A stretch of 64,000 nt of DNA from Spiroplasma chinense (GTDB lineage Bacteria > Bacillota_I > Bacilli_A > Mycoplasmatales > Mycoplasmataceae): NCBI RefSeq assembly GCF_008086545.1, contig NZ_CP043026.1, positions 310,001 through 374,000 on the forward strand, in the 5' to 3' direction. Each line of letters starts with the position of its first letter. Position 1 is the first letter of the stretch. Position numbers and translations under genes: made by a program. Under the pieces are notes generated by a model that was not told the origin of the DNA, did no database searches, and saw only the letters and a list, made by a program, of their open reading frames with translations. Positions 1 through 64,000 of the stretch are shown piece by piece.

Positions 1-290
1 TAGAACAATTAGGGATAGTATCTGAAAATCTTGAAAATGCAGAGGTTAAAATTACTCAAGCTCATTTTGTCTTCCAATTTTGAGAACCTATCAATAAAGA
101 ATGAGTTTCTCAAACAACAGGAATTAATGATATTACTTTTGAAAGATATTCAAGTATGAAATTGCATTTCTTTGATGTACAATTTCAAATTGATATGAAC
201 ACTGAAAGTAACGGTTCATACACATTGAAAACTAGAGATGATTTAAGATTTGACATGATTTTTGATATTGCTGATGCAAACAAAAATTAA
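1..290 (+). CDS. C-terminal part of an unrecognised protein
   Basis: The frame entered at base 3 stays open to TAA at 288-290 if TGA is read as Trp (two TGA codons). This gives about 95 residues of the end of a protein whose start lies outside the window. It is rich in Phe, Asp and Asn and has no membrane segment or motif I recognise. The near alternation of polar and hydrophobic residues suggests beta structure, but this is only an impression. A terminator follows at 349-377. Function unknown. Confidence 0.6.
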
Positions 291-348
291 ATCTTAAATG
301 CAGTATATATTCTGCCTTTAGTTTATACATTAAATAAAAAATAAAAAA

Positions 349-377
349 ATGACTTGTATAGAAGCTATACAAGTCAT
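349..377. terminator. Bidirectional terminator between the partial gene and folD
   Basis: A perfect 13-bp stem (ATGACTTGTATAG with its complement) encloses a 3-nt loop. It has A-runs on the left and T-runs on the right, so it can end transcription from the partial gene on the plus strand and from folD on the minus strand. Confidence 0.9.
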
Positions 378-379
378 TT

Positions 380-1225
380 TTATTTGTTTTTTTCCAAATA
401 CAAGTTATATACGTTTTCAAGTAAACAAGCAATGGTCATTGGTCCAACACCACCAGGAACTGGAGTTATTAGTTTTACTTGGTCAATTACTTGATCAAAA
501 TCAACATCACCACAATATTTGCCATCCACAAAGTTTGCTCCAACATCAATTACTGTCATATCTTTGTTTACAAAATCCTTAGTAATTAATTTTGCAACAC
601 CAGCTGCACAAATTAATATATCTGCTTTTTTAGCTACATTTGCTAAATCTTTAGTTTTTGTGTTGCAAATAGTGACTGTTGCAGACTTATTTATTAGCAT
701 GTTAGCCAAAGGTTTTCCTACTATATTGCTTCGTCCGATAATGACAACATTTGCACCCATTAATTCAACATTTTTTCACTCTAAAAGTTTTAAAATACCA
801 AAGGGGGTTGCTGGAAAGATCTTAGAGGTGTTTAACATAACTTTTCCAAGTGTTGAAGGACTAAAACCATCAGCATCCTTATTCACATCAATTGTTTCGT
901 TAATCACTTGTGTATCAATGTGATTTGGCAAAGGGAGTTGTACTATAACTCCATCTACCTTATTATCGTTGTTTAATTTGTGTATTTCTTCTAAAAGTTC
1001 TTCTTGCGTTATATTTTGGTCTAATTTTAAGTGTTCACTTAACATACCTATTTTTTCACAAGATTTAAGCTTGTGTTTTATATATTTGTTACTTGCAAGA
1101 TTATCTCCAACTTGAACAATAACAATTTTTGGTAATCTATTATTTGTTATATTATTTATTTTTTCTTTTAAGTTTTCTAGTAATATTTTAGATAACTGTG
1201 TTCCACTAATTAATTTATTCTCCAT
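380..1225 (-). CDS. folD: Methylenetetrahydrofolate dehydrogenase/cyclohydrolase FolD
   Basis: Bifunctional cytoplasmic enzyme that oxidises 5,10-methylene-THF to 5,10-methenyl-THF and hydrolyses it to 10-formyl-THF. The 281-residue length is normal for the family. Visible family features are the KYIKHKLKSCEKIG region with the catalytic Lys, the VDGVIVQLPLP motif, the DADGFSPSTLGK segment, the GRSNIVGKPLA nucleotide-binding loop and the PVPGGVGPMT motif near the C-terminus. One in-frame TGA (Trp) lies at 773-775. It is divergent from fhs, which makes the same 10-formyl-THF pool from formate, so the pair forms a one-carbon module feeding formylmethionyl-tRNA and purines. Confidence 0.96.
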
Positions 1226-1308
1226 TTTTTAACTTTTTTCCTTTCACTAGTATTTAATATATCTATTTTTGAGATATTATTATATAGTATCTCATAAAGG
1301 TGAAAAAT

Positions 1309-2874
1309 ATGGAAAAAATAATAGAACAACTTGAAAAATTGAATATAGATAAAAAAGACTATGATTTCTTTGGTAAAAGTATTGTAAAAATAGATTACAA
1401 ACCTTACTTAAAAGAAGAAAAAAAAGGTAAATTAATTTTAATGACCTCAATTAATCCAACTCCAGCAGGTGAGGGAAAAACTACAACAGCAATTGGTTTG
1501 GTAGATGGACTAAATTATATTGGTAAAAAAGCTATTTTAGCTTTAAGAGAACCAAGTTTAGGACCTGTTTTTGGAAGAAAAGGTACTGCAACTGGTGGGG
1601 GTGAAAGTGAAGTTTTACCTGTTGATAAAATTAACTTACACTTTACAGGTGATTTTCATGCAATCACAAGTGCAAATAACTTGGTATCTGCTGCAATTGA
1701 TAATGAATTGTATTGAGCAAATAAACTAAATATTGATATTAACAAAGTTGTGTGAAAACGTTGTATGGATTTAAATGACAGAGCTTTAAGAGATGTAGAA
1801 ATTAAAGTATCTAAAAAAATAACAAGAAAAGAGCAGTTTACAATAACTGCTGCAAGTAATATGATGACAATTTTGTCACTTTCTAAAGATGAATTTGATT
1901 TAAGAGAAAGATTGGATAACAGTTTAATTGCTTTTGATCTAGAAGGAAAAGAAATATTTTTAAAACAATTAGGAGTAACTGGTTCTTTAATGGCTTTGTT
2001 AAAAGACGCCATTAAACCAAACTTTGTACTTACAAAATACGATTCACCAACTTTAGTTCATTGTGGACCTTTTGCAAATATTGCAACAGGAACAAATTCA
2101 ATAATTTCAACAAAATTAGGTTTGAGTTTAGCGGATTACACAATTGTAGAATCTGGTTTTGGAAGTGATTTAGGGTTTGAAAAGTTCATGGATGTAATTA
2201 ATGTTGAAAATAACCTAATTCCAGATTGTGTTGTAACGGTTGTAACTTTAAGAGCACTAAATTTACACAATGATTTTGAAAATAACTTTGTTCATCTAGA
2301 AAAACATTTAAAACATATAAAACTATACGGTCTAAATCTAGTTGTTGCTATAAACTATATTGAAGGTGATAAACAAAGTGATTTAGAAAAATTACAAGAT
2401 TGATTGTCAGCTAATGGTTATGAATGAGAATTAAACCAAGCATATATTCTTGGAGCAAAAGGTGCTGAAAAATTAGCTAATAAAGTTAGTGAAGTTTCAA
2501 ATAATGAGTTTGAATTTAAAAAACTTATTGTTGGAAACGAAACTATTGAAGAAAAAATACAAAAAATTGCTAAAAACATTTATTTTTTAGATAGTTATAA
2601 TATGAGCGAAATAGCAAGAGAAAAAATGGTGCGAATTCAAAAGAGTGAGTTTGCAAAACTTCCACTTTGTATGGTAAAAACACATATTTCAATTGATGGT
2701 AATGATAAAAATGATCCAAATTATCAATTAGAAATTCAAGATATTGAAGTAAATAGTGGAGCTAAGTTTATATTGGTGTATACAAATGATGTATTAAGTA
2801 TGCCAGGACTTGGAAAAGAAGCAAATTACAAAACTATAGATCTTGTTGATGGAGAAATTACAGGATTAGAATAG
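1309..2874 (+). CDS. fhs: Formate--tetrahydrofolate ligase
   Basis: ATP-dependent ligase making 10-formyl-THF from formate and THF. The P-loop [11 protein letters not shown] lies near residues 50-60, followed by the family segments [11 protein letters not shown] and TGDFHAI. At 521 residues it is slightly shorter than the roughly 555 usual in Firmicutes. Several TGA codons read as Trp. An in-frame GTG at 1300 is possible, but AAAGG at 1296-1300 is then the Shine-Dalgarno for the ATG at 1309, which I prefer. Between fhs and folD, short inverted repeats (GAGATA 1271-1276 with TATCTC 1288-1293) may mark the divergent promoter or an operator. Confidence 0.95.
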
Positions 2875-2914
2875 CATAAAAAAATATTCTTATTAAAGAA
2901 TATTTTTTTATGCT
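2873..2914. terminator. Bidirectional terminator between fhs and the DeoR regulator
   Basis: A perfect 19-bp stem (2873-2891 with 2896-2914) has an ATTA loop and overlaps the fhs stop codon. The two genes converge here, and the A/T-rich stem gives U-runs in both directions. Confidence 0.9.
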
Positions 2915-3635
2915 ATCTATTATCGAAATAAAATATTTTATTAAACTCATCTTTGTTGAATGTCTTTACTAAACTTTTTTTATCCATTTTATAATCATCA
3001 ATAAATAAGAAATGCTTTGATGCTCCTGAACAAATCCTTTTTATAAATTTACTTTCCTCTAAGGTATCAAAAAACACATCACCATCACTTGAAATTCCAA
3101 CACAACTTGTAAATACTTTATCAATATATATATCATTTAGGAAGTCAAAGTTTACATTTAAGAAACTTGACTTTTTATTTTTATCTACAGTCCCTCCAAC
3201 AACAAAAACTCTTTCAATGTTTATATTTTTTGTAGCCTTTAACCCTACCGATAATGAGTTTGTTATTAAAAATTTAACCTTCTTTTTTATACTTGAAACA
3301 AAGTGTTCACACGTTGTTCCCATACTAACAAAAATTATGTCATTACCTTCTAAGACTTCGTTTGCTTCGTTAGCCATTGAGTTTTTTTGATCCATTCTCT
3401 CCTTATTTCGATGATCCAACCCAGTGATCTCATTATCTATATATTCTTCGGAAATAACATTTATTTTCCCATAACTAAGTCTGATAATATTTTTTTCTTC
3501 CAGTTCATGTAAATCTCTTCTTAAGGTTATTTTGCTAACTCCTAATTGTTTACTCATTTTTAATATTGTATTTGTTGAAGTTATATTTTTCTCTCTTAAA
3601 ATGTCAATTATTATATTTAATCTTTTATCACTCAT
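2913..3635 (-). CDS. DeoR-family sugar-phosphate-responsive regulator
   Basis: About 240 residues. An N-terminal DeoR winged helix (residues 1-55, with SKITLRRDLHELEEKNII as recognition region) is followed by the DeoR C-terminal sensor domain, seen in FVSMGTTCEHFV, LITNSLSVGLKA and VVGGTVDKNK. Such proteins sense a phosphorylated sugar. An ATG seven codons upstream (3656) is possible, but AAGGAAA about 8 nt before 3635 favours the inner start. It is divergent from the sorbose/sorbitol operon at 3851-8337 and probably controls it. A perfect 18-bp inverted repeat lies just upstream of its start. Confidence 0.88.
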   Translation of the reverse strand: MSDKRLNIIIDILREKNITSTNTILKMSKQLGVSKITLRRDLHELEEKNIIRLSYGKINVISEEYIDNEITGLDHRNKERMDQKNSMANEANEVLEGNDIIFVSMGTTCEHFVSSIKKKVKFLITNSLSVGLKATKNINIERVFVVGGTVDKNKKSSFLNVNFDFLNDIYIDKVFTSCVGISSDGDVFFDTLEESKFIKRICSGASKHFLFIDDYKMDKKSLVKTFNKDEFNKIFYFDNR

Positions 3636-3669
3636 TTTAAATTTCCTTACTTTCATAGAATTATCATTT

Positions 3670-3709
3670 TATCACTACAATTATCATAAAAATGATAATT
3701 GTAGTGATA
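3670..3709. promoter_or_regulatory. Palindromic operator candidate upstream of the DeoR gene
   Basis: A perfect 18-bp inverted repeat, TATCACTACAATTATCAT, has a 4-nt AAAA centre. The core is TATCAT-AAAA-ATGATA, and a further TTATCATT lies just outside at 3660-3668. It sits in the divergent gap between the DeoR regulator and the SDR gene. The TATCAT half-site recurs upstream of the lac/ABC genes near 14216, 15050 and 17061. It could also be a plus-strand terminator because TTTTTTT follows it, but no gene on that strand ends nearby. Confidence 0.7.
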
Positions 3710-3850
3710 TTTTTTTGTAATTATGTTATTTTCTTCTCGATTCTTAATAATTATACTTTTATTTTTAAAAATCATGAAACTTTGCAATTTTTTTTCTTAA
3801 ACCTTTCTCAATAAAATATAAATGAAGGATAACTTCAAAGGAGGAAAAAA

Positions 3851-4642
3851 ATGAGTAATTTAAAAGAGCAAACATTTATTGTTACAGGAGGTTCTTCTGG
3901 AATAGGAAAAGCGATTGTCGAACAATTGCTTGAACTTAATGCAAATGTAGTTAATGCAGACATTAATGAATTACAAATTGAAAAGAATAATTATTTGTTT
4001 GTAAGAACAGATATTACAGATTTAGAAGAAGTAAATTCATTGGTAAAAGAAACTCTAAATAAATTCAAAAAAATTGATGGAGTTATAAATAACGCCGGTA
4101 TAAATATTCCAAGACTTTTAGTAGATGGTAAAAAACAAAATAGTGAATTTGAGCTAGATTTAGCCAATTACAATAAAATGATGGATATTAATGTAAAAGG
4201 AACATTCTTAATTAGCCAACAATGTGCTAGAGAATTTATAAAAAACAAAAAAGGTGTTATTATAAATATTTCATCAGAATGTGGTCTTGAAGGTTCAGAA
4301 GGTCAAGGTTGTTATGCCGCCACTAAAGCAGCAATCTATAGTTTTACAAGAACTTGAGCTAAAGAGTTAGGTAAATACAATATCAGAGTTGTTGGAGTAG
4401 CACCTGGTATTTTAGAAGAAACTGGATTAAGAACATTATCTTATGAAACAGCACTCGCTTATACACGTGGAAAAAGTATTGAAGAACTTAGAAGTGGATA
4501 TTCAAATGTTTCTACTATCCCGTTAGCAAGAAGTGGAAAACTAAAAGAAGTTGCAGATCTTGTGAGCTATTTAGCTTCAGATAATGCAAGTTATATAACT
4601 GGAACAACTATTAATATAGCTGGTGGAAAGACTAGAGGATAA
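3851..4642 (+). CDS. Sorbitol-6-phosphate 2-dehydrogenase, GutF/SorD type (SDR family)
   Basis: A 263-residue classical short-chain dehydrogenase. The TGGSSGIGK cofactor loop lies at residues 12-20, NNAG near 82, and the catalytic Tyr/Lys in YAATKAAIYSFTR. The stretch with EETGLRTLSYETALAYTRG and STIPLARSGKL is typical of the lactobacillar sorbitol-6-phosphate dehydrogenase GutF. The predicted reaction is D-sorbitol-6-phosphate to fructose-6-phosphate with NAD. GGAGG precedes the ATG. It is the first gene of an operon with a SorE-like reductase and a PTS permease. A second, unrelated-looking sorbitol-6-phosphate dehydrogenase (SrlD type) lies at 10073. Confidence 0.85.
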
Positions 4643-4645
4643 ATT

Positions 4646-5881
4646 ATGAAATCAAAATTAGTAAGATTATATGGAAAAAATGATTTAAGAATCGATGAGA
4701 TTGAGCTGCCTAAAATTAAAGAAAATGAAATATTGGCATCTGTAATTACAGATAGTATATGTATGTCTTCATATAAATTGGCAGCTCAGGGAGAAAATCA
4801 TAAAAAAACTCCTGAAAATTTAAAAGAAAACCCCATCGTAGTAGGACACGAATTTTGTGGGGAAATTATCGAAGTTGGAGAAAAGTGAAAGAACAAATTT
4901 AAAGCAGGACAAAAATATGTAGTGCAAGCAAATTTACAATTAGAAAACGAACCTTGATGCCCTGGTTATTCTTATCCTTATACAGGAGGAGGGGCTACAC
5001 ATATAATTATTGACAAAGATGTAATGGAACAAGATTGTTTAATCCCTTACAATGGAGACACATACTTTGAAGGATCTCTTGTTGAGCCTCTTTCTTGTAT
5101 AATTGGTGCTTTTAAAGCGAATTATCATTTAATTCATGGAACTTACAATCATAAAATGGGTATTAAAGAAAAAGGAAACCTATTAATATTGGGTGGTACT
5201 GGACCAATGGGCTTAATAGCAATAGACTATGCTCTACACGGGCCTATAAAACCAAGTAAAATTGTAGTAACTGATTTAGAACAAAGTAAACTAGATAGAG
5301 CTAAACAACTTTATTTGCCAACTTCAGAAACTGAAATTGAATTTATTAATGTTAACAATGAAGTGAATTCAATAGAGAAAATTAAGAAACTTTCTTCAAA
5401 TGGTTATGATGACATTTTTGTTATGGTGCCATCTAAAAATGTTGTAGAGACTGCTTCAAAATTATGTGCTCCAGATGGTTGCATAAACTTCTTTGCTGGA
5501 CCACAAGATAAAGAATTTACAGCTGAGTTAAACTTCTACGATGTTCATTATAACTTTACACACGTAGTTGGGACTAGCGGAGGTAATACAGAAGATGTTC
5601 GTGATGGTGTAAAATTAATTGAAGAGAAAAAAGTTGATTTAAGTAAAGTTGTTACCCATATATTGGGGCTAGATAGTTTAGCTGAAACAACAATGAATCA
5701 GCCGGCAATTGGTGGGGGTAAGAAACTTGTTTATACTACAAAAAAAATGAAATTAACTAGTTTGAACACTTTGGTTGATGACAATGATAATGAATTGAAA
5801 AAAATATTAGATAAAAATAATGGTCTTTGATGCAAGGAAGCTGAAGACTTTGTGTTGAGTAAGTGAGAAAATATAATTTAA
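4646..5881 (+). CDS. sorE: L-sorbose-1-phosphate reductase-like alcohol dehydrogenase (SorE type)
   Basis: A 411-residue medium-chain alcohol dehydrogenase-like protein. The N-terminal domain contains VVGHEFCGEIIEVGEKW, and the nucleotide fold has LLILGGTGPMGLIAIDYA. Length and the segment IPYNGDTYFEGSLVEPLSCIIG resemble SorE, which reduces L-sorbose-1-phosphate to D-glucitol-6-phosphate, the substrate of the preceding SDR. It starts 4 nt after that gene, with AGAGGAT as ribosome site. Several TGA Trp codons occur. The substrate is inferred from family resemblance and neighbour; another polyol phosphate is possible. Confidence 0.7.
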
Positions 5882-5898
5882 TTTGGAGGAAAAAAAGA

Positions 5899-8337
5899 AT
5901 GAGTAAAAAAATTGATATTTTGTCTCCATGCGATGGAGAAATTATAAAGACATCTCATAAAAATACTATAAATATTTTATGTAAATCAAATAAAATTTAT
6001 AATTTTTTAGGAGAGTGTGAAATTAAAAATATTGACCGAGCAAATCTTAAGATTGAGTTCTTGGTTTTAAATAAATATTCAATATTTCTTAAGATAAAAG
6101 GTGAAAATCTTGATATTAACTGAAGTGATATTGAAGGAAAAATAAAGGAAAAAAGTGAACTATTCTCAAAAAATTCTAATGAAGATGTTTTATTGGAAAT
6201 ATATTCAAAAAATGATAGATTAGTTTTTGATGAAATTGATGAAAGAAAAGTGCTCGTTGGAGATTTATTATCAAAGGTATCTATAAACGAAGAATTTAAT
6301 ATAGATGAACTTATGAGTTATAGTTCTAAATGGGATAATGTTGCAAAAAGTATCTATGAATTTGTCGGATCAAATACTAATTACTCTAAATTTTATAACT
6401 GTGTTACAAGGTTTAGAGTTGTTGTAAAGGATAAAAATTTAGTTAAGCAAGAAGAAATTAAAAAAATTAAAGAAGTTAAAGGATTAAAATGAAATGGTGA
6501 TGAATTGCAAATCATTATTGGTGGAGACGTCTACAAACTTGCAGATGCTTTTGATAAATTTGTAGGAGAAAAGAAAGTAATTAAAAATACAACAAATGTT
6601 AAAAGAACATTTAAAGATAGATTATTAGCTTCAGTAACTGGTGTAATAATCCCGGCGTTACCAGTAATTATGGCAGCTGGAATATTGAAAGCAATACAAG
6701 CTATTTTAGTGCAAACAGGATTAATAGCTGAAGTTGTTTTCGATGCTTCTCACCCAAGTATAGTCTCATATGACTTGTTAACTTGCTTGGTTTATATTAT
6801 CGCAGAAGCGGGATTGTCATTTATGGGTATATACTTTTGTTACAACACTGTTAAATACCTAGGTGGAAATGAAATTATGGGTATTTTTATAGGTTTAGCT
6901 TTGGTTTGTCCTTTCTTTTATAGTGAAGGTTCATGACTTAGTTTTAAACTATTTACATTAGGAAATGTAGATGTTGCAGTAAAAGGTTATCCTTCATCTA
7001 TTATTCCTCAAATATTTGCAGGATTAATATACTTTTATGTAGATAGATCAATTAGAAAATGAATTCCATCATCTATTGATATTGTTTTAAGACCGGCTAT
7101 AACATTCTTAATTACAATGATTTTATCATTTATGGTTGTTGGTCCAGTTATGGGTATTGTGGAATCTGGTATTAATTATGTGTTATCATTTATCAACAAA
7201 GTACCATTTGGTATTGGGGTGGGAATATTTACTTTGTTATGACAACCTATAGTATTAACTGGTATGCATTATCCTTTAATACTACCAATTATGTTAGATC
7301 AAGCACAAAACGACACTACAACAACTATTCTTGTAGGTACAACAATTGGTGTTTTAGGACAAGCAGGTGCTGCGTTAGCGGTTGTTGTTAGAACTAAAAG
7401 TGCACAAACTAAATCAATAGGAATTGGTTCATTGCCAGCAGCATTCTTTGGTGTAACCGAACCAGCTATTTATGGAGTTACTTTACCTAAATTTTGACCA
7501 TTTGTTTATGGGTGTGTTGGAGCCGGTATTGCAGGATTTATATCTGGATTATTAAATGTAGTTTCATATTCTGGTGCCACACCTAGTATGGGACTTATAT
7601 TTGTTGTAGGTTTCATAAGAGGAGGAACTAGAAACATATTATTTGGAATAATGGTGTTATTGTTAGCTGCTATATTTAGTTTTGTTCTAGTTTTTATCAC
7701 ATATAGAGATAGAACCCCTGAAACAAAACAAATAAAACAAACAAGTAAGGTTTTAGCAAATATTTACAAATTAAAAATGGGTTCAAAAATTTCAGAATCA
7801 ACTTATAACAATGATATGGTAAAAATTAATAAATTTGTAAATAAGGAGAGAGATGCTTTAATTCAACAAGTGGATCAAAATCTTTCAAAAGTAGAAAAAT
7901 TCACAGTTGCAATTGAGAATATAAAAAATAAAGAGTTACTTAAAAAAGAAGAATTAATTATGAAAATGAAATACTGAAGTAAAAAAAATAATACAAAAAG
8001 ATTAGAGTATTTAAAAGAGAAATTTGACTTAATAAATAATGATGAAAAATTAAAATTAATGGATGAAAAAAAATCAGCTTATATATTAAATAACGAAAAA
8101 CCACTAATGGAACTTAAAGTTTTACAAGAAAGTTTCTTAAAAGAAACAAATGAATTTTTAAGAAGAGTATCTAATGATATAGATGTTCCAGAAATATTAA
8201 ACTTAGAATTTAATTATTTCAATGCTATTCATTCAGTTGACATATCTTATGGAATAACAGAAAAAAATAATGATTTCTTTATAAGACAAGATTTTAAAAA
8301 GCTAAAAACAAACAATAAACTTATTATTAATGTTTAA
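5899..8337 (+). CDS. PTS permease, glucose superfamily, order (degenerate EIIA)-EIIB-EIIC plus coiled-coil tail
   Basis: An 812-residue membrane permease of the sugar phosphotransferase system. Residues 1-120 resemble an EIIA-Glc fold (ILSPCDGEIIK at the start), but the segment aligning with the active-site VHxGIDT reads FLKIKGENLD, so the phosphorylated His is replaced by Lys and the second His is also absent. EIIB (about 150-210) keeps its phospho-Cys, Cys168, in YNCVTRFRV. EIIC spans about 230-600 with SLPAAFFGVTEPAIYGVTLPK. From about 605 to the end runs a Lys/Glu-rich helix, probably a cytoplasmic coiled coil. The start follows TTGGAGG. It is the last gene of the sorbose/sorbitol operon, so the cargo is likely sorbose or sorbitol, though this superfamily is unusual for those sugars. 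Confidence 0.85.
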
Positions 8338-8356
8338 AGAATAAAATAAGTTATGT

Positions 8357-8400
8357 AAAAACACCTATATAGGGCCAAATATTGCTCTAAAGGTGTTTTT
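8357..8400 (+). terminator. Terminator of the sorbose/sorbitol operon
   Basis: Stem AAAAACACCT (8357-8366) with AGGTGTTTTT (8391-8400), and an inner stem TAGGGC/GCTCTA, followed by further Ts. It ends the operon 20 nt after the PTS stop codon. Confidence 0.85.
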
Positions 8401-8401
8401 T

Positions 8402-8466
8402 TGTAAATATTTACAAAACTATGTAAATATTTACAAAAAAGTGTAAATATTTACATTTTTTATAAT
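8402..8466 (+). promoter_or_regulatory. Triple palindromic operator and -10 box of the mannitol operon
   Basis: The perfect 14-bp palindrome TGTAAATATTTACA occurs three times, at 8402-8415, 8422-8435 and 8442-8455, exactly 20 bp apart. A TATAAT -10 box follows at 8461-8466, so the third copy lies between the -35 and -10 regions and binding there should block polymerase. The 20-bp pitch puts all sites on about the same face of the helix, which suggests cooperative repressor binding. The RpiR-type regulator at the end of the operon is the nearest candidate ligand. Confidence 0.88.
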
Positions 8467-8491
8467 ATAATTTCTATGAAAGGAGATTGAA

Positions 8492-10045
8492 ATGGAAAAA
8501 ATTATAAAAAGTGATGAAGCGATAATTGGCGAAGTGAAAAAATCTAAAAAGGCTAAAAATTTTAAGCTTAAGATTCAAAAAATGGGTTCTTTTATGGCTG
8601 GTATGATAATGCCCTCAATAGGGGTGTTGTTGGCTTGAGGTCTTTGAACATCTATGTTCTTATATGACTACGATAACAATAAAAATTTAGGATGATTTAA
8701 TGCACCAATGTTGGGGCGTCTAGTAGATCCTGGTATTAAATGATTATTACCTATACTTATTGCCTTTAATGGTGGCCGTTTGGTTTATGGAATGAGAGGA
8801 GGTATGTTTGCTACATTTGCGATGGTAGGAACCATTGTGGGTACAGATTGAATTTATGCAACTTACATAGAACAAAGTTCTCCAAATCAATTTATTGGAG
8901 CAATGGTTGTAGGTCCTCTATCTGCACTATTCCTAAAAGGAATAGAATCATTATATTTACAAAAAATAAATAAAAGTTATGAAATGCTTGTAAAAAATTT
9001 TGGTCTTGGACTGTTTGGAATAGTGTTTGCCTTAATTGTATTCTTTGGATGAGGATGAATTTTATGAGGTATAACTTGAGTAATGATTCAATTAATTCAA
9101 TTATTTGGGGATAACAAATGGGTAGCCCCTTTGATGGGTATAATTACAGAACCTATTAAAGTGAGTTTTTTAAATAACGCTTTAAATCATGGGGTTTTAG
9201 GACCTATTGGAGTTAATGATGTTGAATTGCAAAAAGCTCTTGGTAAAGCAAATCCAAGAAGTATATTCTTCCTGTTCGATCCAAATCCAGGGCCTGGATT
9301 AGGGTTGCTGCTTGCATATATAATATTTACAAAAGGTGAAAATAGATATAATGCTGCAGGTTCTTCGGTAATACATACCATCGGTGGTATTCATGAGGTT
9401 TACTTTGTATTTATCTTAGCAAAACCAAAAATGGTATTAGCTACAATAACAGGAGTTGTATCTGCCCAATTTATAACAGCCTATTTAGGTGGTGGAACAA
9501 TATTTACACCATCTCCGGGTTCTATTATTTCTTTAATAGCACTGTCTCCAGGAGTGCACGCTATACTAATTAATTTATTGTCTGTTTTAGTTGGAACTGG
9601 TGCATCATTTGGTATTGCAACATTATTGCTATTAACAGACAAAAAAAGAAATGAAGTTAATGAAGGAGAAACATTTAAAATTACAGATGAAGGAATTTCA
9701 TTTGGTTCAACTTCAACAACAGATTCTAGCTCAGCCAAAACATTTGATTGAAATAATGTTAAATCAATTGTAGTGGCTTGTGAAGCGGGAATGGGTTCAA
9801 GTGCAATGGCGTCAGGAATAATACAAAAGTTTGTTAAACAAAATAAATTAGATATTAATGTAACAAACATAGCGGTCCAAAATTTGGATAGTTCTTATGA
9901 TGTTATTGTTACAATGAGAAATTTTGAAGATTTTGCAAAACAAAAATCACCTAATTCATTTGTATATCCGGTTGACAAATTCATTGGACAAAAAGTCTAT
10001 GATCCTCTTTTTGAAAAACTTTTAAGTTTTAAAAAAGTGGCATAA
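8492..10045 (+). CDS. mtlA: Mannitol-specific PTS EIICB
   Basis: A 517-residue permease. An EIIC domain of several membrane segments (about 30-390) contains the mannitol-family signatures GIITEPIKVSFLNNALNHGV and DPNPGPGLGLL. A Ser/Thr-rich linker (about 395-420) leads to EIIB with the phospho-Cys in VVACEAGMGSSAMASG (Cys430). It imports mannitol as mannitol-1-phosphate. EIIA is a separate protein, MtlF, two genes on. Many TGA Trp codons occur in the membrane domain. GGAGAT precedes the ATG. It may also import sorbitol, given the srlD gene next to it. Confidence 0.95.
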
Positions 10046-10072
10046 AAATTAATTAGAAATGAGAATTTAAAT

Positions 10073-10831
10073 ATGAATAAAACAATATTGATTGCAGGAG
10101 GAGCAAAAAGTCTAGGCAAGTTTCTAGCAAATAAATTTAATGAAAAAGGATTTCAAGTGATTGTTTTTGATATTGATGAACAAGAGTTAAGCAAACTTAA
10201 AAATGAGTCATCTGAAATAGAAACTTTTACATGTGATTTAACTAGTGAAAAAGAAGTTATAGAAGGTTTTAAATTTATTAAGAACAAATTCAAATCATTA
10301 GATTATGTTATTTATAATGCAGGTTATGCCAAATCTTCAAAAATCGATTCGTTTTCTGAAGTTGAGTTTGATAAATGTTATCGCATAAATTTATTAGGAT
10401 ATTTTTTAGTGGCAAGAGAAGCGGCTAAATTAATGATAGAAAATAAAGTAAAAGGAAGCATAATTCAAATCAATTCTAAATCAGGAAGAGTGGGATCTAA
10501 ATTCAATAGTGGATATTCTGCTGCTAAATTCGGAGGTGTTGGGTTAACACAATCACTCGCTTTAGATTTAGCAACAGATGGAATTAGAGTTAATGCTCTT
10601 ATGCTTGGAAATTTATTAGATTCAGACATGTTTGAATCATTAATACCTGCTTATGCAAAAAAATTAAATATTAATGAAAATGAAGTTAAAGACTATTATA
10701 AAGCTAAAGTTCCAATGAATAGAGGTTGTGATTTTGAAGATGTATTTAATGTAGCAGAATTTTATTTATCAGAAAAAGCATCTTATTGCACAGGACAGTC
10801 TATTAATATTACAGGCGGGCAGGTAATGTAA
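10073..10831 (+). CDS. srlD: Sorbitol-6-phosphate 2-dehydrogenase, SrlD type (SDR family)
   Basis: A 252-residue SDR. The cofactor loop is GGAKSLGKFLA, and the active site lies in IIQINSKSGRVGSKFNSG followed by YSAAKFGGVGLTQSLALDLA. These segments, the C-terminal SYCTGQSINITGGQVM and the phrase LMLGNLLDSDMFESLIP match enterobacterial SrlD closely as I recall it. It oxidises D-sorbitol-6-phosphate to fructose-6-phosphate. It sits between mtlA and mtlF, which is not the usual mannitol operon content, and its stop overlaps the mtlF start by one base. The Shine-Dalgarno is weak. Confidence 0.9.
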   Translation: MNKTILIAGGAKSLGKFLANKFNEKGFQVIVFDIDEQELSKLKNESSEIETFTCDLTSEKEVIEGFKFIKNKFKSLDYVIYNAGYAKSSKIDSFSEVEFDKCYRINLLGYFLVAREAAKLMIENKVKGSIIQINSKSGRVGSKFNSGYSAAKFGGVGLTQSLALDLATDGIRVNALMLGNLLDSDMFESLIPAYAKKLNINENEVKDYYKAKVPMNRGCDFEDVFNVAEFYLSEKASYCTGQSINITGGQVM

Positions 10832-11250
10832 TGATATTGGAAAAAAATGTATTTTTAAATATAGATTTTGAAGATAAAAATTCTGCCCTTGAGGAAGTTT
10901 ACAAAGTAATGTTGGAAAATGGGTGTAATGAAGAATATGTTAAATCCATTCCCGATAGAGAAAAAGAGGCCTCATTCAATATTGGCTGCCTAATAGCAAT
11001 TCCGCACGGAACTTATGAAGCTAGTCAAAAAATAACTTTAAGTCAAATCTTTGTTTGACATCTTAAGAAACCTTTAAAATGAGATGACAGCGAAGTTAAA
11101 CTAATAATTGCTCTATGTCTTAACAATGATGATCAGTTGAATATATTACAAAATATTGCAATCAAAGCTATGGATGAAGAAATTTTTGAAGATACTCTCC
11201 AAAATCCGACAAAAAAAGATATTTTAAATTTGTTTGAGGAACAACTATAA
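10831..11250 (+). CDS. mtlF: Mannitol-specific PTS EIIA
   Basis: A 139-residue cytoplasmic phosphocarrier of the mannitol/fructose EIIA family. The phosphorylated His59 lies in IGCLIAIPHGTYEA. It passes phosphate from HPr to the EIIB domain of MtlA. The start codon shares one base with the srlD stop (TAATG), and the gene's own end (ATAA) overlaps the start of mtlD, so translation of the three genes is probably coupled. Confidence 0.93.
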
Positions 11251-12356
11251 AAGTACTACACTTTGGTGCTGGTAACATAGGGAAGGGTCTTATTTTCCCT
11301 ATGTTTGAAAAAAATAGCAGCCCCATTAACTTTACATTTGTCGATAGCGATGATAAAACAATACAATTTTTAAAAAAAGAAAATAAAATAACAATTAAAT
11401 ATATGAAAGAGCAAAAACTTGTAAAGCAAGAATTTAGTGGATTTAAAATAGTTAATATTGAAGAGGTTTCTAAAAATATAGAAGATTATTTAGATATTGA
11501 CATAATAACTACATCGGTTGGTGTTAATAATTTATCTAAACTGACAAATACAATTGAAAGAATTGTAGAAAAATCTAAAAAGTCAATTTTAATAATGTGT
11601 TGCGAAAATGGTAACAGGGTATCTTCGGGTTTTAAAAAGGAATTTCATGAAAAAATAGCTGCAAAAATTAATTTTGTTGATTGTGCAATAGACAGGATAA
11701 TTCCTAACCAAAATTTTATTCAGAATGGGTACCTTTTAACAGAGGAATACAGTAATTGGGTTGTTGATGCAAATCAATGACCAATGGGGTTTCAAAAAAT
11801 AAGCTCTATTAAATATTCCGATGATTTAGATTATGAAATGAAGATTAAATTGTGCTTATTAAACGGTTCGCATAGTGCGCTTTCTTGATATAGATATAAT
11901 ATAGATCGTTTTGATGGAATTAAAACTGTGGCTGATTCTTTAAAAAATGAAGAAACTCTTGAGTTTCTGAAAGGCTATGTTTTAGAGGTTTCTAAAGCAT
12001 TATCAAAGAATAATGAAAAATTATTAAATTTAAATAAAGAATTTGCCAAAAAGGTAATTGAAAGGTTTAAGAACCCTTTATTCAATGATGAACTATCAAG
12101 GGTAGGTAGAAATCCCATGGTTAAATTAAAAAAAGGGGAAAGAGTTTTTATTCCCCTAGAAGAAGCCGTAAAAACAAACAGTAGTTATAAATTTATATTA
12201 ACAACGTTAAAAAATGGTCTTAATTATTGAAATGTTGATGACGAAGAATCCAAAATCATTAGAAAAGTATTATTTGAAGAGGGTTTTAGTGCATTATTGC
12301 ATACATGTCTGGAATTTGATGAAAAACTTATCAATGTTTTAAAAGAAGAAATGTAA
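11247..12356 (+). CDS. mtlD: Mannitol-1-phosphate 5-dehydrogenase, probable AUA start
   Basis: A 369-residue NAD-dependent enzyme converting mannitol-1-phosphate to fructose-6-phosphate. The family N-terminus KVLHFGAGNIGKGLI is present, but there is no ATG, GTG or TTG before it. The codon in the place of the initiator Met is ATA at 11247-11249, preceded by GAGGA with a 6-nt spacer. The first in-frame ATG (11301) would remove the NAD-binding loop. AUA initiation overlapping the mtlF stop is the best reading. Later segments GSHSALSWYRYN, SRVGRNPMVKL and the helical C-terminus fit MtlD. An ATG-to-ATA error in the read is the alternative. Confidence 0.9.
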
Positions 12357-12395
12357 ATTAAAACACCCTCGCTAGAAAAGGGTGTTTTAATTTAC
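12353..12395 (+). terminator. Hairpin after mtlD
   Basis: A perfect 17-bp stem (12353-12369 with 12379-12395) and a 9-nt loop begin at the mtlD stop codon. The downstream U-run is short, so termination may be partial, leaving some read-through into the regulator gene, which also has its own -10 TATAAT at 12423-12428. Confidence 0.8.
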
Positions 12396-12460
12396 TTTAA
12401 ATTTGAACAGTTGTGTTATATTTATAATATCGTAGCTAAAACTATAAAAAAGGAGGCAAC

Positions 12461-13264
12461 ATGTTAAAACACGGCTTAATAAAAGATATTGAAGACATTT
12501 ATTATGATGATAAAAGTGAAGATGATAAAAAAATAGCAGCGTTTTTATTAGAAAACTTTAAAAATAAAAAAGTTCTGAATATCAGTGTAATTGCTGAAAA
12601 ATGTAATGTTAGTCCGACTAAAGTAACTAGGTTCTCTGATAAATTAGGTTTAAAGGGTTTTAAGGAATTGAAGTTAAGGTTAAATGATATTGCTAAAAGC
12701 GTAATAATCGATGGTGAATTAGTAGATGTTAATGATAATGTTGTTCAAAAAAAAGAAGTTTTTTTTGATAATTATAATGTTATTTTGGTTAGGTCTCAAA
12801 AAAGACAATTTGAATATTTAAAGTCAATTCAAATGGCACCTATTATTAAAAATCTTCTTAGGGCAAAGAATGTTTATTTGTTTGCCTTCAATCTTTCATA
12901 TAATGTTTCTAAAAATTTCGTTCAAAGGTTAAAGTGATCCGGAATAAATATTATTTCAGAGTCAGATATTATTTCAATAGACACCTATCTAAACCTAATT
13001 ACTCAAGAAGATATAGTGGTTTTAATTACAATTTCTGGTAAAAATAATTTTATTAAAGAAATTACAGAAAAAATTGATATGAAGACAAAATTGTATTGTA
13101 TTGGCGGCGAGATCTGTAATTTTAAGGAAAGATTTGATTATTATTTTGATATCAAGGCCGAAGAAGATTTGTTATGAAACATTAACTCAATCAGAGCTCA
13201 GATGGTTATTCAAATACTTGACTTTATTCATATAAATTTATTAATTGAATCAAATTTAATTTAG
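12461..13264 (+). CDS. RpiR-family transcriptional regulator (HTH + SIS domain)
   Basis: A 267-residue regulator. The N-terminal RpiR helix-turn-helix (about 1-75) contains ISVIAEKCNVSPTKVTRFS, followed by a SIS sugar-phosphate-binding domain (about 105-245) with YLFAFNLSYNVSKNFVQRL and VVLITISGKNNF. Such regulators respond to phosphosugars. It follows the mannitol genes on the same strand and is the likeliest regulator of them, perhaps through the TGTAAATATTTACA array; this link is inferred. GGAGG precedes the ATG. Confidence 0.9.
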
Positions 13265-13268
13265 AGAT

Positions 13269-13293
13269 AAAAAAACCGCGCAACGGTTTTTTT
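13269..13293. terminator. Bidirectional terminator between the RpiR gene and fba copy 1
   Basis: A 10-bp stem (AAAAAAACCG with CGGTTTTTTT) with a 5-nt loop lies between the two convergent genes and touches the fba stop codon. Confidence 0.88.
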
Positions 13294-14137
13294 ATGCCTT
13301 GTTATTTGATCTAAAAGCTATAATTTTTTTAATAGCTTCTTCTTTTACAAAATTAATTGCATTTCTTCCGTATTGTCTTGCATCAAATCCTGAAGGATTT
13401 TTTTCAAATCAATCTTTAAGACCTTGTGCACAAGCAATTTTTAAATCTGTTCCAATATTGATTTTTGTAATTCCTAAATCAATAGCTTTTTGTAAATCTT
13501 CTAAAGGAACTTGGCTTGAACCGTGAAGTACTAGAGGTGTTTCGATTTTACTTCTAATTTCTTCAATTAAATCAAATTGTAATTTGATTTCTCCTTTAAA
13601 TAATCCGTGACTTGTACCAACAGCAATTGCTAGAGCATCTATTTGAGTTAATTTATCAAATTCAATGGCTTCGTTTACGTCAGTATAACCGTTGCTTTTT
13701 GAATCTCTATCATCTTCTTTTCCACCAACGTGACCGATTTCTGATTCAACTTCAACACCTTTTGCTTTTGCATATGCTACTATTTCTTGTGTTTCTTTTA
13801 CATTTTCATCAAATGGTTTAAGTGATGAATCTAACATTACACTTGAAAATCCACAATCAATTGCTCTTTTAATTAATTCAATATCAAAACCGTGATCTCA
13901 ATGAAGAATAATTGGAACGTTTGATTTTTCTGTTGCATCCATTGCAAAAGCAAAAACATTATCAATTCCCATGTATTTTGCAGCACTTTCAGTAACCATT
14001 AAAATAACGGGTGATTTTTGTTCTTCTGCAGCTTCAATTATTCCTTTCATCATTTCTAAATTATCAAAGTTAAATGCAGGAACCGCATACTTACCATTTC
14101 TAGCTTTTATTAATTCTTCTTTCAAACTTGCTTTCAT
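13292..14137 (-). CDS. fba: Class II fructose/tagatose-bisphosphate aldolase, copy 1
   Basis: A 281-residue zinc aldolase. The metal ligands lie in IILHWDHGF, SEIGHVGG and LVLHGSSQ, and NIGTDLK is the phosphate-binding end. It cleaves fructose-1,6-bisphosphate; class II aldolases of this family (GatY/KbaY) also cleave tagatose-1,6-bisphosphate. I count three residue differences from copy 2 at 23178. Similarity stops at the ribosome site on one side and at the stop codon on the other. This copy is divergent from a DeoR/LacR regulator, with TATCAT sites in the gap. AGGAGA precedes the ATG. Confidence 0.93.
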
Positions 14138-14205
14138 TTTTCTTTTTCTCCTATAGTAATATTTTACAAGATTTGATACAAAAAGTTCAAAATTTTCTAA
14201 AAAAA

Positions 14206-14228
14206 GATAAAAAAATATCATTTTTTTT
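14206..14228. promoter_or_regulatory. TATCAT-type operator candidate between fba copy 1 and the DeoR gene
   Basis: GATA-AAAAAA-TATC forms a small dyad followed by TATCATTTTTTTT. The same TATCATTTTTT block appears upstream of lacA (15050-15060) and of the ABC operon (17061-17080). Its place in a divergent gap fits control of both genes by the adjacent DeoR regulator. Confidence 0.6.
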
Positions 14229-14271
14229 AATTTAGTATATTATAAAAGTATAAAGAACTACGAGGTGTCTG

Positions 14272-15042
14272 ATGGAAAAATTAAAAAGAGGAGACAGAAT
14301 TAAGATGTATTTAGCCTATTTAAGTCTAAATTCACCAATATCTATTAAAAAATTTCTTAACTTTGCAGTAGAGAATAAAATCCCAGAAATTACATCAAGA
14401 AGAGATGTAAAATTACTGGAAAGTTTAAATTATATAGATCTTGAAATGGGATTAATTAAGTTAAATGATTCTAAGGAATATGAAGCTACTAGAGATGAAA
14501 AACACTCTGCAAATAGAGAAGAAAAGGCAAAAATTGCTTTAACTGCAGTTTCAATGATAAAAGAAAAAGAATTATTTGTTGGAGCTGGAACTACTTGTGA
14601 AATGTTTGTTAAATCTATAAATACTCCAATAAAGCTTTTATATACTAATGGTTTTGAAGTTGCAAGAGTTGCAAATTTAAACGTAAATATTAATAGAGTA
14701 GTCTTAATTGGGGGAAAATTAAGACCACAATCAAGCGCTATGTGTGGACCTATTGCAAATATGGTTGTAGAAACTTTAAAATTTTCACAATCTTTTATAA
14801 CAGTGACAAACATGGATGCAGAATTTAACCTATGTAATAATAATGAAGATGAAGCATATCTTACAAATAAAGTAATATCTCGTTCAGGAGAAGTTGTTTG
14901 TTTAATGGATCATACAAAATTTAATCAAAATTTTTATGGAAATATTATTTCCAATGTGTCTTCGATAGACCAACTTGTAATTGACAAGGAAATTGAAGGT
15001 CCAGAGTTTGAAGAACTAAAAACTAAAACAAATGTAAAATGA
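14272..15042 (+). CDS. DeoR-family regulator (LacR-like)
   Basis: A 256-residue regulator. The N-terminal winged helix (about 1-60) has the recognition region PEITSRRDVKLLESLNYI, and the C-terminal sugar-phosphate sensor has ELFVGAGTTCEMFV, LLYTNGFEVARVA and VVLIGGKLRPQSS. It is divergent from fba copy 1 and directly upstream of lacA-lacB, so it is the likely repressor of the tagatose pathway, as LacR is in lactococci and staphylococci; the effector there is tagatose-6-phosphate. GAGGTG lies six bases before the ATG. TATCAT sites occur on both sides of it. Confidence 0.88.
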   Translation: MEKLKRGDRIKMYLAYLSLNSPISIKKFLNFAVENKIPEITSRRDVKLLESLNYIDLEMGLIKLNDSKEYEATRDEKHSANREEKAKIALTAVSMIKEKELFVGAGTTCEMFVKSINTPIKLLYTNGFEVARVANLNVNINRVVLIGGKLRPQSSAMCGPIANMVVETLKFSQSFITVTNMDAEFNLCNNNEDEAYLTNKVISRSGEVVCLMDHTKFNQNFYGNIISNVSSIDQLVIDKEIEGPEFEELKTKTNVK

Positions 15043-15080
15043 TAATTTTTTATCATTTTTTTTATTTTTCTATCATTTGT
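15040..15080 (+). promoter_or_regulatory. TATCAT operator candidate and leader of lacA
   Basis: TGATAA-TTTT-TTATCA (15040-15055) is a dyad starting in the DeoR stop codon. It runs into TATCATTTTTTTT, and another TATCATT lies at 15071-15077. It sits about 30-70 bp before lacA and matches the half-sites at 14216 and 17061. Confidence 0.65.
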
Positions 15081-15107
15081 AGTAAAATAGAAATATGGAG
15101 GTATGCA

Positions 15108-15542
15108 ATGGAAAAAATAGTAATCAGTTACGCAAATAAAATTGAAAAAGCGTATATAGAACACATTAAAAATAATGTGAAAAACAAAAACTTTGAATTA
15201 ATTTATGAAGAAAACTCAGGAAGTGTAGAAGAATATCTTGAACTTGTAAAAAAAATTCAAAACAAAGAAATAGGAAGAGTTATTAGTATTGAAGAGTTTG
15301 GTACTTTACCATTTATGGTTATGGCCAAAAACAAAGGGATTGTGGTTGCACAAATTTCAGATCACCATTCTTCAAGAATGACAATCCAACACAACAATTC
15401 AAACGTGTTATCTTTAGGTTATAAAATAATGGCCAAAGAAAACATGGTAGATATTATAGAAACATATTTAGGGGCTCATTTTGAAGCTGGAAGACATATG
15501 GTAAGAATTAATATGTTAGAAAATATTTTGGAGGGTGAATAA
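15108..15542 (+). CDS. lacA: Galactose-6-phosphate isomerase subunit LacA (RpiB/LacAB family)
   Basis: A 144-residue cytoplasmic protein that with LacB would interconvert galactose-6-phosphate and tagatose-6-phosphate. Family segments are ISIEEFGTLPFMVMAKNKGIVVAQISDHHSSRMT, split here over residues 60-95, and HFEAGRHMVRINMLENIL at the C-terminus. It lacks the complete active-site set seen in LacB, as is usual for this partner. GGAGG precedes the ATG. lacB starts one base after its stop. Allose-6-phosphate isomerisation is a known activity of RpiB relatives and is an alternative. Confidence 0.87.
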   Translation: MEKIVISYANKIEKAYIEHIKNNVKNKNFELIYEENSGSVEEYLELVKKIQNKEIGRVISIEEFGTLPFMVMAKNKGIVVAQISDHHSSRMTIQHNNSNVLSLGYKIMAKENMVDIIETYLGAHFEAGRHMVRINMLENILEGE

Positions 15543-15543
15543 A

Positions 15544-16047
15544 ATGAAAATCGCAATTGGATGTGACCATATCGTCACAGATATTAAAGATAAAGTTATT
15601 GAAATGCTTAAGCGAGATGGAATAGAAGTTCTTGACTGCGGTACTTATGATTTTGAAAGAACACATTACCCAATTTACGGACACAAAGTGGCTGTAAATG
15701 TGGTTGAAAAAAATGTAGATTTTGGAATTGTTATTTGCGGTACAGGAGTAGGTATTTCAAATGGAGCACAAAAAACAAAAGGAGCTAGAGTACTTCTGGC
15801 AAAAGATGTTTTAACTGTTGAAGATGCAAGAAAAAACTATGATGCAAATATTATAGGATTTGGTGGTCGTATAGTTGGTCTTGGATTGATGTATGAAATG
15901 ATAGAAACTTTTATAAACACTAAGTATGAAGGTAAAAATGATCAATTAATCAATCAAATTGACAGCTTAATTAAAAATAAAAACTATAGTGATTCTATTT
16001 TCGATGAAGAAAATAAAAAATGAGATAGTGGATTTTACGATGAGTAA
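15544..16047 (+). CDS. lacB: Galactose-6-phosphate isomerase subunit LacB
   Basis: A 167-residue RpiB-type isomerase. It has GCDHIVTDIKDKVI at the N-terminus, the phosphate and active-site segment GIVICGTGVGISNGAQKTKGAR (residues about 60-82), and NYDANIIGFGGRIVG. Length and the long C-terminal helix fit LacB (about 171 residues) rather than RpiB (about 149). A GTG at 15535 is in frame, but GGAGGGTG serves the ATG at 15544. The last residues are read through a TGA Trp codon to TAA at 16045, overlapping the ROK kinase start by 8 bp. Confidence 0.9.
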
Positions 16048-16999
16048 TCAGGCAAAATATTGTTTTGCTGTTGATTTAGGAGGAACTACTGCCAAGTGTG
16101 CAATTATTAAAGATGAAATAATTGAAGAAAGATTTATAGTAGAAACACAAATTGGCCAAGTTCTTGAAAATATAAAGAGTGTATTTGACGAAAAAATTGT
16201 CAAATACAATATTGAAGATAAAGATTTAGAATTTGTAGCAATTACAATTTGCGGACTTATAGACTATGAAAATGGTATTTCTATATGAACCGGTAATCTA
16301 GAGTGAAGTAATTTTGAGGTAGTAAAGTTTCTAAAAGAGCTATTCCATAATGAAAACGTATTTATTTTAAACGATTCTAAAGCAGCTACCTATGGAGAAT
16401 ATGTAAAAGGTTTAAATAAAGAAAAACCTAATATGTTGCTCTATACATTAGGAACTGGTATTGGGGGTGGAGTTATCCTTAATAGTGAATTATATTTTGG
16501 GGGTAACACAAAATTAGCAAGTGAACCTGGCCATTCGGGCGGTTTTCAAAATAAATACCAATGTAACTGTGGGTTAATAGGGTGTATAGAAGGATTGAGT
16601 AGTGCAACGGGTATTGAAAAAGAAATCAATAAAAACCATGAATACTACGAAAATAAATTAGGATTGAACAAGGATAAATATACCATCAAAGATATTGCTG
16701 AATTATTTTACAATGGTGATAAAAAAACAGTTGAACTATTTGAGGAATGTTTTTTACCATTGGTAAAACACATGGCTGTCTCTATTCATTTAATGGATTT
16801 TGATATGGTTGTAATTGGTGGAGGTCCAAGTGCTATGGGGGATCATCTACTTAATTTACTTAAAAAACAATTAAAAAACTACTTGATGCCACCATTCTAT
16901 GAAAAGCTAGATTTAAGAATAGCTAAACTTAGAAATGATGCAGGCTTATGAGGGGTTTATCATTTTGCAAAATTAAAATTAGATGAGTTAAAAAAATAA
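16040..16999 (+). CDS. ROK-family sugar kinase
   Basis: A 319-residue kinase. The N-terminal phosphate loop is DLGGTTAKCAI (residues about 11-21), the ROK motif ASEPGHSGG lies near 158, the zinc motif CNCGLIGCIEG near 175-185, and the GTGIGGG adenosine loop near 138. ROK enzymes phosphorylate glucose, fructose, mannose, allose or N-acetyl sugars, usually at C6. Being co-transcribed with lacAB and upstream of a sugar ABC importer, it probably makes the hexose-6-phosphate that LacAB uses (galactose or allose); the substrate is inferred. Confidence 0.88.
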
Positions 17000-17004
17000 T
17001 AACT

Positions 17005-17030
17005 AAAAACCTAGTAATATCTAGGTTTTT
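17005..17030 (+). terminator. Terminator of the lacAB-ROK operon
   Basis: A perfect 10-bp stem (AAAAACCTAG with CTAGGTTTTT), a 6-nt loop and further Ts. Confidence 0.9.
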
Positions 17031-17048
17031 TTATATGCAAAATAAAAA

Positions 17049-17173
17049 ATGATTATTTTTTATCATTTTTTATCATTTTTTGTAAAAAGTTATTGCATTT
17101 TTTCTTTTTTTTTGTACACTTAAGTTGTAGGTAGAATTATTTCCAATTATCATAATTAATGATAGAAATAATT
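17049..17173 (+). promoter_or_regulatory. Operator cluster upstream of the sugar ABC operon
   Basis: TATCATTTTT occurs twice in tandem (17061-17070, 17071-17080), one helical turn apart. Further down, TATCAT (17148-17153) and ATGATA (17159-17164) form a dyad with a 5-bp centre, enclosed by longer arms AATTATTTC (17135-17143) and GAAATAATT (17165-17173). A possible -35 TTGCAT is at 17094-17099. The same half-site lies in the other promoters of this island, which points to one DeoR regulator. Confidence 0.65.
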
Positions 17174-17198
17174 TGCCAGAAAGAGAGGGGGAGGGAAC

Positions 17199-18710
17199 TT
17201 GAATGATGAAAGTATAAAGTTGAATCAAAAACCAATCTTAAAATTAGAAAATATTTATAAAAGTTTTGGTCCGGTTCAGGCGCTAAGGGGTGTAAGTCTT
17301 GAAGCGATAAGCGGTAAGTGTACTGCTATAGTAGGTGAAAATGGTGCTGGTAAATCTACATTAATGAATATTGTATCTGGTGTTATTAGAAAAACATCGG
17401 GTGAAATGTACTTTGATGAAAAGAAATATGAGCCTAAAAATATTAAATCAGCTGAAAAAACAGGTATTGCAATAATTCACCAAGAATTAGTGACAGTTAA
17501 TGAAATGACAGTTATTGATAACATTTTTTTAGGAAATGAAATACGTAATTCATTTGGAAAAATCAATTATAAAGAACAGTTTAAAATAATTACTAGAATT
17601 TTTAAGGAGTTACAAATTTCGATCGATCCCAAAAAGAAAATGGGTTATTACTCAGTGGCTCAACAACAAATTATAGAAATTGCAAAAACTGTAATTAGAA
17701 ATGCAAAAGTGATTATTATGGATGAGCCTACATCATCGCTTTCTGATAAAGAAACACAAATGTTGTTTAGGTTAGTAAAACAACTTAAAGAACAAGGAAA
17801 AGCGGTTTTATATATTTCTCATAGATTAGAAGAAATACCTGTAATTTGTGAGTATATAACCATCATAAGAGATGGTGGTTTCATAGGAAACTATGAGGTA
17901 GATAAAATTTCTGAGGAAGAAATTATAGCTAAAATGGTTGGTAGAGAGATCACTCAAAGATTTCCTACAAAAGTACAAGGAAAAGACAACGAGGTTTTAT
18001 TGAGTGTAAATCAAATTTCTAGTGATATATTAAAAAATATATCCTTCAACATAAAAAAAGGAGAAATACTTGGTTTTGCAGGATTGGTTGGAGCAAAAAG
18101 AACAGAATTGTTTAAAACTTTAATTGGTGCAATGAGTTGTAGTTCGAAAGAAATTTATTGAAAAGATAAAAAAGCAACCTTTAAATCACCGTATGAAGCT
18201 ATTAAAAAAGGATTATTTTACGTAACGGAAGACAGAAAAGAAGATGGTTTGATTTTGGATGAAACTATTAGAAATAACATTTCTGTTTCATCCTTCAAAT
18301 ATATGCAAAACAAATATTTGAAGTTTATCTCTAAGAAAACTCAAAATGAAATGTGCAACTATTTCATGAACGTTACAAAAATAAAAGCACCCAATTTTTC
18401 CTATAAAATTAATCAACTTTCAGGAGGAAATCAACAAAAAGTATTAATTAGTAAAGCTATTTGCGCTAAACCGAAAATAATAATTTTTGATGAACCAACT
18501 AGAGGTGTGGATATTGGAGCAAGAAGAGAAATTTATGATTTAATTTCAGAATTAAAAGCACAAGGAATTGGTATTGTTATTATCTCAAGTGAACTTCCAG
18601 AAATCATAGGACTCTGCGATAGAGTCGTGGTAATGAAAGAAGGAAGAATCTCTAAGGAATTGGAAGCCAAAGACTTAAGTCAAGAAAATATTATTAAGTA
18701 TGCAATATAG
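17199..18710 (+). CDS. Ribose/galactose-type sugar ABC transporter, double ATPase (RbsA/MglA-like)
   Basis: A 503-residue cytoplasmic ATPase with two ABC domains, as in carbohydrate uptake family 2. Domain 1 has Walker A GENGAGKST (about 48-56) and Walker B VIIMDEPTSSLS; its signature region reads YYSVAQQQIIEIAK. Domain 2 has the family's degenerate Walker A (AGLVGAKRTE) and a good signature QLSGGNQQKV with IIFDEPTRGVDIGA. The start is TTG at 17199, behind a strong purine-rich ribosome site; no ATG or GTG fits. It is the first gene of an ATPase-permease-binding protein operon for a monosaccharide. Confidence 0.93.
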
Positions 18711-18721
18711 AAGGGGTACAT

Positions 18722-20479
18722 ATGAAAGCTAATTTAGAAAAATTTGAAACTGATTATTTCCAAATACTAAAAGATCAGTTAGAGAGCAAATTTAATCAAG
18801 ATATAGAATATGTAAAATCAAAAGAACAAGCTTTTGAGGAAAATAATTTTGATAAAATTTATACTCTATCTTCTATAAAAGATTCGAATATTAATAATTT
18901 AAAATTAAAAATAAAAAACCTAAATGATGAACTTGAAAAAGAAAAAGCATTTAATGAGTTGCTAAAATTAGATGGTCAGATTACCGATCAACAATTAAAA
19001 GAAAAAAACGAATACCTGGAAAAAGAATTTAACAATAAACAGGGAAAAATAATTGAAAATCTTAATGAAAAAATTAAAATGTATGAAATTAAAATGGATG
19101 AGATCATTAAGAATAAAACTTTAAAACTTAAGAAGAAGAATGAGAATAAAAAGAATAAAACTAAATTATTAGAAGATAAAATAAACGAGAAAAAACAAGT
19201 AAGTGTAAAAAGAATTGAAAATAAACAAAATTTATTATTAGAACTTTCAAACAAACTTAACGATAAAAAAATTCAAAAAATTCAAAAAAATAAAATGTAT
19301 AAAGAATGAAACAAGGTTCAAGAAGAATATGATTCAAAAAAAATAGGAAATATATTTTATGAAAAGAATAAAAAAGAATTTGAACCCAAATTAATGGAAG
19401 TTAAAACTAAAATAGATGAAAAAACAACTAATTTTGAGTTACAAAAGTACAAAGCTCAAATGAAATTTGCCAATCTATTTGGAGCACAGAATAAACAAAA
19501 CACTAAAAATTTCCTACTAAATGTATTTAATGAATCAAAATTATTAATACTTATTTTGGGAATTGCTATATTTGCGGGAATTTCAAATAACAACTTTTTT
19601 ACACAGAGAACTTGAATTAATATATTAACCAATAATTTAGATTTACTAATGATAGCATTCGGAATGACACTAATTATTTTAACAGGTGGAATTGACTTAT
19701 CTGTAGGAAGTATTCTTGCCTTTGCAGGATCTTGCATGATTAAGTTTTTGGAAAAAGGTGTAGACCCTTGAATAGCAATGTTAGCTTGTGTTGTTATATC
19801 TGTTGCGTTTGGGGTATTATCAGGATTTCTAATTAGTTATGTAAAATTGCAACCCTTTATTGTAACTCTTGTATTGATGTTGACTTTAAGAGGAGGAGCT
19901 AGTCTTTTGTTGGAATCAAAAGCAACACTTCTACCAGCAGATACTTTACAATTTGTAACAAGATTAAAATTTTGAATACTACCATTTAGTTTCTGATTTG
20001 TATTGTGTATTTTCATAGGTCTTCTAATTATTATGAGGGGCTATAAATATGGGAGATATATTTATGCAGTGGGTGGAAACATTAAAGCTGCATACCTATC
20101 TGGAATTAGATCAAAACTAATTGTGATGTCTGTATATATGTTCTCAAATGCATTGGTTGCTATGGGAACAATAATATATGTAAGTAAATTAAGTTCTATT
20201 TCACCTACCAGTGGAAACCAAATTGAACTAGACGCAATTGCTTGTGTTGCTCTTGGAGGAACAAGTTTAATTGGTGGAAAAGGTGGAGTAGGTAGAACCT
20301 TGGTTGGATGATTTGTTATAAGTGTCTTACAAACTTCTATGAACATGGTAGGTTTTAATACTTACTATCAAATGATTGTAAAAGGAAGTGTTATTTTGAT
20401 AGCTGTTTTATCTGATAAACAAATTAATATTTCTAAAAAAATATCAAAAAAACTTAAAAATCTTATTTATAAAATTTAA
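18722..20479 (+). CDS. Sugar ABC permease (RbsC-like) with N-terminal coiled-coil extension
   Basis: 585 residues, against about 320 for RbsC. Residues 1 to about 255 are a highly charged Lys/Glu/Asn/Leu helix without signal or membrane segment, almost certainly a cytoplasmic coiled coil. From about 265 on it is a normal permease, with GMTLIILTGGIDLSVGSILA, QPFIVTLVLMLTLRGGA, YAVGGNIKAAYLSGI and ACVALGGTSLIGGKGG. The frame is continuous through TGA Trp codons, so this is a real fusion rather than two genes; there is no ribosome site near the junction. It starts 12 nt after the ATPase gene. Confidence 0.92.
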
Positions 20480-20512
20480 TAGATTTAATTATCTAAAGGA
20501 GAAAGAAAAGAT

Positions 20513-21610
20513 ATGAAAAAAATGTTAAGTATATTGTCAACATTGACACTAGTAAGTAGTACTGTTACTTCAGTTGTAGCTTGTGGAGATAAGAAAGATG
20601 TTATTTATTTAATTCTTCCAGAAAATCCAAACACTCAATGACAAAATTTTATTGATACAGCAACAAATTATCTAAAAAAAGATGATACTTTAAATTCAAA
20701 ATATAAAGTTAGATGAGCAAGTTCAGAACAAAGAGCTGATAAAGAATTAGAAAACACAAGAGCTGCGGTTGATGGTGGAGCAAAAGCAATTATTATTGGT
20801 CAAAACAATCAAAATGAAAGAGAAGCTGCTAAATATGTTAATGAAAATAATGTTCCTCTGATTGGAGTAAATATTCCGTTTTCTGCAGATGCAGCGGACA
20901 ATGAAAAACCAAATTTCCAAGTTATTCAAGAATACGATAAAGGTTCAAAAACTCTTGGAGATGAAGTTGTAAAAGTTTTAAAAGCTGGTAAACCTGATAA
21001 AGAAAAATACGGATTATATGAAATGTGAGGAACTCCTGAAATGAATGGGGTTCCAGAAAGACATAACGGGTTTAAAAACGCAGGTAACTGAGATTGAATC
21101 GGAACTAGTGACCTTCCTGCAGGATTTAATGGAGAAGGAATGGTAGGTAACTGAGTTGATAACATGGCTTATGAAAAAACTAAAACTCAACTTGGATCTG
21201 GAGATGCGTTAAGTAAAGTTGATGTAGTTTATGCTCACAATGATGGAATGGCTCGTGCCGCTAGACAAGCAATCGAAGACGTTCCTGGTGGTAGAGAAGC
21301 TTTAACTACAACATTCAATGATAAAGGTGAAATTGAAAAATTAGGTATTTTAGTTGTAGGTTATGACTATGATTCAATTAGTCAACAAATGATTGCAGAT
21401 TGAGGAAAAAACGCAGACAAAGATAGCACTTATAAAAACTTATTTGCAACAATGGAAATGAGTGCAACAGAAATGGCAGAAAAAGCTATGGCAAAAGCAG
21501 TACAAGAAATTGAAAACCAAAATGCTAATAAAGGTAAAATGACTGTTGAACCATTAACAATCGCTTTACATATGGCAGATCATAAATTTGCAACAAAAGA
21601 TGAAGAATAA
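20513..21610 (+). CDS. Sugar-binding lipoprotein of the ABC importer
   Basis: 365 residues. A signal peptide ends in the lipobox VVAC with Cys24, so the protein is anchored outside the membrane. The body is a periplasmic-binding-protein fold of the ribose/galactose type, seen in VIYLILPENPNTQWQNF, AIIIGQNNQNEREAAKYV, NVPLIGVN, VDVVYAHNDGMARAARQAIED and GILVVGYDY. It delivers a monosaccharide to the RbsA/RbsC-like pair upstream. The galactose-binding MglB branch also has a YAHNDxMA segment, which supports an aldohexose, but I cannot settle the sugar. AAAGGAGAAA precedes the ATG. Confidence 0.92.
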
Positions 21611-21626
21611 AATCTTATAAAAAAAC

Positions 21627-21641
21627 AGTCTAGAATACTAG
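21627..21641 (+). repeat. Left 15-bp direct repeat flanking the insertion sequence
   Basis: AGTCTAGAATACTAG occurs here and again at 23154-23168. Removing the element and one repeat rebuilds an uninterrupted hairpin terminator (A-run, ACAG, CTAG, loop AATA, CTAG, CTGT, T-run). Confidence 0.85.
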
Positions 21642-21651
21642 TGAATATAAT

Positions 21652-21710
21652 CTCCTATGTATAGTTATAATGATAAAAAAACATTATCATTATAATGAAA
21701 AGCATAGGAG
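21652..21710 (+). promoter_or_regulatory. Hairpin at the IS 5' end that pairs with the transposase ribosome site
   Basis: CTCCTATG (21652-21659) is complementary to CATAGGAG (21703-21710), which contains the transposase ribosome-binding site. Inside lies a perfect 11-bp stem, TTATAATGATA with TATCATTATAA. RNA entering from outside would fold and hide the ribosome site, while RNA starting within the element would lack the left arm. Confidence 0.7.
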
Positions 21711-21718
21711 GTTTTTTT

Positions 21719-22066
21719 ATGGCAAACAAAAAAGGTAATAAATCAAATATTTTAACCCCAGAACAAAGAAAAAGACTTGTAAATGATCATTTTAAAAAAG
21801 ATTTAAGTTGAAGAGAATTGTCAATCAAATATAATGTTTCATATTCCGCTGCAAGGCAAACTTGTATTAGATTTGAAAACGAGGGAGAAGCTAGTTTTGA
21901 AGTTAAGAGTGGTAACAGTTCTAATCACACAAATATTAGAGTTAATAGTGTAGATCCCAGAGATAAACAAATTGCACAATTACTTAAAAGAAATAAGGAA
22001 CTTGAAATGGAGAACGAAATCATAAAAAAGTTCAAGGAATTTACAAAGAATCAAAAGACAAAGTAA
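21719..22066 (+). CDS. IS3-family OrfA (DNA-binding subunit)
   Basis: 115 residues. A helix-turn-helix (about 15-50, with LSWRELSIKYNVSYSAARQTCIRF) is followed by a C-terminal helix with heptad leucines (IAQLLKRNKELEMENEIIKKFKEF), typical of OrfA. The slippery heptamer A-AAA-AAG at 22024-22030 lies in the phase needed for -1 frameshifting into OrfB. AGGAGG precedes the ATG. Confidence 0.88.
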
Positions 22067-22938
22067 CGTTAAATTCCTATTATGTTTTTATCGATGAAAA
22101 CAGGAAATATTATCCTGTGTATTTGATGTGCAGAATTTTTAAAATTACAGAATCAAGTTATTATAGATGAATAAAACGCGGCAAAAAAATATACAAAGTT
22201 AAGTTCAATTGAACACTCGCAAAAAAGATTTTAAAAATTTATAGAAAAAACATGGGAATGTATGGGGCTCCAAGAATTACTATTGATTTATTCAATAAAT
22301 ATGGAGTTAGAGCTTCGGAGAAGAAAGTTTGAAGATATATGTCAATTCTTTCAATAAAATCTTTTGTAAGAAAGAAACGTTCTTACAGTGTTCCTAAAGA
22401 AAAGAAAAACACAAAAAGCGGAATACCAAATATAGTTGACAGAAAATGAGGTTTATATGGTCCCAATGAATTATTTGTAACTGATGTGAGTTACATACCA
22501 TATGGAAATCACAAATTTGCTTATTTAAGTGTCATAAAAGATGCTTATAGCGGAATGATTGTTGCATGACACATTTCACTAAAAAATGACCTTATGATTT
22601 GAAAAAATACATTAAAAAAATTTGAAAAGGTTAGACCTAAAACTCAAATTATTATGCATTCTGATAATGGGTTTCAATACACATCATTATTTATGGCTGA
22701 ATATTCAAAAAATAACAACATCATACAATCATGCTCTAGAGCAGGAAACTCTTTAGATAACGCTATGTGTGAAACGTTCTTTTCTTCTTTGAAAACAGAA
22801 AGACTTCACCATATTAAATTAAATAATCATTATGAAGTTTATGATCAAATAGATAATTATATTAATTATTATAATAATTATAGAATAACAATTAAACACA
22901 GAGCTACTCCAACTTCAATTTGGAATACATATAATTAA
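22030..22938 (+). CDS. IS3-family OrfB (DDE transposase), expressed as an OrfAB frameshift fusion
   Basis: About 300 residues in the -1 frame relative to OrfA. It has the HTH_21-like segment MYGAPRITIDLFNKYG and an rve integrase core. The acidic triad is in VTDVSYI (D), HSDNGFQYT (D) and DNAMCETFFSSLKTE (E), all intact, followed by NYYNNYR typical of the family. I see no start codon with a ribosome site near its 5' end, so I take it to be made only as the OrfAB fusion through A-AAA-AAG at 22024-22030. Six or more TGA Trp codons interrupt it under the standard code. Confidence 0.88.
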
Positions 22939-23153
22939 ATTTAAAATTTCAAGAAAGTGAGATAGCTCACAATTTTTTGCGTTGTCTTTTTGAGAGAACC
23001 AAAGGGTTTCACCCTTAGTTTCTCTCAAACTCTCTCCTTAACCTACAAAAGAAAACTTCTTGCTGCGCGTAAAGTTTTCTCTTGACTCTTTCATACAAGC
23101 TTTAGCCAAATTTTGCATAAAAAAACACATTCTATACTTGACAGAATATGTTT
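22939..23153 (+). other. Non-coding 3' end of the insertion sequence
   Basis: No gene is visible. A 17-bp stem with two mismatches (22990-23006 with 23012-23028) and a second hairpin around AGAAAACTT/AAAGTTTTCT (about 23050-23080) precede the right terminal repeat. The first could end transposase transcription. Confidence 0.55.
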
Positions 23154-23168
23154 AGTCTAGAATACTAG
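23154..23168 (+). repeat. Right 15-bp direct repeat flanking the insertion sequence
   Basis: Second copy of AGTCTAGAATACTAG (see 21627-21641). It is followed by GCTGTTTTTTT, the right arm of the split terminator. Confidence 0.85.
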
Positions 23169-23177
23169 GCTGTTTTT

Positions 23178-24023
23178 TTATGCTTTGTTATTTGATCTAA
23201 AAGCTATAATTTTTTTAATAGCCTCTTCTTTTACAAAATTAATTGCATTTCTTCCGTATTGTCTTGCATCAAATCCTAAAGGATTTTTTTCAAATCAATC
23301 TTTAAGTCCTTGCGCACAAGCTATTTTTAAATCCGTTCCAATATTGATTTTTGTAATTCCTAAATCAATAGCTTTTTGTAAATCTTCTAAAGGAACTTGG
23401 CTTGAACCGTGAAGTACTAGAGGTGTTTCGATTTTACTTCTAATTTCTTCAATTAAATCAAATTGTAATTTGATTTCTCCTTTAAATAATCCGTGACTTG
23501 TACCAACAGCAATTGCTAGAGCATCTATTTGAGTTAATTTATCAAATTCAATGGCTTCGTTTACATCAGTATAACCGTTGCTTTTTGAATCTCTATCATC
23601 TTCTTTTCCACCAACGTGACCGATTTCTGATTCAACTTCCACACCTTTTGCTTTTGCATATGCTACTATTTCTTGTGTTTCTTTTACATTTTCATCAAAT
23701 GGTTTAAGTGATGAATCTAACATTACACTTGAAAATCCACAATCAATTGCTCTTTTAATTAATTTAATATCAAAACCGTGATCTCAATGAAGAATAATTG
23801 GAACGTTTGATTTTTCTGTTGCATCCATTGCAAAAGCAATAACATTATCAATCCCCATGTATTTTGCAGCACTTTCAGTAACCATTAAAATAACTGGTGA
23901 TTTTTGTTCTTCTGCAGCTTCAATTATTCCTTTCATCATTTCTAAATTATCAAAGTTAAATGCAGGAACCGCATACTTACCATTTCTAGCTTTTATTAAT
24001 TCTTCTTTCAAACTTGCTTTCAT
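23178..24023 (-). CDS. fba: Class II fructose/tagatose-bisphosphate aldolase, copy 2
   Basis: 281 residues, nearly identical to copy 1 at 13292. The differences I see are Leu for Ser in NPLGFDAR, Lys for Glu in FDIKLIKRAI, and Ile for Phe in DNVIAFAM; zinc ligands and substrate loops are the same. Most nucleotide differences are silent. Upstream sequence is unrelated to that of copy 1. It has its own TATAAT (complement of 24045-24050) and AAGGAG ribosome site, and it is divergent from a different DeoR regulator. With the PfkB kinase and PTS downstream of that regulator, it may serve as the tagatose- or fructose-bisphosphate aldolase of this unit. Confidence 0.93.
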
Positions 24024-24056
24024 TTTTCTTCTCCTTATATTAAAATTATAAAGGTT

Positions 24057-24128
24057 TTTTAAAGAATTTTAAACATTTTTAAAGAATTTTAAACTTTTTT
24101 AAACTTTTTAAAATTTTGACCTTATAAT
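24057..24128. promoter_or_regulatory. Tandem 20-bp repeat and promoter between fba copy 2 and the DeoR gene
   Basis: AAAGAATTTTAAAC plus a T-run repeats with a 20-bp period (24061-24080, 24081-24100) and then partly again as AAACTTTTT. A TATAAT at 24123-24128 serves the DeoR gene. The repeat differs from the TATCAT sites near fba copy 1 and is probably the operator of the second DeoR protein. Confidence 0.65.
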
Positions 24129-24148
24129 TAAAGAAGGAGGGGTATTCA

Positions 24149-24883
24149 TTGCTTAAAGATGAAAGAAGAGAAAGAATTATTGAAATAATTAGGGAAAAAG
24201 GTTTTGTAAAAAACGTTGTATTATCAGAACTTACAAATTCAACTATACAAACCATAATTAGTGATGTAAACGAATTACATGACGAAGGTTTAATAATGAA
24301 GGTGTATGGTGGTGCTAAATCATTGGAAAATGGTGTTAAAAAAACACAAGAACCATTTGATGAAGAAAAAAGTAAGATAAACTTAACTGCAAAAGAATTG
24401 ATAGCTAAAAAGGCAGTTGAACAAATAGAGGATGGAGATCTAGTGTTTTTAGATACTGGAACAACCACAAAAAAAATGTTAAAGTTTATTGCTAAAAAAA
24501 ATGTTACAATTGTGACTAATGGTTTTTCAATAGCGCTAGAACTTATTGAACAAGATATCCAGGTTTGTTTGGTTGGAGGAACAATTATTCCTTCAACTCA
24601 TGCTACCGCTGGAGAATTAGCGTTGAAATTTATCGATAATTTTCATTTTGATAAAGCATTTATCGGAATGAACAGTTTAGATAATAATAAGTTTTATACA
24701 ACAAATATACAAGAAGCTACAATAAAAGAAAGAGTTATAAAAAACTCAGGAACCTCTTTTATTTTGATGGATTCAAGTAAATTTAATTCGCAAAACAGAA
24801 TTAAAGTAGATGTTAAAAGTGAAACATCGTTAATAAGCGAGAATATACCCCCCGACTTTAAGGGAAAATATATCCCTGCATAA
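24149..24883 (+). CDS. DeoR-family regulator (FruR/LacR-like), TTG start
   Basis: A 244-residue regulator. The DeoR winged helix (about 1-55) begins MLKDERRERIIEIIREKGFV, and the C-terminal sensor has LVFLDTGTTTKKML, VTIVTNGFSIALEL and CLVGGTIIPSTHA. The start is TTG at 24149 behind AAGGAGGGG with a good spacer; the N-terminus matches the family, so no later start is needed. It is divergent from fba copy 2 and is followed by the PTS EIIBC and PfkB genes, which it probably controls together with fba copy 2. Confidence 0.9.
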   Translation: MLKDERRERIIEIIREKGFVKNVVLSELTNSTIQTIISDVNELHDEGLIMKVYGGAKSLENGVKKTQEPFDEEKSKINLTAKELIAKKAVEQIEDGDLVFLDTGTTTKKMLKFIAKKNVTIVTNGFSIALELIEQDIQVCLVGGTIIPSTHATAGELALKFIDNFHFDKAFIGMNSLDNNKFYTTNIQEATIKERVIKNSGTSFILMDSSKFNSQNRIKVDVKSETSLISENIPPDFKGKYIPA

Positions 24884-24917
24884 ATTGTGAAAACAATTTG
24901 CGTAGAAGGAGATTTTG

Positions 24918-27098
24918 ATGGGTAAAATTACAAAACAAGAAATGCTTGTTGAAAACATACTTGCCAAAATAGGTGGACCACAAAATATTAAAGATGTCTA
25001 CCATTGTGCAACACGTATGAGAATTACATTATTTGACGAAAGTATTGTAAAACTTAGTGAAGTTAAAACTATTGAAAATACTCGTGGAGCTTTATTTGCT
25101 AATGGTGAATTACAAATAATCATTGGTGCTGAAGTTTCAAGTATTACTCAATTACTTAAAACAAAATTAAAAAATGAAGAACCTAATTTTGAAATTAAAT
25201 CTGTATTTGAAGGTAAAAAACCTCCAATGCATAAAAGATTTTTAAAGGCGGTTTCAGCAATTTTTGGACCATTGATTCCATTCTTAATTGGTGTGGGATT
25301 AATTATGGCCTTACAACAATTGCTAATTAGATCAAAAGCTGTAAGTGCCATTAGTGATGATGGTGTTATGGGAGTTGATTACAATTTATTTGATTACATC
25401 CTAAATGTAATTGCAGGAACTGGATTCAAAATGATGGGTGCAATTGCAATGTGATCAACAGTTAGATATTTGGGAGGAAAAACACCAACAGCAATTGCAT
25501 TGGCATTGATTATGGTATCTCCTATCATTCCAGAAGCTGGATTGCATTTCTTCTCAATTGGAAATTGAAATATTACTTTAAAACCATTCTATTCTACTAT
25601 ATTAGTGTTTATAGTAATGGGAGTTATTGTGGCATATTCACAAAAAATGTTAGAAAAATATTTACACCCTGTGGCTAACTTCTTGTTAAATCCATTTTTA
25701 ACATTATTAGTTGGTGGGTTAATGGCATTTTTCGTAGCAGGACCATTAATGGGAGTGCTAGAAAACGCTATGTTAGTATCATTTAGTTGATTTATGAATC
25801 TTCCAGTAGGGATTGGTGCAATGATTGTTGGAGCAACATGACAACCATTAGTTGTTTTAGGTGTGCACAACATATTATTCTTTGCAGCAGTTACAGAGTT
25901 AAGTCAAGCAGAACCTGTGCCTTCAATTTTCTTAGCAGCTGCTTTTGCAGCAGCTTGAGCACAAATGGGTGCAACAATTGCTGTTGGACTAAAAAGTAAA
26001 AAAATGATAGATAAATCTGCTGCTTTCTCAGCTGCTTTACCTGGTATTATTTCAGGACCAACTGAATCATGTATTTACGGAGTTAATTTACCAAAAGGAA
26101 AACCATTCTTCACAGGAGTTATCGCTGGAGCAATTGGTGGATGATTAATCGGTATCTTTGGAGTTGATTTAGATAACTTAGCTGGTCTTGGAGGAATAGT
26201 TGGTTTCCTAGCTTATTCAGATGATTTAGTGCCAGCCATCCTAATTGATATGGCTTCACTTGGATTAGGTATTGCTATAACTTATGTATTCTGAGTAGAA
26301 GAAAAATCAGAATTAAGTTTAGCTAAAAAAACTATTAAATTAATGAATAAAGAATTATGTCTAAAAGGAGAAGTTGACTTTAAAGCTCAACAACTTATAA
26401 AATTAATTAAAAAAGTTAACACTAAAAAATTAAATAAAGACATTATTGAAAAAATAGACTTACTTAAATTGGATCTAGATAAGCCAACACAACAACAAAT
26501 AGAATCATATTTAAATAGTGTAAAAGAAGGTCAAAAAGATTCAAAATTGAAAAAGGAAATTATTTTAAGTCTAAAATCTGTTACATCAGATAGACAAAAA
26601 CAAATTAATGAGGTTTATGAAGATTTAACAAAATCAATTTTAGAACTTAAAGAACTTAAAAAAATTACAAGTAAATGTAGTAAAACAATTATTCAAAAAG
26701 CTAATTACGAATATAAATTGAAAAGAATTCAAGAAATTAAAGAAGATAAATTAGCAAAATCATTTAACAAAGCTCAAACATTGTTAGCAAGTAACGTGGT
26801 GGCAAAAAGACAACACGGTCAAGAACTTTTAAAACTTCAAAATTCATTCGAATATAAAGAAGATAAAGTTAAAATGTTAAATGAAAAAAATAATTTAATA
26901 GAAAAAGAATTAAATGTAAACAATGAAGAGTTAGCAAAAGTTACTGAAAAATACTTTAACAAGTACAATGACAAACTGTCAACTCTAGAAAAAGTAACCA
27001 ATGAAGATCTAACAAATTATAGAGATGGGTTATTTAACGATATTCATAATTTACAAATTAAAGAAAAACTTTTAGACCCTAGAATCACTACTGTTTAA
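24918..27098 (+). CDS. PTS EIIBC of the sucrose/beta-glucoside type with coiled-coil tail
   Basis: 726 residues. The N-terminal EIIB has phospho-Cys30 in VYHCATRMRITL, and EIIC (about 105-465) has GPLIPFLIGVGLIMALQQL, GVHNILFFAAVTEL and ISGPTESCIYGVNLP. From about 470 to the end is a soluble Lys/Glu-rich helix of about 255 residues, probably coiled coil, instead of an EIIA domain. EIIA must come from elsewhere. GAAGGAG precedes the ATG at 24918 rather than the in-frame TTG at 24915. It lies upstream of a PfkB kinase and in the fba2/DeoR unit, so its product may be a hexose-6-phosphate on the tagatose or fructose route; no glycosidase is nearby. Confidence 0.87.
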
Positions 27099-27119
27099 AA
27101 ATAGAAATTGAGTGGTAAT

Positions 27120-28055
27120 ATGAAAAATAAAATATACATAATTTCTCTTAGTCCTTCATTGGATTACATTGTTAAGTTTGATAATTTAAAAATTGGAGAA
27201 ACTAATAGACCTATAGAAACAGAAATATATGCTGCAGGAAAAGGTATTCATATGTCTATGTTATTGAATAACATTGGTGTTGATAATGAATCTATAGTTT
27301 TTACAAATGGAGAATTTGAAAGTTTCTTCTATAATGATTTAGATAAAATAGGGATTAAATATAAAAAGTTTCCATCAGAGGGAGATATCAGAATTAATTT
27401 AAAACTAATTGATGATAATCAAACTGAGTGTAGCGCAAAGAGTCCTATGATTCTTGAAGAAAATATTGAAAGATTATTTAATTATTTAGAGAAAAATGTA
27501 AATCCAAACGACTATGTTATTGCTGCAGGAAGTGTACCGCAAGGAGTTGATTCAGATATTTATGCAAGAATAGTTAATAAAGTAAATAATTTAAAGGCGT
27601 TTTGTGTAATAGATGCTTTTGGTGAAGCTCTAAATAACGCTATTAAGGAAAGGCCATTCTTAATAAAACCTAATAAAACTGAACTTGAATTGACTACAGG
27701 GATTAAAATTAATAGCGAGACAGATCTTATAAAAGCTGCTGAAAAACTTTTACATGAAGGAGTTAAAAATGTATTAATTTCGATGGGTGAAGAAGGCGCG
27801 GTATTTATAAACGAAACCACTAAGGTAAAATGTGAGATTGGCAGTTGAAATAAAAAACTTGTCAATGCAGCTGGAGCTGGAGACAGCATGATGGCTGGTT
27901 TTGTCGCTAAATGAATTGAAACAAATGATATAGAAGCTTCATTAAAAAACGGGATTATTTGTGGAAGTGCAACAGCATTTTCGAATAAAATAGCTACTCA
28001 TAATTTAATAAAAGAACTTGAAAGTGCTTCTACTTTGAAAGTTGAAAAATTATAA
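27120..28055 (+). CDS. PfkB-family 1-phosphofructokinase/tagatose-6-phosphate kinase
   Basis: A 311-residue ribokinase-like kinase of the FruK/LacC subgroup. The N-terminus ISLSPSLDYIVKFDNLKIGETNR and AAGKGIHMSMLLNNIG match it, and the C-terminal PfkB signature VNAAGAGDSMMAGF holds the catalytic Asp. It would phosphorylate tagatose-6-phosphate or fructose-1-phosphate to the 1,6-bisphosphate cleaved by Fba. With LacAB in the same island, tagatose-6-phosphate is attractive but unproven. The start follows the PTS stop by 21 nt, with only a weak GAGTGG ribosome site. Confidence 0.88.
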
Positions 28056-28081
28056 AACAAACCTCATTAGAGGTTTGTTTT
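28054..28081 (+). terminator. Terminator after the PfkB gene
   Basis: A perfect 12-bp stem (AAAACAAACCTC with its complement) and ATTA loop overlap the stop codon. Confidence 0.9.
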
Positions 28082-28186
28082 ATTTGTAAAATCCTTCACT
28101 TTTACTATAAAAAAGAAAGATTAATGTTGTGTTTCAAAAACAGCTTTATATTTAAACCTATTTTTTATTCTTGCAATTGAATAATA

Positions 28187-28228
28187 AATAACAAAAACCC
28201 AGTTTAGTTAAACTGGGTTTTTGTTATT
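28187..28228. terminator. Terminator of the minus-strand coiled-coil gene
   Basis: A perfect 19-bp stem (28187-28205 with 28210-28228) and 4-nt loop lie at the end of the minus-strand gene at 28227. It can act in both directions. Confidence 0.88.
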
Positions 28229-28700
28229 AAAATGTTTGGTTATCATTTTGATAAACTCTTTCTTTCAAAGTGTTTATCTCTATTCTTAAGTCTTTTACAA
28301 TGTTTTCAAACGTTTTTGTAGTGCTTGCCAGTAATTGTTTAGTATCTGCAAGTTCTTTTTTTGTTTCTACTAATTCAATTCTTGTTTCATCAAGTTCTTG
28401 TTTTGTAGTAGCTAACTTATTTTCAAGTTCTTCTACTATAACTTTGTATTTTGCAACTTCTTCTTTGATACGTTCTGTACAAGTTTTATTTTTCTTTTTA
28501 TAGCCATTTACATAGCTACTTATTCCTGTTACCACTTTATTTAGCCCCGCATTCTCTTTTTTACTCATAACTTTATCAGATTCTTTATAAATCTCTATAA
28601 TTTTATCACAGTAATAGGGCAGTATTTCTTCCAGGATTATTGAAATTTTGTTGTTATCATCAATTTGTAAAAATAACTCTAATAATTTAAGTTTTCGCAT
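28227..28700 (-). CDS. Small coiled-coil protein, unknown function
   Basis: 157 residues, no signal or membrane segment. The first half is mixed helix (with EEILPYYCDKIIEIYKE), and residues about 65-150 form a heptad-rich coiled coil (LENKLATTKQELDETRIEL, ELADTKQLLAST). It has faint N-terminal similarity to the protein at 34840, and both share a conserved upstream block (28721-28756 here). GGAGG lies 13 bases before the ATG, farther than usual. I know no function; a scaffold or cytoskeletal role is only a guess. Confidence 0.78.
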   Translation of the reverse strand: MRKLKLLELFLQIDDNNKISIILEEILPYYCDKIIEIYKESDKVMSKKENAGLNKVVTGISSYVNGYKKKNKTCTERIKEEVAKYKVIVEELENKLATTKQELDETRIELVETKKELADTKQLLASTTKTFENIVKDLRIEINTLKERVYQNDNQTF

Positions 28701-28720
28701 GTTTTGAAATTTACCTCCAT

Positions 28721-28756
28721 TAGTACTATCGTCATAAATTTGCTAAAAATGTACAA
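28721..28756 (-). promoter_or_regulatory. Conserved block upstream of a coiled-coil gene
   Basis: Read on the plus strand, TAGTA-CTATCGTCATAAA, 11 variable bases and TGTACAA recur at 35451-35487 with the same spacing, also upstream of a coiled-coil gene on the minus strand. On the minus strand it starts TTGTACATTTTT, like a -35 region, and ends TTTATGACGATAG, which covers the -10 region. Confidence 0.65.
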
Positions 28757-28846
28757 CATTATGAAATTTTTTTTCAAAAGTAGTGGTGAAATTTTTTTTT
28801 ACAAAAAAAGACTACAATTAATAAAGTAATAGAAAGAAGTGTCAAT

Positions 28847-30535
28847 ATGAAAAAAAATACAGGAGCTTCTTTGGTAGCAGATACACTAATTAATCACGGA
28901 GTTGAATATGTGTTTACTGTACCAGGAGCAAAAATTGATAAAGTTATCGATGAATTAGATAATAGAAAAGACAAAATTAAAATGATAGTTTGTCGTCATG
29001 AACAAAATGCTGCTTTAATAGCACAAGGAATTGGAAGAATTTCAGGAAAACCAGGAGTTGTTCTTGTAACTTCAGGTCCAGGGGTTTCAAACTTAGCTAC
29101 AGGTCTTGTAACAGCTACAAGTGAATCTGACCCAGTTTTAGCAATTGGAGGTAACGTTAAAAGACGTGACGCAAACAAAAGACGTCACCAAGCAATGGCA
29201 AACGTTGCTGCAATGGCACCTTTAACAAAATTCGCAGAAGAGGTAGAAGCTGCAGATAGTATGGCAGAAGTGCTTTCAAATGCATATAGAAGTGCAAATT
29301 CAGGTAGAAAAGGAGCTGCATTTGTTTCTATTCCAATGGACGTTTCAACTGATGAAACAGAATTTGAACCAATGAGCCCTTCAATAGTTACAAAAATGGG
29401 ACATGCAAATATCGAATTAATGGAAAAATTAATAGAAGATATTAAAAACGCTAAATTACCAGTTTTACTATTAGGAATGAGATCAAGTGATGATCCAACT
29501 GTTGCTGCAATTCGTGAATTGTTATCGGTTGTTAAATTACCAGTTGTAGAAACTTTCCAAGGAGCTGGAATTATTCCAAGACACTTAGAAGATACATTCT
29601 TTGGTAGAGTTGGTTTATTTAAAAATCAACCTGGAGATTTATTGTTAGATAAATCAGATCTTGTAATTGCTGTTGGTTATGACCCAATTGAATATGACCC
29701 AGAAGTTTGAAATAAAGATGTAAACAAAAAAATATATCACATCGATTCAGTTTTATCAGAAGTTGACAACTTCTATAAACCTCATGTTGAATTAATTGGA
29801 AGCATTAAAAGAACTATCAAAAAAATGGCTTGTATGTTAAAAGAAGAAAAATACGAATTATCAGATGAAAACAATAAATTCTTAGAACAATTAAAAGGGA
29901 AATTTGAAAATATAACAAAACTATTCAAATATAGAGATAATATTACTCACCCATTACAATTAATGTGAAGATTAAGACAATTAATTGATGATGAAAGTTT
30001 TACAAGTATTGATAACAATACTTTAATCACAACTGATGTTGGTTCAATTTATATTTGAATGGCAAGAAACTTCAAATCTTATGAACCAAGAAAATTATTA
30101 TTCTCAAATGGTATGCAAACTCTTGGGGTAGCTTTACCTTGAGCAATAGCAGGTTCATTGTTAAATCCTGGTAAAAAAGTAATTTCAATGTCTGGAGATG
30201 GTGGTTTCTTGTTTAGTGGACAAGAACTTGAAACAGCTGTGAGAGAAAAATTAAACATTACTCACATTATTTGAAATGATAATTCATATAACATGGTTGA
30301 TTTCCAACAAGTTGCAAAATATGGTAAATCTGCAGCTGTTGAATTAGGACCAGTTGATTTTGCAAAATATGCTGAAGCATTCGGTGCAAAAGGATTTGAT
30401 GTTAAATCACCAGATGAGTTAGAAAGTGTTTTAAGAGAAGCACTTTCTTATGAAGGTGTAGCTATAGTAAATGTGCCAATTGATTACACAGATAATGGAA
30501 TTTTAGGAAACATGCTTTTAGAAGGAGTTGACTAA
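28847..30535 (+). CDS. alsS: Acetolactate synthase, catabolic type
   Basis: A 562-residue thiamine-diphosphate enzyme joining two pyruvates to acetolactate. It has the N-terminal pyrimidine-domain motif [15 protein letters not shown] with the RHEQNAA glutamate, [13 protein letters not shown], and the cofactor motif [15 protein letters not shown] ending in WNDNSYNMV (about 450-485). The order AlsS then AlsD, with no regulatory subunit or other branched-chain genes, marks it as the acetoin-forming catabolic enzyme. A TACAAT -10 lies at 28813-28818, and two GAAATTTTTTTT direct repeats precede it. Confidence 0.92.
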
Positions 30536-30536
30536 T

Positions 30537-31223
30537 ATGCCAACAAAATTATTTCAATACTCAACAATTACCAGTTTAATGCACGGTAATTATGATGGAG
30601 AAATCAATTTTAAAGATTTTAAAACTAAAGGAGACTTTGGTTTAGGAACTTTTGAAGGACTAGATGGAGAAATGATAGTTCTGGATAAAAACTTTTATCA
30701 AACTCAAATGGATGGTAGTTTAAGTGTGATTAATGAATCATACACTTCTCCGTTTTTATCAATTTGTAATTTTGTAGAAGACGAAAAAATGGAATTAAAT
30801 GGACTTAACGTTGATCAAGTTATGGAAGAAATTGAAAAAGGAGAAACTTCAAAAATTATTGCTATAAAAATTGAAGGAGAGTTTGAAACAATAACCACTA
30901 GATCTGTTAAAAAACAAGAAAAACCATACAAAAAAATGTTTGAAATTAAAGACGTTCAACAAACAGTTACTTTCGAAAATAACAAAGGAACTATTGTGGG
31001 TTTTTATACTCCTAAATACTTAAATACAGTTGGTGTTGAAGGAGTTCATTTTCATTATGTTACTAGCGAACTTACAAGCGGAGGCCATGTTCTTGAATTT
31101 AAAATGAAAAACGCAATATTAACAAAAAGTTATATTGATGAAATTGAATTAAAACTTGGAAAAGCCAGTTTTGGTCAAGAAGATATCCAAGAACATATCA
31201 AAAAACTTGAAGGTAATAATTAA
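30537..31223 (+). CDS. alsD: Alpha-acetolactate decarboxylase
   Basis: 228 residues; converts acetolactate to acetoin and CO2. The metal-binding motif GVHFHYVTSELTSGGHVLEF carries the three His ligands, and LSTITSLMHGNYDG-like sequence at the N-terminus (here YSTITSLMHGNYDGE) is typical of the family. It starts one base after the alsS stop, with GGAG inside the end of alsS as ribosome site, so the two are translationally linked. Together they form the acetoin branch that disposes of excess pyruvate without acid. Confidence 0.93.
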   Translation: MPTKLFQYSTITSLMHGNYDGEINFKDFKTKGDFGLGTFEGLDGEMIVLDKNFYQTQMDGSLSVINESYTSPFLSICNFVEDEKMELNGLNVDQVMEEIEKGETSKIIAIKIEGEFETITTRSVKKQEKPYKKMFEIKDVQQTVTFENNKGTIVGFYTPKYLNTVGVEGVHFHYVTSELTSGGHVLEFKMKNAILTKSYIDEIELKLGKASFGQEDIQEHIKKLEGNN

Positions 31224-31224
31224 A

Positions 31225-31260
31225 AAAAACCTTTACTTACATATGTAGGTAAAGGTTTTT
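31225..31260. terminator. Bidirectional terminator between alsD and nox
   Basis: A 16-bp stem with one G-U pair (31225-31240 with 31245-31260) lies between convergent genes. Confidence 0.88.
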
Positions 31261-31271
31261 ATTTTGCCTTA

Positions 31272-32630
31272 TTATTTTTTAAAGTAGTTAAGTCCTAATA
31301 CTTCAAGACTAGCTAGTGTAATAAAGTTATATGGTTTGTTAAAGTGAGGTAAGAAGAAGATGTCAACTAATGGTAATTCATCAATTGTAAGTCCTTTTTG
31401 AACTGCAAGAGCAAACATATACATAACTTCTGTATGATTGTTTTCTGATGCAACTTGTGCTCCAATAATTCTTCTTGAATCTTTTTCTCATATAATTTTA
31501 ATTCAAACATCTTTGTATGTTGACATAAATTCAGGACGATCACTGTCTTTGAAAGTTTTTTCTTCAACTTCAATTCCAAATCTATCAGCTGCAGCTTTTG
31601 AAACTCCAACAGCTGCCATTTTTCATCCAAACACTTCAATTCCGTTAGCTCCTGTAAATCCTGGGCTTGTAAGTTCGTTATTTTTAACAATGTTGTAAGC
31701 TGCCATTATTCCAGTTCTTACAGCTGTTGTTGCTAAAGCGATTTGTGTATCTTTTTTAAGTGAAACGTTGTAAACTTGTGCACAATCACCAACTGCATAA
31801 ATATCAGGGTTTGTTGTTTGCATAAATTCATTAACTTTGATAGCTCCTCTTTCATCAAGGTCGATAACTCCTTCAAGTTGTTGAGTTTGAGGTTTAACCC
31901 CAACTGAAAATACAACGTAATCTACATCAATTTCTTCTTTGTCTGTAATTACTTTTGTAACTTTTCCATCAACACCTTCGAATTTAGTAACTCCTTGACC
32001 TAAAGCTAATTTAACTCCATTTTTAGTCATTTCATTTTCAACTAATGAACTAAATTCTTGGTCGTAGTATAGAGGCATAATTCTATCTGCAACGTCAATT
32101 AAACAAACTTCTTTTCCAGCTTCTTTAAATGCGTCAACTAATTCAACCCCAATGTATCCAGCTCCAACAACTGCAACTTTTTTGATGTTTTTATCATTAT
32201 TTGCTGCCTTAATTGCTTGTGCATGGTGGTAGTTTTTACAAATTTGAACTCCTTCTAAATCAATTCCAGGAATTGGTGGTGTTAAAGGTCAAGTTCCTGT
32301 TGCAATAATTAATTTATCGTAATTATCATCAAAAGTTTCTCCTGTTTTTAAGTCTTTAACTTTAACAGTTTTTTTATCACTGTCGATTGAAACTCATTCG
32401 TGTTCCATTTTTACATTAATCCCTTCATTTGTAAGGATTTCTGGTGAAGCGTAAAATAGTCCGTTTGGATCTTTAACTTCTCCCTTAACTCAAAGAGCAA
32501 TTCCACACCCTAGGAAAGAAATGTTATCATTTCTATCGTAAGTTGTGATTTCCATATCAGGATTTAATCTCTTTAGAGTTCTTACAGCTGTTGTACCAGC
32601 GTGGTTTGTACCTATTACTATAGTTTTCAT
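31272..32630 (-). CDS. nox: NADH oxidase (Nox), pyridine nucleotide-disulfide oxidoreductase family
   Basis: A 452-residue flavoprotein. The FAD site is VIGTNHAGTTA at the N-terminus, the single redox-active Cys42 is in ISFLGCGIALW, the NADH site is VVGAGYIGVELVDAF, and the second FAD motif is IYAVGDCAQVYN. Cys42 is the position used by water-forming NADH oxidases, so it likely reduces O2 to water and regenerates NAD. It is convergent with alsSD, another redox-balancing outlet. GAGAGAAGGC precedes the ATG. A CoA-disulfide reductase is the main alternative in this family. Confidence 0.9.
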
Positions 32631-32831
32631 AGTTTGCCTTCTCTCTAATTTTATTGTTTTTTTGTACATTACAATTTTATTCTTTTAATTACAAAAGTTG
32701 TAAAAAATATATGTTTTTATTTAAATTGAAAAATTTTTTTATGTCTAATGTTGTTATTTTATTTTGAAAAAAAGTTAACTTGATTTTGTGTTATATTATC
32801 TCTAAGGCATTTTGCTAAAAGGAGAGTTTTT

Positions 32832-34454
32832 ATGGGAACAACACAATCTGAACAAGTTAAAAAGTCTTTAGAAAAAGACTGTTTAGTAAAGCTAACAGAT
32901 GTAACAAAAGATTATGGAAAGAAAAATGTTCTTAAAAACATTAATCTAGAAATAAAAAAAGGTGACAGAATTGGGATTATTGGACCTAATGGTGGGGGAA
33001 AATCAACACTAAGTGAAATTATTGCAGGTATTCGTAAACCTACAAGTGGTTCAATCGAAAAAAAAGATGATTTAGTTTTAGGAATTCAATTCCAAGAATC
33101 TAAATATCCAATTGGAATTACAGTAATTGATATGATCAAGTATTATTTAGATACTTTTTCAATTGAAATGAAGGAAAGCGAATTATTAGAATTGATGAGA
33201 ATTTATCAAATTCTAGGATTCCAAAATAAATTCGTTCAAAGTTTATCTGGAGGACAACAACAAAGATTAAATATATTATTAGGTTTAATTCATAATCCTG
33301 ATTTAGTAATTTTTGATGAAGTTTCAACAGGACTTGATATCGAAGTTAGAAGTCAAATATTAGACTTTATTAAAGAAAAAATAGTAAAGACAGATAAATC
33401 TTTAATTCTTGTAACTCACTCAATGAGTGAAATTGAAGAATTATGTAACAAATACATCTATATACATAGAGGTGAAATTAGAGATTCAGGGTCAGTAGAA
33501 TCAATCGTTAAAGAACATGGATCAGTTCACGACTATACATGAAAAAAATTTAACGAAGAGAAAAAAGCTGATTTAGAAGCAGAATATTTAGCTGAAAAAC
33601 AACATCAAAAAGAAAAAAATGAAAAGAAAAATAAATTTGACAGAATAATAAGTTCTGGAAAAATTAAAAACAAAAATATACCTTTAATAAATCTATTATT
33701 AAAATACTACATTAAAGGTTTTGCAGTACCATTCTTTATGTTTGTTTTTCCAATTTTAATGTTATTTTTAATTGGTAACATCTTTACAAGTAGTGCAAAT
33801 ACAGGTGGTAATGAAGAAGTTGCAAAAAATATGATTCACTCACTTGTAGGTTCATATGCAAGTATGGCAGCTTTAGGGGTAGGATTCTTTGTAATTCCAG
33901 CCACAATTATCGAATTTAAAGCAAGTGTTTTAATGAAAAGAATAGGGGCAACAAATATTAAACCTATATTCTTCTTACTTTCTGTTGTAGTTATGGGATT
34001 TGTTTTTGTAGTAATTTCTGCACTATGAGCAATTCTATGAGCAGGAATAATTTATGGACACAAATATGGATGAGATGTAACTTCTAAACCATATGATGTA
34101 GCTGCATCTATATTCTTGTTTATCCCAGTATTGTTATTATCTATGACTTTAGGTTTAACATTAGCTTCAATGTTTAAATCAACTACTACTTACAATGCTA
34201 TTGTAAACGTTATTTATATGCCAATTACTTTCTTAAGTGGAGGTTTCTCACCAATTGAAACTGTGGAAACTAGTGCTCCATTAAAAGCAATTAGTTGAAT
34301 TAACCCTTTTAAATATTCAATTAATCCATTTGTGGAAGCTTGAAATGGTAAATACACATTTAATTTAGAAAATGGTATTTATCTAGGAGTTAGTTGTGCA
34401 TTAATAGTAATATTCTTAATTATTCCAATGTTTAAATTAAGATGACAAGATTAA
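32832..34454 (+). CDS. ABC-2 type exporter, ATPase and permease fused in one protein
   Basis: 540 residues. An N-terminal ABC ATPase (about 18-236) has GPNGGGKST, signature SLSGGQQQRL and LVIFDEVSTGLD. It is followed by a charged linker (about 240-280) and an ABC-2 permease with about six membrane segments (290-540), ending in a SGGFSPIETVE segment. The fusion order ATPase-permease is seen in some mollicutes; the substrate (drug, lipid or peptide) is unknown. AAAGGAG precedes the ATG, and a possible palindrome TTACAA-AAG-TTGTAA lies about 130 bp upstream. Confidence 0.87.
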
Positions 34455-34487
34455 AAAAATGATTACTTAAAAAGTAATCATTTTTTT
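34453..34487 (+). terminator. Terminator of the ABC-2 exporter gene
   Basis: A perfect 16-bp stem (34453-34468 with 34472-34487), 3-nt loop and T-run. Confidence 0.9.
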
Positions 34488-34516
34488 GTCGTTTGAAATT
34501 GTTCTTCTGTGTTATT

Positions 34517-34816
34517 TTATTCAAATCTTTTCTTTTCTAAAATGCTAATTCTCTCACTTAAGGAATCTATTTCTTCTCGAATCGAATTCATTCTCTCTTC
34601 TTCAATTCCCATCTTTTCTCATAAAACCTTTGATTTTTCTCATAAAACCTTTGATTTTTCTCATAAAACCTTTGATTTTTCTCATAAAACCTTTGATTTT
34701 TCTCGTAAAACCTTTGATTTTTCTCTTAAAACCTTTGATTTTTCTCTTTCCTTTTTCATATCTTCATATAATTTCATTATAGGTCCTAATAATATACTAC
34801 AATTATCTGATTTCAT
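34517..34816 (-). CDS. Small heptad-repeat coiled-coil protein, readable only with UGA as Trp
   Basis: 99 residues. Its N-terminus (MKSDNCSILLGPIMKLYEDMK) resembles the middle of the neighbouring protein at 34840 (MKIENCSQMLEVTKKLYEETK), so it looks like a shortened paralogue. Then come six copies of a 7-residue unit EKSKVLR/W, encoded by 21-bp repeats; in four of them the last residue is a TGA Trp codon. A C-terminal heptad helix (LSERISILEKK) follows. The start is 24 nt after the upstream stop, with only a weak GAGAGAG ribosome site, so expression is plausible rather than certain. Confidence 0.62.
34615..34740 (-). repeat. Six 21-bp tandem repeats coding a heptad
   Basis: Unit (plus strand) TTTCTCATAAAACCTTTGATT. 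Units 1-4 are identical, unit 5 has G and unit 6 has T in place of the A after TTTCTC, which changes TGA (Trp) to CGA or AGA (Arg). Near-perfect identity suggests recent expansion by slippage. Confidence 0.92.
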
Positions 34817-34839
34817 ACTTTGTCTCTCTCTCGTTGGCA

Positions 34840-35403
34840 CTATTTTTCTAGTCTACTTAATCTTTCGTTTAATTTTAAAATTTCTAATTTCATTTCTTCA
34901 TTACTTGCCTCAAGTCTTTCATTACTTGCCTCAAGTCTTTCATTACTTGCCTCAAGTCTTTCATTACTTGCCTCAAGTCTTTCATTACTTGCCTCAAGTC
35001 TTTTATTATTAATTTTTACTTTGAAAGTTTCTGATTTCACTTCTTTTGTTTCTGCTCGCAATTCTTCATTACTTGCCACAAGTCTTTTGTTTTCTAATTT
35101 CGTTTCTTCATACAATTTTTTTGTTACTTCTAACATTTGACTACAATTTTCTATTTTCATTTTGTAACTTTTCTCGCTTTCAACTGATTTATTTACTCCG
35201 TTGTTAAAGGATAAACGATCACTTCGTTTCATTATTTCCTCACCCTTATTATATATGTTATCTAGCAATTCACAATCTCTAGGGATCAAAGTTATTTGTT
35301 CATATTCTAAAAAATCATCGTCAAAAACATGTAAGAATTTTTCTGACAATTTATAAGTTTTGACGACTTTTCTCTTTATATTTATTTTCTTATTTTTAGG
35401 CAT
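34840..35403 (-). CDS. Coiled-coil protein with RLEASNE heptad repeats, unknown function
   Basis: 187 residues, no signal or membrane segment. The basic N-terminus (MPKNKKINIKRKVVKTYK) leads into a mixed domain (about 20-85), then a coiled coil from about 90 to the end with five perfect RLEASNE heptads coded by 21-bp repeats. GGAGG precedes the ATG. The leader holds a small hairpin (AGGAGA with TCTCCT), and the conserved block at 35451-35487 lies upstream. It forms a pair with the paralogue at 34517 and resembles the protein at 28227. Function unknown. Confidence 0.82.
   Translation of the reverse strand: MPKNKKINIKRKVVKTYKLSEKFLHVFDDDFLEYEQITLIPRDCELLDNIYNKGEEIMKRSDRLSFNNGVNKSVESEKSYKMKIENCSQMLEVTKKLYEETKLENKRLVASNEELRAETKEVKSETFKVKINNKRLEASNERLEASNERLEASNERLEASNERLEASNEEMKLEILKLNERLSRLEK
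34897..35001 (-). repeat. Five 21-bp tandem repeats coding RLEASNE
   Basis: Five identical units of TTCATTACTTGCCTCAAGTCT (21 bp, plus strand). A diverged unit lies nearby at about 35066. The unit length keeps both reading frame and heptad phase. Confidence 0.93.
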
Positions 35404-35450
35404 TTTTTAAGCCCTCCTTCAAATAATTAGGAGATTAAAATTTCTCCTCA

Positions 35451-35487
35451 TAGTATCTATCGTCATAAAAAGTGAAAAAATGTACAA
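35451..35487 (-). promoter_or_regulatory. Conserved block upstream of the RLEASNE coiled-coil gene
   Basis: TAGTATCTATCGTCATAAA, 11 variable bases and TGTACAA match the block at 28721-28756 with one inserted T. The shared sequence is outside any gene and precedes two related coiled-coil genes, so it is likely a promoter or binding site specific to this family. Confidence 0.65.
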
Positions 35488-35579
35488 TTTTTAAAAATAT
35501 TATTAAACTTCTCTATTTTTTAGTTATTTCTTAATTGATAAAGTATTTTCAAGTAAAATAAGTTTAAAGAGGTAAAATT

Positions 35580-36308
35580 ATGTTTTTAAGAAATACAACA
35601 GATCTAAATTATTACTTTAGAAGAACAAATTTAATTGAATATTTTGATGAAGATAATCTTAATAAAAGAACAAAATTCTATATTAAAAGAGTTGGACGCA
35701 AAATTAAGGATAAGACTTTGTACAATAACTTTAAATATTGAGTTCTTTGAAGATGAATAAATAAAAACTTTCAATTTAGTGAAAGTTTTACAAGTCAATT
35801 AAGAAAAAATATCAGAAAACTAGATTTAGATTTAAGTGCTAAGGAAGATAACTTTTTATATGAACTTGATGAACTATTATTTAACTCTTGAAGGCCTTTG
35901 AAAAAAATACCTGTTAGATTTGAAATTGAAAAGAAAGAAAAACTAAGTTTACTACAAACTAAAGTAAATTTACACGAATTGGTTTTAGATGAAAATGGCG
36001 AAGAAAAACCTAAGATGATAGGTACTTTTGATGCCTATTATTCAAGTAAAAAGATATATTTTACAAATTCTAAACAAGTAATCTTATTTAAATTGTTATA
36101 TAGCGATATTAATTCTATTGAGCAAAGAAGGTTTGGAACAATAGTGAGAACTGAAAAAACAAATTATTTAATTAGAGGTAGAAATAGATTGCTAACTTAC
36201 GTGATGTTACAAAGAATGAATCCATCATTAAAGTTAGATATTTCTAAAATAGAAAACTTATATGATTACTTTGATTATTTCAACAGGATTTTTAGTAAAA
36301 TTAACTAG
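35580..36308 (+). CDS. Unrecognised cytoplasmic protein
   Basis: 242 residues, basic, without signal or membrane segments. It has several TGA Trp codons, with clusters such as NFKYWVLWRWINKNF near residue 50. The C-terminal half has alternating beta-like segments (MIGTFDAYYSSKKIYFTNSKQVI) that look like a short PH- or GRAM-like domain, an impression only. AAAGAGG precedes the ATG, and the stop lies 14 nt before nagB, so they may be one operon. I do not recognise the family. Confidence 0.78.
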
Positions 36309-36322
36309 TGGAGGATATAGAT

Positions 36323-37048
36323 ATGAATATTATTGTGGTAAAAACTGAGCAAGAAATTGGTCAAAAAACAGGGGATTTAATTTTAAATAAAGTTAAAGAA
36401 AACCCAAAAGCAGTTATTGGTTTGGCAACTGGTAGCTCACCATTATCAACTTATAAATATATAATAGAAAACTCAAAAAAAGAAAACGTTAGTTGACATG
36501 ATATAACAACTTTTAATTTAGATGAATATAAAGGATTAAGTGGAATTCATAATCAATCATATAGATACTTTATGACTCATAATCTTTTTAATCATATTGA
36601 TATTCAAAAAGAAAACACTTTTGTTCCAAGTGGAATGATTGAAAGTGATGATGAAGTAAAAGTTTATGATGAAAAAATTAAAAACGCTGGAGGAATAGAT
36701 ATTCAATTACTTGGTATTGGAGTAAATGGACACATTGGTTTTAATGAACCTGGAACTAGTTTTGATTCATTAACATCAGTTGTTGATTTAACTGACCAAA
36801 CAATTGAGGCAAATTCACGTTTCTTTAATGATAAAAGTGAAGTTCCTACTCAAGCTGTTTCTATGGGTTTAAAATCAATTATGAATGCAAAAGAAATTGT
36901 TTTAATTGCAATGGGAGAAAACAAAGCAAAAGCTATTAAAGAACTTGTAACTGGAGAGGTTTCAACTGATTGACCTTGTACAATTTTACAAAATCACCCA
37001 AAAGTAACTCTTATAATTGATGAAAAAGCAGCAAGTTTACTAGATTAA
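36323..37048 (+). CDS. nagB: Glucosamine-6-phosphate deaminase
   Basis: 241 residues; converts glucosamine-6-phosphate to fructose-6-phosphate and ammonia. Family motifs are IGLATGSSPLSTY at the phosphate site, FNLDEYKGL with the catalytic Asp, LLGIGVNGHIGFNEPGTSF with the catalytic His, and VLIAMGENKAKAI. The start has a GGAGG ribosome site with an 8-nt spacer. It feeds amino sugars into glycolysis; no nagA lies in the window. A terminator follows directly. Confidence 0.95.
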
Positions 37049-37069
37049 AATCACCAAATTGGTGATTTT
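37047..37069 (+). terminator. Terminator of nagB
   Basis: A 9-bp stem (AAAATCACC with GGTGATTTT), 5-nt loop and T-rich tail. Confidence 0.85.
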
Positions 37070-37140
37070 TTATTTTGTATAGTTTTCTAGTTTCATAGTG
37101 TTAAAATTTTAGAGTACAGTAAATATAGGAGTGTAGAAAA

Positions 37141-37881
37141 ATGAGAAAACAAATTATCGTAGGGAACTGAAAAATGTTCAAAACAAACTCACAAGCAGTT
37201 GAGTTTGTTAAAAATGTAGATTCACAATTAGGATCAAACGAAAACTTAATCGCAGGGATTGCTGCACCAGCAGTAATGTTAAGTGATATGACAAAAGTTG
37301 CAAAAAACTTAGTTGTTGCAGCAGAAAACTGTTACTTTGAAAAAGAAGGAGCATTCACAGGAGAAATTTCAATTCCAATGCTTCAAGATATTAATGTAAG
37401 TTATGTAGTAATTGGTCACTCAGAAAGAAGAGATATCTTTGGAGAAACTGATGAAATGATTAATGCAAAAGTAAAAGCATTATTAGCAGCTAACATGACA
37501 CCAATTTTATGTTGTGGAGAAAGCTTAGAAATTTATGAAGCTGGAACTACAATGGATCACGTTAAAAAACAATTATCAGATGATTTAAATGGTGTAAGTG
37601 CAGAAGATATGACAAAAGTTGTTATTGCATACGAACCAATTTGAGCTATTGGAACAGGAAAAGTTGCAACTCCAGAAATTGCACAAGAAGTATGTAAAGG
37701 AATTAGAGACCACATAGCTTCATTATACAGTCAAGATGTAGCTGACCAAGTTTTAATCCAATACGGTGGAAGTGTTAAACCAGATAATATCAAAGATATT
37801 TTAGGACAATCAGATATCGATGGTGCATTAGTTGGTGGAGCTTCATTAGTTGAAGAATCATACCTAGGATTAGTAAAATAA
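37141..37881 (+). CDS. tpiA: Triose-phosphate isomerase
   Basis: 246 residues. It has the N-terminal GNWKMFKTN (the W is TGA), the catalytic His in [14 protein letters not shown], the catalytic Glu in AYEPIWAIGTGK, and the phosphate loop GGSVKPDN with GALVGGASL. It interconverts dihydroxyacetone phosphate and glyceraldehyde-3-phosphate. Its stop shares one base with the start of a HAD phosphatase (TAATG), and gpmI follows, so the three genes form one operon. Confidence 0.97.
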
Positions 37882-38702
37882 TGTCAAAAATAAAGCTAGT
37901 AGCTTTGGATATGGATGGAACAGCATATGCAGGTCTTGGACAATATGTTGAAGAAAACATAGAACCTATAAACCAAGCAATTAAACAAGGTGTAAAAGTT
38001 GTATTTGTAACAGGAAGACCAGTTCACGCAAAATACAATAGATTTGATGTCTATGATTTTGATAAAAATGAAGCTCTTGTTGCAGGTTTTAATGGTGCTT
38101 TAATTTACAATTGAGCAAACAACCAAGTTGTAGAGGCAAATCCAATACCAAGTAAAATTGTAAAAGAAGCGTTTGAAATTCTAAAAGAAGAAAAATATAG
38201 TGAAGTTGAAGTTTGAGGTTATGCTAAAAGCTTTGATTATTCATATATAAATAAACCTTTAGAAAGTTCAATGTATCTATCTCATGAAGGTGAGTTTTTT
38301 CATAAAGAAGTAGTTTTATTTGATAATGTAAAAGAAGTCGAAGATTGTTATAAATTAATAATGTTCAATGTAAATAGAGAACTTGTTGAAAGAATTAAAT
38401 TATTGGGATTGGAAGTTGCTTGAAACGAAGGAATTCATGCAGCCGAAATCAACTTGAAAGGAATCAATAAAGCTTATGCTTTAAAATTCCTTTCAAAACA
38501 TTATTCAATAGATGCATCAGAAATGATGTCTATGGGTGATGGGTCAAATGATATACCAATGCTTGAATATGCAGGGTTATCAATTGCAACAGCAAATGCC
38601 ACTGATGTGGTAAAAGAATGTGCTAAAGAGGTATCTCAATACACAAATCTTGAAGGTGCTGTTGCAAAAGCTATTAAAAAATACGTATTAGGAGAGAATT
38701 AA
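37881..38702 (+). CDS. Cof-type HAD sugar-phosphate phosphatase
   Basis: A 273-residue HAD hydrolase of the Cof/YidA subfamily (type IIB cap). Motif I is LVALDMDGTAY with the nucleophile Asp, motif II is VFVTGRP, motif III is the Lys in the KGINKAYAL segment, and motif IV is MSMGDGSNDIPML. Such enzymes dephosphorylate sugar phosphates, FMN or pyridoxal phosphate; the substrate cannot be told from sequence. It lies between tpiA and gpmI, overlapping the former by one base. Confidence 0.9.
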
Positions 38703-38704
38703 TT

Positions 38705-40291
38705 ATGAAAGCAAAAAAACCAGTAGTTTTAGCTATTTTAGATGGTTGAGGACTTGCAGAACCTGGTAAAGGAAATGCAGTAATCGAAGCCAACATGGAG
38801 TTTGTTGAAAGTCTAAAAAAAGAATACCCATGAGTTAGTGCTCATGCAAGTGGTGAATGAGTAGGTTTACCAGAAGGACAAATGGGAAATTCAGAAGTAG
38901 GACATATTCACTTGGGTGCTGGAAGAATTAAATATGAATCATTATCTTTAATTAATAAAGCAATTAAAGATGGAGATTTTGAAAGTAATTCAACAATTCA
39001 AGCTGCAATTGAAAATTGCAAAAAAAACAATAGTGCATTCCATATTATGGGGTTATTCTCTGATGGTGGAGTTCACTCACATATGTTACATATGTTTGCA
39101 ACTTTTGAAGCAGCAGCAAAAGCTGGATTAAAAGAAATCTACTTCCATTTATTTACAGATGGAAGAGACACAAAACCAACAGTTGCTTTAAATTACTTAA
39201 GTGATTTAAATAAATTAATTGAAAAATATGGAGTTGGACAAGTTGCTTCAATTTCAGGAAGATTCTACTCAATGGATCGTGATAAAAGAATGGAAAGAAT
39301 TGCAGAAGGGTATGCTTCACTAGTTGATAGAACTTGTGAAAATTCATTTACTGACCCTGCAGCTTACATTCAATCACAATATGATGCTGGAAAAGATGAC
39401 GAAGGAATTTTACCAGCATACAATTCAACAGTTGAAAATGGATTTATTAAAGCTAATGATTCTGTTGTATTTGCAAACTTTAGACCTGATAGAGCAATCC
39501 AAATGGCAAGTGCTTTAACAAATAAAGAATATATGGCATGAACAGATCCTGCTTTTGCTAACCTAACTTTCTTAGGAGATAAAATTTTCTTTGTATCAAT
39601 GATGGAATACTCAGCATCAGTTAAATCAAGTCACATAGCATTTAAAGCTATTGAAGTTGTAAATGGTTTAGGTGAATGATTAAGTAAAAAAGGTTACAAA
39701 CAATTAAGAATTGCAGAAACTGAAAAAATTGCACACGTTACTTTCTTCTTTGATGGTGGAAAAGACTACTTTAAAAATGGTCTAGCAACTCCAGAAGAAA
39801 TTAAATTAGATGGAGCATCAATTAACTTGATCTCATCTCCAAAAGTTGCAACTTATGACTTAAAACCAGAAATGTCTGCTATTGAAATTACAGATAAATT
39901 AGTTGAACAAATTAAATCAAATGAATTTGATGTAATTGTTTTAAACTATGCAAACTGTGATATGGTAGGACATACTGGAATGTTAGATGCAGCAATTACA
40001 GCTGTTAAAACATTAGACGGACAGTTAAAAAGAGTTTATGAAGCAACTCAAGAAACTGGAGCTGTTATGATTATTACTGCAGATCACGGAAATGCAGAAG
40101 TTATGATTGATGGAGAAGGTGGACCAAACAAAAAACATACAAGTCAACCTGTTCCAATCATAGTAACTGATAAATCATTAGAGTTAAGAACTGAAAATCC
40201 TGCAATAGCTGATGTTGCACCAACAATCTTAGAGATTATTGGAGAAGAAATTCCAGCAGAAATGACTCAACCAAGTTTAATCAAAAAGTAG
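38705..40291 (+). CDS. gpmI: 2,3-bisphosphoglycerate-independent phosphoglycerate mutase
   Basis: 528 residues; interconverts 3- and 2-phosphoglycerate using manganese. It has the N-terminal metal site VLAILDGWGL, the phosphoserine motif GQMGNSEVGHIHLGAGR, HLFTDGRDTKP, NFRPDRAIQ, and the C-terminal metal sites NCDMVGHTG and TADHGNAE. The start is two bases after the HAD gene stop, and the ribosome site GGAGA lies in that gene. Five or more TGA Trp codons. Confidence 0.97.
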
Positions 40292-40306
40292 TTAACACTA
40301 CTTTTT
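40283..40306 (+). terminator. Terminator of the tpiA-HAD-gpmI operon
   Basis: A 9-bp stem (AAAAAGTAG with CTACTTTTT), 6-nt loop and T-run, overlapping the gpmI stop. Confidence 0.85.
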
Positions 40307-40326
40307 TTTATTTCTAAATTAAATAT

Positions 40327-40353
40327 AAAAAACTAGGCATAGCCCAGTTTTTT
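40327..40353 (-). terminator. Terminator of the flavin reductase gene
   Basis: A 12-bp stem with one mismatch (40327-40338 with 40342-40353) at the minus-strand gene end, followed on that strand by an A/T-rich tail. Confidence 0.75.
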
Positions 40354-41338
40354 ATCATCCATTGTTTGGAACTTTTCTATTATTAACTGTTTTTTCTATA
40401 TTTATAACAGAGTGCATTGCTTCAAAAAAACATGAAACTAAATTTCTTAATTTAGTTTCATATCAACAACAATCTCCTGCAGCATAAATTCCTTTTACTG
40501 ATGTTGACATTTCTTCGTTTATTATAATTTTGTTCATTTTATTGAATTCTAATTCTAAATTATCAAACTTTTCTTTTTTTATAGTTACTCCAAATTGAAC
40601 TAAAGCAAGGTCAAAATCGACAATCACTTCTTCTTTTGTGGTCATATTAATTAATTTTAAAGATTTTGCTATATTATCTTGTTCACTTGAAATTGAATCA
40701 AAACCATAAGGAGTTAAAAGTTCAATACCCAGTTCTTTTGCAGCTTCTAAACTTCCAGGTTTTGCTCTAAATTCATCTCTTCTATGAATTATCTTTACAG
40801 ATTTACTTCTTTTTGCAAGTTCTAAAGCTCAATCTAATGCAGAATCTCCACCACCAAAAATTAACACATCTTTATCTATAAAGGTATTTAAATCTTTGAT
40901 TGTGTAAATTATATTGTCATAATCTTTTGGAGTTAATTTAATTGGACTATTTACTCCAACACCATCAGTTATCAAAATTCTTTTGTAATTCTGAACTGAA
41001 CCATCTGAAAAAGTCACTTTAAATCAATTTTCAAAGTCTTCTTTTCTTTCTTCTGGTTCAATCTTTTGTAAATCAACAACTCTAGTTTCTGCTTTAAAGT
41101 TTATTTTTTCTTCATCAATTTTAATAGCTTTATACATTTGTTCAATAACTTCGGTACCTTTTAAACTTACAATTGCAGGTAAATTTAATACTGTTTTTTC
41201 TGGATAAATATTTAAAACTTGACCCCCATACGTTGTATTTGCCTCAACTACAGTTCCTGTTAAGTTAAGATCTGATGCCATTTTTCACGCATACAACCCA
41301 GCAGGACCGCTACCAATAATTAAAATATCTTTTGTCAT
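40352..41338 (-). CDS. Ferredoxin/flavodoxin--NADP reductase, thioredoxin-reductase-like (YumC type)
   Basis: A 328-residue FAD/NAD(P) enzyme. The FAD site is IIGSGPAGLYAW, then GGQVLNIYPEKTVLNLPAI, the NADPH site LIFGGGDSALDWAL with IIHRRDEFRA, and IYAAGDCCWYE at the end. It lacks the CxxC pair of thioredoxin reductase, and its motifs resemble Bacillus YumC, so I call it a ferredoxin/flavodoxin reductase-type enzyme. Annotation as thioredoxin reductase would be a mistake on these grounds. AGGAG precedes the ATG. Confidence 0.85.
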
Positions 41339-41398
41339 TTTATTGTCACTCCTACGCAAAAAATTATATCATATATATATGAATAGGAACCTTGATAT

Positions 41399-41809
41399 AT
41401 GATAAGAATAGAATCAATTGAACAACTTGAAAAAATTTGCCAGCAAATACTGCAAGAATGCAAAGAAAATGTTTGCTTATTATTGTCTGGTGATTTAGGA
41501 GCTGGAAAAACTACTTTTACAAAACATTTATTAAAATGTATGGGTGTTAAAGAAGTTGTAAACTCACCAACTTTTGTAATATTAAATCAATATCAAGCAC
41601 ACGATTTATTAATAAATCACATGGATGCATACAGACTTGAAAATAATGAAGAAGTTGAACTTTACACAGAAAATTTTTATGGAGCATTTAATATTATTGA
41701 ATGAAGTGAAAATTTAAATTTTGATTATGAAAAAGATTTTAAAGTGATAAAAATAACAATTAAACTAATTGACGAACAAATTAGAGAGTTTGAAATAGAG
41801 GGAATTTAA
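41399..41809 (+). CDS. tsaE: tRNA t6A biosynthesis ATPase TsaE
   Basis: 136 residues. The P-loop GDLGAGKTTFTK is at about 31-42, and SPTFVILNQY with HMDAYRL follow as in the family. With TsaB, TsaC and TsaD it makes threonylcarbamoyladenosine at position 37 of ANN-reading tRNAs. tsaB follows after one base. I see no strong ribosome site (GGAACC about 10 nt upstream). Confidence 0.93.
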
Positions 41810-41810
41810 G

Positions 41811-42377
41811 ATGAATTTATTTATAGATACAACAAATAATAATTTAATTTTAATATTGGAAAATAAAAACCAAATAATAGATTCAGTTTATAAAACAAAT
41901 CAAATGAGAATTAGTGATATTGTAATGGATGAGCTAAAAAATATGTTAGATAAAAATAACTTGAAAATAAAAGAAATTGACAGTGTTTATTGTTCAAATG
42001 GACCTGGAAGTTACACTGGAGTTAGGGTTGGAATAACAATTGCTAAGACTTTAAAAATTTTAAATCCTTCTTTAAAAGTATTTACATTATCATCCCTTGC
42101 TTTTCAAGCAGGAAATGATAATGTAATAAGTTTACTTGATGCAAAAGGTAAAAAATTTTACATAGGAATTTATGAGAGTGGAGTTTGTAAAATAGCAGAC
42201 CAACTTATACCAGAGGATTATCTAGAGGAATTTAAGGACCAATTTGGTGATTTTGAAATAAGAAGTGATTATAAAGATATTGATTACATAAATAATTACC
42301 TAAGTTTAAAAGAAAAATTTGAATTAAATGATGATGTTGAAAAAATTGAACCAATTTATATAAAAAATTTTATTTAA
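41811..42377 (+). CDS. tsaB: tRNA t6A biosynthesis protein TsaB
   Basis: 188 residues of the TsaB/YeaZ ASKHA fold. It has FIDTTNNNLILIL at the N-terminus, the signature CSNGPGSYTGVRVGITIAKTL, and LLDAKGKKFYIGIYE. It is the partner protein of TsaD. It lies directly after tsaE, with GAGGGA in the end of tsaE as ribosome site. It is shorter than the about 230 residues of larger bacteria, as common in mollicutes. Confidence 0.93.
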   Translation: MNLFIDTTNNNLILILENKNQIIDSVYKTNQMRISDIVMDELKNMLDKNNLKIKEIDSVYCSNGPGSYTGVRVGITIAKTLKILNPSLKVFTLSSLAFQAGNDNVISLLDAKGKKFYIGIYESGVCKIADQLIPEDYLEEFKDQFGDFEIRSDYKDIDYINNYLSLKEKFELNDDVEKIEPIYIKNFI

Positions 42378-42414
42378 AATTTTTTTTGTGTATAATGTAA
42401 AAAAAGGTGAAATT

Positions 42415-43071
42415 ATGGAAATAAACAAAAAAGCTATAAAACAGGCAGATAAAAAGTTTAAAAACGAAAATGTCTACAGAAGTTTTATTAAAAAGATGAT
42501 TATCTTTTTCTTTTTTGTATGTTTAATTTCATTAAGTGATAAAAATTCATTAAGAAATGTAATTTGTATTTATTTAGCTTTTTCTTCATATTTATTGATG
42601 AAAAAGTTGTTTATCTTTAAACAAGATATATTAAACGAAGTAGAAATTCAAAGAATGAGAATTGTTTTTATTAAAAAAATATTTGTTTTCTTATTTTATT
42701 CAATGGTTTTATATATATTACCAGCATGAATCTTTACTTTCCTTTATAGTGATGAACTTTGATTAACAAACCATATTTTTTCTATACAATTTTCAGCAAT
42801 GTGAGCTGTTATCTTATTTACTTTCTTGATTGTTGATGGTTTGAGTAAGATTAAAAATATCATAAACATTGATGTTCTTGCGCTTATAAAAACTGTATTA
42901 ATGAAAGTTTTTATCGTTTCAACATTAATTGAAAAAATCAAAAGACTATTTTTCTTGTTAATTGAAAAAATAGTCAAAAAACTTGAACTCAAGAACAAGG
43001 AAATTTTCACGTACAAAAATACGCAAAAGTTAAAAATACATAAAAGATCTATCGAGGTTATTGGCTTCTAA
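42415..43071 (+). CDS. Membrane protein of unknown function
   Basis: 218 residues. There are four probable membrane segments at about 24-40, 43-62, 84-105 and 125-142, then a long Lys-rich helical C-terminus with many Ile/Leu, likely amphipathic and cytoplasmic. It has its own TATAAT at 42391-42396 and AAAAGGTG ribosome site. It lies 50 bp before an ABC exporter gene and may be co-transcribed with it. I do not recognise the family. Confidence 0.75.
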
Positions 43072-43120
43072 TATTTGGTTAAAAATTTAATTTTTACTAG
43101 ATATTAGGAGGATTTTTGAC

Positions 43121-45076
43121 ATGCAAAAAAGTAAAAACGAATTTAATAAATTAAAAAGTAACACAATAGGTAAATTATATTTAAGAGGGTTGAAAGAACA
43201 TTGAATTCTTGCAACTATAATGTTTATTTTTATGGCTTTAGTAGCCTACTGTACTGTATTTAATATTAGAATTGCACAACAACTTGTAATATTGTTGTCA
43301 GCAAAAAACATGTATTCATTATTAACAAATGATAATCAAATTATGGATAAAGTTATGGGAGAACTTGTTGGAGAAGGAACAACAATGGATTTAAGTGGTC
43401 TGTTAGAAGACCCACAAAAAGTATCTAATGTATTTTCAATGATGGGATTAGAAGGAGTTATTGTAAAAAATAATCAACTATATACAAAAATGTTTATGTT
43501 TGAATTTACAATTAACCAATGAATTTATTATTTAATAGGTAACATCTTATTCATAGTGGTAGCAATGTATATTGCATATCTTGCAAATGGGTTTATTGCT
43601 CAATATCAAGAAACTGCATTAAGACAAAATGTTGTAAAAAGTATTTTAGAACAAGACATTCATTTCTTTAAAGAAAATAAAACTGGAAACATAATTTCAA
43701 GTGTTGTTAAAGATGTTCAAGTAATTGGAGATCAATTAAAAGTTGCACCAATCATTGTAATTTATATTTTTGGAAGTTCATTTGGAGCATTAGGTTTCTT
43801 AACATTCTTGGATTGAAAAATTTCTTTATCAACTTTTGCGTTAATAGCTGGAGTAATAGTAATTTCTGTAATAGTAATTTTTGCAATTAGAAAACCAGTT
43901 GCAAATACTGCAAAAATTGAAAGAAATTTAAATAATGACGTTAATGAAAAAATACAAACAGTAAGATTGGTTAAATCTACTGGAACTTGAAATGAAGAAA
44001 AAAGTGCATTTATTGATAGATATCAAAAATTAGATAAATCAAAAAGATTAAGTATTTCACTTACTACCATGATTGCAGCGTTATTAATTGGTGGTATTGG
44101 AAGCTTCACATTAGCTTCAATTATATTTGGACAATTTATTTATAGTGGAGAATCTTTAAAAATTTTAATTATCTTTAGTACATTTACAGCTGGGGTTTTT
44201 GTTATGGTAACTCCTTTGTTTCAATTAAAAGAAATTTTAGAAAAAGTAAATGCTGCAAATCAATCATTAAAAAACATAGACCATATTTTAAATTCAAATT
44301 CTGTTATTGATGTTGATAAAGACAGAAAAATTGATAATTTTGAAGGACAAATTGAATTTAGAAATGTAGACTTTTCATATCCTGATGAAAGTGACAAAAA
44401 AGTTATTTCAAATATAAATCTAAGATTTGAAAAAAATAAAAAATATGCATTTGTTGGTCCCAGTGGTTGTGGAAAATCTACAATTGCTAAATTATTATTG
44501 AGATTTTATGATGTATCAAATGGTGAATTGATCTTAAATGGAAATACAAATATTAAAGATATTGATTTAAAATCTTGATTAGCAAATGTTGGTTATGTAG
44601 ACCAAGAACCACAAATTATAAGTGGTACATTTACTGAAAACATAACTTATGGAGTTGAAAATTGAAGTATGGATGAAGTTTATAGAGCAGCTAAAAAAGC
44701 TAGAATTCATGATTTGATTATGAATTCTAGCGAAGGTTACAATACTGTATTATTTGAATCTGGAAGTCAATTATCTGGAGGGCAAAAACAACGTCTTGTG
44801 ATTGCAAGAATGTTCTTAAAAAATCCAAAACTACTTATTTTAGATGAAGCTACAAGTGCTTTAGATAACTTAGTAGAAGCTGAAATTCAATCTGAATTAG
44901 AAAAACTAATGGTAGGAAGAACAACTATTTCAATTGCCCATAGATTAAGTACAATCAAGGACTTTGATAAAATATTTGTTTTAGAACCAAATAAAGGAAT
45001 TACAGATTGTGGAACTTTTGATCAATTAGTTTCAAAAACAGGAATATTTAAGACTTTATTTGAATTATCAAATTAA
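43121..45076 (+). CDS. ABC exporter half-transporter (MsbA/LmrA type)
   Basis: 651 residues: a six-segment exporter membrane domain (about 20-390) followed by an ATPase domain. The ATPase has GPSGCGKST, Q-loop YVDQEPQ, signature QLSGGQKQRL, Walker B LLILDEATSALD and H-loop AHRLS. A loop of about 60 residues between the first two membrane segments (Gly/Asp-rich, with VGEGTTMDLSGLLEDP) is larger than usual. Such proteins act as homo- or heterodimers exporting lipids, drugs or peptides; no partner half lies next to it. AGGAGGA precedes the ATG. Confidence 0.9.
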
Positions 45077-45120
45077 AGTTAATAAAATTAAAAAAATTAT
45101 AATAAATAGGCATTTTTTGT

Positions 45121-45126
45121 TATAAT
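45121..45126 (+). promoter_or_regulatory. Extended -10 promoter of tRNA-Ser
   Basis: TGTTATAAT provides a TGn-extended TATAAT ending 10 bases before the tRNA. No good -35 is visible. Confidence 0.65.
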
Positions 45127-45136
45127 TTTTTTGTAT

Positions 45137-45227
45137 GGATTGATACTCAAGTTGGTGAAGAGGGCACCCTGCTAAGGTGTTAGGCCGGGTAACTGGCGCG
45201 AGAGTTCGAGTCTCTCTCAATCCGCCA
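45137..45227 (+). tRNA. tRNA-Ser (anticodon GCU)
   Basis: A class II tRNA of 91 nt including encoded CCA. The acceptor stem GGATTGA pairs with TCAATCC, the anticodon loop CTGCTAA carries GCT at 45171-45173, there is a long variable arm (AGGCCGGGTAACTGGC region), and the T-loop is GTTCGAGTC. The discriminator base is G. It reads AGC and AGU codons. Confidence 0.95.
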
Positions 45228-45240
45228 TTAAAGAAACATA

Positions 45241-45262
45241 AACCAAGCATTTGCTTGGTTTT
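45241..45262 (+). terminator. Terminator after tRNA-Ser
   Basis: Stem AACCAAGC with GCTTGGTT followed by TTTTTTATTT, 14 bases beyond the tRNA end. Confidence 0.85.
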
Positions 45263-45336
45263 TTATTTATTTAATTTAAATCAAAAACATTTAAGTATAA
45301 TATAGATATATAAATTTTTTAGAAGGAGTGTATATT

Positions 45337-46041
45337 ATGGCAAAAACTATTGATAAAGAAATCGACTTAAAAGAAGAGGAACCCAAAAAAGGACTTTTTA
45401 AAAAAATCTTTTCTGGTAAAGTTGAACAAAAAAAAGTCCTTCAAATTATAAAAACAAAAAAAATAAAAAACCTATATTTTTATACAGATGTAAACAATGT
45501 TTTATTAATTTTAGAAAATGGAATACGTTTGGTTAAAGACCAAAAACTTAAAAAAGAAGAAGAATATGTTGTTTGAACTTATTTAGAAAACAACAACTCA
45601 GTTGGATTGGAATTTGACTCTTCTACGAGAGCTCATTTTTGAAAATGAGCAAGCGAAGCAAAAGTGGATGTTGAAAAAATTTCAATTATTGGAGTTAACC
45701 CTGATAAACTTGTTAAATTAACAAAAAAAGACTGAGCATTTGATGCTGTGGCAAACATTACATATATTTACGAAACAATTCCTGTAGAAGCAATTGACTT
45801 TATTATGATAAAAGATAAAGCTAACCTTAAAAGAATTGAAAGCTATGTTGATGCAAACGACATTGATATAGATGTTTTCTTTGGAGAATCTGGAAATATC
45901 AAACAAAAAGGTGAAGTTTCTGAACCGGTTAAAGAAGAGGTTGTTAAAAAAGAAAAACCATCTAAAAAACCTAATTTAGTAGAAGAAGTACAAGAAGAAG
46001 GTAAAAAGAAAACTAAAAAAGAAAAGGGAGATAAAAGATAA
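45337..46041 (+). CDS. Unknown protein with a DarT-like N-terminal segment
   Basis: 234 residues. After a Lys/Glu-rich start, residues about 40-110 read KKIKNLYFYTDVNNVLLI, then LENGIRLV, with VGLEFDSSTRAHFWKWA further on. This resembles the opening strand of DarT/DUF4433-type proteins, where a short N-terminal His-Thr motif and an ILENG turn bind NAD, but here the His is Tyr. The last 45 residues are a Lys/Glu tail. AGAAGGAG precedes the ATG, and the stop overlaps the proS start by one base, so the two are co-expressed. The relation to DarT is weak and function is unknown. Confidence 0.75.
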
Positions 46042-47465
46042 TGGCAAAGAACATGGAAAAAATCACATCTAGAGATGTTGATTTTGCTCAGTGATATACT
46101 GATGTTGTTAAAAATTCAGGACTTGTTGATTACGGTCCTGTAAAAGGTACAATGATATTTAAACCATATGGATATGCTATATGAGAAAATATTCAAAGTA
46201 TTTTAGACAAAGAATTTAAAAAAGTAGGAGTTACAAATGTGTACTTCCCACTTTTAATCCCTGCAAGTTTATTTAATAAAGAAAAAGAACATATTGACGG
46301 TTTTGCACCAGAACTTGCAACAGTTACAAAAGTTGGAGACAAACAACTTGGTGAAGACTTGTATATTAGACCAACAAGTGAAGTTTTAATTATTGAACAC
46401 TTTGCAAAAGAAATAAAATCTTACAGAGATATGCCTTTACTTTACAATCAATGAACAAATGTTATGAGATGAGAAAAAACTACAAGACCTTTTTTAAGAA
46501 GTAGTGAATTTTTGTGAAATGAAGGACATACAGTTCATTCAGATCCAAAAGAAGCAAAAGATTTAACTTTAAAAATGCTACAAATCTATAAAGATTTTGC
46601 AACAAATCACTTATTATTACCCGTAATTAGTGGTCAAAAAACAGAGAGAGAAAAATTTGCAGGAGCTCAAGAAACTTATACAATTGAAGCTTTAATGTAT
46701 GATGGCCAATCTCTACAATCTGGAACAAGTCATTATTTTGGAGATAATTTTGCAAAAGCCTTTAACGTAAAATTCCAAAACAAAAATCAACAAGAAGAAT
46801 TTGCATATACAACAAGTTGAGGACTTTCAACAAGATTGATCGGAGCAATTATTATGACTCATGCAGATGATCAAGGACTAGTTTTACCTTCATCAGTTGC
46901 ACCAGTTCAAATTCAAATAATTAACATCAATGATTCTGAAGAAGTAATTTCTACTTCAACTAACCTGTTTGATTCATTAATTGATGACTATAAAGTTTTT
47001 ATAGATAAATCAGATAAATCATTTGGATTTAAAATTTCTGAAGCTGAAATTAAAGGGGTACCAATCAGAATTGAAGTTGGACCAAGAGATTTAGCAAATG
47101 GAGTTGTTACAATTTCAAGAAGAGATATCAGATCAAAAGAACAAGTTAAACTTGAAAATGTAAAAGCTTATATTGATGAACAAATCAAAGAGTATGATAA
47201 AAACATTTATAAAATAGCTTTAAAAAATAGAGAAGAACGTACTTTTACTGCAAACACTTTAGAAGAATACAAAGCAGTTTTAGATAAAAAACTTGGTTTT
47301 GTATTAGTTCCTTTCTGTGGAGAGGTTTCTTGTGAAGATGATGTAAAAGAAAAAACTCAAACTAACTCTAGATGTATTCCTGATGGAATTAAACAAGAAA
47401 AATCTAAATGTTTTAATTGTGGAAAAGATTCAAACTACAAAGTTTACTTTGCAAAAGCATATTAG
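46041..47465 (+). CDS. proS: Prolyl-tRNA synthetase, archaeal/eukaryal-like short type
   Basis: 474 residues, class II. It has motif 1 with VYFPLLIPASLF, motif 2 [22 protein letters not shown], and motif 3 near WGLSTRLIGAIIMTH. There is no bacterial editing insertion (bacterial type is about 570). The anticodon domain and a C-terminal zinc-type end with GEVSCEDD and SKCFNCGKDSN follow. This type is normal for mollicutes. It overlaps the upstream gene by one base, and a strong terminator follows. Confidence 0.96.
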
Positions 47466-47470
47466 TAATA

Positions 47471-47502
47471 AAAAAATGGACAACAATTGTTGTCCATTTT
47501 TT
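47471..47502. terminator. Bidirectional terminator between proS and fic
   Basis: A perfect 32-bp palindrome (AAAAAATGGACAACAA with its complement) between convergent genes, T-rich on both exits. Confidence 0.92.
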
Positions 47503-47514
47503 TTGTTATTTAAA

Positions 47515-48606
47515 TTATCAATCTTTTCCTACAATAATATCGATAACTGGTTTAAATTCATAGTGTTTACTTTCTGGAACTTTTCGAATATCGTAACTAT
47601 TAACTAATTCGTCAAATATCATAACAAAAGTTTCATCTTCCATATCAGGGAATAAAGGTTTGATATTAAAGTAAACTCTAGAGAATGTAAAGATTGGATA
47701 TTTACAAATATAATCTAGAATTTTCTTTTTAAGTTCTCTGAAAGTCGCTATTTCTTCTTTTATAACGTCAGTTTTTAACTTGAAAACCATAGCATTTGCA
47801 GCTTCAAAAGTTTTAATATTTGCTTTTAATTGATAAATTAGTAAATCTAAAAAGAAAGCTATTCATTTTTGATAGTTAGAACTAAAATCAAGTTTAGCCA
47901 ATTCTTGATAATACAAGAATTGGTCGTGCAAAATTGCTTTTGATATGTAAAAATACGGTTTACTTGTTAATTGATATTTGTTAAGAACTAAATTAAATAA
48001 AATTCTACCAGTTCTTCCGTTTCCATCTGTAAAAGGGTGAACTTTTTCAAAATATGCATGAGTAATTGCACCACGCACTAAAGCTTCAAGAATAGCACTA
48101 CATCCTTTAAAAGGAGTTGGATCATTTAATCAATCAACAAATTCCTGCATATATTCTGCCACCAAATGAGCTGGAGGTGGAAAGTGATTTGCTATTTTTA
48201 CCTGTTTTATTCTTCAAACACCAGGATTTGCATTAATTGCATGAATAGACATCATGTTTTGAAATAAGTCTCTGTGTATTCCAAGAATCAAATCTTCACT
48301 AAAGGAATTAGTTTCTTTGATTTTTTCGTTTGCATTTTTTAGTGCATTAACATAGTTTGAAATTTTCTTACTAGTTGGTGTATCTTGCGCTAACAATTCA
48401 ACATCATTTGTATCAATTCCTTCAATCATATTTGAATGTCTTGCCTCATATTTTAGCAATTGCATTGATAAAAATTGAGTGTCAAATGGTGAATTGTTTA
48501 AAAAGTTATTATATTTCATAAAAAGCTGAATAATTTCTTGAGCTTTTCCTTCAAAAGATAACGGGTCAAATTTTACTTCGCTAATTTTATATAACTGATG
48601 AGCCAT
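47515..48606 (-). CDS. Fic-domain protein (probable AMP transferase)
   Basis: 363 residues. The Fic motif HPFTDGNGRTGR (residues 190-201) is complete, so transfer of AMP to a target hydroxyl is possible. An N-terminal SNMIEG (58-63) matches the inhibitory motif (S/T)xxxE(G/N) of Fic proteins that block themselves. The C-terminal 90 residues resemble a winged-helix end. There is no partner gene nearby, which fits the self-inhibited class. It is a single gene on the minus strand between proS and opp. Targets are unknown. Confidence 0.92.
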
Positions 48607-48749
48607 TTTTTACCTCGCATAATAAATAATTATAACATAAATTGTCCTTCATATATTGATGTTTCACATTTTTTTGAAAAAAAATGTCTTTTTTAACCCA
48701 GTGTTTATGGGGGTTTTTGGGGACTGGAAAAACTTATAGTGTAAATCCT

Positions 48750-48778
48750 TTGACATTAACCCTTATCTATTATACTAT
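48750..48778 (+). promoter_or_regulatory. Promoter of the small ORF/opp operon
   Basis: TTGACA (48750-48755) and TACTAT (48773-48778) are separated by 17 bp, the best -35/-10 pair I see in the window. The small ORF at 48801 starts 22 bases after the -10. Confidence 0.8.
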
Positions 48779-48800
48779 AAGGATGTTAAGTGAGGTAAGA

Positions 48801-49010
48801 ATGATGAAAAACGAAAGTACAACAAATGTAACAATTACAAACAATAGCAACACTACTAAATGTTCTATGTTTTTTGTTGCACCAAATTTAACAGATATTA
48901 TGTACAAAGCTATAAATGTTTTAACAAGCATGAATTTTGGCAATGGTCGAAAGATACACATAAATAAATGAAAATGTACTTTTAGTTTCAAAGATTGTTT
49001 ATATAATTAG
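48801..49010 (+). CDS. Short unknown protein at the head of the opp operon
   Basis: 69 residues, read through one TGA Trp codon. It is rich in Asn, Thr and Met/Phe at the start (NESTTNVTITNNSNTTKCSM), with three Cys in total and no clear signal or membrane segment. A good promoter and a GAGG ribosome site precede it. Two ATGs (48801, 48804) fit; the second has the better spacing. It is followed by a hairpin terminator before oppB, so it could be a leader peptide or a separate small gene. No family recognised. Confidence 0.55.
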
Positions 49011-49028
49011 AAGCTAATAAAATAATTT

Positions 49029-49076
49029 AAAAGTCTACAGTTTTGCTTATTATGTGTGAGCGATTTGTAGACTTTT
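49029..49076 (+). terminator. Terminator or attenuator before oppB
   Basis: An 11-bp stem (AAAAGTCTACA with TGTAGACTTTT), a 26-nt loop and a following T-run. It lies between the strong promoter at 48750 and oppB, with no second promoter obvious, so read-through would control opp expression. Confidence 0.78.
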
Positions 49077-49106
49077 TTATTGAAAGAAGAAAGGTTTAAT
49101 AATTGA

Positions 49107-50360
49107 ATGAGAAAAGAAAGTGATGATAAGCAATTATCATTAATGAGTAAAGAGGAAAGAGAAGAAGCAAAAGAAATAATAAGTGATATAAAAGTAAACA
49201 GTGAATTTAGCAAAGGCAAAGTTAATTTAAATTTAATGATTCACAGTTTAAAGAAATTTAATAATAAAAAAAATGAATTTATAAATAGTTATCCTTTAAT
49301 GGCCTATTCTGTAAAAAGAATATTATATGCATTTTTAACATTGTATTTTGCAATAGCTGTTGTATATATTTTATTAAATATAGTTACAAATGATGCAATG
49401 TACATTCAAGATATTGATTTAAATAAATGAAAAATTAGATTTGGATCAGAAGAGTATTTCAATCTTATAAATAATCGAAAAAGATTATTAGGGGTTGATG
49501 GTTCAGTTTTAAAACAAATATTAATATATTGAAGAAATGTAACGCCATTTATACCAAAGAAAATTATATTGGATCCATTTTACCAAGCTGATGGAACTAT
49601 TACAGGAACTACAGTTACTAAGTATTTTTACTTAGGTGTAATTTTTAATAGTAGTTCTGGATATGCAACTGGAACTCTGGTTGAAAAAGTAATGTCATTA
49701 AGTATGCCAGTATCTTTTAAACTAGGAGCGATTTCAACTGCAATTGCTTTTCTTATTGGAGTACCTATAGGAATATATGCTGCTTTAAATAAAGAAAATG
49801 CAAAAGATAATTCAATTACAGGTTTTTGTTTATTGATGTTTGCCTTACCAGCATTGGTTATTGTTAGGTTATTTTATCAATTTGTAATTTATTACTTGGG
49901 AGCTGGTTCACTATGAGCTGGGTCTACTTTATATACTCAAATGTTTCCTGTGATACTGTTAATACTATTGACAGTACCTGGAATTATCTTTCAAACAAGA
50001 AGGTACATAATTATAGAAATGAATGCAGATTATACAAAATTTGCGTTATCAAAAGGAATGACAAATAGATATGTGTTCTTTATACATATATTTAGAGTTG
50101 CTGGAATTGCAATTATTCGTAGTATACCAGCTGCTTTAATTGCCAATTTATTTGGCTCTAGTTTGTTGGTTGAACAAAGTTGAAACGTTTTGGGAATGGC
50201 AAATATTACAATTAGTGCCATTTCAAGTAATGATATATTTTTAATTTTGGGTATTGTGTTTATTAGTGCATCTGTCTCGCTATTTTTAAGTTTGATAAGT
50301 GACCTTTTAATTACAATACTTGACCCAAGAGTCAAGTTAATTGAGAAAAAAGGGAGTTAA
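49107..50360 (+). CDS. oppB: Oligopeptide ABC transporter permease OppB
   Basis: 417 residues, against about 310 for usual OppB. A charged N-terminal extension of about 65 residues is followed by the first membrane segment, an outside loop of about 110 residues, and the permease core with the coupling segment IIIEMNADYTKFALSKGMTNRYVFFIHIFR. It forms the channel with OppC. Extended N-termini are common in mollicute OppB. The start ATG has AAAGG 12 nt upstream. oppC follows after one base. Confidence 0.92.
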
Positions 50361-50361
50361 C

Positions 50362-51333
50362 ATGGAAGTTATTTTAAACAAGAATGCGAACTATGATTTT
50401 GAAAATTTAGATTTAGATTTGTTTGAAGTAGTTGGTATTGATAAAGAAATTTCAGAAAGAATTATTACAAAATCTTATGGATATTGAAAATCAGTATTTA
50501 TTAAAGTTTTTAAAAATCCTGTATTCATAATTTCTCTGATTGCTATTTTAGTTGTAATTGTTTGTAGTGCAACAATAGCTCTTGGAGAATATGCAATTCC
50601 AACTTATCCAGATGGTGAAATAAATGCAGCACCTTCATCAGAACATTGGTTTGGAATTGGAAAAATGGGAGAAGATCTTTGAAATAAAACATGAATTGCT
50701 ACAAGAACAACATTGATATTTACTTTAGTTATAGTATTGATTGAAGTTATTCTTGGAATAGTTATAGGTTCAATTTGGGGTTACAACACCAGATTTGATA
50801 TTTGGTTTATTGAAACAATTAGATTTATTTCAATTGTTCCTCAATTAATTTTATGACTGTTTATTATATTCTTGTTTGCTGGAAATAAAGGTTTGTGGGT
50901 AGCTGTTTTAGCAGTTTCTATTACAAATTGAATAGGGCTTGCCTCCTTAATAAGATTTCAAATCTTATTAAATAAAAGTCGTGAATTTAATATAGCATCA
51001 AAGGTCTTAGGTTCGAATGGTGAAAAAATAATTAGAAAAAATATTTTACCTTCAATCTTACCAATTGTTATTCAGTCAATAGCATTTTCAATTCCAGCTG
51101 CAATCGGAATTGATGCTTCACTTGCCTTTCTTGGTTTTGGTTTTGTATCAGCATCTGATGCAAAATCAGCCTCACTAGGTTCGTTATTAACAGATTTGCT
51201 TAGTGGTTCTGATTGACAAGTAGCGCCCCATCTTTTAATTGTCCCGGTAGGATTTATTGGTGGATTAGCATTGGCATTTTATGTGGCTGGAAAAATATTT
51301 GCAGACTCATTAGATCCAAAAAATCATAGATAA
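50362..51333 (+). CDS. oppC: Oligopeptide ABC transporter permease OppC
   Basis: 323 residues. The N-terminus is cytoplasmic, and the OppC segment NPVFIISLIAILVVIV is the first membrane span. HWFGIGKMGEDLWNKTWIATRTTLI is the family DxxGRDxFSR-like region in altered form, and SREFNIASKVLGSNGEKIIRKNILPSI is the coupling helix. GGGAG in the end of oppB serves as ribosome site. Many TGA Trp codons break it under the standard code. It pairs with OppB. Confidence 0.92.
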
Positions 51334-51430
51334 AAATAATAGAAATATGTCAAAAAAATAATAATCAAAAAGATAGAAAAGAAGGAAAAAAGAAAAGAAT
51401 AAATAAAACGAAAGAAAAAAGGAAAAAATT

Positions 51431-53746
51431 ATGGAAATAAAATTAAAAAGAATTTTAAGTGCATTTGCTGCTTCCTCCATTATTGCAACAACCACAACCT
51501 CAGTTGTGGCTTGTCAATTGGGGGGGTTTAATTTTAATGCAATTAGAAATAGAAAAGTGAATACAAAAGAATATTTAGACTATTTTCAAACACCACCAGA
51601 AGTTTGAAGTCCAATTGTATCTGCAAGTAGAAGTGATTCTATGTATCTTGCGAATATATTTGCAACAATACTATCTGTAGATGAATATGGGAGAACTTAT
51701 GGAGATTTAGTTGAGTCTGGATTTACCAGTGCTCATTCTAGTGATGGTGGAAAGAGTTTATATGTAGGAGCAGATAGTAATTCTGCAACTGTAAACCTTT
51801 CAAAATGAAAATACAAATTTAGAAAAGAAGCAAAATGATTTAAAGCTGATGGAACTGCAGTTAGAGATATCAAACCAAGCGATATTTTAAACAGTGCAAA
51901 ATACGTTTTAAATCCTGCAAATACTGTCCCTAACTTATTTTTGTGAAGACAGTTTATAAGAGGAGCTAGTGAGTTATATACATACTTTGAAAATAACGCA
52001 TCAGCTTCAATGGACCAAGCTTTGAAAGCGGTTAAAGAAGGTTTCACATTTACAAAAGATGGGGTAACTACAACAATTGACCCAGTAGAAGGTGGTTTTG
52101 GAATAATTGTTGATGACACAGAAAATACTGTAGAGTTTAATTTATTAAAACCTTCACCGTATTTTGAGTCATTGTTAACTTATAGTGTATTTAGTCCCAC
52201 ACCAATAGAAAACTATGCCCAAGGTGAAACAGGTAAAGTTGTTGACCCTTCAAAAACATTGTTTTCAGGTCCATATTTAGTAAGTGGTGATCCAAGAAGT
52301 GGTTCTACAATGGATTATGTGAAAAATAATGGTTATTATTTTGCAGATAAAACTGAAATTGAAAAATTAACATATAAAAAAGTTTCAACAGTAACTTCAG
52401 ACTTAGGTAGAACTATGTTTGAAACTGGAGAAACTTTACAATACGGTATAAATCCAAATGATGCTGTAGGGTGAGATAGATATGTTGGTAAAGATTTAGA
52501 TAAACCAAATATTGATGAAGTATCTGTTGGTAAACCGATGAATACCACTTCATATATATTGTCTTATAACATGAACTACAAAAGTGGTGATGTAACTGAT
52601 CAAAAATTAATTGATGGAAGTAGATTGTTGCAATCTAAAGCTGCCAGAATATTGCTTAATACAGGTTTCAACAGAAGTGTAGTTACAAAATATTTTTCAG
52701 CTAAATATGATACAGATCCAAATGTATCACAAAATATTAGAAATACATTTTCACCTCCAGAACTATCAGAGTATGGTGGAATAGATTATGTTAAAAGAGT
52801 GGAAAATGCTGTTAAAGAAAAGTTTCCAAAAGCTGCTGCTATAAGTGATTTTAGTTTAGATGATGGAAATGAAATATTGCTAGGGAAACAAGATTTATAT
52901 ACAGATTATGCAACACGTGCACAACTAACAACAGATGTACAAGCTTTTGTTGACTCAAACCAGTTAACTAAAAACTCAAGAGGAAAGGTTGAATTAAGAT
53001 GAGTTGCTTCAGATTCTTCAAATACAACATTAAACCCATACATAACAAGAGCGGTGGCTCAATTTAATGAAATACCAAATAACCCAATAGAAATAAATTT
53101 TGACATCCTAAACAATGCAGATTATATGACTGCATATGGTGCAGGAGACTTTCATTTATTCCAAATTGGATGAATCCCAGATTATAATGATCCAGGAACT
53201 TTCTTGGGAGCATTGATTATTGATGGAGATTTAATTAGATTTACAGGTCTTTCAACAATTGATTCAAGTAATAATCCATTGTTGTTACCTAGAAATAATC
53301 CAAGCGAAGGTATGAGAAAAGAAAATCTGTCATACGTGATAAATGACACTTTTAAAACAACAGAAAGTGATGATGTTGTAACTTTTGCAGAGGATTACAC
53401 AGATAAATTCTTAGAAATTGATGGAGCATCAACTTATGATCCATTGTATAGATTTGATGGGTTTGGAAAAATAGAAGCAGAAGCAATATACGAAAACTTC
53501 TTAATCTTACCTAACTTTACAAATGCAGCTCCAATCACTTATTCAATATCATTTGTTAGACCGTTTACTTATGGTTATGCAACTTATGGTATAAGTTCAG
53601 AAAAAATATTTACATATAGAATTAACGAACAACTTTGAACTAAGGAACAAAATGATGAATATAGACATATATTCAGAGCAGAAAAAGCAATTATAGACTT
53701 AGATCCAAGTTATAAAAAAGATGGAAACATCTTCTTTAGGAAATAG
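51431..53746 (+). CDS. oppA: Oligopeptide-binding lipoprotein OppA
   Basis: 771 residues, larger than the about 540 of other bacteria but usual for mollicutes. A signal peptide ends in SVVAC with lipidated Cys. The body is a family 5 solute-binding protein, seen in KWKYKFRKEAKWFKADG, IKPSDILNSAKYVLN, LFSGPYLVSG and FHLFQIGWIPDYNDP. It captures peptides outside the cell for OppBCDF. The preceding 97 bases are an unusual purine-only stretch rich in AAAG/GAAA that holds the ribosome site AAAGG. Confidence 0.92.
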
Positions 53747-53761
53747 AAGGGAAATGAAATA

Positions 53762-54166
53762 ATGAAAAAACTCTTATCGATTATAGGTTCAATAGGGCTT
53801 TTAACTTCAACTAGTGTAATAGTTGTAGCTTGTGGTGTTGATGCAAATCAACCAACTTATGTTATTGCTCCTTCTAACCACACTCATTATGTATTAGTAG
53901 GCAAAACTATAATTAGTGATGTTTACGTTGGAGGATATGTAACTGATGTGGAACTTGTTGCAGTATCTTCAGATGAAGAAATTTTAAAAGTTGAAATTAA
54001 AGATACTGTTGAATTAAAAGATGAAACTGAAGATGAACCAGTAACTGTTGCTTCTAAAAAAGTGAGACTCGAAATTACAGGTGTCAAAATTGGAGAAGCG
54101 TCTATAAAACTTACATATGGTAGTGCTTTAGAAAAAACTTTAAGTTTAAAGGTTGTAGCATCTTAG
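53762..54166 (+). CDS. Small lipoprotein inside the opp operon
   Basis: 134 residues. The signal peptide MKKLLSIIGSIGLLTSTSV ends in the lipobox VVAC. The mature part (about 105 residues) is all beta-like with VGKTIISDVYVGGYVTDVELVAVSSDEEILKVEI and ends in LTYGSALEKTLSLKVV, recalling a bacterial Ig-like (BIG2) domain. It lies 15 nt after oppA, with GAAGGG as ribosome site, and a terminator follows. It may be an accessory surface protein of the importer; function unproven. Confidence 0.85.
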   Translation: MKKLLSIIGSIGLLTSTSVIVVACGVDANQPTYVIAPSNHTHYVLVGKTIISDVYVGGYVTDVELVAVSSDEEILKVEIKDTVELKDETEDEPVTVASKKVRLEITGVKIGEASIKLTYGSALEKTLSLKVVAS

Positions 54167-54226
54167 TGTATTTAAATAATTATTAAGAAACTATATTTAT
54201 AAACAAGGTGTAGTTTGAATATTATT

Positions 54227-54259
54227 AAAAACACTAACATGAAAATTGTTAGTGTTTTT
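54227..54259 (+). terminator. Terminator inside the opp cluster, before oppD
   Basis: A perfect 13-bp stem (AAAAACACTAACA with its complement), 7-nt loop and Ts. It separates oppB-C-A-lipoprotein from oppD-F. Confidence 0.88.
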
Positions 54260-54295
54260 AAATGATAAAAAATTTTTACAAGAAAGGTAAGAAAA

Positions 54296-56008
54296 ATGAA
54301 TGAAAGAAAGATATTGATAGTTGATGATGTTGAAGTAAAGTTCAGAGTTAGAAACAAAGTCTTAAAAGCTATTAGAGGCGTATCTTTTGATTTATACGAC
54401 CAAGAGATTTTAGCAATTGTTGGAGAATCTGGGAGTGGTAAATCAGTTATTACAAAAACATTCACAGGAATGTTAGAGAGTAATGGATGAATAAGTAGTG
54501 GTTCAATAACTTATTTTCCTTCAGATGATGAAGGAAATATTAAACCAACTGACTTGGTAAATACTCAAAGACAAATAACAGAACCTCAAACGAAAAAATT
54601 TATATTGAAAAACTGTAAAAAAATAATAAAGCAATTAGAAAAAAGAAAAAAACTTATATTAGAGACTTCTGTAGAGAAAAGAAAAGAGTTAACAGAAAAG
54701 TACAACTTAAAAGCAGATGAAATTGCTTTAAAAAAAATGAAGAATGAAAACGCTTTTAAGGAGTCATGGTTTTCTAGGTTTACAATCAACAAACTTGAAA
54801 AAAGAATAACTCAAAATAAATTTATTTTAGATCTGGGTGATGAAGATTTTAAAAAAACAGAATTAAATAAAATTGAATATGAATTAACTGAAGTTTTAAA
54901 AGATTATACTCAGTTTACAAGTATTAGTTTTATTAAAAAGTTTTCAATAGGAAAAGCAATTAAAATAATGGGCAATCGTTTTTCTCAACAAACTAGTCTA
55001 ACAGAAAAAGAAATAAAATTTATAAATAAAAAATTTAAACTTAAAAAATACAATTCTAAATTAATTATGGATTTAAATGAATTATATAAAGAACTTTTAG
55101 AGAATAATTTTGAACAATATGAAAGTTTTAAAAGTGTTGAAGATGATTGAAAGAAAATAAAAAATTTAAATTTTATAAACAGGAAAAGAGCTAATAAAGA
55201 AATTACTAAAATTAGAGGGAAAACTATTGCCACTATTTTTCAAGACCCAATGACTTCATTAAATCCTTTATTGTCTGTAGGTTTTCAAATTTGTGAGGTT
55301 TTAAAAAAACACAGAAATTTGTCAAAAAATGCGGCTAAAAAAGAGGCTATAAATTTACTAGAAAAAGTTGGAATACCAAATCCTGAAAAAAGATTTAAAG
55401 ATATACCTAGTATGTATTCTGGTGGAATGAGACAAAGAGTTGTTATTGCAATTGCTTTGGCTTGTAGACCTAAAATTTTGATTTGTGATGAACCAACAAC
55501 TGCATTGGATGTAACTATTCAAGCGCAAATATTGGAGTTGATTCGAAACTTACAAAAAGAATATAACTTTGCAATAGTTTTTATAACTCATGATTTAGGA
55601 GTTGTAGCATCAATTGCTACAAGAATTATGGTTATGTACTCAGGTCAAGTTGTAGAAAAAGGTACAGTTGATGAAATATTTTATAATTCAATGCACCCAT
55701 ATACTTGAGCTTTATTATTATCTTTACCTCAATTAGGAACAAAAGGTGAAGAACTTTATTCTATAGAAGGTACTCCTCCTTCATTATTTTCAAAAATTTT
55801 AGGTGACTCATTTGCTCCTAGAAATAAACTTGCTTTAAAAATAGATTATATACATGAGCCTCCATTATTCAAAATTTCAGAAACACATTTTGTAAAATCT
55901 TGATTGTTAGATAAAAGAGCTCCTAAAATTGAAAAACCAAAAGAGTTAGTTAATTTACATAACTTCATAAAAAAACAGGAAGGAATAAAATTAAATAATG
56001 AACAATAA
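54296..56008 (+). CDS. oppD: Oligopeptide ABC transporter ATPase OppD with a long insertion
   Basis: 570 residues, against about 340 usually. Walker A GESGSGKS is near 43-50. The Q-loop IFQDPMTSLNPLL does not come until about 315, so about 220 extra residues of Lys/Glu-rich helix lie between them. The signature YSGGMRQRVVIAIAL, Walker B ILICDEPTTALD, H-loop ITHDLGVVA and the C-terminal peptide-transporter segment (MHPYTWALLLSLPQ) are normal. The start follows AGAAAGG; the end overlaps oppF by 11 bp. Confidence 0.93.
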
Positions 56009-58133
56009 AGAAGAACTTTTAAACATTAGAGACATAGTGGTTCAATTTAGACGAAAAGGTAAAAAGAACAATGCTGTCAAAAATGTAAGTTTAGATATTT
56101 ATAAAGGTGAGGTTTTTGGTTTAGTTGGAGAATCTGGAAGTGGAAAAACAACAATAGGGAGAGCGATTGTAGGAGTACAAAGTATTCTTGATGGTTCTAT
56201 TTATTTAGAAGATCAATTAATTGCTGGTAATCCTACAAGTATATATAAATTAAATAAGCAAATTTTCAAAAGTATTAAAGAAATTCAAGTGAGAATAAAT
56301 GCAATCTTAAGCTTGCATTCAGAACTTATATCAATTATAGAAAATAAACTTTTAAAAGATGAAGAACCCAAAAGTAGTAAAAAAATTTCAAATATTATTG
56401 AGTACTTTAAAAACAAAATTGATTTGTTTATACATTTAACTTCTAGTGGATTAAATTATTTAAATAAAATAATTACAAACTTTGAAAGAATAAATAGATT
56501 TACAACAAATATAGGTGTTTATATACAAGAAGTTTCAAAAGAGTTAGAAGAAACTATTATTTTAAAAAACACACAAACAAAACAAACTGTTATCTCAATT
56601 AAGGAAAGGTTTGTTTCTGGATACTTTAGTTTTAAAGAAATATTACAAATTTTAGTAACTTGACAAAAAGAAACTAAAGATAAAACTATTACAAAAAGTA
56701 TTCCTATAATTGAAATAATAAAAAAATTAAAAAGTGTTTCTGAAATTTTTGGAGAATTAAATGATGGTTACAAAGAACTTATTGATGCTGAAAAAGAGAA
56801 TTTAGTGTTATCTGCCCCTCTTAGAAAAAGAAACAGGGCTTTACAAAAGTATTATGACCTTGTATTTATTAGGAGAAAAAACTTTTTTGATGAAGCAACA
56901 AGACAATTAGAAACCATTAAAGATAGTAATGATGCAAGAGAACTTAAAAAATACTTGAAAGATTTTTGAACTAAAAAGAATATGAATTTAAAAGTGTGTA
57001 AAAAAATATTTTCTTACATTGAAAAGCAAAATGCTTCAAGAGATAAGTTGAATTCTATGGTAGGTCAACTTAAAAAAACTTTATTTGAAAGACAATTAAA
57101 AGACTATATAGTCTCAAATAGAAAAAGTGATTTAGTAAAGTTAGATAATTTAAAAAAACAATTTAAATATATATTAAATGTAATTAAGAAGAATGTAATT
57201 AAAGATGAACAAGCAATAAATAAGTATCTTGAATGGAAACCAGACAAGATGCTTATTGAAGGAGAAAAAAAAGAACAAGTACTTAAATTTATTGAGTACT
57301 TAGAATTACCTTCAATAGATGAAAAAGTTAAAGAATCATTTCTTTTTAGGAAAAGAACTAAAAAAGAGAAAAAAATGAATAGAAAAAATACACAGATGAT
57401 TTTTCAAGATCCAGGTTCATCTTTAAATGACAAAATGTCAGTTACTGAAATACTGTCTGAAGGAATAAATAACTTTAGATTTCTATACAATTCATTACAA
57501 GCAAAACAAGAATTTGTAGATGAATATAACAAAAGAGAAAATACCAGTATTTCAGTTAAAGATGTTAAAGCAAAAGATGTGAAAAAGAACTTAATTTTAA
57601 ATTTGATGGAGTCAATTGGACTGCTTCCTGAACATTTAACAAGATATCCTCATGAATTTTCTGGAGGTCAAAAACAAAGAATAGGGATAGCTAGAGCTTT
57701 ATCATTAAAACCAAAATTAATTGTAGCTGATGAACCCATTAGTGCTTTGGATGTTTCGATTAGATCACAAGTTTTAAACTTGTTTAAAAAATTTAAAGAA
57801 GAATATAGTTTAACTTATGTTTTCATTACCCACGATTTGTCAGTTGTTAAGTATTTTGCAGATAGAATTGCAGTTATTTATCAAGGAAAAATTGTTGAAC
57901 TAGCCTCTACTGAGGAATTATTTTCCAATCCTTTACATCCATATACAAAATCATTGCTTAGTGCAATACCAATACCAGACCCAATTTTGTCAAAACAAAA
58001 GACTATCAAAGTTTACGACGCAGAAAGTGAACATTATGATTATCAAGTTGATATTCCTTATTTTGAAGAGGTGAAAAAGGGGCATTTTGTTTATGCCAAT
58101 AAAAGAGAAATTAAAAGCATGAATGATGCTTAG
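55998..58133 (+). CDS. oppF: Oligopeptide ABC transporter ATPase OppF with a very long insertion
   Basis: 711 residues. Walker [10 protein letters not shown] is near 45-53, and the Q-loop [15 protein letters not shown] only near 467. The roughly 370 residues between are Lys/Glu/Ile-rich and helical. The rest is normal: [51 protein letters not shown]. Large OppF proteins occur in other mollicutes, so the insertion is a group trait. It overlaps oppD by 11 bp and AGGAA lies upstream. A terminator follows the stop. Confidence 0.93.
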
Positions 58134-58194
58134 AAAATACCCAATATCAAAAAAAGACTATGAAATGGTCTTTAAAATTGATATGGGTATTTTT
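58134..58194 (+). terminator. Terminator of oppDF
   Basis: An outer stem of about 16 bp with one bulge (AAAATACCC-A-ATATCAA with TTGATATGGGTATTTT) and an inner AAAGAC/GTCTTT stem, followed by a T-run. Confidence 0.88.
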
Positions 58195-58252
58195 TTGTTT
58201 TTTTAAATCATATTTACTTAACCTGGCCCTTTAAAAATTTGTCAAAAATAGA

Positions 58253-58299
58253 TATAATGTTATTGTATTCGGAGGACCGAAAACTAACATAAGTTAGTT
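58253..58299 (+). promoter_or_regulatory. Promoter and two-hairpin leader of the DUF402 gene
   Basis: A TATAAT -10 at 58253-58258 is followed by two small perfect hairpins, TTCGG-AGGA-CCGAA (58268-58281) and AACTAAC-ATAA-GTTAGTT (58282-58299). The first would sit almost at the 5' end of the mRNA. The start codon is 45 bases farther on. It may stabilise the mRNA or regulate it. Confidence 0.55.
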
Positions 58300-58343
58300 A
58301 AAAATTATATCAATCTCAGAATAAGGATGAGAGGAGGGTTTAC

Positions 58344-58886
58344 ATGAGCGATGTAAAACCTGGCCAAAAAGTCCTTGTTCATGCATATAAACACAACGAG
58401 AATCTTTATCGTTCTTGAGAGAACGTAAGAGTTCTTGAAGAAACTGATGAAGTTTTAGTATTAATTAACGAAGAGGTTTTGATAACAGAATTAAATGGTA
58501 GAAAATGAAAAACTAACGAACCTGCAATTTGGTTCTTTTTAAAAAAAAGTTGATACAACATTATATGTATGTTTAAGGAAAAAGGTATAAATTATTATTG
58601 TAATTTAGCTTCACCTTATGTCTTTGAGGCAAATACAGTTAAATATATTGATTATGATTTAGATGTTAAAGTCTTTAATGATCATAGTTTTAAAATATTA
58701 GATTTAAAAGAATTTAATAGAAATAGAATTTCTTACAATTATTCAAGAACAATAGTTGAAACTGTATGAGAAGGCATAGATGAACTAAAAAAAATGATTA
58801 AAGATAAGAGAGATTACTTTAATCACGATTATGTTAGAGAAGTATGGCAAAAATTTCTCGATTTAAAAGAACAAGATGAAATGTAA
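58344..58886 (+). CDS. DUF402 nucleoside tri/diphosphate phosphatase-like protein (YgaC/Ntdp family)
   Basis: 180 residues. The family core is visible: an N-terminal strand segment (GQKVLVHAYKHNENLYRSW), AIWFFLKKSWYNIICMF, YYCNLASPYVFEANTVKYIDYDLDVKVF and a C-terminal helix. Known members hydrolyse nucleoside tri- and diphosphates with Mg or Mn. GGAGGG precedes the ATG. It stands alone between two terminators, and its leader forms two hairpins. Confidence 0.87.
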
Positions 58887-58910
58887 AAAATCGATTTAAA
58901 TCGATTTTTT
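58885..58910. terminator. Bidirectional terminator between DUF402 and the ROK glucokinase
   Basis: A perfect 26-bp palindrome (AAAAAATCGATTT with its complement) overlaps both convergent stop codons. Confidence 0.88.
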
Positions 58911-59764
58911 TATTTATGTACTGATCCTAAAAGGGTTGCATTTGTAATATCTTGTGCAAATTCAAAGGGAGTTTTATAGTGAATATCAATTGTAACTTCA
59001 TGTACTCTTTTGAAAATCTTTTCAAAGAATCACTTATTATTCTCAGCCACACTTCCTCCAATTACTATCATTTCTGGATTTATAAAGTAAATTGCTGTTG
59101 AAAATAATTGCACTAATCTATCTTCAACTTCTTTAAAGTAGTCTATAACTATTTGGTTTTTACCTTCAATTAGTAACTCAAAAGCTTCTCTTGCATCTTT
59201 TACATCAACTCCACGAGTTTTTAAAACTCTTGGAATATTTATTCCACTAGCTAAATATTCAATTCCAGTTCTTTGTTGGTCTTCGCCAGTTAAAGTGGGA
59301 TTTGCATTTGCCACTTCACATGCAGTATATGAAAAACCATTGTGAATTTGATTGTTTATTACAAGTCCTGCTCCAATTCCCGTTGAAACTGTAAAATACA
59401 ACAAACTTGTTTTATTTCTTATTAAAGCTTGACCAAGTCCTGCAACATTTGCATCATTATTAAACAGTACTTCAACATTATATTTATCTTCAAAGTATTT
59501 TTTGATTTCTAAATCTTGTCAATCTGGTAAGTTAGGTGTTATTAAGATTTTACCTTCTTTTATATCTGCAGGTCCAGGACAACAAAGTCCTATTAATTCT
59601 AAAGTTTCATTTTTTTGTTCTCTTTCGATGTATTTATCAATCTTTCCTAAAGTTTCTTTTCAATCTTCTTTGTTTGTATCAAAAATTTCTATATCTATTA
59701 CTTTTTTTTCTTTAATTTTTGCAACTCTAACAGAGGTTGCTCCAATATCTATTCCAATTTTCAT
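58910..59764 (-). CDS. ROK-family glucokinase lacking the zinc motif
   Basis: 284 residues. It has the phosphate loop GIDIGATSVRVAKI at the N-terminus, the catalytic Asp in FNNDANVAGLGQAL, and the adenosine segment TVSTGIGAGLVINNQ. The usual ROK zinc motif CxCGxxGCxE is missing; the matching place reads TGEDQQRTGIEYLASG, which keeps only the final part. It ends in INPEMIVIGGSV. The substrate is likely glucose by family default, but the divergence makes other sugars possible. AGGAGA precedes the ATG. It is monocistronic and divergent from lepA. Confidence 0.87.
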
Positions 59765-59960
59765 AAATCTCTCCTTATATAAACATATTATAATGCAAAA
59801 ACTAAAAAAGTTTGTTAATAGCGATTTAAAAGCCTTAAGAGGGAAATAACTATATTAAAAAGTTGTTTTCTTTTTATTAATTATTTAATAATATAATTAA
59901 ATTTCCTTTTTTCAAGTAAAATTTATAGAGATAAAAACTTATAGAGATGGGGTCACTTTT

Positions 59961-61763
59961 ATGGACAAAACAAAAATAAGAAACTTTAGTATAATTGCCC
60001 ATATTGATCATGGAAAATCAACTTTAGCTGATAGAATTCTAGAATTAACAGGAGCTGTTGATAAAAGAGATATGCAAGCTCAACTTTTAGATTCTATGGA
60101 TATTGAAAGAGAACGTGGAATTACAATTAAATTAAACTCAATTCAACTTAAATACAAAGCAAAAGATGGACAAGAGTATATCTTTCATTTAATAGATACT
60201 CCTGGTCACGTTGACTTTACATATGAAGTTTCAAGAAGTTTAGCTGCTTGTGAAGGTGCTTTACTTGTGGTTGATGCTTCTCAAGGAATAGAAGCACAAA
60301 CACTTGCAAACGTTTATTTAGCACTTGATAATGATCTAGAAATAATACCTGTAATTAATAAGGTAGACTTACCTGCAGCAGAACCTGAAAGAGTAAAAGA
60401 AGAAATTGAAAATGTAATTGGAATTGATTGCTCAAATGCACCAATGATTAGTGCAAAAACAGGATTAAATGTTGAAGACGTTTTAGAAGCAATTGTTAAC
60501 TTTATTCCAGAACCTTTAGATGCAGATGATACAAAACCTTTAAAAGCTTTAATCTTTGACTCATACTATGATAAATATAGAGGGGTTATGGCATCAATTA
60601 GAATTGTTGAAGGAACAGTAAAAGTTGGACAAACAATTAAAATGATGCAATCTGGAGCAGAATATGAAGTTACTGAACTTGGGGTTAAAACTCCTTTTGA
60701 AGTAAAAAAACAAAGTTTAGAAGCTGGAGAAGTTGGTTGACTTGCAGCTTCTATCAAAACTGTAAGAGATGTAGCTGTTGGTGATACTATTACCACTAAA
60801 GAAAATGGTGCAAAAGAGCCATTAGCTGGTTATAAACAATTAAATCCAATGGTATTTTGTGGAATTTATCCAGTAGATACAGCAAGATATAAAGATTTAA
60901 AAGAAGCTCTAGAAAAAATCAGTTTAAGTGATGCAAGTTTAGTTTATGAAGCGGAAAGTTCTCAATCACTTGGTTTTGGTTTCCGTTGTGGATTTTTAGG
61001 ATTACTTCACATGGATGTTATTCAAGAAAGGCTTGAAAGAGAATATGACTTAACTTTAATTGCAACAGCACCATCAGTTATTTATAAAGTAACTCAAACT
61101 GATGGAGAAATAGTGGAAATTGATAACCCTGCATTTTTACCTGATCCTCAAAAAATCAACTTTATTGAAGAACCTTTTGTAAAGGTTTCAATAATGACAC
61201 CAGATACTTATTTAGGTGATTTAATGGGATTATGTCAAGATAAAAGGGGAAATTACGTAAATATTGATTATATTGACGATACTAGAAGAAACCTTATTTA
61301 TGAAATGCCTTTAAATGAAATAGTATTTGATTTTTTCAATAAGTTAAAATCTATTTCAAAAGGTTATGCTTCATTTGATTATGAATTAATAGGTTATAAA
61401 TCTTCAAAACTTGTTAAAATGGATATTTTACTAAATGGAGATATTGTTGATGCTTTATCAACAATTGTCCATAGAGACTTTGCATATCACAGAGGTAAAA
61501 TTTTAACTGAAAAATTAAAAGAAATAATACCAAGACAAAATTTCGAAGTTCCAATTCAAGCTGCAATTGGTGGTAAAATAATAGCGAGAGAAACAATAAA
61601 AGCAATGCGAAAAAACGTTTTAGCCAAATGTTATGGAGGAGATATTTCACGTAAGAAAAAACTTCTTGAAAAACAAAAAGAAGGTAAAAAACGTATGAAA
61701 GCAATTGGTTCTGTCGAGGTACCTCAAGAAGCATTTATTGCTGTATTGAAACTAGATGATTAG
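59961..61763 (+). CDS. lepA: Translation elongation factor 4 (LepA)
   Basis: A 600-residue GTPase. It has G1 AHIDHGKST, the G2 region with RERGITIK, G3 DTPGHVDF, G4 NKVDLP, and the LepA-specific C-terminal domain ([35 protein letters not shown]). It acts on stalled or mistranslocated ribosomes. One TGA Trp near residue 260. A direct repeat TTATAGAGAT (59923, 59939; 16-bp pitch) precedes it, and the second copy runs into the ribosome site GATGGGG. Confidence 0.97.
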
Positions 61764-61772
61764 GGGGATTTA

Positions 61773-62219
61773 ATGTATTCTTTATCATTTCAAGTAGATT
61801 TCGGGAAAGATAACGAAGTGTTTAGAAAAGCATTACTAATAAGGGAAGAAATATTTGTTAAAGAACAAAAAATAAATATTGAAGATGAATTTGATGAATA
61901 TGACGATGAGAGTTTTCATGTAATTGGTTCAACAAAGGATGGTGTAGTAATTTGTTGTGCAAGAATTATTAAAAAAAATAATAGATGATATTTTGGAAGA
62001 ATTGCTGTTAATTTACACTATAGAGAAGTGGGCTATGCTTCGAAATTATTAAAGTTTTTAGAAGATTACTTACTAAATACTTTAGGAATAAATACAGTGT
62101 ATTTAGATGCTCAATTTCCAGTGGTCTATTTTTATGAAAAAATGGGATACATTTTGATCCCAGATGAAGAAGTCAAAGCAGTTATACCTTGTAGGTTGAT
62201 GTTTAAAGAACTTTGATAA
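61773..62219 (+). CDS. GNAT-family N-acetyltransferase
   Basis: 148 residues of the ElaA-like GNAT type. It has ALLIREEIFVKEQKINIEDEFDEYD at the start, then GRIAVNLHYREVGYASKLLKFLEDYL, where an altered R/QxxGxG/A loop binds acetyl-CoA, then TVYLDAQFPVVYFYEKMGYI. The substrate is unknown. It lies 9 nt after lepA with AGGGGG as ribosome site, so it is in the same operon. It ends in a TGA Trp codon before TAA. Confidence 0.88.
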
Positions 62220-62240
62220 TACAAAGAAGTCGAAAGCTAC

Positions 62241-62260
62241 AAACGCTATTAAAGCGTTTT
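62241..62260 (+). terminator. Terminator of lepA-GNAT
   Basis: Stem AAACGCT with AGCGTTT, 5-nt loop and a T-run. Confidence 0.82.
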
Positions 62261-62341
62261 TTATTTACACTTTAATTGTAAATTGGATATTAATTTGGCA
62301 TTTAAAAAGATATAATAATAAATATAGAGTGGAGGGGTATA

Positions 62342-63226
62342 ATGAGAAAACTTAGAACCTGAAGATTTTTATTAATGTCAATTATTACTTGTTTATGTTT
62401 ATTTGTTATACCATTTACTTCATTTTCAATGGAAAACGATAAACTAAAATTAATATTTGGAACTGACAATTTAGGACCAATTACTTGAATTATAATGTCT
62501 ATATCATTAGGTTATATAGGAAGTGGTTTTTTAGCTAATGGGCTAAAAAACACTCCAGGAAGAGCTTTTGGTATGATAAATACTTTAATTGGATTTTCTC
62601 TAATTGTTGTGTTATCACTTTATGCATTCATAAACATGCATAACCCAACAGAATCAAAATTAGCATCAATTATACCAACAATTACCTTTGTTTCTATTGA
62701 TGCTGTTATTTCAATAGTTCATATTTCAATTAATAATAGACCTGCAACAGTTACTCAAGTTGTTCAACAAGTTGTTGGACAAGCACAAGTTGAAGCAAAT
62801 GATGGTTCAATTAATATGAACTCAGTTCAATTACAAGATGCAAATGAATTGAAAGTTAAAATTCAAAACATGCAATCTGGATTGACAAAAAGTTATGATG
62901 AAGCAATTGATGAAATAGAAAAAACTGGTTACTTAAATGGTTTAGAAATTGGAGAATTATCATTTGTTGATGATAATCCTAAAATAGTACCAGTTGAAAT
63001 AGCACAAGATTATTCACAACCACAACCAAAACAAGAATCACAACGTGAATACGAAGAACCTAAGTTCTATAATTCAAGAAGAATTGAAGACGATGTATTG
63101 GCAAATTATCAACCAGATGATGATTATGAAAGTATTAATTCAACAGCATTATCAAGAAGAGATGACAGAAATGATGGTTACAAATATCTTTCAAGAAGAT
63201 TAAATGACGATAAAGATGCTCACTAA
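62342..63226 (+). CDS. Membrane protein with long acidic/Gln-rich cytoplasmic tail
   Basis: 294 residues. There are four membrane segments in the first 125 residues (about 10-30, 47-65, 77-96, 102-120), then a soluble tail of about 165 residues, Gln-, Asp- and Arg-rich (QVVQQVVGQAQVEAND, QDYSQPQPKQESQREYEEP, ending in SRRLNDDKDAH). The tail looks disordered and may bind partners. GGAGGGG precedes the ATG. I do not recognise the family. Confidence 0.82.
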
Positions 63227-63251
63227 GAATTTGGCAATATGCTAAATTCTT
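63225..63251 (+). terminator. Terminator of the membrane-protein gene
   Basis: An 11-bp stem with one G-U pair (AAGAATTTGGC with GCTAAATTCTT), 5-nt loop and T-run, overlapping the stop. Confidence 0.88.
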
Positions 63252-63292
63252 TTTTTATAAAATGGTAAAATTACATAAGTTAGAGGTACAAA

Positions 63293-64000
63293 ATGGCAAA
63301 AAAGGAAAAATTACCCAAAAAAGAAAAACAACCTAAAGGTGATAAACAAGGTTTGGGAAAGAAAATAAAAGATAACCTAAAATTAAGAAACTTTAAAGCA
63401 TCAAGTTTATTTCTTAATATTTTTGTTATTGCTTTTAGAGTTGCAGCATATGCTTTTTGAATAATTGCTCCAGTTTTATTGGCTTTTGCACTTGTATATG
63501 ATCAAGGGGCAAGAAACTTTTACGGTTACATTTTACTTTCTATTTTTGGTAAAACAGAAAAAATTGATGGTGAATATATTGCAACAAAAGATAATAGTTT
63601 TGTAAATACAACAGTGTACATAACAGCACCAATTCTTTGATTGATATTGGTAATTTTGATTTATGCTTTTGTAACAAGACCAATTATGAAAAAAACATTA
63701 TGAAGACAAAGAATGTATCTTTCAATTAACCTATATTTTTGAGCGATTTTATTTTGAGTTTTACTATATATGATTTGAATTCTTTTACCAAATTTACCTG
63801 GTGATACAAATGTTGACGAAAATGGATATATTAATCCTAAAGACGCCTTTTACTCTGCTGCTTTAAAAACTTTTACACCTTTTTCTGGATGATCTATTGT
63901 TTATCAAGTTTTTTGTTTATGTATTATAATTTTTGCAACTTTTGCAGCAATTGAAGCTAGTTTAATAAGAAAACTTAAACTAGACTTTGATTCATTCTAT
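63293..64000 (+). CDS. Membrane protein, N-terminal part (cut by the window end)
   Basis: 236 residues are visible and the frame is open at the edge. A Lys-rich N-terminus of about 40 residues precedes membrane segments at about 42-66, 104-124, 138-167 and 203-225. Many TGA Trp codons lie in these segments. The TAGAGG ribosome site is weak. The start resembles membrane proteins that carry a basic cytoplasmic head; I do not recognise the family. Confidence 0.8.

Follow-up and report, generated by a model that had tools for sequence, protein, structure and literature searches.

The rbsC-type gene at 18722..20479 on the plus strand of the window (the whole stretch of 64,000 nucleotides of Spiroplasma chinense DNA analysed here) raises the question why a sugar permease should be preceded, within its own reading frame, by about 255 soluble residues of which 47% are Lys, Glu or Asn. 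The gene is a single open frame of 585 codons in code 4, with 6 TGA codons read as Trp, and this N-terminal arm is followed by a complete RbsC-type permease at 19508..20476 (+, residues 263-585). The initial annotation had described an unbroken run from a soluble, Lys/Glu/Asn-rich helix into the permease, and this was borne out: the frame is open throughout and 14/14 homologs, from 11 genomes, are full length across the junction, hence the fusion is not an accident of assembly or sequencing. Of the in-frame starts, only codon 1 at 18722 follows a purine-rich, ribosome-binding-like sequence (AGAAGGGG); the in-frame ATG and TTG codons within the arm and at the junction are preceded by none. That the arm is encoded separately, or that its junction with the permease is a sequencing error, the outcome named beforehand as fatal to the proposal, can be dismissed with near certainty, because the internal starts are not accompanied by a ribosome-binding-like sequence and 22 intact loci from 19 genomes share the same fusion.

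The permease half is of a familiar kind. Its single Pfam match is BPD_transp_2 (residues 299-562, 98.4 bits against a curated cut-off of 26.8), and the double-domain RbsA and the sugar-binding protein encoded next to it agree with membership of the RbsC type. The cut-off of the closest NCBIfam model, the ribose-permease equivalog, was not reached (218 bits versus 398), therefore ribose is not claimed as the substrate. The RbsA-type ATPase with two ABC domains is encoded at 17199..18710 (+) and has an ordinary length of 503 amino acids, while the sugar-binding lipoprotein (20513..21610, +) was assigned by Peripla_BP_4 and the lipoprotein signal models. In the operon LacA/LacB-like isomerases and a ROK kinase come first, then the ATPase, the permease and the binding lipoprotein. 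The rbsA gene lies upstream and the binding lipoprotein gene downstream of rbsC in 14/14 loci of the family, and in the wider set rbsA adjoins rbsC in 21/22 loci.

Some features of the surroundings should be recorded in their own right. A DeoR-type regulator, the LacA- and LacB-like isomerases, the ROK kinase and the RbsABC-type importer stand in a row at 14272-21610, and this gene content would possibly fit a tagatose-6-phosphate route that is fed by ABC uptake and a kinase and not by the PTS. A pair of class II aldolase genes (13292-14221 and 23178-24023), almost identical, in the same orientation and 9.9 kb apart from start to start, encloses both the importer operon and an IS3-like element (21695-22938); if the two copies recombined, the operon could be lost. 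At one locus (L008, genome G043) rbsA, upstream of 1483, lies in two frames, and at another (L054, genome G292) rbsC is split over two frames; either decay or sequencing error would account for both.

How widely the arm occurs was examined in a family-level set of 60 genomes and in an order-wide search of 298 genomes. When this protein alone was first run against named genomes, no match came up. Full-length arm homologs were found in 11/60 genomes of the family (14 proteins, two of them in this genome), and another 8 intact RbsC-type permeases, spread over two further families of the order, begin with a region about as long. The arm-only model recovered 4/8 of these other-family arms with E values from 9e-12 to 5e-6, whereas among 560 shuffled decoys no E value was better than 49; the remaining 4/8 gave no match to this model and may either be diverged homologs or have arisen independently. 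Altogether the order contains 22 intact arm-bearing loci in 19 genomes, plus the locus in two frames mentioned above (L054), and no intact RbsC-type permease devoid of the arm was seen among its 298 genomes. The remaining matches in the order are permeases of a different layout (a split match with an insertion); three of these from other mollicutes (L055, L056, L060), with frames of 640-651 amino acids, bear long charged N-terminal additions of their own. None of the RbsC genes retrieved from walled Bacilli or from other phyla has the 255-residue arm, and in the rest of the class (395 genomes) nothing was found outside the order except one 51-residue match (E 7.8e-4), which was taken as chance. 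The earlier statement that no such domain is known on RbsC proteins thus holds for the RbsC examined outside the order, but not within it, where all 22 intact permeases possess the arm. Judged from sequence, it is a conserved domain of RbsC, so far seen only in this order of wall-less bacteria.

The arm changes quickly in sequence and very little in its dimensions. Averaged over pairs of the 14 homologs, identity amounts to 26% for the arm against 51% for the permease; in every one of them the arm measures 253-258 amino acids, and the landmarks D44, I87, I129, G209 and L274 are spaced by 43, 40-42, 80-81 and 64-68 residues. In the eight closest pairs the dN/dS of the arm, with dS partly saturated, is about 0.3-0.45 in 7/8 and 0.8 in 1/8. 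Conservation is strongest in the patches 44-54, 121-131 and 206-213. The arm is therefore conserved, keeping a fixed length and fixed landmark spacing while its sequence drifts, under purifying selection.

For the shape of the arm AlphaFold2 was run on two homologs with a shallow alignment, which held two rows for the arm in each run. The model comprises helix 1 (18725..18970, residues 2-83), which holds the conserved patch 44-54, turn 1 (18971..18985, residues 84-88), helix 2 (18986..19336, residues 89-205, predicted as 89-189 and 191-205 with a possible break near 189-190), turn 2 (19337..19348, residues 206-209) and helix 3 (19349..19477, residues 210-252), all on the plus strand, as is the low-confidence linker to TM1 (19466..19507, residues 249-262), which overlaps the end of helix 3. 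The pLDDT lies mostly at 74-88 as far as about residue 180, at 53-69 in the remainder of the arm and below 50 in the linker. In a separate run the homolog of Williamsoniiplasma lucivorax (L065), an arm-bearing member whose permease aligns in structural comparison with HmuU and BtuC, gave helices at 2-81, 86-201 and from 207 onward. The predicted turns coincide with two near-invariant residues, I87 in turn 1 and G209 in turn 2. The arm is predicted to consist of three helices forming an antiparallel hairpin 1 (1-83/89-172) and a short hairpin 2 (173-205/210-252), the latter joined to TM1 by a flexible linker. A helical and charged region, as first described, is what the models and the composition indicate; the single rod of about 250 residues is not, since the models of both homologs fold back at the two conserved turns.

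Signals for this pairing were sought in the alignment. The conservation profiles of helices 1 and 2 mirror each other best when i+j is about 175-178 (77-83 registers, near-turn residues excluded). This lends modest support to a hairpin centred near residue 88 in which patch 44-54 would face 121-131, modest since most of the signal comes from a single pair of conserved patches. Matching by charge complementarity and by hydrophobicity yielded a small signal for hairpin 2, with i+j of 417 scoring best where about 415 was predicted, and no clear one for hairpin 1.

The name of coiled coil, as initially given to the arm, has to be qualified. By a COILS-type score (28-residue window, with a shuffle control that holds whatever the calibration of the weights) 51% of the arm of this protein exceeds P=0.5, a value reached in 63/300 composition-preserving shuffles, whereas for three homologs (L012, L013, L014) only 0-3/300 shuffles reach the homolog's own value. 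The hydrophobic periodicity of the alignment is 3.60-3.68 over the first 196 columns (0/500 shuffles in the best stretch), with no clear periodicity beyond them, and the classical heptad period of 3.5 has almost no power in the stretches with a clear signal. The predicted helical character stands and some homologs surpass their shuffles, but the period is not that of a heptad and the heptad score of the present protein does not rise above its composition; it is safer to speak of a helical-hairpin arm.

In E. coli RbsC the N terminus faces inward, and by this analogy the arm probably lies in the cytoplasm, as had been proposed. At 0.15 nm per residue the modelled hairpins would be rods of about 12 nm (hairpin 1) and 5 nm (hairpin 2). 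In such a model residues 1, ~172 and ~244 would meet near the membrane, with the rod of ~12 nm pointing one way and that of ~5 nm the other, therefore an arm lying along or oblique to the membrane appears more likely than one directed straight down.

What the arm might do has to be weighed from these properties. We favour, with a probability of about 0.4, a mechanical function in which the arm braces or clusters importers by self-association. The stoichiometry RbsAC2B has been modelled for B. subtilis (PMC11466899); with two permease subunits an RbsC-type importer would display two arms, and these could pair with each other or with the arms of neighbouring importers, a pairing that we infer only. 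Paired arms would brace the permease homodimer and draw importers together into clusters in the wall-less cell's membrane, while sugar translocation itself would be unchanged. A geometric role is preferred because constant length over a changing sequence is what one would expect where geometry counts. Against bracing, a drifting surface also fits a sensor acting by charge, the conserved patches 44-54, 121-131 and 206-213 could be a partner site, and the confidence of the model is low past residue 170. Still, we favour a structural role over osmotic or ionic regulation and over docking of a soluble partner.

Osmotic, ionic or crowding regulation comes next after bracing, as a tentative possibility. 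Wall-less cells meet osmotic stress directly, and both the Lys/Glu/Asn content of the arm and the predicted antiparallel helical hairpin on a transporter are in line with such a function, for which the osmosensing domains of ProP, BetP and OpuA set the precedent of domains added to importers (PMC10710835). The operon, however, looks sugar-catabolic rather than osmoprotective, the arm is about 255 residues long, and AT-rich genomes commonly have highly charged helices. About as tentative is the idea that the arm serves as a docking site, not for MreB but for some soluble or peripheral partner (a glycolytic enzyme, another coiled-coil protein or the ROK kinase), and would thereby channel the sugar or place the importer: the patches 44-54/121-131 and the turns might offer a binding site and a kinase gene is present in the same operon, but most of the arm surface drifts fast, as the 26% identity indicates.

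The arm is not the only addition of its kind in this genome. Long Pfam-free regions scoring as coiled coil were also recognised on a NupP-type permease (L003), a PTS EIIC (L104), PTS IIABC proteins (L108, L109, L111), a PotC-type permease (L118), a MalF-type permease (L121) and the PTS IIBC permease at 24915-27098 of the window, whose C-terminal helical addition of about 265 amino acids is matched in 17/60 genomes of the family. Profile comparison revealed no homology of the RbsC arm with this C-terminal addition, nor with the N-terminal additions of the PTS EIIC and the MalF-type permease. It is conceivable, if rather speculative, that wall-less bacteria independently added long cytoplasmic helical rods to unrelated importers (RbsC, NupP, MalF- and PotC-type ABC, several PTS), and that together these rods form a membrane-associated scaffold organising nutrient import without wall or MreB. 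A general pattern over importer families is a lead only, coming from within this genome.

These additions also bear on the proposal that the arm packs on RbsA and helps the ATPase to couple to, or assemble with, the permease. The adjacency of the two genes in nearly all loci and the predicted position of the arm on the ATPase side speak for it; a role tied only to RbsA is nevertheless disfavoured and unlikely, because PTS permeases, which work without an ATPase, bear similar additions, though these may serve other ends, and because RbsA itself is of ordinary length. The tethering of the importer to MreB filaments, put forward at the outset in the general form of a link to the cytoskeleton, fails as a general role and is very improbable: this genome has seven strong MreB matches, but true MreB is absent from 8 arm-bearing genomes outside the family, where nothing but DnaK-type frames of about 520-640 amino acids matched the MreB model (E 1e-16 to 1e-23), and in 4 of those 8 the arms are demonstrably homologous.

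Mollicute families are known for gene loss, and an uncharacterised domain of fixed length kept on a sugar importer across them is probably useful to the cell. Should the arm brace or cluster importers, it would show how wall-less cells organise their membrane; should it serve regulation, sugar uptake would have a control point that has so far gone unrecognised. With similar additions on unrelated importers of the same genome, a general principle could be put to the test in a single series of experiments.

No Pfam family matched more than one of the 14 arms (best E 0.0033, taken as chance), no solved structure related to the arm by sequence was found, and no description of it was found among open-licence papers. 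In structural comparison the modelled hairpin aligns with rods of two antiparallel helices, among them YscO and the iSH2 domain of p85, at Z ~9, which means a common shape only, for they have no sequence relation to the arm and this Z is below the level where matches of long helices exceed a common arrangement. The permeases of the RbsC/AraH/XylH type (BPD_transp_2, type II importer fold) share with the present protein the permease half, the RbsA and binding-protein gene order and the HmuU/BtuC-like fold, but those examined outside the order do not carry the 255-residue arm. In SepJ of filamentous cyanobacteria a permease domain is likewise fused to a coiled-coil domain; it is a septal protein, however, whose coil is predicted to cross the membrane into the periplasm (PMC12096826), whereas the arm precedes TM1 of an ABC permease encoded in an importer operon. 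Compared with the domains of ProP, BetP and OpuA, the arm is N-terminal and much longer; like them it would be a cytoplasmic, helical and charged addition to a bacterial importer, which in ProP is an antiparallel coiled coil (PMC10710835).
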